Origin: Bacteroidales bacterium
GTDB lineage: Bacteria > Bacteroidota > Bacteroidia > Bacteroidales > P3
Direction of reading: 5' to 3'
Length of the DNA: 64,000 nt
Assembly: GCA_017479705.1 (NCBI GenBank)
Contig: JAFVCA010000005.1
Span: 32,435 to 96,434, forward strand
The stretch's first letter is position 1; every line of letters begins with the position of its first letter. Made by a program: the position numbers and the translations under genes. Shown piece by piece: positions 1 to 64,000 of the stretch. A model generated the notes under the pieces. That model saw only the letters and a list, made by a program, of their open reading frames with translations. It was not told the DNA's origin and ran no database searches.

Positions 1-941
1 CTTTTGCCGACCCGGACAAGCTCTATGAGCAATTCCTTTCAAGCAGGAGGGTGGTTGCCGACAGGCTGGCAGCTGCCAATCCCGACGCCCGCTGTGACCA
101 ACTGATACACGACACAATGAGTGGCGAATACTTCCCCTTCGGTTATGGCCCCAACCAGCAGACTGTGTTGCTGACCAGTTTTCTTTCCACCTATCTGGGC
201 AAGGATGCCGCGAGCTATGGTTTCTCGCCTTTCATGGGTCTTCCGCTGCCCAATTGGTCCATCAATTACAATGGTCTGAACAAGGTGGCCTGGTTGAAGA
301 AGTGGTTTACCAACATCTCCCTGTCGCACAGATATTCTTCCACATACAGCATTGGCAATTACTACACCGATGCAGCCATCTCCGGGCGCGAGGGCTACGA
401 CTACGGCAAAGAGACGGTGCTGAATGGCAGCGACGACTTTGTGGCTCCGATGAGCATGGAGTCCGTGCAGATCAGTGAGCAGTTCAATCCCCTCATCAGG
501 CTTGCCGTGAGTATGACAAACAGTGTGCAGCTGAACCTGTCCGTGCAGCGCAACAGGACGTTGAGTCTAAGCTTCTCGAACAACCAGCTGACGGAAACCA
601 CCCGCCGTAGCATCACTTTCGGTGGTGGATACCGTTTCAAGGACGTGGCTTTCGACGTGAAGGTGGGAGAGAGTGTACAGCACCTGAAGAGCGACATCGT
701 CCTTCAGCTGAACCTCTCCTACAACAGCAACAAGACCCATATCCGCAAGATTAACCAGAATGTCAGTCAGGTGTCGTCGGGCAGCGAAGTGTGGATGGCT
801 GAGCTTTCGGCGGAGTATGCTCTCTCCACCTCGTTGACGTTGCGGGCTTTCTTCCAGACCAATATTAATAATCCCTATATCCGCAATGCCTACCCCAATT
901 CTACTACCAAGGGAGGAATAACGATTAGGTTTAGCTTCTAA
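1..941 (+). CDS. sprA: SprA, type IX secretion outer-membrane translocon (C-terminal part, truncated by window edge)
   Basis: The frame is open from base 3 with no start codon, so about 312 C-terminal residues are visible of a protein that normally exceeds 2000. SprA is the very large outer-membrane barrel through which T9SS cargo leaves the cell. The visible part has the SprA ending: a VVADRLAA...YFPFGYGPNQQ segment, a short tract equivalent to the last plug/periplasmic stretch, then alternating beta strands (SLSHRYSSTYSIGNY, LNLSVQRNRTLSLSFSNNQL) and an ITIRFSF terminus with a final aromatic, as in outer-membrane barrels. The T9SS sorting tail on the 44-51 kb gene shows that the same genome has cargo for this channel. 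A TPR gene follows 20 bp downstream on the same strand. Family call is firm; the missing N-terminus prevents any check of length. Confidence 0.85.
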   Translation, partial: FADPDKLYEQFLSSRRVVADRLAAANPDARCDQLIHDTMSGEYFPFGYGPNQQTVLLTSFLSTYLGKDAASYGFSPFMGLPLPNWSINYNGLNKVAWLKKWFTNISLSHRYSSTYSIGNYYTDAAISGREGYDYGKETVLNGSDDFVAPMSMESVQISEQFNPLIRLAVSMTNSVQLNLSVQRNRTLSLSFSNNQLTETTRRSITFGGGYRFKDVAFDVKVGESVQHLKSDIVLQLNLSYNSNKTHIRKINQNVSQVSSGSEVWMAELSAEYALSTSLTLRAFFQTNINNPYIRNAYPNSTTKGGITIRFSF

Positions 942-961
942 AAATGATAAATGACTAACGA

Positions 962-2263
962 ATGAAGATTGACCGTTTTAAAGACTATGACCCAGAGGTC
1001 CGCGACTTGGTTCTCCGCTTTGAGCGGCAGGGCGCGGGCGGCTACTCTTTCTTTGACGTGGATGAGCTGGAGGTTATTATGGATTACTATTTAGAGGTGT
1101 ACGACGATGAGGGACTGGAGTCGGCAGTGGCCTTTGGCGAGAGCCTTTTCCCCGGCAGCAGTGCTGTACGCTTGCGTAGGGCTCACCTGCTGAGCATCCG
1201 TGGCCAGTTTGACGAGGCGCTGGATATTTTGAGGGAGTTGGCACAGACGGAGCCGGACAATACGGACGTGAGTTATGCTATGGGTGCTGTGTACGGCATG
1301 ATGGGTCTGGCCCAGGAGGCGATAGACTGCTATCAGCGGGCCGCCAAGGACGGCTATGAGCTGGACATGGTTTATGGGAATATCGGCGACGAGTATTACA
1401 ACATGGGTAAGTTGGATGAGGCTGCCCGGTACTACCACAAAGCTGTGGAGGTGAACCCGGAGGAAAGCCGTTCGCTCTATAATCTGGCGTGTACGGAGGC
1501 GGAGCGTGGCAATGGCGAGTCAGCAGTGGGGTTTTTCAGAAATCTGGTTGAGAACAGGCCGTACAACAAGTGGGCCTGGTTCGGGCTGGGGCTGGTCTAC
1601 AGCCGATTGGGTCTGTATGAGTTGGGAGCCGATGCTTTTGAGTATGCACTGGCTATCGACAGCTCCCTTGTCGACGCTTATCTGGGCTTGGCGGACTGCT
1701 ATGCCAATATGGGAAAGCGGGAGCGTGCGGTGCTGACTTTGCGCGATGCGTTGGACTATACCGACGACCGGCCGTATATCTTCTTCTGTATAGGCTCGCT
1801 GTACAAGGAGGCGAATAATTACCACACTGCCACGGTCTACTTCCATGATGCGCTGAAGGAGGATCCCGCCTACTCGGCAGCTTGGCGTGAGTTGGGTGTC
1901 TGCAGCCAGATGATGGGCTACGGCGAGGAGGCTGCAACCTATTACCGCCGCGCCATAGACCTCGACCCCACGAGCGACGAGGCTTGGCTTTGTCTGGCAG
2001 ATTTGTATATGGATAATGAGCGCTGGTCGGATGCTTCGCAGTTGTTGGAGGGTGGCTATGCCGATGCCACCGACCCGGTGGCTTTTGCCGTGCGGCTGTG
2101 CTATTGCTACTACCGCCTTGGCAAGGATATCCGTATGATGGATTTCCTCACTTCCTCACATATCGACGCCCTTCAGCTGTATGGCGATTTGCTTGCAATG
2201 TGGCCGGCTCTTGCCGAGGATGGGGCATTGCTTGCTTTCATGTTGAGTTTTTCAAACAATTAA
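962..2263 (+). CDS. Tetratricopeptide-repeat protein
   Basis: A 433-residue protein with no signal peptide or membrane segment, so probably cytoplasmic. After an acidic N-terminal ~65 residues it holds about nine consecutive 34-residue TPR units (roughly residues 68-375). Typical helices are AMGAVYGMMGLAQEAIDCYQ and LGLADCYANMGKRERAVLTL. TPR arrays are protein-protein scaffolds, and no enzymatic domain is seen. It starts 20 bp after sprA on the same strand and is probably co-transcribed, so a role near secretion or envelope assembly is possible but is only inferred from position. The last ~55 residues are not TPR-like. The downstream gap to the DedA gene carries an AACACATT-type intergenic repeat. 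Confidence 0.8.
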   Translation: MKIDRFKDYDPEVRDLVLRFERQGAGGYSFFDVDELEVIMDYYLEVYDDEGLESAVAFGESLFPGSSAVRLRRAHLLSIRGQFDEALDILRELAQTEPDNTDVSYAMGAVYGMMGLAQEAIDCYQRAAKDGYELDMVYGNIGDEYYNMGKLDEAARYYHKAVEVNPEESRSLYNLACTEAERGNGESAVGFFRNLVENRPYNKWAWFGLGLVYSRLGLYELGADAFEYALAIDSSLVDAYLGLADCYANMGKRERAVLTLRDALDYTDDRPYIFFCIGSLYKEANNYHTATVYFHDALKEDPAYSAAWRELGVCSQMMGYGEEAATYYRRAIDLDPTSDEAWLCLADLYMDNERWSDASQLLEGGYADATDPVAFAVRLCYCYYRLGKDIRMMDFLTSSHIDALQLYGDLLAMWPALAEDGALLAFMLSFSNN

Positions 2264-2311
2264 AAATAATTAAAAACTGACTCGCGAATTAACACATTAA
2301 CACATTTATTT
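2264..2311 (+). repeat. Intergenic repeat module, short form
   Basis: Starts at the TPR stop codon with AT-rich tracts (AATAATTAAAAACTGACTCG), then carries the tandem octamer AACACATT twice, ending at the DedA start codon. Same family as the copies at 3053, 3358, 6320, 20990, 22655, 25236, 28141, 32761, 34137 and 41797. Confidence 0.6.
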
Positions 2312-3076
2312 ATGAGAAGATTATTGTTGCTTATATTGATGACGGTTGCTTGCTGGGGCGTGTCTGCACAGGTCCCAATGGAGCACCAAACGATTGCCGA
2401 GCAGGTGAACGGTGACGATAGTACGTCGACGGGCTTTGTGGCTGATGTGCTGACGTGGTACGATGCCCACATGAATTACACGACCGTCGGCCTGTTGATG
2501 GCTTTGGAGAGTTCGTTCATCCCCTTTCCGTCGGAGGTTGTGGTGCCGCCGGCGGTGTATGTGGCTTGCAATCCTGAATCGCGCAGCGGTATGGTGGTCT
2601 GGCTCATTGTGCTGATAGGCACTTTGGGAGCCTTGGTGGGTGCATACATCAACTATTTCCTGTCGCGCTGGTTGGGTAGGCCCATTGTTTATGCTTTTGC
2701 CGAGTGCCGTGTGGGACGGCTGTTGGGGCTGTCGAAGGAGAAGGTTCAGCGTGCGGAGACATATTTCAACGACCATGGGAATCTCTCCACGCTGGTGGGG
2801 CGTTTGATTCCGGTCATCCGCCAGCTGATTTCTATCCCGGCAGGCCTCTCGAAGATGAATCTGGGCATGTTTACACTCTTCACTTTTATCGGTGCAGGGG
2901 TGTGGAACACACTGCTGGCGGTCTTGGGATGGTTGGCTTATCAGGCTGCCGACCCGTCGGTGATTGTGAAGTATAGTCATCAACTTTCGATAGGCATAGT
3001 GGTGCTGCTGGCTGTGGTGGTGGTTTTTGTGGTGTTGAGAGCGCTGCGCCGAAAGAAATTGAAAAGTGAAAATTGA
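2312..3076 (+). CDS. DedA/VTT-domain membrane protein with an N-terminal signal-like extension
   Basis: A 254-residue DedA (SNARE-associated/VTT) family membrane protein. The family is implicated in lipid-carrier flipping and envelope homeostasis; substrates differ and cannot be read here. The core begins near residue 50 (YTTVGLLMALESSFIPFPSEVVVPPA) and includes the conserved re-entrant motif GRLIPVIRQLISIPAGLSKMN, then two further membrane segments and a basic tail. Unusually, the protein begins with MRRLLLLILMTVACWGVSAQ, a good cleavable signal peptide, followed by a ~25-residue acidic linker before the first DedA helix. The last codons (LKSEN, stop) lie inside an intergenic repeat module, so the C-terminal tail was partly written by the repeat. 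It lies between the TPR gene and a 51-residue membrane protein on the same strand. Confidence 0.85.
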   Translation: MRRLLLLILMTVACWGVSAQVPMEHQTIAEQVNGDDSTSTGFVADVLTWYDAHMNYTTVGLLMALESSFIPFPSEVVVPPAVYVACNPESRSGMVVWLIVLIGTLGALVGAYINYFLSRWLGRPIVYAFAECRVGRLLGLSKEKVQRAETYFNDHGNLSTLVGRLIPVIRQLISIPAGLSKMNLGMFTLFTFIGAGVWNTLLAVLGWLAYQAADPSVIVKYSHQLSIGIVVLLAVVVVFVVLRALRRKKLKSEN

Positions 3077-3201
3077 AAGCGGCGCACCGCCGCGGGTAAT
3101 AAAACTCACACATTAACACATTCAGAAAATTGAAAAGTGAAAATTGAAACGACTCACACATTAACACATTCAAGCATTAACACATTAACACATTCATTAA
3201 G
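3053..3201 (+). repeat. Intergenic repeat module with GC-rich hairpin and AACACATT octamers
   Basis: Overlaps the DedA stop. Order: AAATTGAAAAGTGAAAATTG, hairpin GCGGCG-CAC-CGCCGC (3079-3093), GGTAATAAAACTCACACATT, then two runs of tandem AACACATT separated by a second copy of the AATTGAAAAGTGAAAATTGA tract. It ends just before the 51-residue ORF. The reverse complement of this arrangement recurs at 25310-25420. Confidence 0.8.
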
Positions 3202-3357
3202 ATGGATGAGATGGACCAGAAGATAGCGTGGGCGCGATTGTTTATGCGCAAGGACAGGCCTCTGCCCAAACCGGGGTGCAGCTGGGCATTTTTTATCTTC
3301 CTCGGGCTGCTCACGGTGGGCTTGATAGTGATGTATCTGTTGTATAAAGGAGATTGA
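3202..3357 (+). CDS. Small single-pass membrane protein (51 residues)
   Basis: Starts MDEMDQKIAWARLFMRKD and ends VMYLLYKGD. An amphipathic, charged N-terminus of ~25 residues with LPKPGCSW is followed by one hydrophobic helix (AFFIFLGLLTVGLIVMYLLY), giving a one-helix protein with a cytosolic N-terminus. It is open between repeat modules and uses codons like its neighbours, and the ATG lies three bases after an AACACATTC repeat. It sits between the DedA gene and sufS. I do not recognise a family and assign no function; small membrane proteins of this form occur next to many Bacteroidales genes. It could be a chance ORF, but the clean hydrophobic segment and codon use argue for a real gene. 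Confidence 0.55.
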   Translation: MDEMDQKIAWARLFMRKDRPLPKPGCSWAFFIFLGLLTVGLIVMYLLYKGD

Positions 3358-3432
3358 AGAAATTGAAATACGACTCAAAAAATTAAAATTAATACCTGCG
3401 GAGGTTCTCCGCTCACGAATTAACACACTCAA
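3358..3432 (-). repeat. Intergenic repeat module, inverted copy
   Basis: Contains hairpin GCGGAG-GTT-CTCCGC (3398-3412) flanked by AAAATTAATACCT on the left and CACGAATTAACACA on the right. This is the reverse complement of the modules after the endonuclease (25248) and metK (41807). Ends two bases before the sufS start codon. Confidence 0.75.
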
Positions 3433-3433
3433 A

Positions 3434-4627
3434 ATGGATTTTCCTATTCTCGATACTAAGGTTTATAATCACCAGCTTGTCTATTTGGACAATGCAGCCA
3501 CGACTCAGAAGCCGCGCCAGGTGATTGATGTCTTGACAGGGTATTACCTCACGTTGAACAGCAATATCCACCGTGGAGCGCACTATCTGGCTGCTCAGGC
3601 CACGGAGCGTTATGAGAAGGTGCGCACGCAGGTGCAGCAGTTTATCAATGCCCGTAGCCGAAGCGAAATTGTCTTTACACGCGGCACCACGGAGAGCATC
3701 AATCTGGTGGCGTCGTCGTTTGGCCGGGCTTTCCTGCATGCGGGCGACGAGGTGATTGTCTCCGGCATGGAGCACCATTCCAACATCGTGCCGTGGCAGT
3801 TGGCGTGTGAGTTGGCAGGGGCAAGGCTGAGGGTGATTCCCTTCAGCGACGAGGGGGTGCTGGACATGGAGGCTTACGCCAAGCTGTTCAATGAGCACAC
3901 CAAGATGGTCGCCTGCACACATGTGTCAAACACACTGGGGACGGTGAACCCGGTGCAGAAGGTTGTGGAGATGGCGCACAGCCATGGTGTGCCAGTATTG
4001 ATAGATGGCGCACAGGCTGTGGCACACATGCCGGTGGATGTACAGCAGATAGGGTGCGACTTCTACTGCTTTTCCGGCCACAAGATGTATGCCCCAATGG
4101 GAGTAGGAGTCATGTACGGGCGCGAGGAGTTGCTGTCGCAGCTGCCACCGTACCAGGGAGGTGGCGAGATGATTAAGGATGTGACATTTGAAAAGACCAC
4201 TTATAATGAACTTCCATTCCGTTTTGAGGCGGGGACACCGTCGGTGGGCGATGTGTTGGGGCTGGGTGCTGCGATAGACTTCATGCAGCAGGAGGGCATT
4301 GGGAACATTGGTCGCCACGAGGAGGGCCTGATGCACTATGCCACAGAACGGTTGATGGCAGTGCCAGGCATGCGCCTGTTTGGCACGGCACCGCACAAAG
4401 CGGGAGTGATTTCATTCCTGCTGGGCGAGGCGCACCCCTACGACGTGGGCACGCTGCTGGATAAACTGGGCGTGGCGGTGCGAACAGGGCACCATTGTAC
4501 ACAGCCCATCATGGACCGCTACGGCATTCCCGGCACAGTGCGAGCCAGCTTTGCCTGCTACACCACGCGCGAGGATGTCGATGCCCTGGTCGACGCCCTG
4601 ATCCGCATAGCCCCGATGCTGATGTAA
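3434..4627 (+). CDS. sufS: SufS-type cysteine desulfurase
   Basis: A 397-residue PLP enzyme that takes sulfur from L-cysteine as a persulfide for Fe-S cluster assembly. Visible features are YLDNAATTQKP at the N-terminus, the PLP-lysine motif SGHKMYAPMGVGVMYG (the lysine follows SGH) and the SufS active-site cysteine in RTGHHCTQPIMDRYGIPGTVRAS. The SRS insertion typical of IscS is absent, as expected of the group II SufS/CsdA type. Length is normal (about 400). The rest of a suf operon is not adjacent: the upstream neighbour is a small membrane protein and the downstream one is recN. The start ATGGATTTTCC immediately follows a repeat module, so expression may depend on read-through from upstream. 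Confidence 0.92.
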   Translation: MDFPILDTKVYNHQLVYLDNAATTQKPRQVIDVLTGYYLTLNSNIHRGAHYLAAQATERYEKVRTQVQQFINARSRSEIVFTRGTTESINLVASSFGRAFLHAGDEVIVSGMEHHSNIVPWQLACELAGARLRVIPFSDEGVLDMEAYAKLFNEHTKMVACTHVSNTLGTVNPVQKVVEMAHSHGVPVLIDGAQAVAHMPVDVQQIGCDFYCFSGHKMYAPMGVGVMYGREELLSQLPPYQGGGEMIKDVTFEKTTYNELPFRFEAGTPSVGDVLGLGAAIDFMQQEGIGNIGRHEEGLMHYATERLMAVPGMRLFGTAPHKAGVISFLLGEAHPYDVGTLLDKLGVAVRTGHHCTQPIMDRYGIPGTVRASFACYTTREDVDALVDALIRIAPMLM

Positions 4628-4660
4628 AATATGTTTTGAGTAATTTACACATTAACGAAT

Positions 4661-6319
4661 ATGCTGAGAACGCTTCATGTTGAGAATTATGCACTGATAC
4701 GCGAGACGGACATCTCGTTTGCCGAGGGCTTTGTGGTCATCACGGGCGAGACGGGGGCGGGCAAGTCCATCCTGCTGGGAGCCTTGGGCCTTTTGCTGGG
4801 GCAGCGTGCAGACACGCAGGTGCTGTCCGACAAAGAGCGCAAGTGCGTGGTGGAGGCTGCGTTCGATATTGCTGAACTTGGGTTGGAACCGCTCTTTGCC
4901 CGCTATGATGCCGATTATGACGACATGCTCATCCTGCGCCGCGAGATTCTTCCCTCCGCCAAGAGCCGCGCTTTTGTCAACGATTCTCCCGCCAACCTAC
5001 AGTTCCTCAAAGAGCTTGGCCCCCATATCCTGGACATCCACTCTCAATACCAGACGCTCACGCTCACCGAGAGCACTTTCCAGACGCAGCTGTTGGACTC
5101 TTTTGCCAGCTCCTCGCCGCTGCCGGAGTATCAACAACTTTACCGCTCCTATTCATCTTTGAAACACGAGCTGGAACAACTCACCGCCCGCGACACGGAG
5201 AATAACAAAGTGCGCGACTATAATCTCTTCCTTTACGACGAGCTCAACGCGGCCCATCTGCAAGAAGAAGAACAGCAGGAGCTGGAGGAAGAAGCCCGCT
5301 TGCTGGAACATGCCGAGGGCATCAAGGAGGCTTTGGGCACAGTGGCGAACCTCTGCGACGGGCAGGAAGGCGACGGGGCCGTAGCCCGCCTCTCGGCCTC
5401 GCGCTCGGCGCTGTCGCATGTGGCTTCGTTCCACGAGGGCATAGAATCGCTTTACCAGCGTTTGGACTCGTGCCTTATCGAAATGCAGGATATACTGTCC
5501 GAGGTGGCCTCGCTCGACGACAAGATACAATACTCCGCCGAGCGGCAAGCCGCTGTGGCCGAACGGCTGGACCTTATCTACCGTTTGCAGAAGAAACACG
5601 GGGTGGACACCGTGACCGCCCTGTTGGAGATACAATCTCGCTTGGGCGAGCAACTGAAGGATGCCGAAAACCTCGACGACCTTATCCGCGACAAGATGGA
5701 GCAGGTCGACAAGGTCTTTGCGCAGATGCAGCAAGCTGCCGACCGCCTCACCCGGAGCCGCTCGGCGGCTGCCACCCTCCTCGAAAGCCAGCTGCTCCCT
5801 GTGCTTGCCACCCTCGGCATGGCCTCGGCTCGCATAGTGGCCGACATCGCTCCCGCTGCCGACTATGGCCCCATGGGTCACGACAATGTGCGGCTGCTTT
5901 TCAACGCCAACCAAGGCGGAACCCCGCGCCCGGTGGCCGATGTGGCCTCTGGCGGTGAGTTGGCGCGCCTCATGCTTGCCATCAAGTCGGTGGTGACGCA
6001 GCGCAGCCTCCTGCCCACCATCATTTTCGACGAGATTGACAGCGGCGTGTCAGGCGACATCTCTGTTGCTGTGGGCGACATCATGCGCCGCATGGCCGAC
6101 CACATGCAGGTTATAGCCATTTCGCATCTGCCCCAGATAGCTGCCAAGGCAACCCAGCACCTCAAAGTGGCCAAGGCCCTTGAGGGCGAGAACACCATCT
6201 CCCGCATCCGCCAGCTCTCGGCGGACGAGCGTGCGACCGAGATTGCCATCATGCTCTCCTCCAATCCTCCCACAGATGCAGCCCTCCAGACCGCTCGCGA
6301 GTTGATGCAGACAACCTGA
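4661..6319 (+). CDS. recN: DNA repair protein RecN
   Basis: A 552-residue SMC-like ATPase acting in double-strand break repair. Motifs in order: N-terminal MLRTLHVENYALIRETDISF; Walker A GETGAGKSILLGALG (near residue 30); the ILDIHSQYQTLTLT Q-loop region; a central coiled coil (about residues 150-370, rich in E/Q/L heptads); the ABC-type signature VASGGELARLMLAIKSV; Walker B PTIIFDEIDSGVSG; then HLPQIAAKATQHLKV. Length matches the family (about 550). It begins 33 bp after sufS, across a degenerate ACACATTAACG repeat fragment. No LexA-like operator is apparent, so regulation is not visible. Confidence 0.95.
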   Translation: MLRTLHVENYALIRETDISFAEGFVVITGETGAGKSILLGALGLLLGQRADTQVLSDKERKCVVEAAFDIAELGLEPLFARYDADYDDMLILRREILPSAKSRAFVNDSPANLQFLKELGPHILDIHSQYQTLTLTESTFQTQLLDSFASSSPLPEYQQLYRSYSSLKHELEQLTARDTENNKVRDYNLFLYDELNAAHLQEEEQQELEEEARLLEHAEGIKEALGTVANLCDGQEGDGAVARLSASRSALSHVASFHEGIESLYQRLDSCLIEMQDILSEVASLDDKIQYSAERQAAVAERLDLIYRLQKKHGVDTVTALLEIQSRLGEQLKDAENLDDLIRDKMEQVDKVFAQMQQAADRLTRSRSAAATLLESQLLPVLATLGMASARIVADIAPAADYGPMGHDNVRLLFNANQGGTPRPVADVASGGELARLMLAIKSVVTQRSLLPTIIFDEIDSGVSGDISVAVGDIMRRMADHMQVIAISHLPQIAAKATQHLKVAKALEGENTISRIRQLSADERATEIAIMLSSNPPTDAALQTARELMQTT

Positions 6320-6414
6320 GAAATTAAAAATTAATAATTAAAAATTAATAATTAGGAACATTCCCACATTCAAAATAGACTCACACATTAACACATTCCC
6401 ACATTCAAAAAATC
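6320..6414 (+). repeat. AT-rich intergenic repeat module without GC hairpin
   Basis: Between recN and the M23 peptidase: a doubled AATTAAAAATTAATAATTA unit followed by ACTCACACATTAACACATTC and CCCACATTCAAAA. The GCGG...CCGC hairpin found in other copies is missing. Confidence 0.65.
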
Positions 6415-8181
6415 ATGCTCATGCCTACCATACGCATTTTCCTGCTCCTCGCCATTGCGCTATACAACATGACGGCCTCGGCTCAGTCGCTGCAGCCTCC
6501 CAAGTTAGACAATCCGCTCCATCTGGACCCTGCTCCTTCCGGCACTTTTGCCGAAATACGCACCAACCACTTCCACAGCGGTATCGACCTCCGCATCGGG
6601 GGCGACGACGGTGTGGGCACACCCGTCTATTCCCCGGCCGACGGCTATGTGTCGCGCATCCGCATCTCCGCCTACGACGGAGGCAAGATGCTCTACATCA
6701 ACCATGCCGGCAATATCACCACCGTCTATCTGCACCTTGACGGCTACCACGGCGCTATAGCCACATACGTGCGCCGACTGCAGGCTGCGGGGCAATGCTA
6801 CACGTTAGACACCACCGTGGCCGAGGGACAGTTGCCCGTCAAGCGGGGCCAGCTCATAGCCTATGCCGGCAACAGTGGCATGAGCGGCGGTCCGCACCTC
6901 CACTACGAGGTTCGCAACACCCGCACCCAGCAAAGCCTCAACCCCCTCAACTACGGTATCACGCTGGTCGACGTGCAACCACCCACCCTTAAAGGCATCC
7001 GGCTGCTGCCCGCCGACAAAAAGAGCCGCATCAACAGCGGCAAAGCCCCCTATCAGGTAGACCTCAGCCAAAAAGCCTCCCGCATGGGCACTGCCCTCAA
7101 CCCCATCTCCGTCCTCGGCCGCTTCTATATCGGGGTCTGCGCCTCCGACCAGTCCGAAGGCTCCACGCAGAACAACGGCTACGAGCGCATAGACATCTGG
7201 GTCGACGGGCGCCCATTTTTCCAATACAAGATGGACATCATCACCTATTCCGACACCCGTGCCATCAATGCCCAGCTCGACTATGAGTATTACCTCGCCA
7301 CACGTAAACCCTACATCCTCACCCGCCGCTTGGAGGGCGACCCCGTGCGCCCCGCACGCACCTTTGGCGACGGCAGCGTCGGCTTCATTGCCACCGACAC
7401 CTCCCTGCACCGCATCACCGTTGCCGTCTCCGACTTCAACGGCAACCGTACTGCCCGCTCCTTCTATGTGCGCAACAGCTTGGAGACATTGGTCCCCATG
7501 CACGAGATTCCGGAACACCCGTCCTACCACCTCTTCTCCGACAGCATCACCATCCGCTGGCCATTCAGTGTCAGCCGGGGCGACTACCAGATTGACATGC
7601 CCGCGGGCATGGTCTACTACAACGACCTCATGCTCCATGGCATCTACAACGACCGCCGCTACATCTCACCCGTCTACACCGTCAAACCCTGGCGCAGCCC
7701 CTATCCGCCGCACCGCACCTGGCAGCTCCGTGTGCCGTTGGTTGTAGGCTACGAGCCGGAACAACTGGTGATCTGCTCCCTCAAAAACGACAAACTCTCC
7801 GCGCTCCCCACCCGCGTCATAGAGCGCAAGGTGGAGGGCAAACCCGGCCGATGGCTCGAAGCCGACGCGCGCGTCTTCGGCACCTTCGTGGTGGCTAACG
7901 ATGTCACGCCGCCCACCATCAAACCTCTCAACTTCAAGCCGGGCGGCAAAGTCTCTGCCCGTGTCTTGCGCATGAAGATGACCGACGACCTCTCCGGCGT
8001 GCGCGAATACCGCTGCTTCATCAACGGTGAGTGGGTGCTGGCCGAGTTCGACGGCAAATACTCCCTCCTCACCATCGACCTCAACCAGGTCGACAAATCC
8101 GTCACCAGTCTCGACCTCCGCCTCTTCCTCACCGACTGCTGCGGCAACGAGTCGGAACTCTCCTATCAACTGAGAAGGTAG
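6415..8181 (+). CDS. Secreted M23-family metallopeptidase (peptidoglycan endopeptidase type)
   Basis: About 588 residues with an N-terminal signal peptide (IFLLLAIALYNMTASAQS). The M23/LytM domain follows directly (about residues 35-180) and carries zinc-ligand motifs: HFHSGIDLR (H-x3-D) and GPHLHYEV (H-x-H), with YAGNSGMSGG between them. The remaining ~400 residues are beta-rich and have no second catalytic motif; they resemble the long C-terminal part of Bacteroidota M23 proteins. Predicted role is cleavage of peptidoglycan cross-links in the periplasm. Start is either MLMPTIRI or MPTIRI two codons later; neither has a clear ribosome site. It ends an apparent same-strand run that began with sprA and is followed by a terminator hairpin at 8206-8241. 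Confidence 0.87.
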   Translation: MLMPTIRIFLLLAIALYNMTASAQSLQPPKLDNPLHLDPAPSGTFAEIRTNHFHSGIDLRIGGDDGVGTPVYSPADGYVSRIRISAYDGGKMLYINHAGNITTVYLHLDGYHGAIATYVRRLQAAGQCYTLDTTVAEGQLPVKRGQLIAYAGNSGMSGGPHLHYEVRNTRTQQSLNPLNYGITLVDVQPPTLKGIRLLPADKKSRINSGKAPYQVDLSQKASRMGTALNPISVLGRFYIGVCASDQSEGSTQNNGYERIDIWVDGRPFFQYKMDIITYSDTRAINAQLDYEYYLATRKPYILTRRLEGDPVRPARTFGDGSVGFIATDTSLHRITVAVSDFNGNRTARSFYVRNSLETLVPMHEIPEHPSYHLFSDSITIRWPFSVSRGDYQIDMPAGMVYYNDLMLHGIYNDRRYISPVYTVKPWRSPYPPHRTWQLRVPLVVGYEPEQLVICSLKNDKLSALPTRVIERKVEGKPGRWLEADARVFGTFVVANDVTPPTIKPLNFKPGGKVSARVLRMKMTDDLSGVREYRCFINGEWVLAEFDGKYSLLTIDLNQVDKSVTSLDLRLFLTDCCGNESELSYQLRR

Positions 8182-8205
8182 TATTTGACAAATCAAAAAG
8201 GTGAA

Positions 8206-8241
8206 AGTGAAATAGATGTGCGTGCGTCTATTTCACTTTTT
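8206..8241 (+). terminator. Intrinsic terminator after the M23 peptidase gene
   Basis: Perfect 11-bp stem AGTGAAATAGA / TCTATTTCACT with a 10-nt loop followed by a run of T, 25 bp after the stop codon. Confidence 0.85.
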
Positions 8242-8246
8242 GCATT

Positions 8247-8399
8247 CAAGAACTTGGTGTATCTTTTCAATTAGTAAGAACTCGTAGGTTTCTCTTCCTC
8301 CTGCTCTTATTGGAAACCACCAGTCCCAATCACCCTCAAATATGTGGAAACTGTTTGGATTAGCATTTGCCTTACAGACTCTTGTGAATACCGTTCAGG
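8247..8399 (-). pseudogene. Possible gene remnant in an AT-rich gap
   Basis: The minus strand between about 8399 and 8247 reads as protein-like sequence without a start codon, bounded upstream by a stop: ...NSFHIFEGDWDWWFPIRAGG, then RETYEFLLIEKIHQVLECKK and a stop. Composition is lower in GC than the genes on either side. A second frame over 8307-8408 starts with ATG (MVKPERYSQESVRQ...) but ends within the same region, as would be expected if a frameshift split one gene. I cannot name a family. The rest of the gap (8400-8638) shows no convincing gene. This may equally be chance reading in a non-coding gap. Confidence 0.3.
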
Positions 8400-8638
8400 T
8401 TTTACCATTCAGGCTGCAAGGCGTTTTTTTGTTGCTTTTCTGTTCGCTGTAGGTTCGCTCTTTGTATGATAGTTCTTGCTCGTTTGGCAGATCATTTATC
8501 CAATGAAAGAGGAAGAAATATTAGAGAAATGTTAGAGAAGTGAGGAAGAAGGAGCGAAGGAAGGGTGGGAGAGGAGGCGTGGGTAGACAGCTGTGCGGTG
8601 CCGGATGGCAGTTGTGGGTGGGGCAGGAGGGCGGGTGG

Positions 8639-9583
8639 TCATTCGGTCGGCGCCGCTTCGGTTGGTGCGGTGCTTGGTGTTTGGCGGTGTTTGCTCGTAT
8701 GTTTGCTGATGAAATAGCCCAGAGCTATGAGGCCAATCAAAAGGGCAAGGAAGATTAGGATGACGAATGACAATCCGGCAATGTTTGCAAGTGAGAGGTC
8801 TTTGCGGGCATTCTCGACCATCACCGATACCATTATTATAAAGACAATCAAGGAGAAGGCAATGATGAAACCTAAGAAGATTCTCCAGATGGTTCCCCAC
8901 CAGTTGTAGTTGAAAATTTGGTGGTAGGTGACAAGATAGTAGAACGGCAATAGCCAGAATGTCCACCCATGGGAAAGGTTGTTAAAAAGGGTGGCGATGA
9001 GTATCAGGGTGCTCATGAACAGTTGTATGGTGGCGCTTTCGGGCAGGGAATGGCCGGGACGGCGAGGGGCAAAGTGGAAGAGGGAGTAGGTGGGTAGGAC
9101 AAAGAAGGTGGTAATGGTTAGCATACCCCAGGCAGGGTGGACGGATAGCCATTTTATGGCGGTGTAGAAAAGGGATAGTTCTGAATCGGTGGAGGAGCGT
9201 ACGATGGGCTGCTCCCATCCCACGAAGTGATTGATGAGCGAGTAGAAGATGGCCACGATGAAGAGCATGTTGGCTGGCGAGTAGCTGGCGCGGCGGTGGC
9301 CGTCGAGGTAGTCGCCGATAAAGTAGCCGGGCCGCCAAATGAGGTGCCACAGTGTGTGGGGCAGGGAGCGGGAGCCGATGCCCCACACGTCCATGATGTT
9401 CTGCCCCACCATCCGCCAGGTGATGCGTTTGTCACTGGCTGCCTGCCCGCAAGCGGGGCAGTAGTTGCCGGTGTAGGTATGGCCGCAGTTGGGGCATTGG
9501 TGCTCCTGCAGCCCCATCTGTGGAGGGGTGCTGGGGCGTCGCTGCCAGTCGCGGAATCGGTGGTATGCTTCTTTCAGTTTCAT
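8639..9583 (-). CDS. DUF3667 family membrane protein with N-terminal zinc ribbon
   Basis: A 314-residue integral membrane protein of unknown function, assigned to DUF3667 from its layout. A cytosolic zinc ribbon with two CxxC pairs (C30, C33, C42, C45, in QCPNCGHTYTGNYCPACG) is followed by a conserved soluble stretch (ITWRMVGQNIMDVWGIGSRS, RPGYFIGDYLDGHRRASYSPA). Then come five or so membrane helices in the C-terminal two thirds and a polar Thr/Pro-rich tail. The zinc ribbon suggests binding of a protein or nucleic-acid partner, but no reaction is known. It stands alone on the minus strand between the M23 gene and rplU; no clear TAnnTTTG element precedes it. Confidence 0.8.
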   Translation of the reverse strand: MKLKEAYHRFRDWQRRPSTPPQMGLQEHQCPNCGHTYTGNYCPACGQAASDKRITWRMVGQNIMDVWGIGSRSLPHTLWHLIWRPGYFIGDYLDGHRRASYSPANMLFIVAIFYSLINHFVGWEQPIVRSSTDSELSLFYTAIKWLSVHPAWGMLTITTFFVLPTYSLFHFAPRRPGHSLPESATIQLFMSTLILIATLFNNLSHGWTFWLLPFYYLVTYHQIFNYNWWGTIWRIFLGFIIAFSLIVFIIMVSVMVENARKDLSLANIAGLSFVILIFLALLIGLIALGYFISKHTSKHRQTPSTAPTEAAPTE

Positions 9584-9748
9584 TGTATACGGGTTTCATA
9601 ACGTGCAATGCGTGGTTTTATTGTTTGGAAACAGCATTTCGATGCGTGATTCAAGGATAGAGGGCCTTGGCAAGGGGTTGGGAGGTGATGGCGGGGTGCT
9701 GGGCAGTTGTTAAAATGTTATAATGTTAGGGGTTTGTTGGAACAAAAT

Positions 9749-9779
9749 TTTGTGGAATAAAAAAATAGTTGTATCTTTG
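9749..9779 (+). promoter_or_regulatory. Bacteroidota promoter for rplU-rpmA
   Basis: TTTG (-33, 9749-9752) and TATCTTTG (-7, 9772-9779) separated by 19 bp, about 70 bp before the rplU start codon. Confidence 0.8.
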
Positions 9780-9848
9780 CAGTCTGTTTTGTGGGAGTGA
9801 ATAACTTCCGAATGTGCAATAAATCAATTAATAAACAAAAATAAGACA

Positions 9849-10157
9849 ATGTACGCAATCGTAGAAATCGCAGGAAAGCAATTCAAGGTCGCACAAGATC
9901 AGAAGATTTTCGTCAACCGTCTTCAGAACGAGGAGGGCAGCGAGGTTTCTTTTGACACCGTGATGCTTAAAGACAATGACGGCAACGTTCAGGTTGGACA
10001 ACCCTACATCGCCGGCGCAAACGTAAAGGCCACCGTGCTGAAGCACCTGAAGGGTGAGAAGGTGTTGGTCTTCAAGAAAATCCGCCGCAAGGGCTATCAG
10101 AAGATGAACGGCCATCGCGACTATCTGACTCAGATCAAGATTGACAGCATCAACTAA
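9849..10157 (+). CDS. rplU: 50S ribosomal protein L21
   Basis: 102 residues, the normal length. Begins MYAIVEIAGKQFKVAQ, the conserved L21 start, and ends with VLVFKKIRRKGYQKMNGHRDYLTQIKI, the rRNA-binding KxRxxYxxxxGHRxxxTxxxI signature. L21 binds 23S rRNA in the large subunit. It is followed 37 bp later by rpmA, the near-universal pairing, under the promoter at 9749-9779 and ahead of the terminator at 10493-10526, so rplU-rpmA forms its own transcription unit. Confidence 0.97.
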   Translation: MYAIVEIAGKQFKVAQDQKIFVNRLQNEEGSEVSFDTVMLKDNDGNVQVGQPYIAGANVKATVLKHLKGEKVLVFKKIRRKGYQKMNGHRDYLTQIKIDSIN

Positions 10158-10194
10158 TTAACCGTATTGTAAAACCTTTTAAAAACAACATATT

Positions 10195-10458
10195 ATGGCT
10201 CATAAAAAAGGTGTAGGTAGTTCCAGTAACGGCCGCGAATCCGAAAGCAAACGTTTAGGCGTGAAAATTTTTGGTGGTCAGCATTGCATCGCCGGCAACA
10301 TTATCGTGCGTCAGCGTGGCACCGTCCACAATCCCGGTAACAACGTGGGAATGGGTAGAGACCACACTCTCTTCGCCCTGTGCGACGGCACTGTCCAGTT
10401 TAAGAAGGGTCGCGAAGACCGTTCATACGTGTCGGTTCTTCCCGATACAGCTGAATAA
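10195..10458 (+). CDS. rpmA: 50S ribosomal protein L27
   Basis: 87 residues. The N-terminus [20 protein letters not shown] is canonical L27, whose N-terminal tail reaches the peptidyl-transferase centre. It also has the conserved [21 protein letters not shown] and [12 protein letters not shown] segments. The methionine is followed directly by the mature AHKKG tail, so there is no cleavable N-terminal extension of the Firmicutes type. Second gene of the rplU-rpmA unit. Confidence 0.97.
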
Positions 10459-10492
10459 GGACTTTTTTACAAGTTGATTAAATACTGGTTTT

Positions 10493-10526
10493 GAGAGGGC
10501 GCGCTGAGAAGCGTGCCCTCTTTTTC
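10493..10526 (+). terminator. Intrinsic terminator after rpmA
   Basis: GAGAGGGCGCGCT-GAGA-AGCGTGCCCTC stem-loop followed by TTTTT, 34 bp past the rpmA stop. Confidence 0.88.
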
Positions 10527-10599
10527 TGTGTATTGCGAGGGGAATGCCAATTTTTTGGAGGGCGGTGCAATAGGATGGCGTTTTCGCCGTTATGGAGGT

Positions 10600-11697
10600 A
10601 TGAGAATAAGTGTGCCATACGTGGTGGCGGGGCCTTGCAGTGCCGAGAGCCGCGAGCAAATGGAGTCTGTTTGCGTGGCTTTGGCACGAATGCCGCAAGT
10701 GTCGATGGTGCGTTGCGGGGTGTGGAAACCGCGCACGCGACCGGGAGGCTTTGAGGGCTGCGGTGAGAACGCTTTGCGGTGGATTGCTGACATTAGGCGG
10801 CAGATGGCAGATGTGAAGAGGGAGAACGGAGCCGGGGTATTGCAGTTCTGCTGCGAGGTGGCACGCACGGAGCATGTGGAGTTGGCAGTGCGTTATGGCA
10901 TGGATGCTGTTTGGTTGGGTGCCCGCACCACGGCGAACCCATTCATGGTGCAGGAGCTGACGGAAGCTCTGCGGGGAACGGGATTGCTGGTGATGGTGAA
11001 GAACGCGCCGAGTCCCGACGTGAGGTTGTGGATGGGTGCCATTGAGCGTTGCCTAAGAGTAGGAGTGAGGGAGGTTGTGGCCGTGCACCGAGGGTTTGAC
11101 ATCTTCAGGAACGAGGGGCTGAGGAATAGCCCCCTGTGGGAGGTGCCGATAGAGTTGCGGCGGCAGATGCCTGAAATACCGATATTGTGCGATCCGAGCC
11201 ATATCGCCGGAAGGCGTGAACCGATAGCCTCCCTTGCGCAGACAGCGTTGGACCTGGGTTTTGAGGGGTTGATGATAGAGACGCATCCCTGCCCGGAGAG
11301 GGCTCTCACGGACAGTGAGCAGCAGTTGACTCCGGCACAGCTGGCCGAGTTGTTGCGAAGTTTGGTGGTGAGGAGCACGGACAGCGTGGTGGCCGACGAG
11401 GAGTTGCGCGTGCTGCGCGAACAGATTGACCAGATTGACAGCGAGGTGCTGCAACTGCTGGCAGCCCGCAGCAGGGTGGCGGAGCGCATAGCCCGCGTGA
11501 AGAGGGAGGGTAACCTGGCCGTCTTCCAGCCCAAACGATGGGATGCCGTGCTGCATGACAGGATGGTACAGGGACAGGAGCAGGGGCTCAGCGAGGAGTT
11601 TGTGAGGGGGATTTTCGAACGTATACACGCCGAGAGCGTCAGGGTGCAGGAGAAGGCGATAGGTCAGCCTGACGCGGAAGCAGAACGGAGAGAATGA
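10600..11697 (+). CDS. Bifunctional DAHP synthase / chorismate mutase
   Basis: A 365-residue fusion enzyme of the shikimate pathway. The N-terminal ~255 residues are a DAHP synthase (phosphoenolpyruvate + erythrose 4-phosphate), with VAGPCSAES, WKPRTRPGGFEG, the VKNAPSPD lysine segment, VHRGFD and LCDPSHIAGRR. From about residue 263 an AroQ-type chorismate mutase follows (ELRVLREQIDQIDSEVLQLL, RSRVAERIARVKRE), which makes prephenate. In related fusions the mutase also serves as the feedback sensor; that is known of the family and not visible here. The start was set at MRISVPYVVAGP because upstream residues are not DAHP-synthase-like. A GGAGG lies only two bases before this ATG, within a tiny ATGGAGGTATGA frame. 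aroK of the same pathway is 1.7 kb downstream on the other strand. Confidence 0.9.
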   Translation: MRISVPYVVAGPCSAESREQMESVCVALARMPQVSMVRCGVWKPRTRPGGFEGCGENALRWIADIRRQMADVKRENGAGVLQFCCEVARTEHVELAVRYGMDAVWLGARTTANPFMVQELTEALRGTGLLVMVKNAPSPDVRLWMGAIERCLRVGVREVVAVHRGFDIFRNEGLRNSPLWEVPIELRRQMPEIPILCDPSHIAGRREPIASLAQTALDLGFEGLMIETHPCPERALTDSEQQLTPAQLAELLRSLVVRSTDSVVADEELRVLREQIDQIDSEVLQLLAARSRVAERIARVKREGNLAVFQPKRWDAVLHDRMVQGQEQGLSEEFVRGIFERIHAESVRVQEKAIGQPDAEAERRE

Positions 11698-11720
11698 CAA
11701 TTGTTTAACACTATAAAGAG

Positions 11721-12281
11721 ATGAAGATTCGTTTTTTGAAACTGAAGGACTGGCTGCTGATGACGGTGATGGGCATGATGGGACTGACCGCATGCCACAG
11801 CACCAAAGAGGCGGCACAGAACCCCGTGGCTCCGGAGCCCGAGAAGGAGGTGGTGAACCCCCGCGACGAGATGGCTCTGATGTACGGCGTGCCCACAATG
11901 GACTATGTGTTGAAGGGCCGTGTAATCAACACTGAGGGCAAGGGCGTTGAGGGGATGCAGGTAATCCTGGTGAACACGAAGGTGGACCTCTCGCCTGAGG
12001 AGATGTACGAGGACAACAAGATGGTGCAAGACTACATCAAGGAGGCTTCGGACACGACCGATGCCGAGGGTTACTTCACTTGCCACATGCAGGATTTTCC
12101 CACCGATGTGCACCACGTGATAGTGCGCGACATTGACGGCGAGAGAAACGGTGCCTACGTAGACCAGATGGTGCCGGTGAATTTTGCCGAGGGCGAGCAG
12201 AGCGGCGAACGCAAGGGCTGGCGCTTAGGCACCCGCACCAAGGATGTGGACATCACGGTGCTGAAGAAATCGGAGAGATAG
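11721..12281 (+). CDS. Putative lipoprotein of the rSAM/lipoprotein system
   Basis: 186 residues. The lipoprotein signal peptide ends in LTACHS (lipobox L-T-A-C), so the mature protein is probably anchored in a membrane. After a Pro/Glu-rich spacer it has one compact beta domain of carboxypeptidase-regulatory (transthyretin-like) look: VLKGRVINTEGKGVEGMQVIL, ... DTTDAEGYFTCHMQDFP, ... VIVRDIDGERNGAYVDQMVPV. Its gene sits 70 bp before a radical SAM/SPASM gene, the arrangement recognised as an uncharacterised rSAM/lipoprotein pair in Bacteroidota (TIGR04134 with TIGR04133, as I recall). The lipoprotein is the suspected substrate or partner; no modification has been shown that I know of. The mature part keeps few cysteines (the anchor Cys and one in YFTCHM). 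Confidence 0.78.
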   Translation: MKIRFLKLKDWLLMTVMGMMGLTACHSTKEAAQNPVAPEPEKEVVNPRDEMALMYGVPTMDYVLKGRVINTEGKGVEGMQVILVNTKVDLSPEEMYEDNKMVQDYIKEASDTTDAEGYFTCHMQDFPTDVHHVIVRDIDGERNGAYVDQMVPVNFAEGEQSGERKGWRLGTRTKDVDITVLKKSER

Positions 12282-12306
12282 CGGCACCCTGAGTGCCGGA
12301 GCGTGC

Positions 12307-12336
12307 GCCCGTGGGCAGACTGCTGCCTACGGGGGC
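12307..12336 (+). other. Hairpin between lipoprotein and radical SAM genes
   Basis: CCCGT-G-GGCAG / CTGCC-T-ACGGG stem with a 4-nt loop, preceded by a smaller GGCAC/GTGCC hairpin. No T-run follows, so it is more likely a processing or attenuation element than a full terminator. Confidence 0.5.
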
Positions 12337-12351
12337 TTAGAGATTGTTGCT

Positions 12352-13404
12352 ATGAAGGATTTGAAACAAGAGGTGTGGCGTATGTATCGCCATAACCAAG
12401 CCAAGTTGCATCCGCTGCGGACATTGTTTTGGGAGTGTACGCTGCGGTGCAACATGCACTGCCGCCACTGCGGGAGCGACTGCAAGGTGAGTACCACGAC
12501 GCCGGACATGCCTGCCAAGGACTTTTTCAAAGCCATTGACGACATTACGCCCCACGTCAATCCCCACGAGGTGTTTGTCATCTTTACGGGTGGCGAGGCA
12601 CTGCTGCGGCCGGACTTGGAGGACTGTGGGCTGGAGCTGTATCGACGCGGTTTCCCCTGGGGGGTGGTGAGCAACGGGTATCTGCTGGATGAAACTCGGT
12701 TGGAACGTCTGCTGGACAGCGGCATGCACTCGGTGGCCATCAGCCTTGACGGCTTGGAAGAGGAGCACAACTGGATGCGGCAGATGAAAGGCAGTTTCAG
12801 CCATGCAAGCAAGGCTATCGGGCTGCTGGGACGAACCCCTGAGGTGTTGTGGGATGTGGTGACCTGTGTCAATCCGCGCAACTATGGGCAGCTGGAACAG
12901 ATTAAGGAGCATCTCATTGCGTTGGGCACCAAACGATGGCGCCTGTTTGCCATATTTCCCATGGGCAGGGCTGCCAATGACCCCGAGCTGCAGTTGGACG
13001 ACGAGATGTTCACCGGGGTTCTGGACTTTGTGAAGCGCACCCGCGAGGAGGGGAGAATTGCGTGCAACTATGCCTGTGAAGGATATTTGGGTCCGTATGA
13101 GCGACAGGTTCGCGACAATTATTTCTATTGCCGGGCGGGCATAGAGGTGGCATCGGTGCTGTGCGACGGCAGCATATCGGGCTGCACAAGTATCCGCAGC
13201 AATATGCACCAAGGCAATATCTACAAGGACAACCTTTGGGAGGTTTGGGAGAATCGTTTTGAACAGTACCGCAACCGCAAGTGGACGCGCAAAGGAGTGT
13301 GCAAGGATTGCAAGGTGTGGCGTTACTGCGAGGGGAACGGCTTGCACCTCTATGACGACAAGGGGGAACTGCTGTCATGCAGTCTGCACCGCATCAAACA
13401 GTAG
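12352..13404 (+). CDS. Radical SAM/SPASM protein of the rSAM/lipoprotein system
   Basis: 350 residues. The radical SAM cluster motif is CNMHCRHC (C33-x3-C37-x2-C40), preceded by C29 and followed by C44. GGEALLRPDL is the GGE motif that contacts S-adenosylmethionine, and VVSNGYLLDE and AISLDGLEEEHN continue the barrel. The C-terminal ~120 residues form a SPASM-type extension with cysteines in YFYCRAG, VLCDGSISGCTS, VCKDCKVWRYCEGN and LLSCSL for auxiliary Fe-S clusters. SPASM enzymes usually modify peptides or proteins. The neighbour upstream is the lipoprotein it is thought to act with. The gene overlaps aroK tail to tail by 11 bp. Function beyond the family is not known. Confidence 0.85.
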   Translation: MKDLKQEVWRMYRHNQAKLHPLRTLFWECTLRCNMHCRHCGSDCKVSTTTPDMPAKDFFKAIDDITPHVNPHEVFVIFTGGEALLRPDLEDCGLELYRRGFPWGVVSNGYLLDETRLERLLDSGMHSVAISLDGLEEEHNWMRQMKGSFSHASKAIGLLGRTPEVLWDVVTCVNPRNYGQLEQIKEHLIALGTKRWRLFAIFPMGRAANDPELQLDDEMFTGVLDFVKRTREEGRIACNYACEGYLGPYERQVRDNYFYCRAGIEVASVLCDGSISGCTSIRSNMHQGNIYKDNLWEVWENRFEQYRNRKWTRKGVCKDCKVWRYCEGNGLHLYDDKGELLSCSLHRIKQ

Positions 13405-13903
13405 TAGGCCTGAGCAGCCGGACCAGCTGGTCGAGATCTGGGTCGTCGGCAGGAAAGATAATCTGAGCTTTTTGATAGTAAACCATCCGCTGGGCAAGTT
13501 GCTGGCGGATATGGTCGTTGCGCTCGTTGGCAGTCATACCGGCCAGTACGGGACGTACCTTTTTGGATGCTGCGGCACGCCGCAAAAGGGTTTCGGGACT
13601 CACGTCGAAGTAGACGGATGTGCCGTGATGGTTTATCCACTGCATGTTGTCGAAGTGGCAGGGGGTGCCACCGCCGGTGGAGATGACAATGTCGTCCTGG
13701 TCGGCAGTGGCATGCAGCAGTTTCTGCTCTATTTTTCGGAACGCCTCTTCGCCATACCGTTTGAAGAAGATGGGTATGGTGGTGTGGAACGTGTATTCAA
13801 ACACTTGGTCGAGGTCGGCCCACTGGTAGCCCAGCCGCAGGGCCAGCTTGTGCCCGACGGTGGTCTTGCCGCTGTACATGTAGCCTAAGAGATAGATGCG
13901 CAT
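13394..13903 (-). CDS. aroK: Shikimate kinase
   Basis: 169 residues. Phosphorylates shikimate at O3 using ATP. Visible features are the Walker A motif GYMYSGKTTVGHKLA, the shikimate-binding DLD in QWADLDQVFE, ...EEAFRKIEQKLL, the STGGGTPC glycine motif, and the RPVLAG lid segment. The start at MRIYLLGYM is chosen because the P-loop begins seven residues later, and the longer upstream frame is low-complexity shadow sequence. It lies four bases after the DUF4249 lipoprotein stop, so it is the last gene of the minus-strand run from glnA. Its 3' end overlaps the radical SAM gene by 11 bp. Confidence 0.93.
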   Translation of the reverse strand: MRIYLLGYMYSGKTTVGHKLALRLGYQWADLDQVFEYTFHTTIPIFFKRYGEEAFRKIEQKLLHATADQDDIVISTGGGTPCHFDNMQWINHHGTSVYFDVSPETLLRRAAASKKVRPVLAGMTANERNDHIRQQLAQRMVYYQKAQIIFPADDPDLDQLVRLLRPTTV

Positions 13904-13907
13904 GGGC

Positions 13908-14855
13908 TTACTTGTGGCGGCGTGTGGTGTCGTTCTCGTTGACGATGGAATACAAGGGGAAAGTGCGGCGGGCATTGCCGGCAAAGATGCCGAGGGCTCC
14001 CGAAACGTTGCTGTATACGGGCGCGGGCTCGGTGATGAGCTGGGTGATGCTGGTGGCGTTGGCAATGTCCTGGAGGTATTGGTAGCGTTCAGGGGTGACG
14101 GTCTCGACGTTGAGGCTGTATTCATGCAGGAAGGTGCCCACCTCGTTGGTGTCGCGCAGCAGGATGACCATCATGGTGGTGTTGTGGTTCTGGCCGTCGA
14201 TGAGTTTGTCCGTGGTGAGCAGCTCTTGGTATAGGTAGCCGCCCAAGGCCTCTGTGGCTGCGGCAGTGGGGTCGGTGATGCCGCGGTCGAAACAGAAGAA
14301 GATGGTGTTGCGGACGGTGTCGATGGTGTCGTAGATGTCGCGATAGGGGATATACCGCGCACCGCTGTCACGCTGCGAGATGGTGAAACGGTAGTAGTCG
14401 TTGTAGTTGGCGTGGTCGTCAATGTTGAAGTTGATGACCATGGTCTTAAACACCGAGTCGCGGATAAAGGTGTAGGGAGTGCTGATGTTGGGGAGGCGGG
14501 GGATGTAGGTGCTTGCCGAAACGTTGCCCGCCGCGGACTGGATGCGGATGCTCAGCTGGTCGTCCTCCTGGGGCGTGTAGTCGAAGAAGTAGTTGCAGCC
14601 CTCCACGCTGATGGGGCGGTATTCCGTCCCGTTGGCGGTGACTACCATGTCCACATCCGCAATGGGGTGGATGTTGTTGGTGTCGAGGAAAAAGCGGGAA
14701 TAGGTGTAATTGACAAAGAGCTGTTTCCCTGCCGATGGGATGGCGTTGAGCACAGGCTGCGACTGGGTTGAGGAGGGGTCGAAGTCTATCACTTTCTCGC
14801 ATGAGGCGAAAAGCATCAAGGCCGCTATGATTGGAATGATACGATGATTGTTCAT
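13908..14855 (-). CDS. DUF4249 lipoprotein, partner of TonB-dependent receptor
   Basis: 315 residues. Signal peptide with lipobox (LMLFASCEK) gives an outer-membrane or periplasmic lipoprotein. The body is a DUF4249-type beta protein: a VLNAIPSAGKQLFVNYTYSR start, an early immunoglobulin-like part (...VDMVVTANGTEY...), and a later domain ending with the typical GALGIFAGNARRTFPLY segment. In Bacteroidota such genes nearly always follow a TonB receptor with a carboxypeptidase-like N-terminus, as here (38 bp gap). The pair probably captures and imports one ligand, which the sequence does not reveal. No glycan enzymes lie beside it. Confidence 0.8.
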   Translation of the reverse strand: MNNHRIIPIIAALMLFASCEKVIDFDPSSTQSQPVLNAIPSAGKQLFVNYTYSRFFLDTNNIHPIADVDMVVTANGTEYRPISVEGCNYFFDYTPQEDDQLSIRIQSAAGNVSASTYIPRLPNISTPYTFIRDSVFKTMVINFNIDDHANYNDYYRFTISQRDSGARYIPYRDIYDTIDTVRNTIFFCFDRGITDPTAAATEALGGYLYQELLTTDKLIDGQNHNTTMMVILLRDTNEVGTFLHEYSLNVETVTPERYQYLQDIANATSITQLITEPAPVYSNVSGALGIFAGNARRTFPLYSIVNENDTTRRHK

Positions 14856-14893
14856 GGGGCTTTATGTGGTTTGTCTTGAAATGATACTGTTGT

Positions 14894-17314
14894 TTAGAAA
14901 TAGAGCGTGTAGGCCACCGAGGGGAGGATGGGGAAAATGGAGAGCTGCACCAGTGCCCGGTTGTAGCCGCGGTAGGTGTAGTCCGAACTGGTGTAGGTCA
15001 GGTAGGGGTTGCGCTGGTTGTAGAGGTTGTAGACGCTGAGGTTGATGGTGCGGTGACAGTTTTTGCGTTTGAAATTACGATGGAAATTCACACTGATGTC
15101 GGCACGATGGTAGTTTGGCATGCGGAAGTTGTTGCGGCTTTCCACATGCGACAGCGTGTTGGACATGCGTTGGCGGTTCTCGTAGTCCTCCGGGTTTTCC
15201 TGTGCAACGGAGTATTTCTGCATGGCCAGGGTGGCCGTGTTGCCTGTGCAGAACACCCATGTGGCACTCACGTCAAAGCGGTCGCTGAACTTATATGTCA
15301 GCACGATGCTGATGTCGTGCCGACGGTCGTATTTGGCGGGGAATGGCTTGCCTCCGTTCAGGGTCTGTCCCTCGCGGTTGAAGAGGTGCGTGGTTCGGCT
15401 CCATGTGTAGCCTACCCATCCCGTCAAGCGCCCAAAGGTGCGTTGAGCCAGGAACTCCACGCCATAGGTCCATCCGTCACCCATGCACACCAAGTCTTCC
15501 CATCCCGCCGAGGTGCCCAAGGCTGTCGCGCCGTCGCGGTACTCTATCAGGTTGCTCATCCGTTTATAATATCCTTCCACGGAGAGGTCCACCACCATCG
15601 GTATGGTGTAGAAGGCTCCTGCCGCCACCTGGTGTGCCGTCATAGGCTTGATGCGTTCCGTGGCCGGTACCCACAGATCTGTGGGCATGCTAATGCCCGT
15701 GGTCGAAAGCAAGTGCAGATATTGCGTCATGTAGGCATAACCGACTTTCAGCGACAGGTTCTCGCCCAGCAGAATGCGCCCCGACACACGGGGTTGCACC
15801 GAAGGATAGAACGCCTCTCCTACGGAGAATCCGCTCAGGTGTAGGCCGTAGTTCAGTTTGATATAGTCGTTGATGCTCCAGTCGTCTTCCACAAAGGCCA
15901 CCCACTCCCCAGCCGGGACAGTGTCCTCGGTGATGGTGGAATCCATTTTCCACGACTGGTTCATCTGTATGGAATCGAAATAGTCAATGCTGCCACTGAT
16001 TACGCTTGGCTGGAACCAGTGCTGAGTGTAGTATGCTCCAAACTGCACACTGTGGTTGGGATTCGGTGCAAACGTAAAGTCCACACGTCCTGTCAGGTCT
16101 TTCACTGTCGACAGGTAGTTGCCGTCCACCGTCGAGGTCTGTTCCGTCCCGTCGGCACGGGGCGTCACCTTGTCAATCCCCACCACCATTTTATTCTTGT
16201 ATTGCGTATACGAAGCGCTCACATTCATAAACAGCTTCGGGCTCAGTTCATAGTTCCACCGCAGGCCTCCCACCGTGTTGCCCCAGTTGTTGCGGAAGTC
16301 TAAATACTGGTCCTCGCTCAGGCTGCTTTCCGTGCGCACGCGCGTGTAAGCATCGTCGTCGCCCATATAGAACATCGCATACAATCGGCTCCTGTCGGAG
16401 AACTTATGTGTCAGTTTGCCGTTCAGGTCATAGAAATAGTATCCTGCCGTCAGCTTCGTCTTGCCGTCGATGTCCGTGGCCATCTTGCGCACCAGCGGTT
16501 GCAGCATAAGGTCGGCGTATGTGCGCCGAGCCGACACGCAGAAAGACGTCCTCTCCTTCACTATGGGACCCTCCACATTCACCTTGGCCGAAATGAAGCC
16601 TATCGACGCATTGCCGTGTATCTGCTTGTCGTTGCCGTTGTTCGTCGTCACATCCAGAACGCTCGACAGTCTGCCCCCAAAACGGGCGGGGAAGCTCCCC
16701 TTGTAAAGCGTCACATTCTTCACTGCGTCGGCATTGAAGGCGGAGAAAAAGCCGCCCAGATGGTTCACATTGTACAGCGGTATGCCGTCCAGCAGGAACA
16801 GATTCTCGTCAGGGCCGCCGCCGCGCACATACATGCCCCCTGTGCCCTCGTTGCCGCTCTGCACTCCTGGCAGCAGTTGGATGGCCTTCAGGATGTCCGC
16901 CTCGCCAAACAGCACCGGCACAGCCTTGATTTGTTCCACGGGGATTTCTATCGCGCTCATCTGCGACGACTCGCGGCTCTGCACCCGCTGTGCCGTCACC
17001 ACCACCTCCTGCAGCCTGATGCTCGGCTTCAGGGCATAGTTGCGGTTGCGGCCTTGGCTGGCTTTCACCGTGTCATAAACTGTCTCGTACCCCACAAACG
17101 ACACCCTCAGGAGTGCTTCCTTTCCTTTTACCGTCAGCGAGTAGCGGCCGTTGGCATCCGTCGTTGTCCCCCGTCCGCTTGCCGATTCATACACCGTGGC
17201 GCCTATCAGCGTCTCGCCCGACGAGTGGTCGGTCACCGTGCCGCTCACCGTCAGCTGCGCCCCTGCGGCCAAGGGGATCAACAATAAACACAACAAGTAC
17301 AATAATCTTCGCAT
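14894..17314 (-). CDS. TonB-dependent outer-membrane receptor
   Basis: 806 residues: signal peptide (MRRLLYLLCLLLIPLAAGAQ); CarboxypepD_reg-like beta domain (about 21-105, VSGTVTDHSSGETLIGATV); plug domain (about 115-240, with KAIQLLPGVQSGNEGTGGMYVRG-type wording and LFLLDGIPLYNVNHLGG); then a 22-strand-type barrel ending ...SIFPILPSVAYTLYF with a terminal Phe. Energised by TonB-ExbBD at the inner membrane, it imports an unidentified substrate. Its start codon lies inside folK (37-bp overlap in a different frame), and the DUF4249 lipoprotein follows 38 bp downstream. No anti-sigma/ECF pair is present, so regulation is not evident. Confidence 0.9.
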   Translation of the reverse strand: MRRLLYLLCLLLIPLAAGAQLTVSGTVTDHSSGETLIGATVYESASGRGTTTDANGRYSLTVKGKEALLRVSFVGYETVYDTVKASQGRNRNYALKPSIRLQEVVVTAQRVQSRESSQMSAIEIPVEQIKAVPVLFGEADILKAIQLLPGVQSGNEGTGGMYVRGGGPDENLFLLDGIPLYNVNHLGGFFSAFNADAVKNVTLYKGSFPARFGGRLSSVLDVTTNNGNDKQIHGNASIGFISAKVNVEGPIVKERTSFCVSARRTYADLMLQPLVRKMATDIDGKTKLTAGYYFYDLNGKLTHKFSDRSRLYAMFYMGDDDAYTRVRTESSLSEDQYLDFRNNWGNTVGGLRWNYELSPKLFMNVSASYTQYKNKMVVGIDKVTPRADGTEQTSTVDGNYLSTVKDLTGRVDFTFAPNPNHSVQFGAYYTQHWFQPSVISGSIDYFDSIQMNQSWKMDSTITEDTVPAGEWVAFVEDDWSINDYIKLNYGLHLSGFSVGEAFYPSVQPRVSGRILLGENLSLKVGYAYMTQYLHLLSTTGISMPTDLWVPATERIKPMTAHQVAAGAFYTIPMVVDLSVEGYYKRMSNLIEYRDGATALGTSAGWEDLVCMGDGWTYGVEFLAQRTFGRLTGWVGYTWSRTTHLFNREGQTLNGGKPFPAKYDRRHDISIVLTYKFSDRFDVSATWVFCTGNTATLAMQKYSVAQENPEDYENRQRMSNTLSHVESRNNFRMPNYHRADISVNFHRNFKRKNCHRTINLSVYNLYNQRNPYLTYTSSDYTYRGYNRALVQLSIFPILPSVAYTLYF

Positions 17315-17796
17315 TCTAATAATAATTGGGATATACTTTTCTTCAAAACAGGGTGTACCAATGTCGGGGCGATGTCGTTCAGCGGTTGCAGCACAAAACG
17401 GCGCTCATGCATGCGCGGGTGGGGGATGGTCAGGTCGGGCAGGTCAATCACCTCGTCGTCCATCAGTATCAGGTCAATGTCAATGGGGCGGCTGCTGTAC
17501 ACGCGCGCGCCCTCTTGCGTGCCTTCTGGTGTCCCTCGGCGGCGGCCCAGTTGCCGCTCAATGTCAAGGCACACTCTCAGGCATTCATGCGCTCCCAGAG
17601 GCGTCTCCACCTTCAAGGCCATATTCAGGAAGGGCAGTGTCTCTGTACTGTCGAAGGTGCCCCAAGGGTCGGTCTCATATATCTGGGAACAAGCAACAAC
17701 AGACCCGATACGTTCACGTATCGAGTCTGTTGCAGCAGTTAGCATCTGTTGGCGGTCTCCTTGATTGCCGCCAATCAGTAGGTAGAGGTTCGACAT
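17278..17796 (-). CDS. folK: HPPK, 6-hydroxymethyl-dihydropterin pyrophosphokinase
   Basis: 172 residues. Transfers pyrophosphate from ATP to 6-hydroxymethyl-7,8-dihydropterin in folate synthesis. Motifs: NLYLLIGGNQGDR at the start, VACSQIYETDPWG, PFLNMALKVET, SRPIDIDLILMD with the metal-binding DxD, and HPRMHERRFVLQPLNDIAP. The C-terminal residues past LLLECED are encoded inside the TonB receptor start and include an odd cysteine-rich CTCCVYC end, which is probably a by-product of the overlap. Its start codon overlaps the stop of a 31-codon ORF (TAATG), suggesting translational coupling. Confidence 0.93.
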   Translation of the reverse strand: MSNLYLLIGGNQGDRQQMLTAATDSIRERIGSVVACSQIYETDPWGTFDSTETLPFLNMALKVETPLGAHECLRVCLDIERQLGRRRGTPEGTQEGARVYSSRPIDIDLILMDDEVIDLPDLTIPHPRMHERRFVLQPLNDIAPTLVHPVLKKSISQLLLECEDYCTCCVYC

Positions 17797-17891
17797 TACT
17801 TCACCTCGGTGAAAACAACATCTAAGTTGGGAGCCGTGCCGGTAGTGTCGGTACCCATTATGCTACCGAAGTCAATAACATTCTTTTTCAT
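17796..17891 (-). CDS. Small ORF (31 codons) coupled to folK
   Basis: ATGAAAAAGAATG... reads MKKNVIDFGSIMG-TD-TTGTA, then PNLDVVFTEVK and stop. The stop TAA shares a base with the folK ATG (TAATG). It is preceded by an A-rich tract (TAAAAAAAGAGAAAAA) of the kind that serves as a ribosome entry site in Bacteroidota, and lies 58 bp after glnA on the same strand. No signal peptide or hydrophobic helix. I know no family for it. It could be a regulatory leader ORF for folK, a short functional protein, or chance; the start context and exact coupling make it worth listing. Confidence 0.45.
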   Translation of the reverse strand: MKKNVIDFGSIMGTDTTGTAPNLDVVFTEVK

Positions 17892-17949
17892 TTTTTCTCT
17901 TTTTTTAGTTGTTAATATTAGTGATTATTGATAGCTTCCAATGTAAGGT

Positions 17950-19455
17950 TTATCCGCAGTGCATAAAGGTTTCCACCAGTTCCAGGATCTTCTGCTGGTC
18001 GTTGCCGATCTCGGCGCGCAGCGTGCGGTCGTTGTAGGAGCGGAGCTCTTTCAGTATGCCGTCAATCAAGGCAGGAGCAAAGATGCCTTTCTCCTCGTAG
18101 ATGGCGCGGTCGCGCTCCAGCAGGTCGGCGCTTGCGGCGCAGCTGTCGGGCAGCACATCGAGGCGTTTCAGCACCTCCTCGTGCTCAAAGATGTTCACGC
18201 TCACATAACGGTCCTTGGCATACTGCACGGCATTCTCCATCTCGAAACCGTGGCGTGCAGCCACCGTCATGCCAGCCAGCAGCAAGTACACATTCGCGCT
18301 GCCGTCCGGCGTGCGCAACTCTATCGTCTGCTTGTAGCTGAAGTCAACCTCCTCGTTCTTCTCCAACGGGTTGCAGTGGGCCATCATGTTGCCGCTGCCC
18401 TTCGTCCAGCCCAATGGCACACGCACCATGGCGCTGCGGTTGCGGTCGCCCCAGCAAATATTGGTCGGGGCCTCCTGGTGGGGCACCAAGCGGAAATAGC
18501 TCGTCGGGTTCGTGTCGCCGAAAGCCGTCAACGAACCGGCCAGATTCAGAATGCCGGCAATAGCCTTGTGGGCCACCTCCGTCAGGCCGTTCTCGCCCAC
18601 GTACATGTTCTTGCCGTCCTTGCTGATGCGGGTGTGGATGTGCATGCCGCTGCCCGCCTTGCCCACCGTGATCTTCGGGGCGAAGGTCACCGTGATGCCG
18701 TACTGGTAGCCCAGCGTGCGCATAATCCACTTCGCAATCACTAACTGGTCGGCGGCATCCTCTAAGGTGGTCGGCAGGAACTCGATTTCGTTCTGCTCGT
18801 ACATCGTGTCGCCCACGCAGAAGTTGCCCACCTCGCTGTGGCCGTACTTAATCAGGCCGCCGCTTTCGGCAATCATCTTCATGGCCTCCGTGCGGAAAGC
18901 CTCAAACTTGCAGAAAGGCGTCGAAGCGTGGTAGCCCCGCTGGTCGGCGGTCAGGTATTCGTCCTCCTTCGGAGCAATCACGTAATACTCCAACTCGCCC
19001 ATCACCTCGAACTCCATGCCGCCAGTCGTCTCGCGGAAAGCCTTGCCGGCTTTGGCCAGCGTGTACTCCGGTGCCATGTCGAACGGCTCGCCGTCCTTGG
19101 TGTAGAAATTGCAGAGCAAGTCTAACGTCGGCAACTCAGCAAACGGGTCGATAAAAGCCGTGCGGAACCGCGGAATCACATACAGGTCGCTGCTGCCAGC
19201 CTCCAAGAAGGGGAACAGGCTGCTGCCGTCCACGCGCTCGCCGCTCGTCAGTATCTCGTCGGCGTGCTCCATGCTGTTGATGACAAAATTCAGCGTCTTC
19301 AGACGCCCGTCGTACGCCATGTAGCGGAACTTGATCATCTCGATTTCAAACTCCTCGATGACCTTGAGGATATCAGCCTTGGTGAACTCGCACATCGGTT
19401 TTTGCAAGAATTGCACCAAGCGGTTGGGATTGTGTTTTAATTGGTCCTGTTTCAT
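17950..19455 (-). CDS. glnA: Glutamine synthetase
   Basis: 501 residues. Makes glutamine from glutamate, ammonia and ATP. Conserved parts: EAGSSDLYVIPRF and LDLLCNFYTKDGEPFDMAPE in the N-terminal beta-grasp; MEFEVMGELEYYV with metal-ligand glutamates; EVGNFCVGDTMYEQNEIEF; ...GKAGSGMHIHTRI with the metal histidine; SYFRLVPHQEAPTNICWGDRNRSAMVRVP with the NRS-type substrate arginines; and ELRTPDGSANVYL. Length is typical of bacterial type I-like enzymes, and no obvious adenylylation-tyrosine motif is seen. The start at MKQDQLKHNP is preferred over an upstream in-frame ATG, because that ATG would place the start upstream of the promoter at 19483-19490. Confidence 0.9.
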   Translation of the reverse strand: MKQDQLKHNPNRLVQFLQKPMCEFTKADILKVIEEFEIEMIKFRYMAYDGRLKTLNFVINSMEHADEILTSGERVDGSSLFPFLEAGSSDLYVIPRFRTAFIDPFAELPTLDLLCNFYTKDGEPFDMAPEYTLAKAGKAFRETTGGMEFEVMGELEYYVIAPKEDEYLTADQRGYHASTPFCKFEAFRTEAMKMIAESGGLIKYGHSEVGNFCVGDTMYEQNEIEFLPTTLEDAADQLVIAKWIMRTLGYQYGITVTFAPKITVGKAGSGMHIHTRISKDGKNMYVGENGLTEVAHKAIAGILNLAGSLTAFGDTNPTSYFRLVPHQEAPTNICWGDRNRSAMVRVPLGWTKGSGNMMAHCNPLEKNEEVDFSYKQTIELRTPDGSANVYLLLAGMTVAARHGFEMENAVQYAKDRYVSVNIFEHEEVLKRLDVLPDSCAASADLLERDRAIYEEKGIFAPALIDGILKELRSYNDRTLRAEIGNDQQKILELVETFMHCG

Positions 19456-19480
19456 ATAGAAATTTTTTTTCGTTTGGGGC

Positions 19481-19513
19481 TGCAAAGATACGAAAAATAT
19501 TCGTATCTTTGCA
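19481..19513. promoter_or_regulatory. Face-to-face divergent promoters for glnA (-) and pepP (+)
   Basis: Perfect inverted repeat TGCAAAGATACGAA - AAATA - TTCGTATCTTTGCA. Each 14-bp arm contains a TATCTTTG -7 box, at 19483-19490 on the minus strand for glnA and at 19504-19511 on the plus strand for pepP. The glnA start is 28 bp to the left and the pepP start 27 bp to the right. Confidence 0.75.
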
Positions 19514-19537
19514 TTCTCAAACAAAAATAAAAATTAT

Positions 19538-20926
19538 ATGTTTAAAAAAGAAACCTATATCGCTCGCCGTGAGCAACTACGTAAGGACGTAGGCCATGGC
19601 CTTATCATCATCCAGGGCAACCACGAAGCCTCCTGCAACTACCCCGACAACACCTACTGGTTCCGTCAGGACAGCACATTCCTCTATTTCTTCGGCCTTC
19701 AGCGCGAAGACCTCGTGGGCGTGCTGGACTGCGACAACGGTGTCGACTACCTCTTCGCCAACGATTACGACATCGACGACGTCATCTGGACCGGCCCCCT
19801 GCCCACCGTCAAGGAGCTTGCGGCCTCCGTAGGCGTTGACAACAGCGGCGACCTTGCCGCCCTCCAAACCCTCTGCACCAAGACCATCGGCCAGGCACGC
19901 CGCATCCACTACCTGCCGCCCTACCGTGCCGACAACCAGCGCCAGCTCAGCCTCCTCCTCGGCCACCATTTCGACAGCGTCATGCACTACGCCTCCATGG
20001 AGCTCATTGCCGCTTGCGTCAAACAGCGCAGCATCAAGAGTGACGAGGAGATTGCCGAAATCGAAAAAGCCATCGCCACCGCCTACAACATGCACGTCGG
20101 TGCCATGAAGATGGCCATGCCCGGCCGCTACGAGTACGAACTGGCGGGATTCATGCAGGGCGAGGCCTGGAAGGGCAATGGCCCCGTCTCCTTCCCCGTC
20201 ATCATGACCATCCACGGCGAAACCCTCCACAACCACAATCACAACCACCAGCTTGAACTCGGCCGCATGCTCGTCATGGACGCCGGTTGCGAAACCGCCA
20301 TGAACTACTGCTCCGACATCACCCGCTCCGTCCCCGTCGGCGGCCACTTCAACGACCGCCAGCGCGCCATCTACCAGATAGTCCTTGACGCCAACCTCGA
20401 AGCCATTCGCGTCACCCGTCCCGGCATCACCTATCAGGAAGTCCACACCGCTGCCAGCCGCATCCTTGCCCAGGGCTACAAAGACCTCGGCATCCTCCGC
20501 GGCAACCTTGACGACATCGTCGCCAACGGCGCCCACAGCCTCCTCATGCCCCACGGCCTCGGCCACATGATGGGCCTCGACGTCCACGACATGGAGAACT
20601 ATGGCCAAATCAACGTCGGCTACGACGACGAGACACGCCCCAGCACCCAGTTCGGCCTCGGCAGCCTGCGCTGCGGCCGCCGTCTGCAACCCGGCTTCGT
20701 CATCACCGACGAGCCCGGCTGCTACTTCATCCCCGCCCTCATCGACCAGTGGCACGCCAACGGCACCAACAAAGACTTCATCAACTTCGACGAGCTCGAA
20801 AAATGGAAGGACTTTGGCGGTATCCGCATCGAGGACGACATCCTCGTCACCGCCGACGGCTGCCGTGTCCTCGGCAAACCCATCCCCAAGACCATTGCCG
20901 AAATCGAGGCCACCATGAACAGCTAA
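19538..20926 (+). CDS. pepP: Xaa-Pro aminopeptidase (M24B)
   Basis: 462 residues. Removes N-terminal residues next to proline, using a two-metal pita-bread fold. The N-terminal AMP_N domain occupies about 1-170 (MFKKETYIARREQLRKDVGHG, YPDNTYWFRQDSTFLYFFG). The catalytic domain has metal ligands in MDAGCETAMNYCSDITRSVPVGG (D and D), the histidine in LLMPHGLGHMMGLDVHDME, the glutamate in TDEPGCYFIPA and the last one in GGIRIEDDILVT. No signal peptide, so cytoplasmic. Expressed from the divergent promoter shared with glnA and closed by a terminator 25 bp downstream. Confidence 0.93.
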   Translation: MFKKETYIARREQLRKDVGHGLIIIQGNHEASCNYPDNTYWFRQDSTFLYFFGLQREDLVGVLDCDNGVDYLFANDYDIDDVIWTGPLPTVKELAASVGVDNSGDLAALQTLCTKTIGQARRIHYLPPYRADNQRQLSLLLGHHFDSVMHYASMELIAACVKQRSIKSDEEIAEIEKAIATAYNMHVGAMKMAMPGRYEYELAGFMQGEAWKGNGPVSFPVIMTIHGETLHNHNHNHQLELGRMLVMDAGCETAMNYCSDITRSVPVGGHFNDRQRAIYQIVLDANLEAIRVTRPGITYQEVHTAASRILAQGYKDLGILRGNLDDIVANGAHSLLMPHGLGHMMGLDVHDMENYGQINVGYDDETRPSTQFGLGSLRCGRRLQPGFVITDEPGCYFIPALIDQWHANGTNKDFINFDELEKWKDFGGIRIEDDILVTADGCRVLGKPIPKTIAEIEATMNS

Positions 20927-20950
20927 CCCCCACCCTGCAAATAACCCTGC

Positions 20951-20987
20951 GAGGGTGCCATGCCAGCCGGCGTGGCACCCTCTTTTT
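20951..20987 (+). terminator. Intrinsic terminator after pepP
   Basis: GAGGGTGCCA / TGGCACCCTC, a 10-bp perfect stem with a 12-nt loop, followed by TTTTT. Confidence 0.88.
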
Positions 20988-20989
20988 AA

Positions 20990-21135
20990 CCCGAATCAGT
21001 CAATATGATGCATCGATTCGTGAGTCAATTTTGAATGTATCAATGTGTAAATATGTAAATGTGTGAGTCTTTTTTGAATGTGTGAATGTGCGAATGTGTT
21101 AATTCGTGAATCAATTTTTAATTTTCAGTTGAATG
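20990..21135 (-). repeat. Intergenic repeat module, reversed, octamer-rich
   Basis: Read on the minus strand this is the usual order: AACTGAAAATTAAAAATTGA, then many ACACATT/ACACATTC units interleaved with GACTCACACATT. The GC hairpin is absent. The remaining gap to the CDF gene (21136-21407) shows no convincing gene or RNA. Confidence 0.65.
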
Positions 21136-21407
21136 CAAGCAACGCCCTCAACCGTTTCCCGTAGCGACGTGGCATCTCCGCTCCTTGTCTGGCACTGCCG
21201 GGACGGCTATCTGTTAGTTGTCTATGCATCGGTTGAAGAAATGTTCTATATATGATGGATAAATGAAGGATAGCAAAGGGAGGAAGAGCGTGACTGGGAT
21301 TGTAAGGTGGCAATCAGAGACAGGAGTCATAAAGATGCGGCGTGCCGACGACACGCATAATGGGAATACCATCCAGTTCCCACACGGAAATGCCGTGCGG
21401 AAGGAGG

Positions 21408-22352
21408 TCAGCAGTCGTGGTGGTTGCAGAGGGAGGCCGGGGTTTCGGTTTCGAGGGTGCTGTGGGAAATTCCCTCTGATATGAGTAGTTGTTTGAGTGC
21501 ATGGATGGTGGTGTCGAGCTGTTGGCAGTCGGCAATGACGATATGTGCGGTGAGTGCCGTTTCGGTGGTGCTGATGGGCCAGATGTGTACGTGGTGGATA
21601 TCCACTACGCCTTCCTGTTCTTTCATTTTTGCCACAATGCTGTCGGGGTCGATATTTTCGGGCACTGCATCGATGCTCATGCGGAGGCTTTCGGCCAACA
21701 GTTGCCAGGTGGAGACAAGGATGACGGCGGCGATGACGAGGCCCATGATGGGGTCAATCAATGACCAGCCGGTGTGGGTGATGACGATGCCGGAGACCAC
21801 CACACCGGCGGATACCAGCGTGTCCGCCAGCATGTGCAGGAATGCTCCGCGCGTGTTGATGTCGTGCTGGCGGCGGGAAAGCATCCAGGCGGTGAAGCCG
21901 TTGACCACGATGGCTGCCGCGGCGGTCCACGTCACCAAAGCACCGTTCACCACGGCGGGATGACTGATTTTGTGTATGCTCTCCGCCACAATGCCGCCCA
22001 CGGCAACCAGCAGGATGATGGCGTTGAGGAGCGAGATGAGGATGGAGCTTTTGCGATAGCCGTAGGTGAACCGCTTGGTGGCATGGGTGTGCGACAGTTT
22101 CAGGGCCACCATGGCCAGCAGCAGGCAGAACACGTCGCTGAGGTTGTGGCCCGCATCGGACAGCAGACCCATGGAGTGGCCGATGAGCCCGGCCACGGCC
22201 TCGGCTGCCACAAAAAGCAGGTTGATGACGATGGCCACAATATATATGGTGCCCATCTGGCCGGGGTCGACGTGATGGTGGTGGTGATGGTGATGGCTTT
22301 CATGATGCGCATGGTTGTGGGCGCTATTGTCTGTGGTGTGTTGGTGTTGCAT
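21408..22352 (-). CDS. Cation diffusion facilitator, zinc/cobalt/cadmium exporter type
   Basis: 314 residues, six membrane helices. The N-terminus is strongly histidine-rich (HAHHESHHHHHHHHVD), a common metal-binding extension. Transport-site motifs are GLLSDAGHNLSD in helix 2 (H and D ligands) and GAFLHMLADTLVSAGV in helix 5 (H-x3-D), the pattern of zinc-selective CDFs. The cytoplasmic C-terminal domain has VVDIHHVHIWPIS. It uses the proton gradient to export divalent metal from the cytoplasm. A TATCTTTG promoter lies 50 bp upstream. Between it and the start codon there is a GCGGAA-GCT-TTCCGC hairpin of the same design as the intergenic modules. No metal-responsive regulator gene is adjacent. 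Confidence 0.9.
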   Translation of the reverse strand: MQHQHTTDNSAHNHAHHESHHHHHHHHVDPGQMGTIYIVAIVINLLFVAAEAVAGLIGHSMGLLSDAGHNLSDVFCLLLAMVALKLSHTHATKRFTYGYRKSSILISLLNAIILLVAVGGIVAESIHKISHPAVVNGALVTWTAAAAIVVNGFTAWMLSRRQHDINTRGAFLHMLADTLVSAGVVVSGIVITHTGWSLIDPIMGLVIAAVILVSTWQLLAESLRMSIDAVPENIDPDSIVAKMKEQEGVVDIHHVHIWPISTTETALTAHIVIADCQQLDTTIHALKQLLISEGISHSTLETETPASLCNHHDC

Positions 22353-22373
22353 GATATTGTATTTTAATTGTGT

Positions 22374-22410
22374 GCGGAAGCTTTCCGCTTGGGTTTACGC
22401 TGCAAAGATA
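22374..22410 (-). promoter_or_regulatory. Promoter and 5'-UTR hairpin of the CDF exporter
   Basis: The -7 element TATCTTTG on the minus strand is at 22403-22410. The transcribed leader contains GCGGAA-GCT-TTCCGC (22374-22388), a 6-bp stem with a 3-nt loop, 20 bp before the start codon. Confidence 0.65.
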
Positions 22411-22586
22411 GTTATACTTTTCTTGTCGGACGGTCATGAATGTTAGGTATTTTGCAATGGGTTGCCGTTGGGCGGCTGTCGGCGTTGAGGATTCTTCACC
22501 TCCTGGTAATGATGTTGTTGCGGCGGGGTAACAATAACGTAACATTTTTTTAACGGAATCGCAACTGCTGTGTCGGTGGATGGGTG

Positions 22587-22594
22587 TATTTTTG
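22587..22594 (+). promoter_or_regulatory. Putative promoter -7 element for the Na/Pi symporter gene
   Basis: TATTTTTG followed by CAGC, which fits TAnnTTTG. It implies a leader of about 165 nt that includes a repeat module. Confidence 0.5.
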
Positions 22595-22654
22595 CAGCGT
22601 CAACAGGATTGGGTTGCTGTACTCTAATAGCGTTGACATACAGACGAAAATACG

Positions 22655-22745
22655 TTGAAAGGTAAAAATTGAAAATTGAAATTTGCGTATACAAACACCA
22701 ACACATTAACGCATTCAAGCATTCACTAACACATTAAAATTGTTA
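22655..22745 (+). repeat. Intergenic repeat module before the Na/Pi symporter
   Basis: GGTAAAAATTGAAAATTGAA tract, then ACACCAACACATTAACGCATT, CAAGCATT and CACTAACACATT units, without the GC hairpin. The rest of the 22353-22769 gap holds the two promoters and no gene. Confidence 0.65.
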
Positions 22746-22769
22746 TTGAAATCAAAAAAGGTTTAAACT

Positions 22770-24494
22770 ATGAGTTTTGTAGAGATTCTGATTGTGATAA
22801 TCAATTTTGCGGGGGCACTGGCGGTGTTCCTCTTCGGCATGAAGCTGATGAGCGAGGGTCTGCAGAAATTTGCAGGTAACAAGATGCGGGCCATTATGGG
22901 CAAGGTGACGGGAAGTCCGCTGCGGGGTATCCTGACGGGTGCCGCGGTGACGACGGTGATTCAGTCTTCCTCCGCCACTACGGTGATGGTGGTGTCGTTT
23001 GTGAATGCGGGTCTGCTGACGCTTGCCGGGGCCATAGCGGTGATTATGGGTGCGAACATCGGCACGACGGTGACGGCGTGGATTATCACCCTCTTCGGTC
23101 TGGGCGAGAGCAGCAGCATGTTCAGTCTCCCCATGCTGTTGGGAGCGGCGGCGTTGGTGTTCATGTTCACCAAAAGGGACCGACTGCGTGCCATAGGCGA
23201 GTTTGTGATGGGTCTGGCATTGCTGCTTGTGGGCATGGGGCTGTTGCAGAAGGCTATGCCCAATCTGGAACAGTATCCGGACTTTTTGGAGGCGTTGGCT
23301 CAACTCTCTGCTTACGGTTTCTGGTCTATTTTGATTTTCATTGTGGTGGGTGCGTTGCTGACCTGCTTGGTGCAGGCCTCCGCGGCCATGATGGCCATCA
23401 CGTTGGTGATGTGCTACAACGGCTGGATAGGCCTTGACGCTGCTGTGGCATTAGTGATGGGGCAGAACATTGGCACGACGATTACGGCTAATATTGCGGC
23501 CATGGTGGCCAACACTGCGGGCAAACGTGCCGCGAGGGCGCATTTGGTGTTCAATGTGGTGGGCGTGCTGCTGACGTTGATAGTCTACAGGCCTGTGCTG
23601 GACCTGATAGCGAACGCCACCTATAGCATCGTGGGCAGCAACCCCTATACGCCTGTCGGCACTGAAGGCTATTCCCCGTCGGCCATTCCCATGGCCCTCT
23701 CGCTGTTCCACACCTTCTTCAACGTGGCATGCACGCTTGTGTTGGCGTGGTTTATTCCCTTGTTAGTCCGCATTGTCAACTGGCTTGTGAAGGACAAGCC
23801 CGAGGACGAGGAGTATATCTACAAGTTGAAATATATCAGCAGTTGGATGAACACTGCGGAAATCAACATGAAGGCGGCGGAACGCGAGATTGCAGAGTTT
23901 TCCAAACGGGTGCTGCGGATGTACACTTTCCTCCCCGCCTTGCGCACGGCAAAGAGCGATGACGAGTTTGAGGAGACGCTGGACCGCATTGAGAAATATG
24001 AGGACATCACGGACCGCATGGAGATGGAGATTTCCGAGTACTTGACGCGCATTGCGGAGGGCGACCTGTCGCACCAGGGTTCGCAGCGCATCAGTGCCAT
24101 GCTGTGCGTGGTGGACAATCTGGAGAGCATCGGCGACACGATTTACCAGATTGCCGCCACACGCAAGAACAAGCGCGAGGAGGCGGTGCACTTCGACCAG
24201 CACCTGAACGACAATCTGGAGCAGATGACGCAGTTGGTGCAGCATTCATTGGACATTATGGATGCCAACCTCAAGATGGACTATGACCTCATTTCGCTGG
24301 CCCCTGCCGAGGAGGCGGAGGATGAGATAAACCACTACCGCGATGTGCTGCGGGACCAGCATCTCGATGCCTTGAAACACGGCGAATACGGTTTCGCCAT
24401 CGGGAATGCCTACAGCAGCCTCTACGCCCTGTACGAAAAACTGGGAGATTACGTTATCAACGTGAGTGAAGCAATAGTTGTGAAGTTTAAGTAA
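22770..24494 (+). CDS. Na+/phosphate cotransporter family protein with PhoU-like tail
   Basis: 574 residues. Two inverted Na_Pi_cotrans repeats: the first has LFLFGMKLMSEGLQKF, VTTVIQSSSATTVMVVSFVNAG and GANIGTTVTAW; the second has LVQASAAMMAITLVMCY and GQNIGTTITANIAAM. The paired QSSSAT/QASAA and G-x-NIGTT motifs form the ion and substrate site. Eight or nine membrane helices end near residue 340. After that comes a helical PhoU-like cytoplasmic domain (about 360-560, e.g. RISAMLCVVDNLESIGDTIYQ). Likely imports phosphate with sodium, though related proteins may be exporters. The start MSFVEILIVIINFAG is the first in frame. The endonuclease gene follows after 18 bp. Confidence 0.88.
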   Translation: MSFVEILIVIINFAGALAVFLFGMKLMSEGLQKFAGNKMRAIMGKVTGSPLRGILTGAAVTTVIQSSSATTVMVVSFVNAGLLTLAGAIAVIMGANIGTTVTAWIITLFGLGESSSMFSLPMLLGAAALVFMFTKRDRLRAIGEFVMGLALLLVGMGLLQKAMPNLEQYPDFLEALAQLSAYGFWSILIFIVVGALLTCLVQASAAMMAITLVMCYNGWIGLDAAVALVMGQNIGTTITANIAAMVANTAGKRAARAHLVFNVVGVLLTLIVYRPVLDLIANATYSIVGSNPYTPVGTEGYSPSAIPMALSLFHTFFNVACTLVLAWFIPLLVRIVNWLVKDKPEDEEYIYKLKYISSWMNTAEINMKAAEREIAEFSKRVLRMYTFLPALRTAKSDDEFEETLDRIEKYEDITDRMEMEISEYLTRIAEGDLSHQGSQRISAMLCVVDNLESIGDTIYQIAATRKNKREEAVHFDQHLNDNLEQMTQLVQHSLDIMDANLKMDYDLISLAPAEEAEDEINHYRDVLRDQHLDALKHGEYGFAIGNAYSSLYALYEKLGDYVINVSEAIVVKFK

Positions 24495-24512
24495 ATTGAC
24501 ACATCCAAGGAA

Positions 24513-25247
24513 ATGAAGGCAATATTGTTTTCAGTGTTGTTGGCTGCGGTGCTCTCCACGTGCGGGGCATCGCAGCCGAAGGCTTTTGACGAGGCTGACA
24601 CGGCGGTTGGCATGCAGTGTCTTGAGTGCCCTGCCTACGGGGCTGATGAGCACATTGTGCAGTACAGCGGTTTCACTGTCTCCTACAACCACACAACCCT
24701 TGTCCCCAACTGGGTGGCTTATGAACTTACGGCCGATGAGTTGGAGGTGCGTTACGACACCAAGAGTTCCAACTTCAGCCGTGACCCCAATCTGGAAGGT
24801 CGTCAAGCCTCGCGCGAGGACTACTCGCACAGCGGCTGGGACAAGGGACACATGGCACCCAAGGCGGACATGCGCTGGAGCGAACGCAGCTACTGGGAGA
24901 GCCATTACTTCACCAATATCTGCCCGCAGAACCATGCATTGAATGGCGGTGACTGGAACCGGCTGGAACAAGCCGTCCGCCGCTGGGCAAAAGAGTATGG
25001 GCGCGTGTGGGTGGTGTGCGGACCCGTGTTCGACTCATGCCGCTACGGCACCATTGGAAATGCAGGGGTGCAGGTGCCCGACGCCTTCTTCAAAGCTGTC
25101 CTACTCCCCGCACAGGGAGGCTACAAGATCGTGGCATACCTGATGCCCAACGAAGGGAGGCACCACAGACTGGAACACTACGTAGTCGACCTTGAAACCC
25201 TCGAACAATTGCTGGGTCGCAAGCTCTTTCCTCGAATTGAAAATTGA
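24513..25247 (+). CDS. Secreted DNA/RNA non-specific endonuclease
   Basis: 244 residues. An N-terminal signal sequence (ILFSVLLAAVLSTCGAS) has a cysteine that could be lipidated, although T before C is a poor lipobox. The body is a beta-beta-alpha-metal (NUC1, endonuclease_NS) nuclease. The active-site motif SHSGWDKGHMAPKADMRWS is the DRGH signature with K for R, and TNICPQNHALNGGDWNRLE carries the metal-binding Asn. VWVVCGPVFDS and VQVPDAFFKAVL are also typical. It probably degrades extracellular or periplasmic nucleic acid for nutrients, and its neighbour downstream of the phosphate symporter fits phosphate scavenging. Its stop codon TGA lies inside a repeat module. Confidence 0.88.
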   Translation: MKAILFSVLLAAVLSTCGASQPKAFDEADTAVGMQCLECPAYGADEHIVQYSGFTVSYNHTTLVPNWVAYELTADELEVRYDTKSSNFSRDPNLEGRQASREDYSHSGWDKGHMAPKADMRWSERSYWESHYFTNICPQNHALNGGDWNRLEQAVRRWAKEYGRVWVVCGPVFDSCRYGTIGNAGVQVPDAFFKAVLLPAQGGYKIVAYLMPNEGRHHRLEHYVVDLETLEQLLGRKLFPRIEN

Positions 25248-25420
25248 GCGGAGAACCTCCGCTGGTATTAATTTTTAATTCTTGAATGCGTTAAATTAAG
25301 AGGTGAAAATTGAATGTGTTAATGCTTGAATGTGTGAATGTGTGAGTGTTTTGAATGTGTTAGTTTTATTACCAGCGGCGGTGCGCCGCTTTCAATTTTC
25401 AATTTTCACTTTTCAATTAA
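25236..25420. repeat. Two convergent intergenic modules, each flush with a stop codon
   Basis: Left copy (+): AATTGAAAATTGA containing the endonuclease stop, hairpin GCGGAG-AAC-CTCCGC (25248-25262), then TGGTATTAATTTTTAATTC. Right copy (-): from the stop of the beta-barrel gene, AATTGAAAAGTGAAAATTGA, hairpin 25375-25389 (GCGGCG-GTG-CGCCGC on the plus strand), GGTAATAAAACT and octamers. The two meet in the middle as ACACATT-type repeats. Confidence 0.8.
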
Positions 25421-27861
25421 TTAGAGGGGGCTCCGGAATCCTCCGTGGCACCCGTCTTGGCACGGCTTTCAAGTTCCATCTTGCCGAAGCGCAGTGTGAG
25501 ACCGAATGAGATGGAGCGGCTGTTCCATCGGTAATCGCTGGTGGATATGTTGTATGGGTTGGCCGTTGACGAGCCCCAACTGTTCCAGTTGAAGATGTCG
25601 TTCACATTCAGATAGAGAGAGAGCTTGCGGTCAAAGAAGTCCGCACTGGCACCCAGATTCAGACCTTTGCGGGGTTCGCTGATGCTCATGAGCCCCCATG
25701 GACTCAGTCCGCGGCTGTTGTAGTCGCCGGAGGCGAACACCTCCACTTTGTTCCACAGCTTGGTCCATACGCGCAGACGTACGTTCCACGAGACCATCTC
25801 GTCTTCAACCCACTCGCCGGGGCGCACTTGGATGCGGTACCAGCCGTCGGAGATTCCACCGCTCAACCGCACATTGAACATCCCCGAGGGGCGGAACATA
25901 ATGTTTGCACTCAAGTCCCCGCGGCGCGTGTCGCCCACATTGTAGGGTTTGCTGAAGCTTACCACCCGCTCAAAGAAGTCCACGTACCGGGCGTCGTCCA
26001 ACGACCCGATACGGTTTGTGTTGGCCTTGAACGAGGCCGAGATACCCACAGAGCCGAACTTCATGAAAAACTTGTTCCACGAGGCATCCACGCTGTGCGT
26101 CAGCGAGGGTTCCAAAGCAGGGTTGCCTGTTGAGAAACTTTCCACGCCGTAACTCTCATAGCGGTTCATCTGCTCCGCCGAGGGGTGTGACGAACGCATC
26201 ACGTAGCTCAGACTGAAGTTGTGCATATCCTTCGTCGTGTAGCTCAGGTGGATGGAAGGTACCGGCACCCACGCGATGGCCGTGGTGTCATATTCGGGAG
26301 AATAGAGATGCTTGGAGGAGCTCTGCTGGACACCCATACGGAACCCCAGCTTCATGGTGAAGCCACCCCATTTGCGGCGCCAGGTCACATAGGCCGCTGC
26401 TCCCAATTCGCGGGTGCGGCTGCTGTCGGAGCGCAAAACGTCTATCAGGTAACGGCCGTCGCTGTCCATCGTGTCGCGCAACATATAATCGTGTCCGCTC
26501 CCCATATCCATCGTTGCGCCAGCCTCCACCTCGCCGTTCTTGCTGTACGGCTTTGTGTAGTTGAAATCCAATGAGCCGCTTCCCGAAAGGTCGTTGCTCT
26601 TTGTCCGCTCGTCGTAATTCAACAGGGGGAAGGCGTTGTAGTGGCGGTAATCCGTCCCGCCAGACCCATAGCCCCACCAGTTGCCGTTGGCGGAGATGGA
26701 GTACTGATGGCCCTCGTTGTCGAACTTGTGAGTGAACCACAGTCCGCCGTAGCCGCCATGGTTGTAGCTGTTCTCGTCGGAATGAGTATTGTAGCTCATG
26801 TCCGATGGCAGATATGTCAGGTGGTCATAGTCCGTGCGGCGTGTGGTGGAGTTTGATGTAGAGAGGTTCCAGCCCGGATAGGTGCCAAACCAGCCGTTGA
26901 TGCTGTTCATTGAATCGAACTCATAGCTACCGTTCAGGTTTGCCCAGAAGTGATGGCGTGTGCCAGTTCCATTGTTTGCCGACTGCCACTCACGGGCGAC
27001 GTGTAGGCTGTCGTGCATCATGTGGCCGTTGTTGGTTGATGTGCTCTCGCTGTGCGAACCGCTATAGCTTACGTATGCGCTGATGTGCAGTTTGTCGTTG
27101 CTGTAGACGTATGATGCCCACGGCGAGATGGAGGGCCTTGACGTGCCATTGGCACCCACGCTTACAAACGAGTTGCGCAGCATGCGCTGAGAGGTGACAA
27201 TATTCACCACCGGGCCGGAAGAACCGTAGCGTGCCGAGGGGTTCTTGATGACTTCGATGCGGTCAATGCTGTTGGCGGGCAGGGTCTTGATGTATTGTTT
27301 CAAAGCCTCGCCCTCCAAGTGCGACGGACGGTCGTTGATCCACACCGTCACGCTCTCACCGTTCAGCGTCACGTTGCCTTCCACATCCACCTCCACACCC
27401 GGCGAGTTCTGCAAGGCATCGCTGGCATTGCCTGTTTGGATAGAGGCATCCTCACTCACGTTGTAGAGGTTCTTTTCGCCGTCCACGGCATAGAGGGGCT
27501 TCTCGCTCACCACCTTCACCATGTCAAGCATTGTGGCGCCCGCTTTCATCTCGATGGTGCCCAAATCAATCTTTCCCGCCTTGGCAGGGGTTGCGGGAAC
27601 GGGCATGAATCGCGTGGTAAAGCCAATGGCGGTGACGCGCAGCAGTGTGGCCGCTGTGTCGTTCTTCAGGGAGAAATGGCCCTTGTCGTCGGCAACGGTA
27701 CCGCGCACCATTGTGCTGTCCGACGCCTTCAGCAGGACAACATTCGCAAACATCACGGGCTGTCCGTCAGTGGTCTTCAGTACACCTGTAATCTGTCCCT
27801 GGGCCATGGCGGAGAGCGTCATGGCTACAAGGATAACAATGCTTAGCAATCTCTTAATCAT
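25417..27861 (-). CDS. TonB-dependent-receptor-like outer-membrane beta-barrel protein
   Basis: 814 residues. Signal peptide (LLSIVILVAMTLSAMAQG); CarboxypepD_reg-like domain (about 22-105, ITGVLKTTDGQPVMFANVVL); plug-like domain (about 130-235, SDALQNSPGVEVDVEGNVTL, VIKNPSARYGSSGPVVNIVTS); then a long barrel of the OMP_b-brl_3 type (NRYESYGVESFSTGNPALEPSL, ... SISFGLTLRFGKMELE) with a polar tail. This family differs from SusC in having no SusD-type partner. Substrate unknown. It stands alone on the minus strand under a TATCTTTG promoter 48 bp upstream, convergent with the endonuclease gene. Confidence 0.87.
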   Translation of the reverse strand: MIKRLLSIVILVAMTLSAMAQGQITGVLKTTDGQPVMFANVVLLKASDSTMVRGTVADDKGHFSLKNDTAATLLRVTAIGFTTRFMPVPATPAKAGKIDLGTIEMKAGATMLDMVKVVSEKPLYAVDGEKNLYNVSEDASIQTGNASDALQNSPGVEVDVEGNVTLNGESVTVWINDRPSHLEGEALKQYIKTLPANSIDRIEVIKNPSARYGSSGPVVNIVTSQRMLRNSFVSVGANGTSRPSISPWASYVYSNDKLHISAYVSYSGSHSESTSTNNGHMMHDSLHVAREWQSANNGTGTRHHFWANLNGSYEFDSMNSINGWFGTYPGWNLSTSNSTTRRTDYDHLTYLPSDMSYNTHSDENSYNHGGYGGLWFTHKFDNEGHQYSISANGNWWGYGSGGTDYRHYNAFPLLNYDERTKSNDLSGSGSLDFNYTKPYSKNGEVEAGATMDMGSGHDYMLRDTMDSDGRYLIDVLRSDSSRTRELGAAAYVTWRRKWGGFTMKLGFRMGVQQSSSKHLYSPEYDTTAIAWVPVPSIHLSYTTKDMHNFSLSYVMRSSHPSAEQMNRYESYGVESFSTGNPALEPSLTHSVDASWNKFFMKFGSVGISASFKANTNRIGSLDDARYVDFFERVVSFSKPYNVGDTRRGDLSANIMFRPSGMFNVRLSGGISDGWYRIQVRPGEWVEDEMVSWNVRLRVWTKLWNKVEVFASGDYNSRGLSPWGLMSISEPRKGLNLGASADFFDRKLSLYLNVNDIFNWNSWGSSTANPYNISTSDYRWNSRSISFGLTLRFGKMELESRAKTGATEDSGAPSN

Positions 27862-27908
27862 AGTATTGGGTTCTTTGTGTTTCGTTTTTTTTTACAGTAA
27901 AAAACATG

Positions 27909-27916
27909 CAAAGATA
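27909..27916 (-). promoter_or_regulatory. Promoter -7 element of the 814-residue barrel protein gene
   Basis: TATCTTTG on the minus strand followed by CATG, 48 bp upstream of the start codon. Confidence 0.7.
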
Positions 27917-27971
27917 ACCATTTATTTTGATTAATGAAAAAAATGAAACAGACGAGCCTCACGATTAATCA

Positions 27972-28018
27972 TCCTCGGCTGTTCGCCACTAAACTCCCAC
28001 GGCTGTTCGCCGCTTTCA
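27972..28018. repeat. Degenerate hairpin repeats between divergent genes
   Basis: CGGCTGTTCGCC occurs twice (27976-27987 and 28000-28011). The second copy continues GCTTTCAAG like the GCCGCTTTCAATTTTC end of the module at 25375. Probably decayed copies of the intergenic module. Confidence 0.45.
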
Positions 28019-28050
28019 AGCTTTTTTTATCGTAATCAAAGAAAAAATCC

Positions 28051-28058
28051 TATCTTTG
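28051..28058 (+). promoter_or_regulatory. Promoter -7 element for the nqr operon
   Basis: TATCTTTGCATCG in an AT-rich context. It predicts a ~150-nt leader before nqrA containing a module hairpin at 28174-28188. Confidence 0.7.
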
Positions 28059-28140
28059 CATCGCGAAACATATTGCATCTGTTCATGCAATGGTTTATAG
28101 AGTAAGGAGATGCGGGTTTTTGGATAGAAAGGAAAAGTGA

Positions 28141-28200
28141 AAATATAGACAGAAGTGTGCCGATAAATTACCTGCGGCGGTTTGCCGCACAACACATACA
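28141..28200 (+). repeat. Intergenic module in the nqrA leader
   Basis: GAAAAGTGAAAATATAGACA tract upstream and hairpin GCGGCG-GTT-TGCCGC (28174-28188), then ACAACACATACAAC. The 6-bp stem closes with a G-T wobble. Confidence 0.6.
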
Positions 28201-28216
28201 ACAAAAAAATTTTGAA

Positions 28217-29653
28217 ATGATAAAAATAAAAAAAGGCCTTGACCTACCAATAGAAGGAGCTGCGGAGCGTCGCATCAGCGATGCTTGCGGAGTCTCCCTA
28301 TTCGCCGTCAAGCCTACCGACTATGTGGGGCTGGTGCCCCGTCTGCTGGTGGCTGAAGGCGACAAAGTGTCGGCGGGCGACGCTCTGTTCTGCGACAAGA
28401 ACGATGAGCGCATTCGGTTCGCCTCCCCTGTGAACGGAGAGGTGAAGACCGTGGTAAGGGGCGAGAAACGTAAGCTCCTCGCCGTCGTGGTGCAGGCTTC
28501 GGCCAATGCACCAACGATTGACGAAACATCACATTCACGAATCAACGTGTCTGATACCGAGGCACTCCGCAGCCGCATGCTCGAGGAGGGGCTGTGGCCT
28601 CTGCTGCGTCAGCGTCCTTTTGGTACCGTGGCAGGTCCCGACAGCAGTCCGAAAGCTATTGTTGTCAGCTGTTTTGATAGCGCCCCCTTGGCTCCTGACT
28701 ATGACTATGTGATGCAGGGTAGGGAAGGGGATTTCTGCACTGGATTAGAGACCTTGGCAGCCCTTACTGAGGGTAGCCTCTTTGTAACCTTCCGTCCCGG
28801 GCAGCAGCTGGCACGCACCGTGGAGCAGCATGTGGCATCCCACCTCAAGAACGTAAAGGTGGAATACTTCGACGGACCTCACCCTGCCGGGAACGTGGGC
28901 ACGCAGATAGCCCGTCTTTGCCCCATCAACAAGGGTGACACCGTGTGGACTGTCACTGTGCAGGATGTTGCAACCATCGGCCACTGGGTCGCAACGGGAG
29001 TGTACCACCCCATACGGGTGATAGCCGTTGCTGGCCCCCAGGCCCGCAACCCCCATTATTATCGTACCTTGGCCGGTGCATCTGTTGAGACACTTGTCCG
29101 TGCCCAGATACTCAACCCCACATATCCCGCACTCCAAGCCGGAGGCAATAATAGTGGGAGCGTGCGCGTAGTGTCTGGCAATGTGCTGAGCGGTACGTGC
29201 ATAGGGCTCGACGGTTTTATTGGTGCTTACGACAGTCTCCTCACCCTCCTGCCCGAAGGCAACTACTATGACTTTATGGGCTGGCTGCTGCCGGGCTTCA
29301 AAAAGCACAGCTTCTCCCGTACCTTTATGAGTGGCTTTGTGCCGCAGTGCATGGTGAAAGCCTTCACCATGCTGCCCGACTGTCTCAAACCCAACTTCGA
29401 CACCAACCTGCATGGCGGAGTGCGTCCGCTGGTCTTTACCGGCAACTTCGAGCGGGTCTTCCCGTTCGACATCTATCCCCTCCAGCTCCTCAAAGCCTGT
29501 ATTATTGGCGACATAGAGCTCATGGAGAAACTGGGTATCTACGAGGTGGAGCCTGAGGACTTTGCCCTCTGTGAATATATTGATCCTTCTAAAACCGACA
29601 TCCAGCCCATCATCCGTGAGGCATTGGAGAAACTGAGAAAGGAGGCCATCTGA
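28217..29653 (+). CDS. nqrA: Na+-translocating NADH:quinone reductase subunit A
   Basis: 478 residues. NqrA is the peripheral, quinone-associated subunit on the cytoplasmic side. It begins MIKIKKGLDLPIEGAAE, the usual NqrA start. It contains VKPTDYVGLVPRLLVAEGDKVSAGD and FASPVNGEVKTVVRGEKRKL (barrel-sandwich-like domain), PFGTVAGPDSSPKAIVVSCFDSAPLAPD, and near the end PLQLLKACIIGDIELMEKLGIYEVEPEDFALCEYIDPSKT with the typical cysteines. An upstream in-frame ATG was rejected because it adds 20 non-conserved residues. Its stop overlaps the nqrB start (TGATG). Confidence 0.95.
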   Translation: MIKIKKGLDLPIEGAAERRISDACGVSLFAVKPTDYVGLVPRLLVAEGDKVSAGDALFCDKNDERIRFASPVNGEVKTVVRGEKRKLLAVVVQASANAPTIDETSHSRINVSDTEALRSRMLEEGLWPLLRQRPFGTVAGPDSSPKAIVVSCFDSAPLAPDYDYVMQGREGDFCTGLETLAALTEGSLFVTFRPGQQLARTVEQHVASHLKNVKVEYFDGPHPAGNVGTQIARLCPINKGDTVWTVTVQDVATIGHWVATGVYHPIRVIAVAGPQARNPHYYRTLAGASVETLVRAQILNPTYPALQAGGNNSGSVRVVSGNVLSGTCIGLDGFIGAYDSLLTLLPEGNYYDFMGWLLPGFKKHSFSRTFMSGFVPQCMVKAFTMLPDCLKPNFDTNLHGGVRPLVFTGNFERVFPFDIYPLQLLKACIIGDIELMEKLGIYEVEPEDFALCEYIDPSKTDIQPIIREALEKLRKEAI

Positions 29654-30834
29654 TGTTTGACAATCTGAGAACTTTTATTGATAAAATCAAGCCCACCTTT
29701 GTGAAAGGCGGCAAATTCGGCTGGCTGCAAAGTACCTTTGAGGCTTTTGAGACCTTCGCCTTCACACCCAACACGGTGACGGCGCGTGGCAGCCATGTGC
29801 GCGATGCTGTCGACATGAAGCGCGCCATGATTACCGTAGTCATAGCCCTTGTGCCGGCGTTGCTGTTCGGCATGTGGAATATCGGCTACCAGACCTCTCT
29901 CCACGCCGAGGCGTGGCCTTTTGAACTCGGCACTGCTGCCAGCTGGTGGTATTGCCTTTGGTTCGGTTTCCTCCGCATGCTGCCGCTCATCGTCGTGAGT
30001 TATATCGTCGGGTTGGGCATCGAGTTTATGTTCGCCCAGATTCGTCATCACGAGGTCAATGAGGGCTACTTGGTCACTGGATTGATTATCCCGATGATTG
30101 TGCCCGTCACCACTCCGTTGTGGCAGCTGGCGCTGGCCGTCGCCTTTGCCGTCGTGATTGGCAAAGAGGTCTTTGGCGGCAGTGGCATGAACTTCCTCAA
30201 TCCCGCTCTGGTTGCCAGGGCATTCCTTTTCTTCAGCTACCCGACCCACATGTCCGGCGACAGCGTGTGGATCGCTGCCGACCTCTGGGGCACTGATGCC
30301 ATAGCTGGTGCCACCCCCATGGGACAGCTGGCCGCAGGCCTCAGCCCGTCGGCCTCCGCACTCGACATGTTTATCGGCACCATTCCGGGCAGCACCTGCG
30401 AGACATCCGTCATCGCCATCCTGCTGGGTGCGATAGTCCTTCTGGTGAGCGGCATAGGGAGTTGGCGCGTGATGCTGAGCGTGGTGCTTGGCGGCGGACT
30501 GATGGGACTGCTCTTCAACGCCATCGGCGCCAATGCCTATATGCAGCTGCCTTTCTACTATCATTTCCTGATGGGCGGCTTTGCTTTCGGTGCGGTCTTC
30601 ATGGCCACGGACCCCGTCACTTCTGCCCAGACCAATACCGGCAAGTGGATTTATGGTTTCCTTATCGGTGCTTTTGCCGTCTTGCTCCGTGTGCTCAACC
30701 CTGCCTACCCCGAAGGCATGATGCTTAGTATACTGCTTATGAACTGCTTTGCACCGCTGATTGACCATCTGGTTGTCGGTCGCAACATCAAGATGCGCGA
30801 GTGCAGAGCCGTGAGAAAGGAGGTTCAGCAATGA
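29653..30834 (+). CDS. nqrB: Na+-NQR subunit B
   Basis: 393 residues, about ten membrane helices. NqrB is the core channel subunit and carries riboflavin and a covalently bound FMN. The FMN-threonine motif is probably DAIAGATPMGQL. LGGGLMGLLFNAIGANA and MATDPVTSAQTNTGKWIYG are conserved family segments. A strong Shine-Dalgarno (AAAGGAGG, about 29638-29645) lies seven bases before the ATG, which is unusual for this phylum, and the coding overlap TGATG couples it to nqrA. It ends ATGA with nqrC. Confidence 0.95.
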   Translation: MFDNLRTFIDKIKPTFVKGGKFGWLQSTFEAFETFAFTPNTVTARGSHVRDAVDMKRAMITVVIALVPALLFGMWNIGYQTSLHAEAWPFELGTAASWWYCLWFGFLRMLPLIVVSYIVGLGIEFMFAQIRHHEVNEGYLVTGLIIPMIVPVTTPLWQLALAVAFAVVIGKEVFGGSGMNFLNPALVARAFLFFSYPTHMSGDSVWIAADLWGTDAIAGATPMGQLAAGLSPSASALDMFIGTIPGSTCETSVIAILLGAIVLLVSGIGSWRVMLSVVLGGGLMGLLFNAIGANAYMQLPFYYHFLMGGFAFGAVFMATDPVTSAQTNTGKWIYGFLIGAFAVLLRVLNPAYPEGMMLSILLMNCFAPLIDHLVVGRNIKMRECRAVRKEVQQ

Positions 30835-31454
30835 AAAAATTCAGCAATCGTTATATCTTCATCTACTCAACAGTCCTGGTAGCCATAGTGGCCGTGATTC
30901 TCAGTGTTGTCTCCGTTTCGCTCAAACCCTTGCAGGAACGCAACCAGCGCGTGGAGACCAAGCAGATGCTGCTTCGCACCATCGGTGTGGAGAGTACCAA
31001 GGATAACGCCGAGGACCTTTACGCCCAGCATATCACCGAGACCCAGCTGCCCGACGGCAAGCCTTATTTCAGCTTTGACGGCGGTGTGGTCATCCCGCTG
31101 CGCGGCACGGGTCTGTGGGGTCCCATTTGGGGCTATATGGCCCTCGACCCTCAGGGCAATGTGCTTGGGGCGGTCTTTGACCACAAGGGCGAGACCCCCG
31201 GCTTGGGCGGTGAGATTTCCACCGACAAGTTTGCTGCCCGTTTTGTGGGCAAAAAGATGGACACGCAGCCCATCCAACTAAAAAAACATGCCGACAAGGA
31301 AGACAAGTACCAAGTGGACGCCATCAGCGGCGGCACCATGACCAGCAACGGTGTCACGGCCATGCTGCAAACGGCTTATGACGACTACGCCTCTCTTCTT
31401 GGCAATGTGACCGTCCCGGGTTCCGGGCAATCCTCTAATACTATCCAGCAATGA
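30831..31454 (+). CDS. nqrC: Na+-NQR subunit C
   Basis: 207 residues. One N-terminal membrane helix (YIFIYSTVLVAIVAVILSVV) anchors a periplasmic FMN-binding domain. The covalent FMN site is the threonine in DAISGGTMTSNGVT (S-G-x-T), and GLWGPIWGYMALDP and GETPGLGGEISTDKF are typical. The start MKKFSNRYI was chosen over an upstream in-frame ATG because it gives the canonical N-terminus and follows a strong AAAGGAGG site. It overlaps nqrB by four bases and nqrD by four. Confidence 0.95.
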   Translation: MKKFSNRYIFIYSTVLVAIVAVILSVVSVSLKPLQERNQRVETKQMLLRTIGVESTKDNAEDLYAQHITETQLPDGKPYFSFDGGVVIPLRGTGLWGPIWGYMALDPQGNVLGAVFDHKGETPGLGGEISTDKFAARFVGKKMDTQPIQLKKHADKEDKYQVDAISGGTMTSNGVTAMLQTAYDDYASLLGNVTVPGSGQSSNTIQQ

Positions 31455-32071
31455 GCAATAAGAATTGGAAACTGATAACTATGCCTTGGAGCAAGAACAA
31501 TCCTGTCACCGTCCAGGTGCTGGGCATTTGCTCCTGTCTGGCTGTCACGGCACAGCTGAAACCCGCCGTGGTGATGGCCATCTCGGTGACGGTGGTCGTG
31601 GCACTCTCAAACCTCATCATCTCCCTGATGCGCAACACCATTCCTCCGCGCATCCGCATCATCGTGCAGTTAGTGGTGGTGTCCATGCTGGTGGTCCTTG
31701 TGGACCAGTTGCTGAAGGCCTACGTCTACGATGTCAGCAAGCAGCTGTCGGTCTTTGTGGGTCTGATTATCACCAACTGCATTGTGATGGGACGCCTTGA
31801 GGCTTTTGCCATGAGCAATCCCCCGCTGCCGTCTCTCTGCGACGGTATTGGCAACGGTCTTGGCTACAGCATTATCCTGATTATCTTGGGATTTGTGCGC
31901 GAGCTTCTGGGCAGCGGCACGCTGTGGGGCTATCCCGTCATGGAGAGTCTGGGATTCTACAATTTCGGCTACGAGAACAACGGCCTGATGATTATGCCGC
32001 CGATGGCTCTGATCCTGGTGGGCATCATCATCTGGATTCAGCGCACCCGCAACAAGGATTTGTGTGAATGA
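31451..32071 (+). CDS. nqrD: Na+-NQR subunit D
   Basis: 206 residues, six membrane helices, homologous to NqrE and RnfE. Conserved parts include NNPVTVQVLGICSCLAVTAQLKPAV, with the cysteine that with NqrE holds the intramembrane iron centre, then IITNCIVMGRLEAFAM with the second conserved cysteine, and DGIGNGLGYSIILI. Electrons pass from NqrF through this centre to NqrC while sodium is exported. Confidence 0.95.
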   Translation: MSNKNWKLITMPWSKNNPVTVQVLGICSCLAVTAQLKPAVVMAISVTVVVALSNLIISLMRNTIPPRIRIIVQLVVVSMLVVLVDQLLKAYVYDVSKQLSVFVGLIITNCIVMGRLEAFAMSNPPLPSLCDGIGNGLGYSIILIILGFVRELLGSGTLWGYPVMESLGFYNFGYENNGLMIMPPMALILVGIIIWIQRTRNKDLCE

Positions 32072-32145
32072 ATGCAGTCTTTCATTTGTTCATTCTTTAT
32101 GCGTGAGAAAAGAAAAAGAATAAAAGAAGAATAAAAATAGAAACA

Positions 32146-32760
32146 ATGGAGTATATAAATATATTCATTAAGTCTGTCTTTGTAGACAATATGATTTTCG
32201 CTTTCTTCTTGGGCATGTGTTCCTATCTGGCCGTGTCCAAGACGGTGAAAACCTCTGCCGGACTTGGTATAGCAGTGACGTTTGTGCTGCTGATAACGGT
32301 GCCGGTCAACTATCTTGTCAACAAGTATCTGCTCGCGCCGGGTGCGATGGCGTGGATTAGTCCCCAGTTAGCCAATGTGGACCTCTCTTTCCTGAGCCTG
32401 ATTATGTTCATTGCGGTGATTGCCGCCATCGTGCAGATGGTGGAGATGATTGTGGAGAAGTTTTCCCCGGCTCTGTACAATTCGTTGGGCATCTTTCTTC
32501 CCCTCATCGCTGTGAACTGCGCGGTGATGAGTGGCTCGCTGTTCATGCAGGAGCGGGCCTATAGCAATATGGGCGAGGTGCTCTGCTTTGCCGCGGGCAG
32601 CGGTGTGGGTTGGTTCTTGGCCATCGTGGCCATTGCCGCCATCCGCGAGAAGCTGCGCTACAGCCATGTGCCTCCGGCACTGAAGGGCGTGGGCATCACG
32701 TTCATCATCACTGGCCTTATGGGGTTGGCGTTTATGAGTTTTATGGGTATCAAATTATAA
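32146..32760 (+). CDS. nqrE: Na+-NQR subunit E
   Basis: 204 residues, six membrane helices, start [16 protein letters not shown]. Conserved [18 protein letters not shown] and [18 protein letters not shown] each hold a cysteine of the shared NqrD/E iron site. [19 protein letters not shown] is the C-terminal helix. It is separated from nqrD by 74 bp, the first gap in an otherwise overlapping operon. No terminator is apparent there. Confidence 0.95.
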
Positions 32761-32840
32761 TGTGAAAATGAATGTGTTGATTCGTTAATGTGTGAGTTGC
32801 ATTTCAATTTTCAATTTTCACTTTTCAATTTCAATAGATT
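32761..32840 (-). repeat. Intergenic module between nqrE and nqrF, inverted
   Basis: Plus strand reads AATGTGTTGATTCGTTAATG, then TGTGAGTTGCATT and CAATTTTCAATTTTCACTTT. This is the reverse complement of the AATTGAAAAGTGAAAATTGA...ACACATT order. No GC hairpin. Confidence 0.65.
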
Positions 32841-34136
32841 ATGACTACAACAATACTTACTGCGCTTATTGTCATCGTCGTTGTCATCCTGCTGTTAGTG
32901 GCGCTGTTGCTGGTGCTGCGGGCAAAGCTGATTCCGCAGGGCAACGTGAATATCACCATCAACGACGATAAGAAACTGACAGTCCCTACAGGGGGCACAC
33001 TGATTTCGACCCTTGCCGAGCAGCATATCTATCTGCCGTCGGCTTGCGGCGGCAAGGGCTCCTGCGGACAGTGCAAGTGCCGCGTGCTTGAGGGCGGCGG
33101 CTCCATCCTGCCTACTGAGGTGGGGTTCTTCACTCGCAAGCAGATTCAGGACCACTGGCGCCTGGGCTGCCAGGTGAAGGTGAAGGAGGATTTGAAGATT
33201 GCAGTGCCGCAGTCTATCCTCAGTATCAAGGAGTATGAGTGCACGGTGGTCTCCAACCGCAACGTGGCTACGTTTATGAAGGAGTTCAAGGTGCAGTTGC
33301 CCGCAGGGGAGCACATGGATTTTGCTCCGGGTTCATACGCCCAGATTAAGATTCCGAAGTTCGACCTCCGTTATGCCGACTATGACCGTGATTTGATAGG
33401 CAAGGAGTACCTTCCCGCATGGGAGAAGTTCGGCATGTTCGACCTCCGTTGCGTGAACCCCGAACCCACCGTGCGTGCCTATTCCATGGCCAACTATCCC
33501 GACGAGGGCGATGTGTTCATGCTGACGGTGCGTATTGCCACGCCGCCGTTCAAGCCGGACCGTTCGGGCTTTATGAATGTCAATCCGGGCATTGCCTCGT
33601 CCTATATCTATTCGCTCCGTCCGGGCGACAAGGTGATCATGTCCGGTCCTTACGGCGACTTCCACATCAAGGAGCATCCCGCCGACATGCCCAACAAGCC
33701 GGAGATGATCTGGGTGGGCGGCGGCGCCGGCATGGCTCCGCTCCGTGCCCAGATTATGCACCTGACGCGCACGCTCCACACCAAGGACCGCGCCATGCAT
33801 TATTTCTACGGTGCCCGTGCACTGAACGAGGTGTTCTATTTGGACGACTTCCGCCAGTTGGAGAAGGATTTCCCCAACTTCCATTTCCACTTGGCATTGG
33901 ACCGTCCCGACCCGGCAGCCGATGCGGCGGGCGTCCCCTACACCGCGGGCTTTGTGCACAACGTGATGTACGAGACGTACCTGAAGAATCATCCTGCCCC
34001 GGAGGATATTGAGTACTATATGTGCGGTCCAGGCCCGATGAGTTCCGCTGTGGTGGGCATGCTGGATAACCTCGGCGTTGCACCGGAGAACATCATGTAT
34101 GACGATTTCGGCGGTGGCGCCCCTAAAGCGAAGTGA
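32841..34136 (+). CDS. nqrF: Na+-NQR subunit F
   Basis: 431 residues. NqrF is the NADH dehydrogenase end of the pump. One N-terminal helix (ILTALIVIVVVILLLVALLL) is followed by a ferredoxin-like 2Fe-2S domain (CGGKGSCGQCKC, with the fourth Cys in WRLGCQVKV, about residues 40-130). Then comes a ferredoxin-reductase-type FAD domain (RAYSMANYPDEGD is the R-x-Y-S FAD motif) and an NADH domain (MIWVGGGAGMAPLRAQI, EYYMCGPGPM). Length matches the family (about 410-430). It is the last nqr gene and is followed by another module and then sdhC. Confidence 0.95.
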   Translation: MTTTILTALIVIVVVILLLVALLLVLRAKLIPQGNVNITINDDKKLTVPTGGTLISTLAEQHIYLPSACGGKGSCGQCKCRVLEGGGSILPTEVGFFTRKQIQDHWRLGCQVKVKEDLKIAVPQSILSIKEYECTVVSNRNVATFMKEFKVQLPAGEHMDFAPGSYAQIKIPKFDLRYADYDRDLIGKEYLPAWEKFGMFDLRCVNPEPTVRAYSMANYPDEGDVFMLTVRIATPPFKPDRSGFMNVNPGIASSYIYSLRPGDKVIMSGPYGDFHIKEHPADMPNKPEMIWVGGGAGMAPLRAQIMHLTRTLHTKDRAMHYFYGARALNEVFYLDDFRQLEKDFPNFHFHLALDRPDPAADAAGVPYTAGFVHNVMYETYLKNHPAPEDIEYYMCGPGPMSSAVVGMLDNLGVAPENIMYDDFGGGAPKAK

Positions 34137-34250
34137 AACATGAATTGAAAATTGGAATGTGGCTACCATTCTGGCGACCCGTTTCAATTTTCAATTTCCC
34201 TGTTGAATACGCAGATTATTAATTGTTAATTTTTAATTTTTAATTCTACA
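34137..34250 (+). repeat. Intergenic module between nqrF and sdhC
   Basis: GAATTGAAAATTG ... CAATTTTCAATTTC form an inverted pair around a short GC-richer segment (GGCTACCATTCTGGCGACCC). AATTGTTAATTTTTAATTT tracts follow, up to the sdhC start. Octamers and the GCGG hairpin are absent. Confidence 0.55.
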
Positions 34251-35210
34251 ATGAATTTACCCAAAATCCATTCCATCTCAAAAAAGATTTGTGTTGCCCT
34301 CTTAGGGGGCTTCCTACTGCTTTTTGTCCTGTTCCATGCCAGTGCCAACTTGCTGGTGCTGCGTCATGACGACGGTGCATGGTACAGCGCTTTCTGCCAC
34401 TTCATGGGCACGAACTACATCGTCAAAGTGTTCGAAGTGGTACTGCTGGGCTTTATCGCCTTGCACATTTGCTTCACTGCTTGGCTGTGGCTCACCAATC
34501 GGCTGGCGCGCCCGGTCCGTTACCATCAGGCTGGCCGCAGCAAGACGCACCCCGGTTCCAAGCTGATGATGTGGACCGGCATCCTTATCTTTGCCTTCCT
34601 TGTCATGCACTTCTGCCAGTTCTATTTTGTCAAGATGGGCTGGGTGAAAGGCGAGTATATGGTGAAGGTCGAGAAACTGCAAGACGAGGAGATGATGCAG
34701 ATGATGCAGATGGCCAACCAGATGGACATGACTCCGGAGGAGCTGATTGACCAGCTGGAGGAGAGTGCATCCGCCTACACTGACGAGAACGGTGACGCAG
34801 CCGAGACCGACGAGTATATAGCAGGCTTGCGCGACAAACTTGCTGTTATGACTATGGTGCAGCATGCTTACGAGGAGAATAATTTCAGCGAGGACCGCCA
34901 GTGGATACGCCACCTGACATACGAGGACCGTCAGTTGCTGCGCGAGGTGTTGCCCGAAAGCGACCCCGAGCCGGACTTCTATTTCATGGTGCGCCAGCTG
35001 TTTCAGAACCCCATCATGGTGCTGCTCTATCTCATCATGTTTGTCGTCCTCTTCATCCACATGCGCCACGCTCTCCCTTCTGCTTTCCAGACCCTCGGAC
35101 TGAACAACTACAAGTATGGCAAGGCTATTGACGTCATCGGGCAGATTTATGCCTGTGTGGTCTGCCTTATGTTTGCCGCTGTGGCGGTTTTAGTTTACCT
35201 TGGTTTATAG
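34251..35210 (+). CDS. sdhC: Succinate dehydrogenase/fumarate reductase cytochrome b subunit with a large insertion
   Basis: 319 residues, against roughly 220-230 usual for the Bacteroidota SdhC/FrdC. Five membrane helices: about 14-34, 55-80, 106-126, 253-272 and 296-317. Histidines lie in VLFHASANLL, LHICFTAW, VMHFCQFYF and FIHMRHALPSAFQTLGLNNYKYGK, the last being the typical end with heme-ligand histidines. Between helices 3 and 4, residues ~135-245 form an extra, strongly acidic, Met/Glu-rich soluble segment (EEMMQMMQMANQMDMTPEEL, SASAYTDENGDAAETDEYI) absent from the usual protein. It anchors SdhA/SdhB and exchanges electrons with menaquinone. sdhA follows after 28 bp. Confidence 0.88.
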   Translation: MNLPKIHSISKKICVALLGGFLLLFVLFHASANLLVLRHDDGAWYSAFCHFMGTNYIVKVFEVVLLGFIALHICFTAWLWLTNRLARPVRYHQAGRSKTHPGSKLMMWTGILIFAFLVMHFCQFYFVKMGWVKGEYMVKVEKLQDEEMMQMMQMANQMDMTPEELIDQLEESASAYTDENGDAAETDEYIAGLRDKLAVMTMVQHAYEENNFSEDRQWIRHLTYEDRQLLREVLPESDPEPDFYFMVRQLFQNPIMVLLYLIMFVVLFIHMRHALPSAFQTLGLNNYKYGKAIDVIGQIYACVVCLMFAAVAVLVYLGL

Positions 35211-35238
35211 TCACTAACAATCGTTAATCAAGAATTTC

Positions 35239-37203
35239 ATGAATTTAGATTCCAAAATACCCGAAGGTCCCCTTTCTGAAAAATGGACCAATTATAAGGC
35301 CAGCCAGAAGCTGGTGAATCCTGCCAACAAGCGCAAGATTAATATCATTGTAGTAGGCACGGGCCTTGCAGGGGCCTCGGCTGCCGCCTCGTTGGGAGCC
35401 ATGGGCTTCAACGTGGACATTTTCTGCATTCAGGATTCTCCCCGCCGTGCGCACTCCATTGCCGCGCAAGGTGGTATCAACGCTGCGAAGAACTACCAGA
35501 ATGATGGCGACAGTGTGGAGCGTCTGTTCCGCGACACCATCAAGGGCGGCGACTACCGCGCCCGCGAGGCCAACGTCTACCGTCTGGCCGAGGTGAGCGG
35601 TGCCATTATTGACCAGTGCGTGGCGCAGGGTGTGCCTTTTGCCCGCGACTACGGCGGACTGCTTGACAACCGTTCCTTTGGTGGTGCGCAGGTGAGCCGC
35701 ACTTTCTATGCCCGTGGCCAAACCGGCCAGCAGCTGCTGCTGGGTGCCTATGGTGCCCTGAGCCGCGAGATTGCCCGCGGAAGCGTCAAGCTGCATGAGC
35801 GCCACGAGATGATGGACCTGGTGGTTGTCGACGGCCGCGCCCGCGGCATCATTGCCCGCAATCTCGTCACTGGCGACCTTGAACGCTTTGCAGCCCACGC
35901 TGTGGTGCTTGCCACGGGTGGCTATGGCAACATCTACTACCTTTCCACCAACGCTATGAACAGCAACGGCAGTGCCGCCTGGGTGTGCCACAAAAAGGGT
36001 GCCGCTTTTGCCAACCCCTGCTACGTGCAGATCCACCCCACCTGTATCCCCGTCCACGGCGACTACCAGTCCAAACTGACGCTGATGAGTGAGAGCCTCC
36101 GCAACGATGGTCGCATCTGGGTGCCCAAGAAGAAGGAGGATGCCGAGGCCATCCGCCGCGGCGAGAAGGGTCCGAACGACATCCCTGAGGAAGACCGCGA
36201 CTACTATCTGGAACGCCGCTATCCCGCTTTCGGCAACCTGGTGCCCCGCGATGTGGCATCGCGTGCAGCCAAAGAGCGTTGCGATGCTGGCTACGGTGTC
36301 GGCTCCACGGGCTTGGCCGTATATCTCGACTTTGCCGATGCCATCCAGCGTCTCGGTCGCGATGTGGTGGAGCAGAAATACGGCAACCTCTTCCAGATGT
36401 ACCAGAAGATTGTCGATGTGGACCCCTACGAGAACCCCATGATGATCTATCCCGCCATCCACTATACTATGGGCGGCCTTTGGGTGGACTATGAGCTGCA
36501 AACCACTATTCCTGGCCTCTTTGCTGCCGGCGAAGCCAACTTCTCCGACCACGGTGCCAACCGCTTGGGAGCCTCTGCACTGATGCAGGGTTTGGCCGAC
36601 GGCTATTTCGTCCTGCCGTACACCATGCAGAACTATTTGGCCGACCAGATTTATGTGGGCAAAATCTCTGCCGACACGCCTGAGTTCGACCAAGCCGAGC
36701 AGGATGTCCGCCAGCGGTTGCAAACCCTTCTGAACATCAAGGGCGACACCGCCACCCATGCTGACCCCTCGTCCCACACTGTGGACCACTTCCACAAGGC
36801 CCTCGGCAAAATCATGTGGGAGTATGTGGGCATGGCTCGCAACACGGAGAGCCTGACCACTGCGCAGAAGCTGGTGGCCGACCTCGAAGCCCATTTCTGG
36901 AAAGAGGTCTTCATCCCCGGCACGGCCGACGAGTTCAACCCCGAATTGGAGAAGGCCTACCGTCTGGCCGACTACTTCGAGCTGGCACGCCTCATCATCA
37001 CCGATGCCATGCACCGCGAAGAGTCCTGCGGCGGCCACTTCCGCACCGAGCACCAGACCGAGGACGGCGAGACCCAGCGCGACGACGAGAACTTCATGTA
37101 CGTTGCCGCTTGGGAGTACCAAGGCCACGATGTCACCGAGACCATGACCAAGGAACCCCTCAACTACGAACACATCAAGATTGCAAAACGTAACTATAAA
37201 TAA
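35239..37203 (+). CDS. sdhA: Succinate dehydrogenase/fumarate reductase flavoprotein subunit
   Basis: 654 residues. Catalytic FAD subunit interconverting succinate and fumarate. FAD-binding [23 protein letters not shown]; the [20 protein letters not shown] segment, where the His before S-x-A-A-Q-G-G-I-N-A binds FAD covalently in the family; catalytic-region [56 protein letters not shown]; and C-terminal [11 protein letters not shown]-like text ([20 protein letters not shown]). Length agrees with the Bacteroidota type, which works as a fumarate reductase in many anaerobic members. Direction of reaction cannot be told from sequence. Confidence 0.95.
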
Positions 37204-37206
37204 GCC

Positions 37207-37965
37207 ATGAAATTCACATTACATATCTGGCGTCAGGAGAATGCCCGCGCCAAAGGCCATTTCGAGACATACCATCTCGACAACATATCGCCCGAATGTT
37301 CTTTCCTTGAGATGCTCGACATCCTCAACGAGCAGCTCACCAATGACCGCATAGCCCACCCCGTCTGTTTCGACAACGACTGCCGCGAAGGCATCTGTGG
37401 CATGTGCGGACTCTACATCAACGGCCGTCCCCACGGCAACGACGACGGCATCACCACATGCCAGCTCCACATGCGCAAGTTCCACGATGGCGACGAGATC
37501 TGGATTGAGCCTTGGCGCGCCAAGCCTTTCCCCGTCATCCGCGACCTCGTGGTGGACCGCACAGCTTTCGACAAGATTATCCAGGCTGGTGGCTACATCA
37601 GCACCACCACCGGCGGTGTGCCCGATGCCAACACCATCCCCATCCCCAAGCACAAGGCCGACCAAGCCATGGACGCTGCCGCCTGTATCGGCTGCGGAGC
37701 CTGTGTGGCCGCTTGTAAGAATGCCAGTGCCATGCTCTTTGTCGGTGCCAAGGTCAGCCACCTTGCCCTGCTGCCGCAAGGCAAAGTCGAGGCCGCCGAC
37801 CGCGTCAGGAAGATGGTCATGAAGATGGACGAACTCGGCTTTGGCTCCTGCACCAACACCTATGCCTGCGAGGCCGAATGCCCCAAACAAATCAAGCGTC
37901 AGAACATCGCCCGCCTCAACCGCCAGTGGATTGGCCAGCTCTTTGGTCGCGACCGTCGCGACTGA
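37207..37965 (+). CDS. sdhB: Succinate dehydrogenase/fumarate reductase iron-sulfur subunit
   Basis: 252 residues, three bases after sdhA. It carries the electron wire from FAD to quinone. The 2Fe-2S domain has [23 protein letters not shown] with a later Cys in GITTCQLHM. The C-terminal helical domain has [18 protein letters not shown] for the 4Fe-4S centre and [24 protein letters not shown] for the 3Fe-4S centre. This is the Bacteroidota variant with a longer linker between the two domains. A terminator at 37988-38031 closes the operon. Confidence 0.95.
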
Positions 37966-37987
37966 ACGGGATGTCTATGCCCATTTT

Positions 37988-38031
37988 ACGCCGTACACCC
38001 TCCGCAAGGAGAGTGTGCGGCGTAGTTTTTT
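37988..38031 (+). terminator. Intrinsic terminator after sdhB
   Basis: ACGCCGTACAC / GTGTGCGGCGT (one T-G wobble) with an inner CTCC/GGAG extension, followed by a run of T, 22 bp past the stop. Confidence 0.88.
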
Positions 38032-38086
38032 TAGGCAAACCACATTCCCTCATCCAAATTTTTATTTCTGATTGTAAAAAAAGTCG

Positions 38087-38094
38087 TATCTTTG
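38087..38094 (+). promoter_or_regulatory. Promoter -7 element of the leader RNA / peptide-lipoprotein cassette
   Basis: TATCTTTG followed by CAG, after an A-rich stretch. Predicts transcription from about 38100. Confidence 0.75.
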
Positions 38095-38099
38095 CAGTG

Positions 38100-38372
38100 T
38101 CAACCTCCCGGCCCCTTGACGGGTAAGCGGTGGGAGACAGGACATAACAAAAAAGACGTTGAGCGAAACGTTTTATCTGCGGCATACGAATCTAGCAAAT
38201 TCAAACATTCTCCGCACGATAAAGCAAGGCCAGCGCCTACTGGTGTGTAATATACATGCTTTTTGTATATTGGCACAGCGTGGGCTCGGCATTGTTTATC
38301 TTGAGAATGGGCATTGCTAGAGCCTCGTATGCGGGATAAACGATGAGTTTGATACCCGCGCTTCTTTTTTAT
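38100..38372 (+). ncRNA. Structured leader or stand-alone RNA of unknown family, ending in an intrinsic terminator
   Basis: About 270 nt between a promoter and a T-run, with no coding frame. Stems that can be read directly: CTCCC 38105-38109 / GGGAG 38132-38136; TGCGG 38178-38182 / CCGCA 38212-38216; CCAG 38231-38234 / CTGG 38241-38244; TGTGTAATATAC 38245-38256 / GTATATTGGCACA 38266-38278; and GTTTATC 38295-38301 / GATAAAC 38336-38342. The last 3' segment can instead form GCGGGAT 38332-38338 / ATACCCGC 38353-38360 followed by CTTCTTTTTT, an intrinsic terminator. The two final stems overlap and exclude each other, which is the layout of a transcription attenuator. It does not match tmRNA, SRP RNA, RNase P or a riboswitch I know. 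The peptide gene starts 74 nt later. Confidence 0.55.
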
Positions 38373-38445
38373 ATGCTTCCTTGTGTCAATTTTATTAGGT
38401 TTGGCGTAGGTGTCCGCCAGTGATTTAAAGTCAAAAACAAACAAC

Positions 38446-38601
38446 ATGACAGAAAACAGCAAAAAGATGTACACAACTCCCATGGTGGAAGTGTTGGATG
38501 CACGCGTCGAACGTGGCTTCGAGGGCAGCCTCGCCCCCACAGGCAGCAACGAAGACCTCATCAGCAGTGGCGAAGTCCACGGTGGCAGCGACTTCGATTA
38601 A
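38446..38601 (+). CDS. Short peptide (51 residues) with Y-x2-P ... VE-x-GF motif
   Basis: Starts MTENSKKMYTTPMVEVLDAR, continues VERGFEGSLAPTGSN and ends in an acidic, Gly/Ser-rich tail (EVHGGSDFD). There is no signal peptide or membrane helix. The N-terminal half belongs to a type of small Bacteroidales protein I recognise only by pattern (Y-x-x-P-x-hydrophobic-x-V ... VE-x-GF ... GS), and the peptide at 61269 shares it. Both lie directly ahead of a lipoprotein with a FISUMP-like end. A conserved N-terminus with a variable, Gly/Ser/Asp-rich C-terminus resembles a leader-plus-core precursor, but no maturation enzyme is adjacent. An upstream in-frame ATG would add 12 residues; MTENSKK follows the A-rich entry tract AAAAACAAACAAC. 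Function unknown. Confidence 0.6.
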   Translation: MTENSKKMYTTPMVEVLDARVERGFEGSLAPTGSNEDLISSGEVHGGSDFD

Positions 38602-38608
38602 GGCCTTT

Positions 38609-38690
38609 ATATCTCGCAAGGTCTCCACGTATCACACGTATTACACGGATAAATAATACTTGAGATACGCTAAATACGTGGAGAATAAAA
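38609..38690 (+). promoter_or_regulatory. Attenuator-like hairpin between peptide and lipoprotein genes
   Basis: TCTCCACGTAT (38622-38632) pairs perfectly with ATACGTGGAGA (38674-38684) over a 41-nt loop and is followed by ATAAAAAAAG. An alternative pairing TATCT-CAAG (from 38610) with CTTG-AGATA (38659-38667) would be incompatible with full folding. Confidence 0.5.
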
Positions 38691-38736
38691 AAAGAAGAAT
38701 TAACTAATTAGTAATAAACAATAAAAACACAACATC

Positions 38737-40245
38737 ATGAAGAGAATAGTATCAAGTCTATTGAGCTTGTTGGCTCTATCAAGTCTATTCACCGTCACCT
38801 CCTGTCAGAAGGAGACCGTGGGCAACGGCACGCAGTTCCGCGCCACGATGGAGGGATGCACCTCGAAGGACGGCAAGACCGCCCTCAACGGCACCGCCCT
38901 CAACTGGGTGGCAGGTGACGAGATCGCCGTGTACGGCACCGCAGGCCGCGGCATCTACACCGCCACGCCGCAGACACCCGCCACGGTGGCCCTGTTCGAC
39001 AACGTGAGCGGCGAGACGGGCGACGCCCCCTTCCGCGCCTACTATCCCACCACGCTGACCACCGACGGCATCCATGTGACACTGCCCGCCGTGCAGACCA
39101 CCACCGACGGTTCGCTGACGGAGTTCCCGATGTACGCTCAGAGCGACGACAACACGCTGGCCTTCCGCAACCTGTGCGGTGTGCTGAAGCTGCACCTGAC
39201 CAAGGCTGGGGTGAGCGTGAGCAGCATCGAGGTGAGCACCAACACGCCCATCAACGGACAGTACACCCTGCGCTACACAGGTGTGCCGGTGATTGACTAC
39301 GAGAGCAACGGCACAAACAGCACCGTACTGGAGTGCGAGAACCCGCAGCCGATAGCCAACGGCAAGGACTTCTACATCTACCTGCCCCACGGCAACTACA
39401 CCGAGATGGCGTTCACCATCACCGCCTCTGACGGTTCGGTGTGCACCAAGCACAGCAAGGCCAACGTGGCCATCTACATCACCCGCAGCCAGTACACCAC
39501 TATCAACCTGGGCGAGAATGACCTGAACTTCGTCAACACTCTGCCCGAAGGTGCATTGCCCGGCTTGTTCACTATCAACGAGTATGGAGACCAAGTCCGT
39601 TTCTCCATGGGTAACCTGCAGTATCAGGCCAGCACCAACACATGGCGTTTTGCCGAAAACCAGTATGACTTTGTGGGTGCAGACAATCTCAATATCAGTG
39701 CTACCTACAGCGGATGGATAGACCTCTTCGGCTGGGGAACGGCCAACAATCCTACATTGACTTCCACCAACACTGCTGATTATGGTACTACTTTCGTTGA
39801 CTGGGGCACCAATGCCATTAGCAACGGTGGCAATACCGCCAACCAGTGGCGTACACTCACCAGTGCCGAATGGCAGTACCTGTTCAATAACCATCAGTAT
39901 GGTACTGGTAATATTAATGGAGTAGGTGGCCTATTTATTCTTCCAGATGATTGGATTCAACCACTTGGATGTGAATTTAGTGCTGGCTTCAATAATACGT
40001 GGACATGTAATAATTATTCGCTTACACAATGGTCTGCGATGGAGGCAGCAGGGGCTATTTTCCTTCCTTCAGCAGGCTATCGATACTCCAACAGTATACT
40101 AGAAGGCGGCTATTATTGGTCGTCATCTCTAATATATGAAGTGACTCCGATGCAGATAATGTTTATGAGTTGGTGGCTTAGTGATTATAATTGGCTCCCT
40201 CAATTTAGCGGGATTTCAGTTCGTCTTGTTCAAGATAACAACTAA
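38737..40245 (+). CDS. Fimbrillin-like lipoprotein with C-terminal FISUMP-like domain
   Basis: 502 residues. Signal peptide with lipobox FTVTSCQKE (T-S-C). Residues ~25-265 read as a fimbrillin (Mfa/FimA-like) beta domain (LNWVAGDEIAVYGTAG, FRAYYPTTL, NLCGVLKLHLTKAG, DFYIYLPHGNYTEMAFTI). From about 270, LPGLFTINEYGDQVRFSMGN opens a FISUMP/Fib_succ_major-like domain: LQYQASTNTWRFAENQYDFVG, YSGWIDLFGWGTANNP, NAISNGGNTANQWRTLTSAEWQYLF, ... SAGYRYSNS, YYWSSS, ISVRLVQDNN. Likely surface-exposed. From about 39895 to the stop, base use becomes AT-rich (TTA, AAT, ATT codons), unlike the GC-rich first part. Shares its plan with the 61533 gene. Possible roles are adhesion or fibre assembly; the ligand is unknown. 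Confidence 0.75.
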   Translation: MKRIVSSLLSLLALSSLFTVTSCQKETVGNGTQFRATMEGCTSKDGKTALNGTALNWVAGDEIAVYGTAGRGIYTATPQTPATVALFDNVSGETGDAPFRAYYPTTLTTDGIHVTLPAVQTTTDGSLTEFPMYAQSDDNTLAFRNLCGVLKLHLTKAGVSVSSIEVSTNTPINGQYTLRYTGVPVIDYESNGTNSTVLECENPQPIANGKDFYIYLPHGNYTEMAFTITASDGSVCTKHSKANVAIYITRSQYTTINLGENDLNFVNTLPEGALPGLFTINEYGDQVRFSMGNLQYQASTNTWRFAENQYDFVGADNLNISATYSGWIDLFGWGTANNPTLTSTNTADYGTTFVDWGTNAISNGGNTANQWRTLTSAEWQYLFNNHQYGTGNINGVGGLFILPDDWIQPLGCEFSAGFNNTWTCNNYSLTQWSAMEAAGAIFLPSAGYRYSNSILEGGYYWSSSLIYEVTPMQIMFMSWWLSDYNWLPQFSGISVRLVQDNN

Positions 40246-40277
40246 GTTGTGTGTGGCATAACCAGCCGCAACAAAAT

Positions 40278-40314
40278 GGCAGTTCCCACCGTGCTGGCGG
40301 GAACTGCCTTTTCT
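40278..40314 (+). terminator. Intrinsic terminator after the fimbrillin-like gene
   Basis: GGCAGTTCCC / GGGAACTGCC stem with an 11-nt loop followed by TTTTCTT. Confidence 0.88.
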
Positions 40315-40335
40315 TGATACGGTGCAAAACTTTTT

Positions 40336-40366
40336 CTTGCAGTGTGGAAAAATAGTTGTATCTTTG
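40336..40366 (+). promoter_or_regulatory. Promoter of the metK transcription unit
   Basis: CTTG (40336-40339), 19-bp spacer, TATCTTTG (40359-40366). Places the transcript start at the edge of the SAM-II aptamer. Confidence 0.75.
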
Positions 40367-40373
40367 CACCCGC

Positions 40374-40424
40374 AAAGTGGATAGATTTGTAATGATTGCA
40401 ACCACTGAAAAATAATGCTAAACA
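40374..40424 (+). promoter_or_regulatory. SAM-II riboswitch aptamer upstream of metK
   Basis: The P1 stem is GTGG (40377-40380) with CCAC (40402-40405). The loop ATAGATTTGTAATGATTGCA matches the SAM-II loop with its GATTT and ATTGCAA parts. After P1 comes TGAAAAATAATGCTAAACA, the conserved pseudoknot strand with GCTAAA. SAM-II binds S-adenosylmethionine and lowers expression of methionine/SAM genes, and the gene downstream is SAM synthetase. The aptamer begins within a few bases of the predicted transcription start. Recognised by pattern, not by a covariance search. Confidence 0.75.
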
Positions 40425-40425
40425 C

Positions 40426-40482
40426 ATGATTTTCATAACTAACAATCACGCCTTTCCGTTCCCTTTGTCAGTGTGCCCCTAA
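40426..40482 (+). CDS. Possible 18-residue leader peptide in the metK leader
   Basis: ATG two bases after the aptamer opens MIFITNNHAFPFPLSVCP and stop. Its TAA stop lies exactly in the CTAA loop of hairpin TGCCC-CTAA-GGGCA (40474-40487). If translated, the ribosome would melt this hairpin. It may be chance. Confidence 0.35.
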   Translation: MIFITNNHAFPFPLSVCP

Positions 40483-40531
40483 GGGCAAAATTTATTATTT
40501 AAACTATTTAATGTGAGCCCGGACACCGGGC
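40474..40531 (+). promoter_or_regulatory. Tandem hairpins in the metK leader
   Basis: Hairpin 1 is TGCCC-CTAA-GGGCA (40474-40487). Hairpin 2 is GCCCGG-ACA-CCGGGC (40517-40531), ending eight bases before the metK ATG. GCCC of the first can also pair with GGGC of the second, so they may alternate. Confidence 0.5.
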
Positions 40532-40539
40532 AGAGAACT

Positions 40540-41799
40540 ATGAGTTATTTTTTCACATCTGAATCAGTAAGCGAGGGTCATCCCGACAAGGTGGCTGACC
40601 AGATTTCGGACTCGCTGTTAGACGAGTTCCTTCGTCGCGACCCCGACAGCCATGTGGCGTGCGAGACGCTGGTGACCACTGGCCTTGTGGTGGTCAGCGG
40701 TGAGGTGACGTGCGACGGCTATGTCGAGATACAGGACACCGTGCGCGATGTCATCCGTCGCATTGGCTACACCAAAGGCGAATATATGTTCGAGGCCAAC
40801 TCGTGCGGGGTGCTTTCCACCATCCACGGGCAGAGCGGCGACATCAACCAGGGCGTGAGCCGTGCCAAGGCCGAGGAGCAGGGCGCGGGCGATCAGGGCA
40901 TGATGTTCGGCTATGCCTGCAACGAGACACCCGAGCTGATGCCGCTACCCATCACCTTGGCGCATATCTTCCTGCAGGAACTGACCCGCATCCGCAAGGA
41001 GGGGAAGCAGATGCTTTACCTGCGTCCCGACGCCAAGAGTCAGATAACGGTAGAGTATAGCGACGAGGGCAAGCCCCAGCGCATCGAAGCCATTGTCATC
41101 TCCACGCAGCACGACGAGTTCGACGAGGAGAAGGCCATGCTTGCCACCATCCGGAAGGATGTGCAGCAGATTCTTATCCCTCGCGTCCTGGCACGTCTGA
41201 GCGATGAGAACCGCGCCCTCTTTGCCGGCAAGGACTACAAACTGTTTGTCAACCCCACGGGCAAGTTTGTGATTGGCGGACCTCACGGCGACACAGGCCT
41301 TACGGGACGCAAGATTATCGTCGACACCTACGGTGGGCGCGGTGCACACGGCGGCGGCGCCTTCAGCGGCAAAGACCCCTCCAAGGTGGACCGCTCGGCA
41401 GCCTACGCCACCCGCCACATCGCCAAGAACATGGTGGCGGCAGGTGTGTGCGACGAGGTGCTGGTGCAGGTGGCCTACGCCATCGGCGTGGCCGAGCCTG
41501 TGGGGCTGTATGTCAACACCTATGGCACGGCACACGTCCGGATGACCGACGGCGAGATAGCGCAGCATATCGGACACCTGTTCGACATGCGACCCTACGC
41601 CATCATTGAGCGTTTTGGCCTGAAGAACCCCATCTATGCCCCCACGGCCGCCTACGGTCATATCGGTCGCGACCCTTACACAGCCGAGGTGACCATGTAC
41701 GAGCCTTGCGGCAAGTCATATACCAAGACTGTCGACTTCTTCGCATGGGAAAAACTGGATTATGTGGACCGCATCCGCAACGAATTCGTTCTAAATTGA
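40540..41799 (+). CDS. metK: S-adenosylmethionine synthetase
   Basis: 419 residues. Makes S-adenosylmethionine from methionine and ATP. Begins [30 protein letters not shown], the classic start with the HPDK ATP-site motif. [23 protein letters not shown] is the signature hexapeptide region, and [48 protein letters not shown] is the second P-loop-like motif. The upstream in-frame ATG (MSPDTGQRT...) is rejected because it falls inside leader hairpin 2. The leader carries a SAM-II riboswitch, so the product should feed back on expression. The final codons run straight into a repeat module, so the stop belongs to the repeat. Confidence 0.96.
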
Positions 41800-41920
41800 A
41801 AATTGAGCGGAGAACCTCCGCAGGTGTTAATTCGTAAATGGGGGCATGTGTTAATGCGTGAATGTTTGAATGAGTTAGTCAACTTTTTAATTTTTAATTA
41901 TTAATTTTTAATTCCCCAAG
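41797..41920 (+). repeat. Intergenic repeat module flush with the metK stop
   Basis: AATTGAAAATTGA supplies the stop TGA, then hairpin GCGGAG-AAC-CTCCGC (41807-41821), AGGTGTTAATTCG, GTGTTAATGCGTGAATG-type units and ATTAATTTTTAATTC. The first ~27 bases equal those after the endonuclease gene at 25236. Confidence 0.8.
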
Positions 41921-42220
41921 ATGAATCTCACTGGACTAATCATCGGTGTGTCTGCGTTCCTATGCATTGGGGTGTTCCACCCGATTGTTATCAAGGCGGA
42001 ATACCACTGGGGCGTGCGTTGCTGGTGGCTGTTCCTGCTGTTCGGGTTGGGCTGCATTGTGGCCTCGTTGTTGACCAAGGGTGTTGTCCTTGCCGCCCTG
42101 TTGGGCGTCGCGGGTTTCTCCAGCCTGTGGTCCATCATCGAACTGTTCAAACAGCGCGAGCGGGTGCGCAAAGGCTGGTTTCCGCGCAATCCCAAACGGG
42201 ACAACCGTAAAACGGAATAA
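41921..42220 (+). CDS. DUF4491 family small membrane protein
   Basis: 99 residues, three membrane helices: [37 protein letters not shown] and [22 protein letters not shown] basic soluble tail follows ([20 protein letters not shown]). The conserved [13 protein letters not shown] near the first helix and the RVxKGWFPxNPxR ending are what I associate with DUF4491, a Bacteroidota family of unknown function. It lies 17 bp upstream of pdxJ on the same strand, probably co-transcribed, without evident functional link. Confidence 0.75.
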
Positions 42221-42236
42221 ATATAACAACAGCAAT

Positions 42237-42950
42237 ATGACAAAACTAAGTGTAAACATCAACAAAGTGGCCACGCTGCGCAATGCGCGTGGCGGCAGCC
42301 TGCCCGACGTCGTGCAGTTTGCTTTAGACTGCGAACGCTTCGGGGCACAAGGCATCACCGTCCATCCCCGCCCGGACGAGCGGCATATCCGCTACAAGGA
42401 TGTGCATGACCTGAAACCCGTTCTCACCACCGAGTTCAACATTGAGGGGAACCCCGTGCCCCGATTTGTGGAGCTTGTCAAGGAGATAAAACCTGCACAG
42501 GTCACCCTTGTGCCTGACGCCGAGAACGTGCTGACCAGCAATGCCGGTTGGGACACCGTCAAACACCAGTCCTTCCTCAGCGACATCGTCTCCGAGTTCA
42601 AGACATGCGGCATTCGCGTCAGCATCTTCATTGACCCCGTGCCCCAGATGATAGAGATGGCTGCTCGGACGGGTACGGACCGCGTGGAACTCTACACCGA
42701 GGCCTACGCAAGCCACTATGCTGCCGACCCCGCCAAGGCCATCGCCCCTTACGTTGAGGCTGCCACCGTGACGCGGCAGTGCGGTCTGGGGCTCAATGCG
42801 GGGCACGACCTCTCGTTGGAAAACCTCCAGTATTTCCATCAGCAGATACCCTGGCTCGATGAAGTCTCCATCGGCCATGCCCTCATCAGCGACGCCCTCT
42901 ATCTCGGCATCGAGGAAACTATACATCGCTATTTGCAGTGTCTCAGTTAG
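42237..42950 (+). CDS. pdxJ: Pyridoxine 5'-phosphate synthase
   Basis: 237 residues. A TIM barrel that condenses 1-deoxyxylulose 5-phosphate with 3-amino-2-oxopropyl phosphate in vitamin B6 synthesis. Conserved: [17 protein letters not shown] at the start, [18 protein letters not shown] with catalytic H and [17 protein letters not shown] (here in place of the usual PExxxEVTTEGG region), [16 protein letters not shown] with the glutamate, [15 protein letters not shown], and [16 protein letters not shown]. The start [11 protein letters not shown] was chosen because the longer frame overlaps the DUF4491 gene and is not conserved. It is followed by the nitroreductase-like gene after 27 bp. Confidence 0.93.
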
Positions 42951-42977
42951 AAATAGTAATCAGACAATATCCATGCT

Positions 42978-43616
42978 ATGAAGAAGACAATCCTTTCGTT
43001 GGCCGCTGCCACCCTCTTGGCTGCAGCCTGTCACACCGAGCCGCAGCCCGTCGCTCCAGACCCTGCCGAGGTAGTCATGACAAACATCCTCAACCGTAAA
43101 AGCGTGCGTTCCTACACCGGCGACACCATTCCCGCCTCAGTCATGGAGAACCTGCTGCGTGCCGCCATGGCAGCCCCTTCGGGCAGAAACATCCAGCCGT
43201 GGAGCTTTGTGGTGTTGAACGACACAAGCCGCTACGATGAGATTTTCGGCGACAACTTCAATCTTTCCATGTACAAGCAGTCGGCAGCTGTCGTGGTGCT
43301 TTGTGCTGACACCACCGTGGTGCGTCCTCCGCGCGAAAATCCCGATGCCCCTGCGGTGCAGCAGCCCAACGGCATTTGGCGTGACGACATGGGTGCCGTG
43401 ACGGAAAATCTGCTCCTCGCTGCCGAGGCTTACGGGTTGGGTGCCTGCTGGACGGCATGCTACCCCTATCCTGACCGCATGGCTCCAGTAAAACAAGCCC
43501 TCGGGCTTCCCGCCACCATAGTGCCATACAGCGTTGTCCCCATCGGTTACCCCGCTGGAGACGACCAGCCCAAAGACAAGTGGGACCCCGCCCGCATCCA
43601 CTATGACAGGTGGTAA
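42978..43616 (+). CDS. Nitroreductase-family lipoprotein
   Basis: 212 residues. N-terminal lipoprotein signal MKKTILSLAAATLLAAACHT (lipobox A-A-C), then a nitroreductase fold: ILNRKSVRSYTGDTIPASVMENLLRAAMAAPSGRNIQPWSF holds the FMN-phosphate arginines and S-G-x-N motif, with DMGAVTENLLLAAEAYGLGACW, and ending IGYPAGDDQPKDKWDPARIHYDRW. FMN/NAD(P)H flavoenzymes of this family are normally cytosolic; a lipid-anchored form would act in the envelope, where cofactor supply is not obvious. Such lipoprotein-tagged nitroreductases do occur in Bacteroidales. A terminator follows at 43625-43666. Confidence 0.85.
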   Translation: MKKTILSLAAATLLAAACHTEPQPVAPDPAEVVMTNILNRKSVRSYTGDTIPASVMENLLRAAMAAPSGRNIQPWSFVVLNDTSRYDEIFGDNFNLSMYKQSAAVVVLCADTTVVRPPRENPDAPAVQQPNGIWRDDMGAVTENLLLAAEAYGLGACWTACYPYPDRMAPVKQALGLPATIVPYSVVPIGYPAGDDQPKDKWDPARIHYDRW

Positions 43617-43624
43617 CATATAAT

Positions 43625-43666
43625 AAAAAGCAGTGGAAGCTATTGTCTGCGTTCCACTGCTTTTTT
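43625..43666 (+). terminator. Intrinsic terminator after the nitroreductase-like gene
   Basis: AAAAAGCAGTGGAA / TTCCACTGCTTTTT stem with a 13-nt loop, ending in six T. Symmetric A/T ends would let it work in both directions. Confidence 0.88.
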
Positions 43667-44020
43667 AGATGAAACTATTGCTATCCACGTTTCCTAATTG
43701 GGAACGTGTTTTCCTTGCGGTATTGTTTTGATCGAATAAGGGACAGATGGTAAAATAAAGCTATAAAGAGAGGAGTGCCGACGCGGTTTCTTCCCTTTGG
43801 ACGAAATGCGGCAGAACTGCATGCGAATCCGGCTCCGGCATTCCGCATACGCTCGTTATTTTCAACAAATTCATTCGCTATTCCGCAATCTTTATTCTGT
43901 ATTTTATTTATGTTCGAGAAATAATAGAGAAGATAAATAGAGACAAAATAGAAAATATATAGCCGTGATGCAGTGAATTGGAGATGGCCATCACCGAATG
44001 GCCGATTTGGGATAAAAAGA
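43667..44020. other. Gap with no recognised feature
   Basis: Between two convergent terminators. AT-rich, with a short imperfect palindrome ACGTTTCCTAATTGGGAACG near 43688. No coding frame of note on either strand, no repeat module and no RNA that I recognise. Confidence 0.6.
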
Positions 44021-44050
44021 GAGAGGGCAGCCGTGCGGCTGCCCCCTCTC
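44021..44050 (-). terminator. Intrinsic terminator after the giant adhesin gene
   Basis: Read on the minus strand: GAGAGGG-GG-CAGCC / GGCTG-CCCTCTC with a 4-nt loop (two-base bulge), followed by TCTTTTTATC. 25 bp past the stop. Confidence 0.8.
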
Positions 44051-44074
44051 GGTGTTTAGTGTATGTGAAGTTGT

Positions 44075-47000
44075 TTACTTCACGACGAGCTTGCGGACGG
44101 TGGTGCCTTTGGCGCCGGTGAGGCGGACAAAGTAGGCACCCTGAGCAAAGCCCTTGAGGTCGACGTTGAGGGTGGAGTCGGCGGCAGTGGTGCGGAACAC
44201 GCTGCGGCCATTGAGGTCGAGAATGCTGACGGTGCAGCCTTCATCCAAACCGCTCAAGGTGACGGAGGTGGTGGCAGGGTTGGGGAAGAGGGTGACAGGG
44301 TTCTGCTCAGCCTCGGCGATACCCACGACAGGGCCGAAGAGGGCGTTGAGGTTGGTGTCGGAAGTGATGATGAAGGTGTAGGGGTTTGTGGTGACAGTGT
44401 CCGTGGTGCCGGCGGGTACCCATCCGAAGAAGGCGAAGCCGGGATCAGCGGTGGCAGTGAGCGTCACCTCGGAACCGGCATCGTAAACACCGTTGCCCGT
44501 GACATAGCCAATCTCCGCGTTGTACTCCACCTCGACGCGGAACAGCTGGATGAAGGTGGCAGTGAGCGTCACATCCTCGCTGACGGTGAAGGTGTAGGGA
44601 TTCTCTGTGGTAACAACGTTGGTGCCATCGGTCCAGGCATCGAAACGGTAGCCGTTGTTGGCCGAAGCCCGTGCGGTGAAGCGTTCGCCTTCAGGCACAA
44701 GGGTGGTGCCGGAGGGAGTGACGAAGCCCATGGTGGAGTCGGCGGAGGTGAGGGTGACGGCATGGCGCACTATGTCTTGCTCGAAGGTGGCGGTGAGGGT
44801 CACGTCGTCGGTGACGATGAAGGTGTAGGGGTTCTCGGTGGAGACCACGGCAGTGCCGTCTGTCCAGCTGACGAAATGGTAGCCCTCGTTGGCCGTCGCC
44901 GTGGCGGTGAAGCTGTTGTTTTCAGTGACAGTGGTGGCACCGGCGGGCGAGACGGAACCCATTGTGGAGTCGGCGGTGAGGAGGGTGACGGTGTGCTGCG
45001 TGGGCGGAACGCCGGTGATGACGAGGCTGAGATTGTCGATGTGGAAGTCGTTGTCGCCGTCGTCACTGGTGAGGGACTCGCCATAGAAAGCAATGCGGAT
45101 GCTGTAGCCCGCATATTGCGAGAGGTCAATGGTGACAGAGTCAGGCGTATTGGCGACGTCGGCCAGTTCTACATCGTAATCGGAGCCATGACCAAAGGTG
45201 TAGAGGGGTGTCCAAGTGTTACCGTCGTTCGTGGTGACGAGGACGAGGAAGCGGTCGTCGTTGCCGATGTCTTCAATGGAGTCGTTGCTGTTGTAGACGG
45301 TCAGCGAATAGTGGAATGAGAACTCGGCAGCGGTGTTCAGCGCAAAGGTGGGTGTGACGAGCCAACGGTAGTTGGTGTCGCCATAGATGTTGCAGCGCAG
45401 GTTGGTGGAGCCGTTCATGCCGTAGTTGTTTCTGTAGAAGACATCGGAGTTGGCAGGATAGGTATTGGCGGTTCCGGTGGAATCATTGTAGCGGCCGCGC
45501 ATCATGTTCCAGCAGGGGAGGTAGGCGCCAGTGTAGATGTTGTAGGTTCCATAGGGGATCTCGTCGAAGTTCTCGCTCCAGGGGAAGGTGGTAATCTCGC
45601 CACAGGCGGTCTGGAAAGAGGTTGTGGCGGCGGAGGTGATGCTACCGTCGGAGCAGATGGCACTGACGGCAACGGTGTAGCTGGTGGCAGGTGTCAGCCC
45701 CGTGAGGGAGAGCATGTTGCCCGTGAGCTCAGTGCTGTCCGTGCCATTCAGGACAACCCAGTAGTGGTTGGTGTTTTCGGGGTCGGAGACGTTGACCTCG
45801 GCACTGTAGGAAGTGACGTTGGCGACTGTCACAGAGGAGGGACGGGAGCAGAGGGGAGCCTCGATGACCGAGAAGTCGTCAAGGTAGACGGTGCCGGAGT
45901 AATAGCCTAAGTAGCGGAGGGCAATGTTGCCCGTGGCACCTTCGGGGAAGCGGACTTCATAGAAGGTGTAGTCGGAGGAGGTGTTGTGGCAGGTGTCGAC
46001 AGCCACAAAGGAGCTGGCAGAGCCACTATTGGTAAGGTAACCGACCTCCATGTCGTAGCTGTAATAGGTTGACGAGACTTTCATCCAGAAGGAGAAAGAG
46101 AGTGAGCTAAGGCTGTCGGCAAAAGTGGGCAGGGCAATCACCGTGGCAGGAGAGTAGTTGCTGTAGAGGTAGAGAGCCTTGTTGCCGCTATGGACGTAGG
46201 AGGCGTTGGAGCAGACGTATGGGTAATAGCTGCTGTAGCGGTTCAGGATGGTCCAGCAGGGTTCGTTGAAGACGGTGGTGTCGTTGCCGTAGGAATGGGC
46301 GGGGTGGCTCTCAAAGTCTTCGGTCCAAGGCAGCATCTCGTGAGCTATCAAGCCGCAGCTGGTGCGGAAGGTGATGGCGGCACTGCTGCTGAGCTCGGTG
46401 GCGGAGCAGATGGTTCTGGCGGTGTAGGCGTAAGCCGTGTTGGGGGTGAGACCCGTGAACGTGTGGCTGTTGCCAATAACCTCGACGCTGTCTGTGGGCG
46501 AGGAGTGGAGCCAGTAGTGGTTGGAGTTGTTGGCATCGGTGATGCTGATGGTGGCACTGCTGTCGGTGATGTTGCTCACGCTAAGAACAGGAGCAATGCA
46601 GTTGGGGACGTGGTCGACCTCAATATCGTCAATCCACCACCAATAGTTGTTGCCGTTGTTAAGCTGCGAGATGGCGATGCGGGCACCGGCGGGGGCACCG
46701 GCAAAGGTTGCTTGTTCCTGTTGGTAGGAGAGATAGTCGGCTGCGTCGAAGACCGCCGTGGGGACGAAAGTGGAGGAGTCGCCAGGGTCGGTCAGGTAGC
46801 CCACGCGGAGCTGACCGGAGTTTGTTCCGTTCTCGGCAACAAGCCACAAGCGGAGCACGAGGCTGCTGATGCTGTCGTTGAAGTAGGGCAGTACAACAAA
46901 GTTGGGTTGCGAGCAGTAGCCGGAGAATCGAAGGGATTTGGGCGAGCTGTGTGTACGTGAAGTTGCGTCGGTGACAATCACCCTGCTGTTAGAGTTGCCA

Positions 47001-50000
47001 TTGGCAATGTATCCCCAGCAGGGGAGGTTGTTGGTGAGATTGGTGGCAAGGCTGTCGAAGTTCTCCGTCCAAGGCAGCGTGGAGATGCCCAAACAGGGGG
47101 TGGAGAATTGCATGTTGACAGGCATGCGGCTGCTGCCGTCGGAGCAGTTGGCAATAACGCTGACGGTGTAGGTGGTGTTGGGCGTCAACCCTGTGAGGCC
47201 CACGATGGTGTCGGTGGCATGGATGGTGTCGGTATTGGTGCCGTCGCTCAGAACCACAGTGTAGTTGTTGCCAGCGGAGTAGTCGTCAATGAAGAGGGAG
47301 GCTGAAGTTGGCATGATGTTGCGGGCAACCACTTGTGCGGGACGTGCGCAGAGGGGTGCAACATCCAGGTTGACGTCGTCGATGTAGAGACCACCGTAGG
47401 TGTTGAGGTAGTAGCGGAAGGCAACATAATGGCCGGTATCGGTATAGCTGCCAAGGTCGACCTCGTAGAGCTCCCATGTGTTGGTTGGGGTGATGGTTTG
47501 GAGCGTGGTGAAGGTGGTGGTATCGTTGGGATCGGTCATCGCGCCGACACTGAGATGGTAGTTATAGCTGCTGTTGAGAGCCCGAGCATAGAAGCTCAGC
47601 ATCAAGTTGCTGAGGTCGTCAACTTCGGGCAATGCCATGAATTGAGAAGCCTGGTTGGTGTAGAAATAGAGGACGTGAGACGAGTTGTTGTGGCCCGTGG
47701 CGGAGTAGACCTGCGGGTAGTTGGGGTAGGTTGTGGAGTAGCTGTTGCGAGTCCAGCAGGGAATGTTGGCAGAGGAGGAGGGTGTCTCCTCGAAGTCTTC
47801 AACAAAGGGAAGGTCGTCCGTGGTCAACATGGCACAGCTGGTGCGGCCAGAGGTGGTGGCGGCAGCTGTGTAGGATCCGTCGGGACAGACGGTGCGGACG
47901 TTGATGGTGTAGAGGTGGTTGGGCGAGAGGTTCTCAAAGATCCACGAAGTGTCTGAGGTGAAGGCGGAGTCGATGATAGTTGTGCCGGAAAGGAGTTGGT
48001 AGATGTACGTATTCGAGATGGTGTCCGTAACACTTGCGGTAATCGAGGTGCTGGTCGCCTCGGCGATGCTGACGCTTACAGGCATGCTGCATGTGGGGGC
48101 GTAGTGCACTTCGACCTCGTCCACAAACCAGTAGTAGTTGGAAGCTGCCGAGTTGTGGCGCATGGCTATGCGGGCTCCAGAGGGGGCGTTGGCAAAGGTG
48201 ACAAACTTCTGCTGGTAGTTGCCGCTGAAGTCGCTGTAGTCATAGTGCTGGACGGAGACGAATGTGGTGGAGTCTGTGGGGTCGGTGATGTATCCCACGT
48301 CGAAGGATCCACTGCTGCTGGACGTGCCTTCAGGACGGGTCTGGAATTGAAGCTCCAGGTTGCTGATGTCTTCGCTGAAGGAAGGCAGGATGATATAGTT
48401 TTTGATGTTTGCTTGTCCGGGATAGAACAGGAGGCTCAGTCCCGAAGTGCCGTAGCGGTAGCTGGAAGAGGTGAGCGACATGAGGGCATTACTGTTGTTC
48501 AGGATGGTACCCCAGCAGGGAATCATGCCGCCTCTGATGCCCGAAGTATAGCCAATGGCAAGGTCGGTGTAGGAGTCGAAATTCTCTTGCCATGGCAGGG
48601 TGTTGATAACGTCGCATTCGGTGCGGAAGCTGATGGTGACGGGTTCGGTCATGCTGCCGTCGGAGCAGATGGTGCGCACACTCACAGTGTAGGCAGTGTT
48701 GGGGGTGAGGTCGGTGAGGGTGTAGATGGTGTCGTACAGCTCAATGCTGTCCGTGGAGTTGAGGTAGAGCATGTAGTGGTTGGTGTAGGTGGCATCGTTG
48801 ATAACGATGTCGGCCTCGGTAGTGGAAACATTGGCGGCCACCACTGACGAGGGACGTGTGCAGGTAGGCAGTTCCTGGACCGTAATGTCGTCGATATAGC
48901 AGCTGCCATAGTCCGTACCCGCATAGCGGATGGCGATGGCCCCCGTGGTCTGGTTGGGGAACGTCACCTCAAACTGCTCCCAGGTGCCAGAGGTGGCTGG
49001 GGTGCAGGTGGTCAGGGGAACAAAGGATGTAGCATCTGAGAGATTGTTCAGCACACCTACTTGGACAGCATTGTTGTAGAGCCAGAAGCTGAGCATGAGA
49101 TATTGCAGGTCGTCCTCGAAGTTGGGCAGGGCTATGACCGTGGCAGTGGAGGGGTCGGAATAGCTGTAGATATAGGCGCTGTTGCTACCGCTGTGATGCT
49201 GCGAGGTGGAGATGTAGGGATAATTTTCGCTTTGGCGGTTTAGAATGCTCCAGCAGGGGATGTCCATCCTGGAGGAAGAAATCGCATAGCTGCTGGCAGT
49301 GTAGCTCTCAAACCCCTCGGTGAAAGGCAGACTGTCGTGGCTGATTCCCACGCAGGCGGTGTGGAAACTGGCAGTCATGGGATTGTAGCTGCTGCCGTCG
49401 TAGCAGTTGGCAGTCATGCTGACGGTGTAGTTGCTGTTGGGAACGAGGTTGTAGAAGGTGTACAGGGTGTCGTAGATGTCGACGCTGTCAACAACGGCGG
49501 TGTCGTTGCTCAGCACCACGGTATAGCTCATGGCGTTGTTGATGGTGTCAAGGATGTGCAGCTGGGCCTCGTCGGAGGTGATGCCTGCAACGGCGATGGC
49601 CGACGGGCGGGAGCATGACGGAGCTTCCATCACCGTAAAGTCGTCTAATCGGATGTTATTGTAGTTGCCATAGTAGCGCAGAGTGATGCGTCCCGATGCG
49701 TTGGGGCCAAAGGTGGTTTCCATATACTCCCAGTTGCTCAGCGTCGCAGGTGCCACGGTTGCAACCTCCGTATAGGTGGAGGTGTCGGCAGGGTTGGACA
49801 TATAGCCGATGCCAAGACGGGTGTTGGCATTGTCGGTGTGCATCCAAAAGCCGAACAACAGGTTGGAAAGCGGCTCTTGGAAGGGAGGCAGTATGACAAA
49901 GGTCGGGTAGTTGTTAGTGTTGCCATATAGGCGCATGACATTGCCCGAAGCTGCCGTGTCGTGGTTATAAGAGTTTTGCAGGAAAGAGTAAGGCTCGTAG

Positions 50001-50968
50001 GTGCCGAGGAAATCCCAGCAAGGGATGTTGGAAATCGAGGCCGAGGCCGCTGCGCCGCTGGCTCCTGTATAGCTATTGAAGTTCTCGTTCCAAGGCAGGA
50101 TGCTAATCGCGTCGCACAGCGTGCGGAAAGCCGTGAAGGCTTGGTTCGACGTGTCGCCGTCGTCGCACAGTGCCATCACGCCCGCAGTGTAGGGTGTATT
50201 GGAGTTAAGGTTGGTGAAAGTATAGGTGGAGTCGCTCACCGTGGCCACCACCGAGTCGTTAAGGAGGACCAACCAGCTGCTCTCGCCGTTGCGGCTGTGC
50301 CAGCTCAGGGTGGCCTCATCCGCAGATACATCGCTTGCTGTCAAACCTGTGGGGCGGAGACAGATGTTTGCCCCACTGGCACTATAGTGAAAAGTAGCCT
50401 TGGGCAGGAACATGGCACGGTTCGAAATTGTTGTAGCAGTTGCCGCGGTGGAACCGCTGAACATCCCCGCTGCATAGTATGTGGTGCTGACCCCAAGGAA
50501 ATAGCTGAAAGGACAACCCGTGCCTACAGCGGTGTTCATGATGTCGACAAGCAGGTTATCCCCCGTATAAAGATAAGGAGAGTCCAACGAAATCACCCAA
50601 CGGCCGTTCACAACCGAGCAGGTGCCGGTCCATACATTGTCGGCATCGGCAGGGAGTTTCCATGGGTCGGACGAGTTGAAGGCTGTGTCGTTGACCTCTG
50701 CAAGACGCAGCACGAGGTTGGACGTCCAGCTCTCGTCATCTTCGGCATAAAACGTGATCTGAGTGATGACGCTTCCCGCCATTTCACTCAGCATCCGTGC
50801 CGGATAGATGAACTCGTTCCGGAATCGGGAGTCATTGTAGTAGCCATAGATGGGCAGGTACGAGTTTTCTGTCGTGCCGTTGCACACCTGTAGGCTGTCT
50901 TGTGCTCGTAATGACGCTGGCAATAGCAGTGCCATCAACAAGACTTTCCAGATGGTTTTTAATCTCAT
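44075..50968 (-). CDS. Giant modular surface adhesin with T9SS type A sorting domain
   Basis: 2297 residues. Signal peptide MRLKTIWKVLLMALLLPASLRAQ; unique N-terminal domain (~25-200). Then seven FN3-like domains, each opened by a C-x-(R/M/A)-P motif (CLRPTG, CSRPSA, CTRPSS, CSMPVS, CARPAQ, CIAPVL, CSRPSS). Each FN3 is followed by a jelly-roll/cleaved-adhesin-like domain opened by LPW-x-ENF-(D/E/N)-S-like text. From the second unit on the period is near 250 residues (starts about 450, 703, 960, 1207, 1456, 1706). Near 1990-2215 come three divergent InlB B-type repeats (TATANEGYHFVSWTDG, RASANNGYRFDAWTDG, TATADPGFAFFGWVP). The last ~75 residues are a Por_Secre_tail (LFPNPATTSVTL, LDLNGRSVF, GAYFVRLTG), so it is exported by the T9SS and probably surface-attached. 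Ligand unknown. Confidence 0.88.
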   Translation of the reverse strand: MRLKTIWKVLLMALLLPASLRAQDSLQVCNGTTENSYLPIYGYYNDSRFRNEFIYPARMLSEMAGSVITQITFYAEDDESWTSNLVLRLAEVNDTAFNSSDPWKLPADADNVWTGTCSVVNGRWVISLDSPYLYTGDNLLVDIMNTAVGTGCPFSYFLGVSTTYYAAGMFSGSTAATATTISNRAMFLPKATFHYSASGANICLRPTGLTASDVSADEATLSWHSRNGESSWLVLLNDSVVATVSDSTYTFTNLNSNTPYTAGVMALCDDGDTSNQAFTAFRTLCDAISILPWNENFNSYTGASGAAASASISNIPCWDFLGTYEPYSFLQNSYNHDTAASGNVMRLYGNTNNYPTFVILPPFQEPLSNLLFGFWMHTDNANTRLGIGYMSNPADTSTYTEVATVAPATLSNWEYMETTFGPNASGRITLRYYGNYNNIRLDDFTVMEAPSCSRPSAIAVAGITSDEAQLHILDTINNAMSYTVVLSNDTAVVDSVDIYDTLYTFYNLVPNSNYTVSMTANCYDGSSYNPMTASFHTACVGISHDSLPFTEGFESYTASSYAISSSRMDIPCWSILNRQSENYPYISTSQHHSGSNSAYIYSYSDPSTATVIALPNFEDDLQYLMLSFWLYNNAVQVGVLNNLSDATSFVPLTTCTPATSGTWEQFEVTFPNQTTGAIAIRYAGTDYGSCYIDDITVQELPTCTRPSSVVAANVSTTEADIVINDATYTNHYMLYLNSTDSIELYDTIYTLTDLTPNTAYTVSVRTICSDGSMTEPVTISFRTECDVINTLPWQENFDSYTDLAIGYTSGIRGGMIPCWGTILNNSNALMSLTSSSYRYGTSGLSLLFYPGQANIKNYIILPSFSEDISNLELQFQTRPEGTSSSSGSFDVGYITDPTDSTTFVSVQHYDYSDFSGNYQQKFVTFANAPSGARIAMRHNSAASNYYWFVDEVEVHYAPTCSMPVSVSIAEATSTSITASVTDTISNTYIYQLLSGTTIIDSAFTSDTSWIFENLSPNHLYTINVRTVCPDGSYTAAATTSGRTSCAMLTTDDLPFVEDFEETPSSSANIPCWTRNSYSTTYPNYPQVYSATGHNNSSHVLYFYTNQASQFMALPEVDDLSNLMLSFYARALNSSYNYHLSVGAMTDPNDTTTFTTLQTITPTNTWELYEVDLGSYTDTGHYVAFRYYLNTYGGLYIDDVNLDVAPLCARPAQVVARNIMPTSASLFIDDYSAGNNYTVVLSDGTNTDTIHATDTIVGLTGLTPNTTYTVSVIANCSDGSSRMPVNMQFSTPCLGISTLPWTENFDSLATNLTNNLPCWGYIANGNSNSRVIVTDATSRTHSSPKSLRFSGYCSQPNFVVLPYFNDSISSLVLRLWLVAENGTNSGQLRVGYLTDPGDSSTFVPTAVFDAADYLSYQQEQATFAGAPAGARIAISQLNNGNNYWWWIDDIEVDHVPNCIAPVLSVSNITDSSATISITDANNSNHYWLHSSPTDSVEVIGNSHTFTGLTPNTAYAYTARTICSATELSSSAAITFRTSCGLIAHEMLPWTEDFESHPAHSYGNDTTVFNEPCWTILNRYSSYYPYVCSNASYVHSGNKALYLYSNYSPATVIALPTFADSLSSLSFSFWMKVSSTYYSYDMEVGYLTNSGSASSFVAVDTCHNTSSDYTFYEVRFPEGATGNIALRYLGYYSGTVYLDDFSVIEAPLCSRPSSVTVANVTSYSAEVNVSDPENTNHYWVVLNGTDSTELTGNMLSLTGLTPATSYTVAVSAICSDGSITSAATTSFQTACGEITTFPWSENFDEIPYGTYNIYTGAYLPCWNMMRGRYNDSTGTANTYPANSDVFYRNNYGMNGSTNLRCNIYGDTNYRWLVTPTFALNTAAEFSFHYSLTVYNSNDSIEDIGNDDRFLVLVTTNDGNTWTPLYTFGHGSDYDVELADVANTPDSVTIDLSQYAGYSIRIAFYGESLTSDDGDNDFHIDNLSLVITGVPPTQHTVTLLTADSTMGSVSPAGATTVTENNSFTATATANEGYHFVSWTDGTAVVSTENPYTFIVTDDVTLTATFEQDIVRHAVTLTSADSTMGFVTPSGTTLVPEGERFTARASANNGYRFDAWTDGTNVVTTENPYTFTVSEDVTLTATFIQLFRVEVEYNAEIGYVTGNGVYDAGSEVTLTATADPGFAFFGWVPAGTTDTVTTNPYTFIITSDTNLNALFGPVVGIAEAEQNPVTLFPNPATTSVTLSGLDEGCTVSILDLNGRSVFRTTAADSTLNVDLKGFAQGAYFVRLTGAKGTTVRKLVVK

Positions 50969-51054
50969 TTTGTAAAAAGTTTATGTTAATAATTAGATTG
51001 TATTTAGTTCGAATGCAATATAATACACGCAAATTGATTGCTCAATTCGCGATG

Positions 51055-51062
51055 CAAATTTA
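51055..51062 (-). promoter_or_regulatory. Putative promoter -7 element of the giant adhesin gene
   Basis: TAAATTTGCATC on the minus strand fits TAnnTTTG; predicted leader about 80 nt in AT-rich sequence. Confidence 0.5.
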
Positions 51063-51176
51063 CTCAATATTTTGTTCATTTGGAGTGCATAGACCAATAA
51101 TTAACAAAATATAAGATGCTTACAAATAAAGATGAAAGTTGTGAAACTGTGCCTGTTTTGATTTCGAAATGAATCC

Positions 51177-51866
51177 TTACAAATTATGCCAGTTTCCTAT
51201 CAGGCTGTTCTTGGCATTTATCTGGTTCAGCAAAGGCAGGTACTCGCTGCGCGGAATGGGGCGTGCGCCCATGCTGGCCAGATGGGGTGTCTCCTGCTGT
51301 GCGTCGATAAGGAGGAACTGGTGCGCCTTGCAAAACTCAACCAATCGCACCAACGCCACCTTTGAGGCATCAGGCATGGTGTGAAACATAGACTCGCCAA
51401 AGAAGAAAGGACCAATACTCACCCCATACAAACCGCCCACCATTTGTCCTTGGAAATAGGTCTCAAAGGAGTGGACCAGCCCCATTTCGTGCAGTCTTAC
51501 GTATGCTGCAACCATAGCCTCCGTAATCCAGGTGCCTGTCTGCCCCTGTGCCGTGCGGTCCACATTGCCGCAGTTGCGCATGGTCTGCTCAAAGGCAGAG
51601 TCTATCCGCACCTCGTATTTCCCCGACTTCACCACCCGTCTCAGACTCTTGCTCACCCTCAGTTCGTCGGGGTAGAGCACCATCCGCGGATCCAATGACC
51701 ACCACAGTAATGGTTCCCCCTCGTTGTACCAAGGGAATATGCCGCAGCAATAGGCGTTGATGAGTCTCTCTGGGCTCAGGTCTCCACCGATGGCTATCAG
51801 TCCGTCAGGCTCGGACTCTTCGGGGTTGGGAAATCCGGGGTAATGAGGGTCAAGGCGGTAAATCAT
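51177..51866 (-). CDS. aat: Leucyl/phenylalanyl-tRNA-protein transferase
   Basis: 229 residues. Adds Leu or Phe from tRNA to proteins with N-terminal Arg or Lys, marking them for ClpAP (N-degron pathway). Conserved: FPNPEESEPDGLIAIGGDLSPERLINAYCCGIFPWYNEGEPLLWWSLDPRMVLYPDELRVSKSLRR, GTWITEAMVAAYVRLHEMGLVHSFE, and GGLYGVSIGPFFFGESMFH. Length is typical (about 210-235). The start MIYRLDPHYPGFP lies within the last codons of the phosphatase gene (4-bp overlap), so the two are co-translated. Confidence 0.94.
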   Translation of the reverse strand: MIYRLDPHYPGFPNPEESEPDGLIAIGGDLSPERLINAYCCGIFPWYNEGEPLLWWSLDPRMVLYPDELRVSKSLRRVVKSGKYEVRIDSAFEQTMRNCGNVDRTAQGQTGTWITEAMVAAYVRLHEMGLVHSFETYFQGQMVGGLYGVSIGPFFFGESMFHTMPDASKVALVRLVEFCKAHQFLLIDAQQETPHLASMGARPIPRSEYLPLLNQINAKNSLIGNWHNL

Positions 51867-52342
51867 GCTCTCCCTCCGCACAGTTTCCTCAATAGTGCCG
51901 CGCAACCCACAGTGATGTCCTCCCATGCGGCTGCAAAGTCGCGCGTATACCATGGGTCGGCCACATCGCGTTCATGGTGTGAGCGGTCCGTGGCGTCAGT
52001 ATGGTCCAGCAATAGACTTATCTTCCCTTGAGGGTCGTCAGGTATGATGTGACGTATGCTGCGCAGATTCTCGCGGTCCATCAGTATCAGGTGGTCGTAG
52101 TAGTGGTAGTCCCCGCAGGTCACTTGGCGTGCTGCGTGTTGTGCCCCATGTATGCCGTGGATTTCTAATGTGCGTAATGCCATGGGATAGATAGGGTTGC
52201 CAATCTCCTCGCGGCTTGTGGCTGCCGAGTCCACTTCAAACAGGTGCGCCACTCCGGCGCGAGCGGCCAAGTCCTTGAATACAAACTCAGCAGTAACACT
52301 GCGACATATATTCCCATGGCAGACAAATAGTATACGATTCAT
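51863..52342 (-). CDS. Low-molecular-weight protein-tyrosine phosphatase
   Basis: 159 residues. The P-loop FVCHGNICRSVTAEF (C-x5-R-S) at the N-terminus is the catalytic cysteine loop, and DVADPWYTRDFAAAW supplies the general-acid aspartate (DPWY). Length is typical (150-160). Members dephosphorylate tyrosine on kinases such as BY-kinases of polysaccharide export, but no such kinase is in the window. The start MNRILFVCHG is chosen because upstream residues are not conserved. It overlaps aat by four bases. Confidence 0.92.
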   Translation of the reverse strand: MNRILFVCHGNICRSVTAEFVFKDLAARAGVAHLFEVDSAATSREEIGNPIYPMALRTLEIHGIHGAQHAARQVTCGDYHYYDHLILMDRENLRSIRHIIPDDPQGKISLLLDHTDATDRSHHERDVADPWYTRDFAAAWEDITVGCAALLRKLCGGRA

Positions 52343-52474
52343 TCTTTGTTGCATTGCTTTTTCAGCATAACGGTGCTGTTGTACTTTTATTGTGGATAAG
52401 GCATGCATGGTGCCATTAAACTTAAACGAGACGTTTTTTTGCTCTAAAAAATGCGTGGTTACAATATTTTTTTG

Positions 52475-52482
52475 TACTTTTG
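52475..52482 (+). promoter_or_regulatory. Promoter -7 element of the GH20 gene
   Basis: TACTTTTG followed by CATT, which fits TAnnTTTG and lies 56 bp before the chosen GH20 start. Confidence 0.65.
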
Positions 52483-52537
52483 CATTTCAGTTTTGCGACT
52501 TGGTGTCTTGAAACATATTAATAATCCGTATTTCAAT

Positions 52538-55081
52538 ATGAAGAGAATCATACTCCTTGCCCTTGTGGCTATCGCTCTCCCGGCTTTGGCACAGAAGAAT
52601 TATGTCAATATAGGCGTCATCCCCTCGCCCCAGCGCGTGGAGATGGGCAGCGGCACTTTGGACAATCTCCGTGTCGCTCCCATCCGCAATTTTGTGGAGT
52701 ACATCGCTGGTGCAGAAAACCAGCGTCAGGCCTATCGGCTCGAAATCACACAGACGGAGGTCGTCGTCACCGCCGTAAGCAACGAGGGCTGGGGCTATGC
52801 CCTCAAGACTCTGGACCAGCTGAAAAGGCTCTATCCCGACGGCATCCCGTGCATGACGGTGACGGACTGGCCGGCCTACGAGTTCCGCGGCTGGTTAGAC
52901 GACATCAGCCGGGGTCCCATCCCGAACCGCTCCTTCCGCCGCATGACGCGCTCTTTTTCCGAACGCTACAAGTTGAACTTCGGCAGCTACTACACGGAGC
53001 ACACGCTCTACAATGAGCAGTACCCCGACATCTCCGGCTATAGCGGCATCAACCCCTTCGAGTATTCCGACGACCCTTTTATGATGGCCAACTTGCAGTG
53101 TTTTGCCCATTTCGAGAAGACGTTGCGCATTCCCTATTACCAGTCCATCATGGACGGCCACGCGAACGTCAACCCCGCTAAGGAGGAGACCTACACATTC
53201 CTCCGCGACCAGATTGAGAATGCCGTCCAGGCTTACCATTCCAGCCGTTTCTTCAACATCAACTGCGACGAGACCGAGGGGCTCGGCAGCGGGCGCGCCC
53301 GCCAATATGTGGAACAGCGGGGTGCCGACGAGGTCTACGTGCAGCACATCAACCGTGTCTACGACATCGTGCAGCAGGCCTATCGCGAGGCGCATGACGG
53401 TGGGCGTATGGAGGTGCTTATGTGGGGCGACATTGTGGCCAAGAATCCCGCCATGCTTCGTCTGCTCCCCAAGGATATGCAGTATATCGTGTGGAGCTAC
53501 GTTGCCCGCGACAGCTACTCCGACCTCATTGCCCCCTTCGCCAAGCTCCGTGCGGAGCAGGGCAACCCCTTCTGGGTGGCACCCAGCGTAAGCCATGCCT
53601 CTGGGTCCCCCTCGGTGCGCAACTATATTGAGAACATAGCTTTCTTGGCTCGCGATGGCTATCAGGCTGGTGCCCGCGGACTGATGAACACCTCGTGGGA
53701 CGACAGCGGCGAGGGCCTTTTTGCCGACGGCTGGCACGCCATGGCTTGGGCTGCCGAGATGGCTTGGCGTCCCCTCACTGCCACATCGCCCAAGGAGGCC
53801 CGCCGCGAGCTGGCCGAGCGCGAGCGGATTTTCAATGAGAATTACGACCGTCTTTTTGCCATCGACTACCGCCGTCTTGACCCCGATGCTACGGGTACGC
53901 CTTCAGTAACCCGCATGCTCAACACTGTCGGTGCCCTCAACGGCAATCCCTGGGTGGGCGAATGGTGCACCACTGCTGCCCTCATGCAGCCCCTCATGCA
54001 GTTCAACCCGGTGGATGTGGACGCCGCCATGCTGCAACGCTGCGACAGTGTCGAGGCCATTGTCCGCCGTGCCCTCGCGGTGGTGGACAGCAGCCGGGTG
54101 CCGCACTATGCCTACACTTGCCACAGGCTGCTCTGCGTGGCGGAGAAGAGCCGTCTGCGGGTACAGCTGTACAATCTTCTTAGTCAGACGGACTCTCTCG
54201 CGGCAGCGAAATATGACATTCAGGCTGCGAGCCGCCGCTATTTCCGCCACTTGCACAGTCTGAAATTGGAGTACTTGCGCCTGTGGGACGAGGAGAACAC
54301 GGACTACAGCCGCGACATCGTCTGCGAGCGCTTTGACCGTCTGGGCCGCGAGGTGCAGGAGCTCCGCCAGCGGGTTTTCATCACCAACGACTATCGCGAC
54401 GGGAAGATGTACGTCTCCCTGCGCTCCCTTTTCAAGGACCGCCCCATATACTTCACTGTGGACGGGCGCAAACCCTCGCAGGGTTCCAACCTCTACAAGC
54501 GTCCGTTCACCATCGGGCGCAGCTGCCTGGTCCGTGCCGTGACTTTCAGCAAGTGGGACGAGCCGGTCTACAGCGAGCAGTATCTCCTTTTCCACAAGGC
54601 CATCGGCAAGCTGAAGAGGCTCAACAATCTCTACAACGACTATAAGCCCAAGTACAGCGGCGGCGGCTACAACGCCCTGACCGACGGGGTGCTGGGCAGC
54701 GACGACACCTATGACGACGGCCACTGGCAGGGCTACTGGGGCAAGGATATAGATGTGGAGATGGACTTGGGCAGCGTCACTGCGGTGAAGACCATCACGA
54801 TGCGTTTCCTCCACAATGCCAACGACTGGATTCTCACCCCGCGCACCATTGAGGTGTACACCTCCTCCGACGGTTCCAACTGGAAGCTGGCACACACACA
54901 GCAGTTCACTCCCAACTTCCGCGACCGCGGCACCTTTGTCCGCACCCTTGCGCTGCAGCCCGCCAAGCTTTCCGCACGCCACATCCGCATTGTGGCCAAG
55001 AATCCCGGCCCCCTGCCGGAGTGGCATCTGGCCAAAGGCAGCGACAGCTGGATGTTCTGCGACGAAGTGGTTGTAGAATAG
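52538..55081 (+). CDS. Glycoside hydrolase family 20-like beta-N-acetylhexosaminidase
   Basis: 847 residues from MKRIILLALVAIALPALAQ (signal peptide; the upstream in-frame ATG lies before the promoter). N-terminal GH20b domain (about 20-125, VNIGVIPSPQRVEMGSGTL); catalytic TIM barrel (about 125-460) with DWPAYEFRGWLDDISRGPIP and FFNINCDETEGLGSG, the Asp-Glu pair used in substrate-assisted catalysis. Later GLMNTSWDDSGEGLFADGWHAMAWAAEMAW fits the end of the barrel. Residues ~640-700 look like a chitobiase C-terminal domain (YFTVDGRKPSQGSNLYKRPF), and ~720-847 like an F5/8 type C carbohydrate-binding module (VEMDLGSVTAVKTITMRFLH). Probably periplasmic or surface removal of GlcNAc/GalNAc. Divergence from standard members (RGWLDD in place of RGLMLD) leaves the substrate open. 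Confidence 0.8.
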   Translation: MKRIILLALVAIALPALAQKNYVNIGVIPSPQRVEMGSGTLDNLRVAPIRNFVEYIAGAENQRQAYRLEITQTEVVVTAVSNEGWGYALKTLDQLKRLYPDGIPCMTVTDWPAYEFRGWLDDISRGPIPNRSFRRMTRSFSERYKLNFGSYYTEHTLYNEQYPDISGYSGINPFEYSDDPFMMANLQCFAHFEKTLRIPYYQSIMDGHANVNPAKEETYTFLRDQIENAVQAYHSSRFFNINCDETEGLGSGRARQYVEQRGADEVYVQHINRVYDIVQQAYREAHDGGRMEVLMWGDIVAKNPAMLRLLPKDMQYIVWSYVARDSYSDLIAPFAKLRAEQGNPFWVAPSVSHASGSPSVRNYIENIAFLARDGYQAGARGLMNTSWDDSGEGLFADGWHAMAWAAEMAWRPLTATSPKEARRELAERERIFNENYDRLFAIDYRRLDPDATGTPSVTRMLNTVGALNGNPWVGEWCTTAALMQPLMQFNPVDVDAAMLQRCDSVEAIVRRALAVVDSSRVPHYAYTCHRLLCVAEKSRLRVQLYNLLSQTDSLAAAKYDIQAASRRYFRHLHSLKLEYLRLWDEENTDYSRDIVCERFDRLGREVQELRQRVFITNDYRDGKMYVSLRSLFKDRPIYFTVDGRKPSQGSNLYKRPFTIGRSCLVRAVTFSKWDEPVYSEQYLLFHKAIGKLKRLNNLYNDYKPKYSGGGYNALTDGVLGSDDTYDDGHWQGYWGKDIDVEMDLGSVTAVKTITMRFLHNANDWILTPRTIEVYTSSDGSNWKLAHTQQFTPNFRDRGTFVRTLALQPAKLSARHIRIVAKNPGPLPEWHLAKGSDSWMFCDEVVVE

Positions 55082-55100
55082 CCTTTTCCACGCTCGTGAA

Positions 55101-55159
55101 AACGCCGTTCAACGCTCCTTCTATATTGATTCAATATTGAACGAGCGTTGAACGGCGTT
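55101..55159. repeat. Long inverted repeat between convergent genes
   Basis: AACGCCGTTCAACGCTC (55101-55117) and its exact reverse complement (55143-55159), 17-bp stem. The 25-nt loop itself contains TATTGA-T-TCAATA. No T-run, so it is not a standard terminator. Confidence 0.7.
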
Positions 55160-55200
55160 ATGCGTATAGGCGGAAATGTGTATTACTTGGGCTCAAAAAT

Positions 55201-55238
55201 GAAAGGTGAAAAGATGTGAAACCAAATTTCCACCTTTC
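55201..55238 (-). terminator. Terminator-like hairpin after the nucleoside kinase gene
   Basis: GAAAGGTG / CACCTTTC 8-bp stem with a 22-nt loop; on the minus strand it is followed by ATTTTTGAG, and on the plus strand by AATGTTTTTT. Confidence 0.6.
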
Positions 55239-55246
55239 AATGTTTT

Positions 55247-56926
55247 TTAGTAGACAAAGCTGCTGCCTCCGAGGAATTCGCGCATGATGCTGGTGGGCGG
55301 AATGAAGGTGGGTTCGATGGGTTCGATGATGTCAATGAAATTGAGCAGCCGTTGAGCCTCGGCATATTCGGGGCAGTTCTGCGGTATCTTTTTGAGCTGC
55401 GGTGCGGCATAGAGTTTCAGCACGCCGAGTTCGTAGAGCAGAGCGGAGTTGAACATGACGTCGGCCTGCTCCTGGAAGGGGAAGATGTTGCTCTCCTCTC
55501 CTCTCCTCACCTCATGCCAGCGGTGCAGGGTGTTGTAGGCGTCCCATCCGCGGAAGTTGTTGTCGCGCACAATGCGGCGCAGCATGCGGTTCTCGCTGCT
55601 GCGGATGCTGTTGAGGTCGTCAATGGCAATCTGGGTGAGGGTGGAGACGTAGACCTTGAATTTGAGGCCGTCGGCTATGTAGGCGGTGAGCTTGGGGTTG
55701 AGGGCATGGATGCCTTCGACCACGAGGATGCTGTTGGGGCCAAGCTGGATGCTTTTGCCGTCGTAGAAGGGCTCGCCCTTGATGAAGTCGAAGGTGGGTA
55801 TTTCGACCCGCTCGCCACGGAAGAGACGTTGCAGGTGCTCGTTGAGCAGGGGGATGTCGAGGGCGTCGATGGATTCGAAGTCGTACTCGCCGTTGGGGAG
55901 TCGCGGCGTGCGGTCGCGGCTCATGAAGTAGTCGTCCAGCGAGAGCTGGTGGACGTCGAATCCCATGACGGTGAGCTGGACGCTGAGGCGTCGGCAGGAG
56001 GTGGTCTTGCCGGAGGAGGAGGGGCCGGCCACCAGCACGAGGCGTACGGTGTCGCGCTTGCGGTAGATCATGTTGGCAATCTCGGAGTAGCACTTCTCGT
56101 GCAGGGCTTCGGAGATGTGGATGAGGTGGGTCTGCCCTTTGTCGCGGACGATGCGGTTGAGGTCGGTGATGGTGGAGAGGTGGAGGCGATCCACCCAGAG
56201 GTGGTGGAGCTTGAAGATGTTGAAGAGTTTGGGCGTGTCCGGCAGCAGGGGAGGACGGTCAAGGTGGTGCGGGTCCGGCATTTGGAGGAGGAACCCCTCG
56301 TCGGCATACATGTGGAAGTCCCACGAACGGAGGCACCCTGTGGAGGGCACCAGCTTGGAGGCCAGTTTGTGCATGGTGCCGTCGAGGACGTGCATGGTGA
56401 TGTAGAGCTGGGAGAGGGATTGGAGCAGCTCGAGGGTCTTGGGGTTGTTGGTGTCCTTGATTTGCTCGATGGCGTCGGTGAGGAGCATGGAGCGATGCTC
56501 GAAGGGGAGGTCGAGCCGCTGGAGCTCGATCATGCGCTCGCGGACGTTCTTGGCGGTGACGAAGCGGTCTTCGTCGGCGTTCTCGATGGTGCAGTAGAAG
56601 CCGCCTTGCATGGAGTGCTTGACGGCGAGGGTGGCCATGGGGTAGGTGTCGCGCACGGCTTTGTAGAGCATGAAGGTGAGGGAGGTCTGGTACATGCGCC
56701 ATCCCTGGGGGTGGTTGATGTCGAAGAAGCAGACGGTCTTTGGGTTGTAGAGCCGGAACTGCATGTGTTCCACCTCGTTGTTGACAAGGGCTCCAAGGAT
56801 GGGGTTCTGCAAGGGCATGCGGCCCAGCTCGGTGTAGTATTCCTCAGCCAGCTCGGCAAGGCTGATGCCTTGGCGCACTGAGCGCCGCTCGTGGGTGTTC
56901 TCTATGACTATTTCGATGTTGCTCAT
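55247..56926 (-). CDS. Uridine kinase-like nucleoside kinase with TGS/threonyl-tRNA-synthetase-like N-terminus
   Basis: 559 residues. The N-terminal ~200 residues resemble the TGS and second domain of ThrRS (IEIVIENTHERRSVRQGISLAELAEEY; HSMQGGFYCTIEN...). The C-terminal half is a uridine kinase/phosphoribulokinase P-loop domain: LVLVAGPSSSGKTTSCRRLSVQL (Walker A), HQLSLDDYFMSRDRTPRLPNGEYDFESIDALD, FDFIKGEPFYDG, LVVEGIHALNP. This fused form is common in Bacteroidota and Clostridia and is annotated as nucleoside kinase. The substrate is not settled by sequence. It diverges from the Sel1-repeat gene with an 87-bp gap. Confidence 0.87.
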   Translation of the reverse strand: MSNIEIVIENTHERRSVRQGISLAELAEEYYTELGRMPLQNPILGALVNNEVEHMQFRLYNPKTVCFFDINHPQGWRMYQTSLTFMLYKAVRDTYPMATLAVKHSMQGGFYCTIENADEDRFVTAKNVRERMIELQRLDLPFEHRSMLLTDAIEQIKDTNNPKTLELLQSLSQLYITMHVLDGTMHKLASKLVPSTGCLRSWDFHMYADEGFLLQMPDPHHLDRPPLLPDTPKLFNIFKLHHLWVDRLHLSTITDLNRIVRDKGQTHLIHISEALHEKCYSEIANMIYRKRDTVRLVLVAGPSSSGKTTSCRRLSVQLTVMGFDVHQLSLDDYFMSRDRTPRLPNGEYDFESIDALDIPLLNEHLQRLFRGERVEIPTFDFIKGEPFYDGKSIQLGPNSILVVEGIHALNPKLTAYIADGLKFKVYVSTLTQIAIDDLNSIRSSENRMLRRIVRDNNFRGWDAYNTLHRWHEVRRGEESNIFPFQEQADVMFNSALLYELGVLKLYAAPQLKKIPQNCPEYAEAQRLLNFIDIIEPIEPTFIPPTSIMREFLGGSSFVY

Positions 56927-56980
56927 GTGAAAAAAAACGGATTATTTGTTCAGGAAATAACGCATTCGGTTTTTTTTTAG

Positions 56981-56988
56981 TATCTTTG
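56981..56988 (+). promoter_or_regulatory. Promoter -7 element of the Sel1-repeat gene
   Basis: TATCTTTG followed by CACTGCG, downstream of a T-tract, 25 bp before the start codon. Confidence 0.75.
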
Positions 56989-57013
56989 CACTGCGAAATA
57001 ATATGTTTTAACA

Positions 57014-60000
57014 ATGAAAAAATACGGTTTTCTCCTTATTTTGACGGTGTTGCTGCCGGTGTTGGCCGGAGCGCAAGCCGACAAGAAACTTATCGACAAG
57101 GCCCATCAGGGCGATGTGGCCGCAATGGTGCGTCTGGCTGAGTGTTACCAGAATGGAGCGGGTGTGCAGCACGACTCCACGCTGGCTCTGCAATGGCTCC
57201 AGAAGGCCGCCGACCTGGGCGATGGCGAGGCATGGATCCGCCTCTCGTCCTACTACCTGAAGGGCACGCTCCTGCCCAAGGACACGGCGCGCTATTTTGC
57301 CATCCGCAAGGAGTGGGCGGACAAGGGGCTGGGCAATGCCATGGCCGCTTTGGCCGCAGCCTACGAGTATGGCACTGGCTGCAAGGCGGACACCGCCAAG
57401 GCCATAGAACTGGCACAGGAAGCCTACAAGAAAGGCTCCGCCTGGGGCTACTTCACAATGGCTACGTACTACATGTACGGCTTCGGCTCTATCGAGAAGG
57501 ATATGAAGAGGGGCATCTCCTGCATGGAAAAGGCCATGAAGGCAGGTGACATTGACGCCATCAGTTCTCTTGCACGCTATTATTTTATTGCCGGGGATAA
57601 GAAGAAGACTTGGAAATACCTGAATGAAAGCCTGAAGTGGGCAGACCCCGACGGCGTGACCTTTGCTGCCGAGTGCTATTTCAACGGCATCGGTGTGGAC
57701 GAGGACGAGGCCAAGGCACAGCACCTGCTCGACTCGCTGATCAACGAGCACCACTCGCTCCGCTACACGCAGTCGTTGGCGGGCCTTTACTATATGTATC
57801 CTGCCAACCTCGGTCTCCGCGACAGTGCCAAGGCCATGCGTATTTGGCAGGACGGCGATGCCTTCGGCAGCGCGGCATGCCGCTTGAGCATGGCTCGTTT
57901 CTATTATGAGGAACAGCAGTATCCCGAGGCTATGCACTATTTCCGCAAGGTGGCCACAAGCACCCGCCCGGACGACTTCCAGGAGGAGGGTTGCTACCCC
58001 ATGGCCATCATGGCATACAACGGTCTGGGTTGCGAGGCCAACGCGGACAGCGCCATCTACTGGCTGAAACTGGGTGCCGACAAGTACCACGACGCCACCT
58101 GCGCCATGATGCTTGCCTCCATTTATGAAAGCGAAGAGCACAAGGACATGCCCCAGGCGGTGAAGTATTACCGTCGGGCAGACGAGTACGGCGACACCAC
58201 GGCCATGGCCAATCTGGGTCGCCTCTACGCCAGCAATGGCAACAACGACCGCGCCATGGAGTGCTACCAGCAGATGATTGACCGCGGACAGGCCGACGGC
58301 TATTTCCTGATGGGTTTGCTTTACGACAATGCCGGCGAAGGGAAGAAGTGCAACGAGTATATGGTCAAGGCCGACAAGATGGGCAGCAAGAACGCCGCCG
58401 AGGTGCTGGGCACCGTCTACGAGTTCGGTTTCGACGACACCAAGATTGATGCCAAGAAGGCCGCCAAGTATTACGAGCGTGCCGCCACGCCCAAGGCCCT
58501 CTACCGCTGGGGTCTCCTCTACCTCAACGGCGAGGTGGGCAAGCAGAAGGAGAAGGACATTGAAAGGGGTCTTGAACTGGTACAGATGTCCGCCGACCAG
58601 GGCTACATCGATGCCCTCTACGCCATGGGCTATTTCTACGAGACGGGCCGCTACGTCGATTCCGTTGACCACGAAAAGGCTGTCTATTATTTCCAGCAGC
58701 TGGCTGAAAATGATGTGGCCGCTGGCCAGTTCAAGATGGGTCTCTACTACGAACTGGGCGACGGGGGAATCGAGGTTGACTCGGTCAAGTCTATTGAATA
58801 CTATCAGAAAGCTGCCGCCCAAGGCCATGGCGAGGCCATGTGCTATCTGGGCGATTTCTACCGCATAGGCCGTTTCCTGCCCCTCGACAAGGCCAAGGCC
58901 TTCGAGCTTTACACCCAGGCCCACGAGGCCGGCGAGGAGATGGGCACCTACTATGTGGGCCGCTCCTACCTTGAAGGTTGTGGCGTGGAGATTGACACCA
59001 TCGCCGCTATTCCCTACCTCAAGGCTGCTGCCGCGCAGGGCGTGGGCAACGCTGCCTACAAGGTGGCCGACATCTATAACTTTGGTCGTGCCGGTGTCCC
59101 CGCCGACGGCGACTCCGCCTTAGCCTACTACGTCAGCGGTCATGAGAACGGCAGCGGCGAGGCCAGCTACTTCCTGGGTCGTCTGCTGCTCAATCAGGAG
59201 GAGTTGGAACAGGCGTTCCAGTACTTCTCCGTCGCTGCCCAACGGGGCAATGTCGACGGCCTCGTCACCTATGCTGTAATGTTGCAGCGCGGTGTCGGCA
59301 CCGATGAGGCCGACCCCGCCACGGCATACAAAGTCTTTGAGTATGCGGCTCGCCGCTATGGCGACGAGCGCGCCTACTGCCAGCTGGGCATCGCCTCCTT
59401 GCAGGGCAACGGCTGCCCGGAGGACGAGGTGCTCGGCAAGGCCTATCTCGACACCGCTGCCAACCTCGGCAACGTGCTGGCCATGTATGACCTCGGCCTC
59501 TGCTACCTCAACGGCTACGGCTGCGTGCCGGACACTGCCATCGCCATCTCATGGCTCGAAAAGGCCGCCGACAACGAGAGCATCGACGCCATCAACACCC
59601 TCGGTGATGTCTACGAGGCCCAGGGCGACTTCAAGAATGCAGTCCTCTATTTCGAGAAAGCCATCACACAGGGCAGTCTCGACGGCTATTGCAACATGGG
59701 CTACTGCTACGAGCAGGGCCAAGGCGTGGTGCTCAACTCGCAGAAGGCTTACGAGCATTACCTCTATGCTGCCGAGCACGGCTCGACCCGCGGCTGCATG
59801 ATGGTGGCCAACTGCTACATCCACGGCATCTATGTCGAGGAGAGCGTGGCCAAGGCCCTCGAATGGTACACCAAGGCTGCCGAAGGCGGCAACATACTGG
59901 CCATGTACTACTGCGGCTCCATCCTCGAAAATGGCGACGAGGGTGTCCCCGTCAACAAGAAACAAGCCAAGAAGTGGTACAAGATGGCCGCCGATGCCGG

Positions 60001-60040
60001 TTACGACCCCGCCGGTGCCGCCCTCAGCCGTATGAAATAA
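57014..60040 (+). CDS. Sel1-repeat protein (secreted, 1008 residues)
   Basis: Signal peptide MKKYGFLLILTVLLPVLAGAQ, so it acts in the periplasm or beyond. The whole mature chain is a solenoid of ~36-residue Sel1-like repeats, more than twenty by eye. They have A-x-x-x-L-A-x-x-Y-x-x-G and A-x-x-W-(L/Y)-x-x-A-A-x-x-G patterns (AMVRLAECYQNGAGVQHDST, ALQWLQKAADLGDGEAWIRL ... ALEWYTKAAEGGNILAMYYC). Some central units (about 290-480) are closer to TPRs. Sel1 arrays are scaffolds, often in envelope stress or signalling, with no catalysis. The kinase gene downstream starts after 15 bp, implying a two-gene operon. Confidence 0.88.
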   Translation: MKKYGFLLILTVLLPVLAGAQADKKLIDKAHQGDVAAMVRLAECYQNGAGVQHDSTLALQWLQKAADLGDGEAWIRLSSYYLKGTLLPKDTARYFAIRKEWADKGLGNAMAALAAAYEYGTGCKADTAKAIELAQEAYKKGSAWGYFTMATYYMYGFGSIEKDMKRGISCMEKAMKAGDIDAISSLARYYFIAGDKKKTWKYLNESLKWADPDGVTFAAECYFNGIGVDEDEAKAQHLLDSLINEHHSLRYTQSLAGLYYMYPANLGLRDSAKAMRIWQDGDAFGSAACRLSMARFYYEEQQYPEAMHYFRKVATSTRPDDFQEEGCYPMAIMAYNGLGCEANADSAIYWLKLGADKYHDATCAMMLASIYESEEHKDMPQAVKYYRRADEYGDTTAMANLGRLYASNGNNDRAMECYQQMIDRGQADGYFLMGLLYDNAGEGKKCNEYMVKADKMGSKNAAEVLGTVYEFGFDDTKIDAKKAAKYYERAATPKALYRWGLLYLNGEVGKQKEKDIERGLELVQMSADQGYIDALYAMGYFYETGRYVDSVDHEKAVYYFQQLAENDVAAGQFKMGLYYELGDGGIEVDSVKSIEYYQKAAAQGHGEAMCYLGDFYRIGRFLPLDKAKAFELYTQAHEAGEEMGTYYVGRSYLEGCGVEIDTIAAIPYLKAAAAQGVGNAAYKVADIYNFGRAGVPADGDSALAYYVSGHENGSGEASYFLGRLLLNQEELEQAFQYFSVAAQRGNVDGLVTYAVMLQRGVGTDEADPATAYKVFEYAARRYGDERAYCQLGIASLQGNGCPEDEVLGKAYLDTAANLGNVLAMYDLGLCYLNGYGCVPDTAIAISWLEKAADNESIDAINTLGDVYEAQGDFKNAVLYFEKAITQGSLDGYCNMGYCYEQGQGVVLNSQKAYEHYLYAAEHGSTRGCMMVANCYIHGIYVEESVAKALEWYTKAAEGGNILAMYYCGSILENGDEGVPVNKKQAKKWYKMAADAGYDPAGAALSRMK

Positions 60041-60055
60041 TAAATACACTCTCCA

Positions 60056-60925
60056 ATGAACGTTGAAGAATACATCGTCGCCCGCGTCAATGCTTTGATG
60101 CACACGCAGGACGCCACCATCATCAAGCGCCTCGAAGGGGGCATGAGCAACTACACCTACGTTGTCGAGACCCGCGGCAAACGCTACACCTACCGCGTCC
60201 CCGGCAAGTATGCCGAGAAATTTGTCGACCGTGTCGAAGAGTGGGACAACATACAGGAGGTAAACCGCTTAGGGCTCAACAACGCCACCTCTTACGTCGA
60301 GATTATCTCCGGCGAGAAGTTGGCCGAATATGTCGAAGGCACAATCATGTCCGAGACCGACGTGGTCAGCTACAACGACCTCTCCGTCCGCGCCCTCAAG
60401 AAAATCCATGGCAGCGACCTCCGCTTTAAGGACTACAACGCCTTTGGCCGCCTGGCCGACTACGAGCGCTACTGCCGTGAAATGGGCTTCACCCATCCCA
60501 AGGAGTATGTCGACCTCCGCACGCGCCTCGACCAGATGCGCCAGACCTTTGCCGACATCCCCCTCGTCCCCTGCCACTGCGACTACCAGCCCACCAACCT
60601 CGTCATCAGCGGCGACAAACTCTACGTCCTCGACTGGGAATTTGCCGGCATGAACGACCCCTTCTACGACATTGCCTGCTACGGCAACGCCGGCTTCGAC
60701 AAAGCCCTCTCCCTGCTCGAAGCATACGTCGGCCACAAACCCACCCCTGCCGAACTCCGTCGGCTCTACTTCCACCGGGCCTTCCAGTGCCTCCAGTGGT
60801 ACAACGTCGCCATCTACAAGGACCGTGTAGGCCTCAGCAAAGACCTCAACATGGACTTCAACCAGGTGGCAGCCTTCTTCTTCGGCATGGCGCGCGACCT
60901 CGTCGGCCAGTACGACCAGCTTTGA
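60056..60925 (+). CDS. Choline/ethanolamine kinase-like (LicA/APH-fold) phosphotransferase
   Basis: 289 residues. N-terminal lobe with GGMSNYTYVVETRGKRYTYRVPGKYAEKFVDR (nucleotide loop and lysine/arginine region) and IMSETDVVSYNDLSVRALKKIHGSDLRF. The catalytic loop VPCHCDYQPTNLVISGDKLYVLDWEFAGMNDPFYDIA has the H-x-D-x4-N Brenner motif and the DWE metal motif of choline kinases. LicA-type enzymes phosphorylate choline or ethanolamine for decoration of surface glycans or lipids. No cytidylyltransferase or transferase partner is adjacent, so the pathway is open. It may be co-transcribed with the Sel1-repeat gene. The terminator at 60964-60995 follows. Confidence 0.83.
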   Translation: MNVEEYIVARVNALMHTQDATIIKRLEGGMSNYTYVVETRGKRYTYRVPGKYAEKFVDRVEEWDNIQEVNRLGLNNATSYVEIISGEKLAEYVEGTIMSETDVVSYNDLSVRALKKIHGSDLRFKDYNAFGRLADYERYCREMGFTHPKEYVDLRTRLDQMRQTFADIPLVPCHCDYQPTNLVISGDKLYVLDWEFAGMNDPFYDIACYGNAGFDKALSLLEAYVGHKPTPAELRRLYFHRAFQCLQWYNVAIYKDRVGLSKDLNMDFNQVAAFFFGMARDLVGQYDQL

Positions 60926-60963
60926 CCCACCCTCCGGCCTCTGCCGGATGACCGAACATCTCC

Positions 60964-60995
60964 AGCCCCGGTACACAACCGTACCGGGGCTGTTT
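60964..60995 (+). terminator. Intrinsic terminator after the choline-kinase-like gene
   Basis: AGCCCCGGTAC / GTACCGGGGCT, 11-bp perfect stem with a 6-nt loop, followed by GTTTTA. A smaller CCGGC/GCCGG hairpin precedes it. The remaining gap to 61184 is pyrimidine-rich and shows no gene. Confidence 0.85.
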
Positions 60996-61184
60996 TACAT
61001 CCATTTAGCACCCTCTCGCCCCTCCGCCGACTGTCCAAACCACCCTTTTATCAACCATCTGTTCCATTTTTCTTTCAAAACTCTTATAGCTGTTTCTTCC
61101 TGTGTTTCATTTTGTTAGTGTGGGAGACGGTTTCCCTGTTTCTTAAAATTGTTTCAAAAAAAACCTTGTTTTATAAAAAAATCG

Positions 61185-61192
61185 TATTTTTG
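61185..61192 (+). promoter_or_regulatory. Promoter -7 element of the second peptide-lipoprotein cassette
   Basis: TATTTTTG followed by CAGCGG, after an A-rich stretch, with CTTG (61165-61168) as a possible -33. Predicted leader ~70 nt, with no counterpart of the structured RNA at 38100. Confidence 0.65.
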
Positions 61193-61268
61193 CAGCGGGA
61201 TTGTTGGCACCAATCCATGCTGCCACAGCCCCAGCAACACAACAAAGAATGCATAATTCAATATAGTT

Positions 61269-61514
61269 ATGGATATACAAAAGACAAAACCCCTTTACCT
61301 CCCACCCAAGATAGTCGCGGTGGCATTCAAGGTCGAGTTGGGTAACATGGCAAGCAACCCTCTCTCCCTTGATATCATCCCCTTCGAGGAGGATTTCAGC
61401 ACGGGGCAGCGCTACAACCGCTCCTACAGCAGCGGCGACGACTTCTTCGGCGGCGGCAACACCTCGTCCGCTCCCGGCACCTCCGACTATAATACCTTCG
61501 AATGGGGCTGGTAA
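61269..61514 (+). CDS. Short peptide (81 residues), second member of the VE-x-G family
   Basis: Starts MDIQKTKPLYLPPKIVAVAF, continues KVELGNMASNPLSLD and has a long Gly/Ser/Asp/Asn/Tyr-rich tail (SSGDDFFGGGNTSS, SDYNTFEWGW). The N-terminal pattern K-x-(M/L)-Y-x2-P-x-(V/I)-x-V-x3-(K/R)-VE-x-G-x2-(G/A)-S aligns with the 51-residue peptide at 38446; the tails differ completely. No signal peptide. It lies 18 bp upstream of a fimbrillin-like lipoprotein gene of the same plan. It could be a precursor peptide, an anchor-like accessory, or a regulator; nothing in the sequence decides. Confidence 0.6.
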   Translation: MDIQKTKPLYLPPKIVAVAFKVELGNMASNPLSLDIIPFEEDFSTGQRYNRSYSSGDDFFGGGNTSSAPGTSDYNTFEWGW

Positions 61515-61532
61515 ACCCACAACACAATATAA

Positions 61533-63230
61533 ATGAATAAAAAGACAAGAACTATGAATAAATCCCTTACCCGCATCCTCCTGTTGGGTGCTCTCATCTC
61601 AGCGGCACTCTTCTCCGCCTGTCAGAAAGACGGCGTTGTAACCCTCCGTGCCCGCATAGGCCATTTCGGCTCGCAGGACAAAGTCTTTATGGGCGGTGAA
61701 GAAAACCTCACCCCCTTTTGGCGCAATGGCGACACCGTGATTGTCAACGGTGCCCCCTACACCCTGGCAGGTTCCACTAATTCCGGGTCCCGACTCGAAG
61801 TGGCTCGCGCTGCCTCCTACTGGGCCGTCTTCCCGGCATCCATCACCCCCGTGGCCTCCCAGTCCGACAGCCGTATCAATGTCTCCCTCCCTGCACTGCA
61901 GCCCTACTACACCGCCTCTGACGGCAAACAAGCTGTCAACGCCCCCATGGGAGCCTATTTAGAAAGCGATGCCAGCTCCGGCTCCATCACCTTCACCAAC
62001 ATGGGTGCCCTTTTGGCCATCAATATCGTCAACAACACCGGCCATGTCAACATCACCGTCGACTCCGTCAGCGTCCGTGCCACAGGCATACCCCTTTGGG
62101 GGGACGGCTACGTTGCCGACTACCGCACGGACTCCCGCCGTGTCGTTCTTACCTCCACTCTCCAAGGCCACGACTCCGTAGTCCTCGCCCGTCCCAACCC
62201 GGACTTCCCTGACGACCCAAGCGCCTCGCGCTCCCTCTCAATGGGTTTGGCCGTCACCAATGCGGCCGAAGTATACGTGTACGTCCCCTCCTGCGAACCT
62301 CTTACCCCCAACCGCTACAGGATTATCATCCATGCCCATGCCGCTAACAACGTGGACGTCTCCGAATCCAATGAGCAGAGCGAGTCCAACCCCTACGCTG
62401 GCTGCATACCCAACAACAGCCTCGCCCCGGTCAATTTCAGCCTCGGCAACTCAGAGATAGAATACCCTGAAGGCGCAGTCCACGGAGTCTTCACCGTTGC
62501 AGACGGTCGGCAAGTCTACTTCTCACAAGGCAACCTTCAGTACCAAGCCTCAACCCGAACTTGGCGTTTCGCAGAGCATCAGTGGGATTTTGTAGGAGGA
62601 GGCAATTTCGAAGGGACGGTAGACGGCAGTGACAATGAATTGATTAGCTCTTCTTATTCAGGATGGATTGATTTGTTCTGTTGGGCAACAAGTGGTGCGA
62701 ATACCCGTTATCCCCCATATTATCATAGTACTGATGCAACTGCCTACCCAAATATTGCTACCATGGCGGGGACTGTTTACTTTTATGATTGGGGATATAA
62801 TGCCATATCTAATGGAGGCAACCAGCCTCAGATATGGCGAACATTGAGTAGTACCGAATGGAATTATTTACTTAGACTACGAACCTTTGGAAACAATTCT
62901 GGAGAAGGCTATAGCTTTAAATATGTATCAGTGTCTGCAAATGAGCACACCATTAGTGGAATGCTGATTTTCCCTGATAATTATACGAATCAATTATCTG
63001 TTGGAGATGTGATAAATCAGATACCAGAGGGGTGTGTTTTCCTGCCACAAGGCGGGTATAGATTTGATGTAAATGTTACAAATGACCAAAAGGGTCATTA
63101 TTGGACTTCGTTGGGGCCAGGAAACCATAAAGCATATACCGTAGATTTCCCAAATCGGGAAAGTAATTTGATAGGCCAGCATAATATGTCATATGGCTAT
63201 TCAGTCAGATTGGCAAAAAACATCAACTAA
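61533..63230 (+). CDS. Fimbrillin-like lipoprotein with C-terminal FISUMP-like domain, second copy
   Basis: 565 residues from MNKKTRTMNK; a second start seven codons later (MNKSLTRILLLGALIS) gives a better signal peptide. Lipobox ALFSACQKD. Residues ~35-310 are a fimbrillin-like beta domain (NLTPFWRNGDTVIVNGAPYTL, SYWAVFPASITPV, TNMGALLAINIVNNTG, VYVYVPSCEPLTPNRYRI). From about 310, GVFTVADGRQVYFSQGNLQY opens the same FISUMP-like domain as in the 38737 gene (STRTWRFAEHQWDFVGG, YSGWIDLFCWATSG, YNAISNGGNQPQIWRTLSSTEWNYLL, VFLPQGGYRF, HYWTSLG, YSVRLAKNIN). From about 62625 the coding sequence turns AT-rich to the end, at the same place in the domain as the first copy. Probably surface-exposed; ligand unknown. 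Confidence 0.75.
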   Translation: MNKKTRTMNKSLTRILLLGALISAALFSACQKDGVVTLRARIGHFGSQDKVFMGGEENLTPFWRNGDTVIVNGAPYTLAGSTNSGSRLEVARAASYWAVFPASITPVASQSDSRINVSLPALQPYYTASDGKQAVNAPMGAYLESDASSGSITFTNMGALLAINIVNNTGHVNITVDSVSVRATGIPLWGDGYVADYRTDSRRVVLTSTLQGHDSVVLARPNPDFPDDPSASRSLSMGLAVTNAAEVYVYVPSCEPLTPNRYRIIIHAHAANNVDVSESNEQSESNPYAGCIPNNSLAPVNFSLGNSEIEYPEGAVHGVFTVADGRQVYFSQGNLQYQASTRTWRFAEHQWDFVGGGNFEGTVDGSDNELISSSYSGWIDLFCWATSGANTRYPPYYHSTDATAYPNIATMAGTVYFYDWGYNAISNGGNQPQIWRTLSSTEWNYLLRLRTFGNNSGEGYSFKYVSVSANEHTISGMLIFPDNYTNQLSVGDVINQIPEGCVFLPQGGYRFDVNVTNDQKGHYWTSLGPGNHKAYTVDFPNRESNLIGQHNMSYGYSVRLAKNIN

Positions 63231-63243
63231 GAACAAATCCAAG

Positions 63244-63294
63244 ATGCAATGAAAGCAGAGCGGGGCCTCAGGCCCCGCTCTGCTTTCATTGCAT
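63244..63294. terminator. 24-bp perfect hairpin after the second lipoprotein gene
   Basis: Arms 63244-63267 and 63271-63294 are exact reverse complements around a TCA loop, with GCAGAGCGGGGCC at the core. No T-run; probably a bidirectional terminator or insulator ahead of the rRNA operon. Confidence 0.7.
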
Positions 63295-63299
63295 AGCCC

Positions 63300-63736
63300 C
63301 TGTCGCGGCCCGCGTCCGTTCCTGGTCCGCCCGCCGCCGTCCGTTTCCCGAACATTTGCCGCACGGTTCCCGCAGCGTGGGAGGGGGAAGCGCCGTGCAG
63401 GCGGCGGGGAGCCGAACGCGAAGGGGCGTGGGAGGGGCGGGGGAGGGGCGTGTGAGCCCCCGCCCTCCGTGCATCGACAACAGGCTGTAAACCAATGCGA
63501 TGAAAAACAACAGGCCAATCTTTGCATGTATTAAACAAAAGGAAACCAGCAAGTTGCAGGGATTTCTGGAAAAATCCGTGCGGAGGGAGGCCGATTTTCG
63601 GGAAAAACGGGGGAATCCGGGGCGTTTTGCAGGGGATTTTCCGCGGCCTTCGGGGCGTGGATGAAAAAAAGTTTCGAATACAATCGGCTGTGGCACAGCG
63701 GGGTGTGAAAAATCACGAAAAAAAAGCGAAAAAAAA
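63300..63736. other. Gene-free region upstream of the rRNA operon
   Basis: No convincing gene. 63300-63480 is very GC-rich and contains a G-quadruplex pattern at 63423-63448 (GGGG-CGT-GGG-A-GGGG-C-GGGGG-A-GGGG). 63540-63730 is purine-rich with A-tracts (AAAAAAAGTTTCG, GAAAAAAAAGCGAAAAAAAA) near the promoter. Open frames on both strands here have no protein-like character. Confidence 0.6.
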
Positions 63737-63737
63737 A

Positions 63738-63768
63738 TTTGGCGGTTTGGAAAAAGGTCGTATCTTTG
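63738..63768 (+). promoter_or_regulatory. rRNA operon promoter
   Basis: TTTG (63738-63741), 19-bp spacer, TATCTTTG (63761-63768), with A-tracts immediately upstream. The leader to the 16S start is about 165 nt. Confidence 0.82.
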
Positions 63769-63936
63769 CACCCGCTTTCGACAGGGAAACGCACCGCAAG
63801 GGCGTTCCTGGAAAGGGAAAGCGAAAGTACATTGAAACGGATGGGAAAGATGAGATAGCGTGTGTCGGAGGCATCCGGTCGAGGCCGGGTGCGGAGACAC
63901 GAAGACGAGTCAAAAGGTAGAAGCAAGCAATTCTTA

Positions 63937-64000
63937 CAATGAAGAGTTTGATCCTGGCTCAGGATGAACGCTAGCGGCAGGCCTAACACATGCAAGTCGA
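63937..64000 (+). rRNA. 16S ribosomal RNA, 5' end (truncated by window edge)
   Basis: GAAGAGTTTGATCCTGGCTC is the conserved 16S 5' sequence, followed by AGGATGAACGCTAGCGGCAG and GCCTAACACATGCAAGTCGA, of Bacteroidales type. The mature 5' end is estimated from alignment with the E. coli start. Confidence 0.97.

Follow-up and report, generated by a model that had tools for sequence, protein, structure and literature searches.

The window, a 64,000-nt stretch of DNA from a Bacteroidales bacterium, carries on its forward strand at 38099–38371 a structured RNA with a promoter box and a terminator hairpin, and this RNA is probably a cis-acting transcription attenuator that would alternate between two states and is riboswitch-like in its build. 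Comparison with homologous copies shows it to belong to an RNA family with predicted helices P2–P3, an alternative pairing of three strands (m1, m2 and m3) and a position in cis to a gene. The observation of a structured RNA at this locus, made in an earlier note on the same DNA, is confirmed.

The RNA extends from an inferred start at a conserved GTC (38099) through the end of a T-run, and all of the features described here lie on the forward strand. Ahead of it stands TATCTTTG (38087–38094), a TAnnTTTG box that we take to be the Bacteroidetes-type -7 promoter motif. The promoter claimed at this place in the earlier note is borne out by comparison: 140 of 147 closely related copies (the close set) have the box around the start of the RNA, and it lies upstream of 78 of 90 copies from across the order (the order-level set), as opposed to 8 of 90 shuffled stretches. 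Positions 38100–38375 fold with an energy of −96.5 kcal/mol (z −4.76), which none of 200 shuffles equalled. A 5′ hairpin, AAGACGTT/AACGTTTT (38153–38174), is seen in folds of shortened forms and in the consensus fold; when the fold ends at 38345, CGTTTTATC (38169–38177) is predicted to pair with GATAA of m3, a pairing that may represent an intermediate. The 5′ strands of three helices follow at 38182–38188 (P2a, partner 38326–38332), 38191–38197 (P2b, partner 38315–38321) and 38206–38212 (P3, partner 38303–38309), and after these come m1 (GATAAAGCAA, 38218–38227), s4 (GCCTA, 38235–38239), s5 (AGCGTGGGC, 38277–38285) and m2 (CATTGTTTATC, 38290–38300). In one arrangement, conformer A, m1 would pair with m2 (helix P4) and s4 with TGGGC of s5 (P5); the other possible partners are m3 for m2 and t for s5. 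GCGGG plus m3 (GATAAACGATG) occupies 38331–38345, where GCGGG may pair with t and where 38331–38332 double as closing bases of P2a. The 3′ arm of the terminator, t (GATACCCGCGCT, 38351–38362), has s5, m3 and m5 as possible partners and is followed by the terminator T-run (38365–38371); in each of two copy sets, a T-rich tail likewise comes after the stem in the first 15 rows. The last element, m5 (GGTGTC, 38409–38414), lies 3′ of the terminator and is complementary to GATACC of t. Both alternative 3′ stems that had been noticed earlier exist, about one position away from where they had been placed: GTTTATC (38294–38300) pairs with GATAAAC (38335–38341), GCGGGAT (38331–38337) pairs with ATACCCGC (38352–38359), and the T-run follows the second of them.

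Relatives of this RNA are spread through the order Bacteroidales. BLASTN, which may split one copy into two, returned seven matches in the window's own genome, one of them a 79-nt fragment at a contig end. Within the genus, 27 of 37 genomes gave a match, as opposed to none of 24 genomes from elsewhere in the order. Scanning named genomes with a sequence pattern returned at least 115 stretches, 113 of which nhmmer confirmed as true relatives; the two matches without homology support (L091 and L100) are chance hits. Among the 80 titles listed, 77 read Bacteroidales, Bacteroidetes or Bacteroidia, and the remaining three belong to Candidatus Sodaliphilus and to the two chance hits; wherever hosts are named in these titles, they are ruminants or other herbivores. 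The copy in Candidatus Sodaliphilus limicaballi is divergent (L153:1150–1485, minus strand; nhmmer 4.7e-17). With a first covariance model (R1), built from 48 copies, cmsearch matched the core of the window RNA at 38177–38366 with 168.8 bits, the window copy itself being one of the 48 rows, and the RNA was found in 65 of 393 Bacteroidales genomes. A second model (R2), built on 30 matches that are spread across the order and include two of the window's genus, found it in 86 of the 393 genomes and in 48 of 206 genera. Outside the order the RNA is rare (three class-level genomes with R1 and one more in a phylum sample with R2), and the forms there are short, at 136–147 nt. Up to about six copies occur per genome; copy numbers taken from the model searches are lower bounds, since only 6 to 8 candidates were scored in each genome. 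The first alignment dropped 12 of 86 loci (2 duplicates and 10 partial or weak ones). The close set arose from 171 full-length matches, reduced to 147 unique copies with a mean pairwise identity of 69%, some of which had been selected with a pattern in which much of s5 and m2 is prescribed. The order-level set of 90 shares four copies with the earlier, close loci, and four of its copies belong to the window's genus (L202, L207, L234 and L236).

The earlier note had recognized no RNA class here, and cmscan against Rfam 15 (4227 models) agrees: neither the window RNA nor this RNA at 25 other loci matched any family, which rules out a known Rfam family. In L211, a sub-threshold match to the fluoride riboswitch lies elsewhere than the leader RNA. 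An exact-pattern scan of IMG/VR and a BLASTN search of phages and plasmids with the window RNA were without match, so that a phage or plasmid element is unsupported. Among the titles and abstract openings listed by literature searches, none describes this RNA; the full list of 3161 structured-RNA candidates belonging to PMC8040213 may overlap with it.

The stretch of about 270 nt had also been described as free of coding potential, and this holds across the family. A stop-free run of 80 codons occurs in some frame in 59 of 147 copies and in any single frame in at most 22; with no frame common to most copies, a coding region is ruled out, and a 153-aa minus-strand ORF is likewise left without such support. 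The 3′ strand of P2b contains an ATG (column 732 of the close alignment) in 129 of 147 close and 72 of 88 order-level copies, and the frame that it opens varies in length, with 8 codons in only 51 of the 129 and 10 of the 72. The ATG probably arises as a side effect of the conservation of two strands. A leader frame of constant length, as expected of a ribosome-mediated (trp-type) attenuator, was not found among the 147 and 88 copies.

Covariation was assessed with our own implementation of a phylogeny-preserving null, not with R-scape, at a cut-off of E<0.05. In the 147 close copies, 16 column pairs passed, 14 of them in P2a, P2b and P3 and two being offset neighbours in P2b; the covariation that was sought among homologues of the window RNA is hence present in all three helices, with E values down to 1.9e-13 in P2a. 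At the order level (88 copies), pairs of P2b and P3 passed, the latter with E values down to 2e-11, together with two offset P2b pairs, the foot pair 6:368 of P2a (E=0.02) and the m2:m3 pair 327:374 (E=0.03). None of the inner P2a pairs passed at this level (best E 0.08). The alignment used (A4) was fitted to P2–P4, so the support that it gives to these helices is biased towards the model; the pairings m2:m3, s5:t, m3:t and s4:s5 lie outside that fit. The counts for s5:t plus m2:m3, for m3:t, for s4:s5 and for P2b, P3 and P4 include one partial antisense row. Taken at the level of aligned copies, covariation thus backs a conserved structured core.

The alternative stems are maintained by coordinated changes among m1, m2 and m3. 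At order-level columns 66/327/374, one in each of the three strands, both pairs are intact in 76 of 88 copies, or in 72 of 84 when the four copies shared with the close loci are removed, and the triplets observed are TAT (30), CGC (27), TGC (8), CGT (5), TGT (3) and ATA (3), the wobble forms accounting for 16. At columns 64/329/372 both pairs are intact in 86 of 88 copies; weaker positions are 79/317/383 (55 of 88) and 67/325/377 (42 of 88), where m1:m2 or m2:m3 is often mismatched. Across the order, TTGCTTATC types of m2 give way to TTGCTCGTTC types, with m1 and m3 changing alongside. In the 147 close copies m2:m3 comprises ten consecutive pairs that are about 99–100% canonical, and one of them is C-G in 122, T-A in 18 and T-G in 7 copies, all 18 As of m3 standing opposite a T of m2; m2:m3 covariation in this set is not significant (best pair E=9.3). 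For m1:m2 at the order level, the two best pairs narrowly miss the cut-off (E 0.06 and 0.1). Since m2 changes in step with both m1 and m3, a two-state switch is suggested: one strand covarying with two partners is the mark of such a switch and is hard to explain by one fold. The strands thus appear to follow a strand-exchange logic (1:2, 2:3, 3:4), in which the same strand changes with two partners.

The pairings around the terminator extend this picture. For s5:t plus m2:m3, 93.4% of cells are canonical and 11 of 20 pairs have changed on both sides, as compared to 42–55% canonical cells when the strands are slid against each other as a control; s5:t scores at least 6/7 in 149 of the 188 copies parsed (of 237). 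For s4:s5, 94.5% of cells are canonical, and the changes are nearly all one-sided and not above those of shuffles. For m3:t at the order level, 83.8% are canonical and five of six pairs have changed on both sides, a count reached by 59 of 500 shuffles, with 40 both-sided cells compared to a shuffled mean of 17. At this level s5:t, s4:s5 and m3:t are complementary, yet not significant under the phylogeny-preserving null. Folded alone, the m3:t hairpin reaches −12.7 kcal/mol (z −3.2; 1 of 200 shuffles equal); a simple hairpin scan omitted it, probably owing to its large loop. When s5:t is forced in the window, m2:m3 joins it in one long hairpin ending at the T-run, which alone has −36.5 kcal/mol (2 of 200 shuffles equal). 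In nested folding, which took 47 of 48 and 69 of 90 rows of two copy sets, conformer A lies below the conformer containing s5:t and m2:m3 (conformer B) by a median of 12.4 and 13.7 kcal/mol, the gap in the window being 6.5; among the usable copies, B has the lower energy in 0 of 47 and in 4 of 69, and the isolated segment from s5 to t adopts B in 32 of 47 and 49 of 69. As A is far more stable in nested folding, B would need help or kinetics to form. There are thus mutually exclusive helices that appear to be tied to the terminator, s5:t and m3:t being recognized by their complementarity, and from these we infer a link to termination. The terminator/antiterminator scheme put forward in the earlier note therefore stands as far as alternative stems are concerned, and has to be enlarged to a set consisting of m1, m2, m3, s4, s5, t and the partly conserved m5. 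Likewise, the GTTTATC/GATAAAC stem exists, but it can be one half of the terminator-like hairpin of s5:t and m2:m3 rather than a plain antiterminator.

In many copies m5 is found some 40 nt 3′ of the terminator stem. Its complementarity to t is copy-specific: among 211 distinct copies (from 236, then 220), m5 matches all seven bases of its own t in 51, with 0.5 expected when t is swapped between copies, and scores at least 6/7 in 89 as opposed to 10 with swapped t. This score is also reached in 22 of 80 copies with an uncommon t. The fold from t to m5 is modest in the window (z −1.5; 19 of 200 shuffles equal), and by eye no m5 was seen in a copy that precedes a surface-repeat gene (L007). We regard m5 as a partly conserved fifth element that may pair with the terminator arm t. 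As m5 could act only after read-through, t would have to be free in the read-through RNA, which suggests A as the 'on' state.

Genes were called as longest ORFs without a trained gene finder, and covered 139 close copies (2 without a next gene) and 89 order-level copies (1 without). The downstream gene is co-directional with the RNA in 118 of 137 close and 81 of 88 order-level cases, whereas upstream genes are mixed (co-directional in 74 of 131, or 74:57, and in 49 of 84, or 49:35), and the downstream and upstream proportions differ with Fisher p values of 8e-8 (close) and 3e-7 (order-level). The next gene starts at a median of 56 nt (close) and 67 nt (order-level) after the end of the match. 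Several of the minus-strand calls concern short ORFs and may be spurious, and a few look real (for example those next to L111, L161 and L170). The position of the RNA is hence consistent with the 5′ leader of a co-directional gene. In the window, this gene encodes a 51-codon peptide (38446–38601, start chosen by eye), for which Pfam gave no match and NCBIfam matches stayed below the cut-off; the second gene (38737–40245) encodes a 502-aa protein with a lipoprotein-like start as judged by eye, with neither a Pfam nor an NCBIfam match, whose C-terminus (YYWSSS...GISVRLV; 40080–40245) we presume to resemble lectin-fold or retroelement-diversified proteins. An inverted repeat seen by eye between the two genes, CTCCACGTAT/ATACGTGGAG (38623–38683), is possibly a second hairpin. 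Further along the window are an ordinary SAM-II riboswitch (RF01726, 53.6 bits, 40371–40431), which precedes an S-adenosylmethionine synthetase gene, and the start of a 16S rRNA gene (63936–64000), cut by the window end.

The RNA had been placed ahead of a peptide-lipoprotein cassette, and a check had been suggested on whether its homologues always precede similar peptide genes. The placement in cis before a co-directional gene was correct; the specificity was not, since the window's peptide type lies downstream in 15 of 141 close copies and in none of the 89 order-level copies whose downstream sequence is long enough, and a link to peptide-lipoprotein genes only is ruled out. Of the distinct downstream proteins, 102 of 113 (close) and 73 of 80 (order-level) were searched against Pfam, with each query limited to 300 residues. 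BspA-type LRR proteins account for 30 of 102 and 6 of 73. The other families, among those listed (the best 25 of 38 in the close set and the best 25 of 48 at the order level), are scattered over one to three proteins each and include LytTR, sigma-70 region 4, protein kinase, D12 methyltransferase, restriction endonuclease, carboxypeptidase-like and PEGA domains. PADLOC models, mostly of restriction-modification and other defence types, matched one or two of the 102 proteins each. Neither a metabolic theme nor a common pathway emerged among these downstream genes, hence there is no pointer to a ligand. As seen from translations by eye, a 142-nt short relative (L308:4452–4593, minus strand) ends 12 nt before a type III restriction-modification-like gene pair and shows apparently concerted changes of s4, s5 and t, while another short relative within the order (L307) precedes a reductase-like gene near a topoisomerase-like gene.

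In the mechanism we favour, transcription would start at about 38099, and the nascent RNA would fold into a long irregular hairpin, conformer A, consisting of P2a, P2b, P3, P4 (m1:m2) and P5 (s4:s5). Once the last 40 nt are out, s5 could capture t and m2 could capture m3, giving conformer B with its long hairpin up to the T-run; alternatively, t might pair with GCGGG in the short m3:t hairpin, whose first two bases are shared with the foot of P2a. Either B or the m3:t hairpin would end transcription ahead of the gene. Conformer A with its foot closed would leave t free, RNA polymerase would read on and, in copies with m5, t would be trapped by m5 after read-through. The balance would be shifted by a common signal, which may be a metabolite, a protein or the state of the transcription machinery. 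Termination would thus be the regulated step, A the 'on' state and the RNA the sensor of the signal. Two hairpins could both act as terminators, which makes this sign of the switch less certain. We give limited credence to the opposite sign, in which A and the short m3:t hairpin would make up the terminated state and m2:m3 would be the antiterminator, as the earlier note had it. The greater stability of A, the folding energy of the m3:t hairpin and its share of canonical cells across the order all speak for this assignment. However, column 368, the second base of the terminator 5′ arm, covaries with column 6 of P2a, which implies that a fully closed A competes with m3:t; moreover, m2:m3 accompanies s5:t, which itself abuts the T-run, and a read-through RNA with t bound to s5 would presumably leave m5 without a use.

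The remaining alternatives concern the nature of the element. That the RNA acts in trans as a stand-alone sRNA, with the neighbouring gene incidental, appears improbable to us: it does have its own promoter box and terminator hairpin, and sRNA families can be multi-copy, but the next gene is close and co-directional, the alternative pairings are conserved, and the copy-specific complementarity of t and m5 falls into the leader of that gene. Independence from the orientation of the next gene, as expected of a trans-acting family, was found in neither the close nor the order-level set, and by gene orientation a stand-alone sRNA is disfavoured, although one may arise as a by-product. A similarly small chance is given to a non-switching RNA, whose one pseudoknotted fold would contain m2:m3 and s5:t alongside P2 and P3. 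The helix sets cross and some of their base pairs are compatible; against this, m2 changes in step with both m1 and m3, and the geometry appears unfavourable: m2 directly adjoins the upper end of P3, and m3 adjoins the foot of P2a some 20 bp away, which leaves hardly any linker. The attenuator might also depend on a protein, or be a processive-antitermination element, instead of a metabolite switch, which is conceivable but not what we would expect; such an element could presumably be of a NusG-paralogue or put-like type. The diversity of targets without a metabolic theme points in this direction, as do, by eye, the short distant relatives that precede restriction-modification-like and other cargo genes, two of these relatives being located near integrase- or topoisomerase-like genes.

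Trp-type attenuators employ a chain of strands, 1:2, 2:3 and 3:4, with alternative termination. The leader RNA shares this strand-chain logic with them, including Bacteroid-trp (RF01692), but differs from them in having neither a leader frame of constant length nor an Rfam match. With transcription-terminating metabolite riboswitches it has in common a structured 5′ leader, a conserved core, alternative helices, a terminator-like hairpin and a co-directional gene; unlike them it lacks an Rfam match, precedes unrelated targets and has as many as about six copies in a genome. Bacteroidales-1 RNA (RF01693) and other Bacteroidetes motifs (PMC2864571) are, as far as described there, structured RNAs of the same order, from which it is set apart by the cmscan of the window and 25 loci, which found no Rfam family. 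Several of the human-microbiome candidates of PMC8040213 are Bacteroidetes RNAs with terminators as well, but those described have sizes of 40–132 bp and other neighbours, and it is by these descriptions that they are distinguished.

We tentatively consider, as a wider reading that we would not yet count as the probable one, that the RNA is a portable control module of Bacteroidia, which would place accessory cargo under one shared signal by means of a strand relay (m1/m2/m3 and s4/s5/t) and, in some copies, an m5 trap. The cargo, comprising surface repeat proteins, lipoproteins, restriction-modification systems and sigma factors, may have been acquired horizontally. If our interpretation is right, a widespread regulatory RNA is absent from Rfam, and it occurs in an order, Bacteroidales, whose members dominate many communities of the rumen and gut and of whose regulatory RNAs few are understood. 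A single signal would then act on many unrelated accessory genes, which would be unusual for a riboswitch-like leader, and the alternative pairings, m5 and the many natural variants would offer a handle for finding that signal. The coordinated changes of one strand with several partners would furthermore make this RNA a case in which both states of a switch are readable from sequence.
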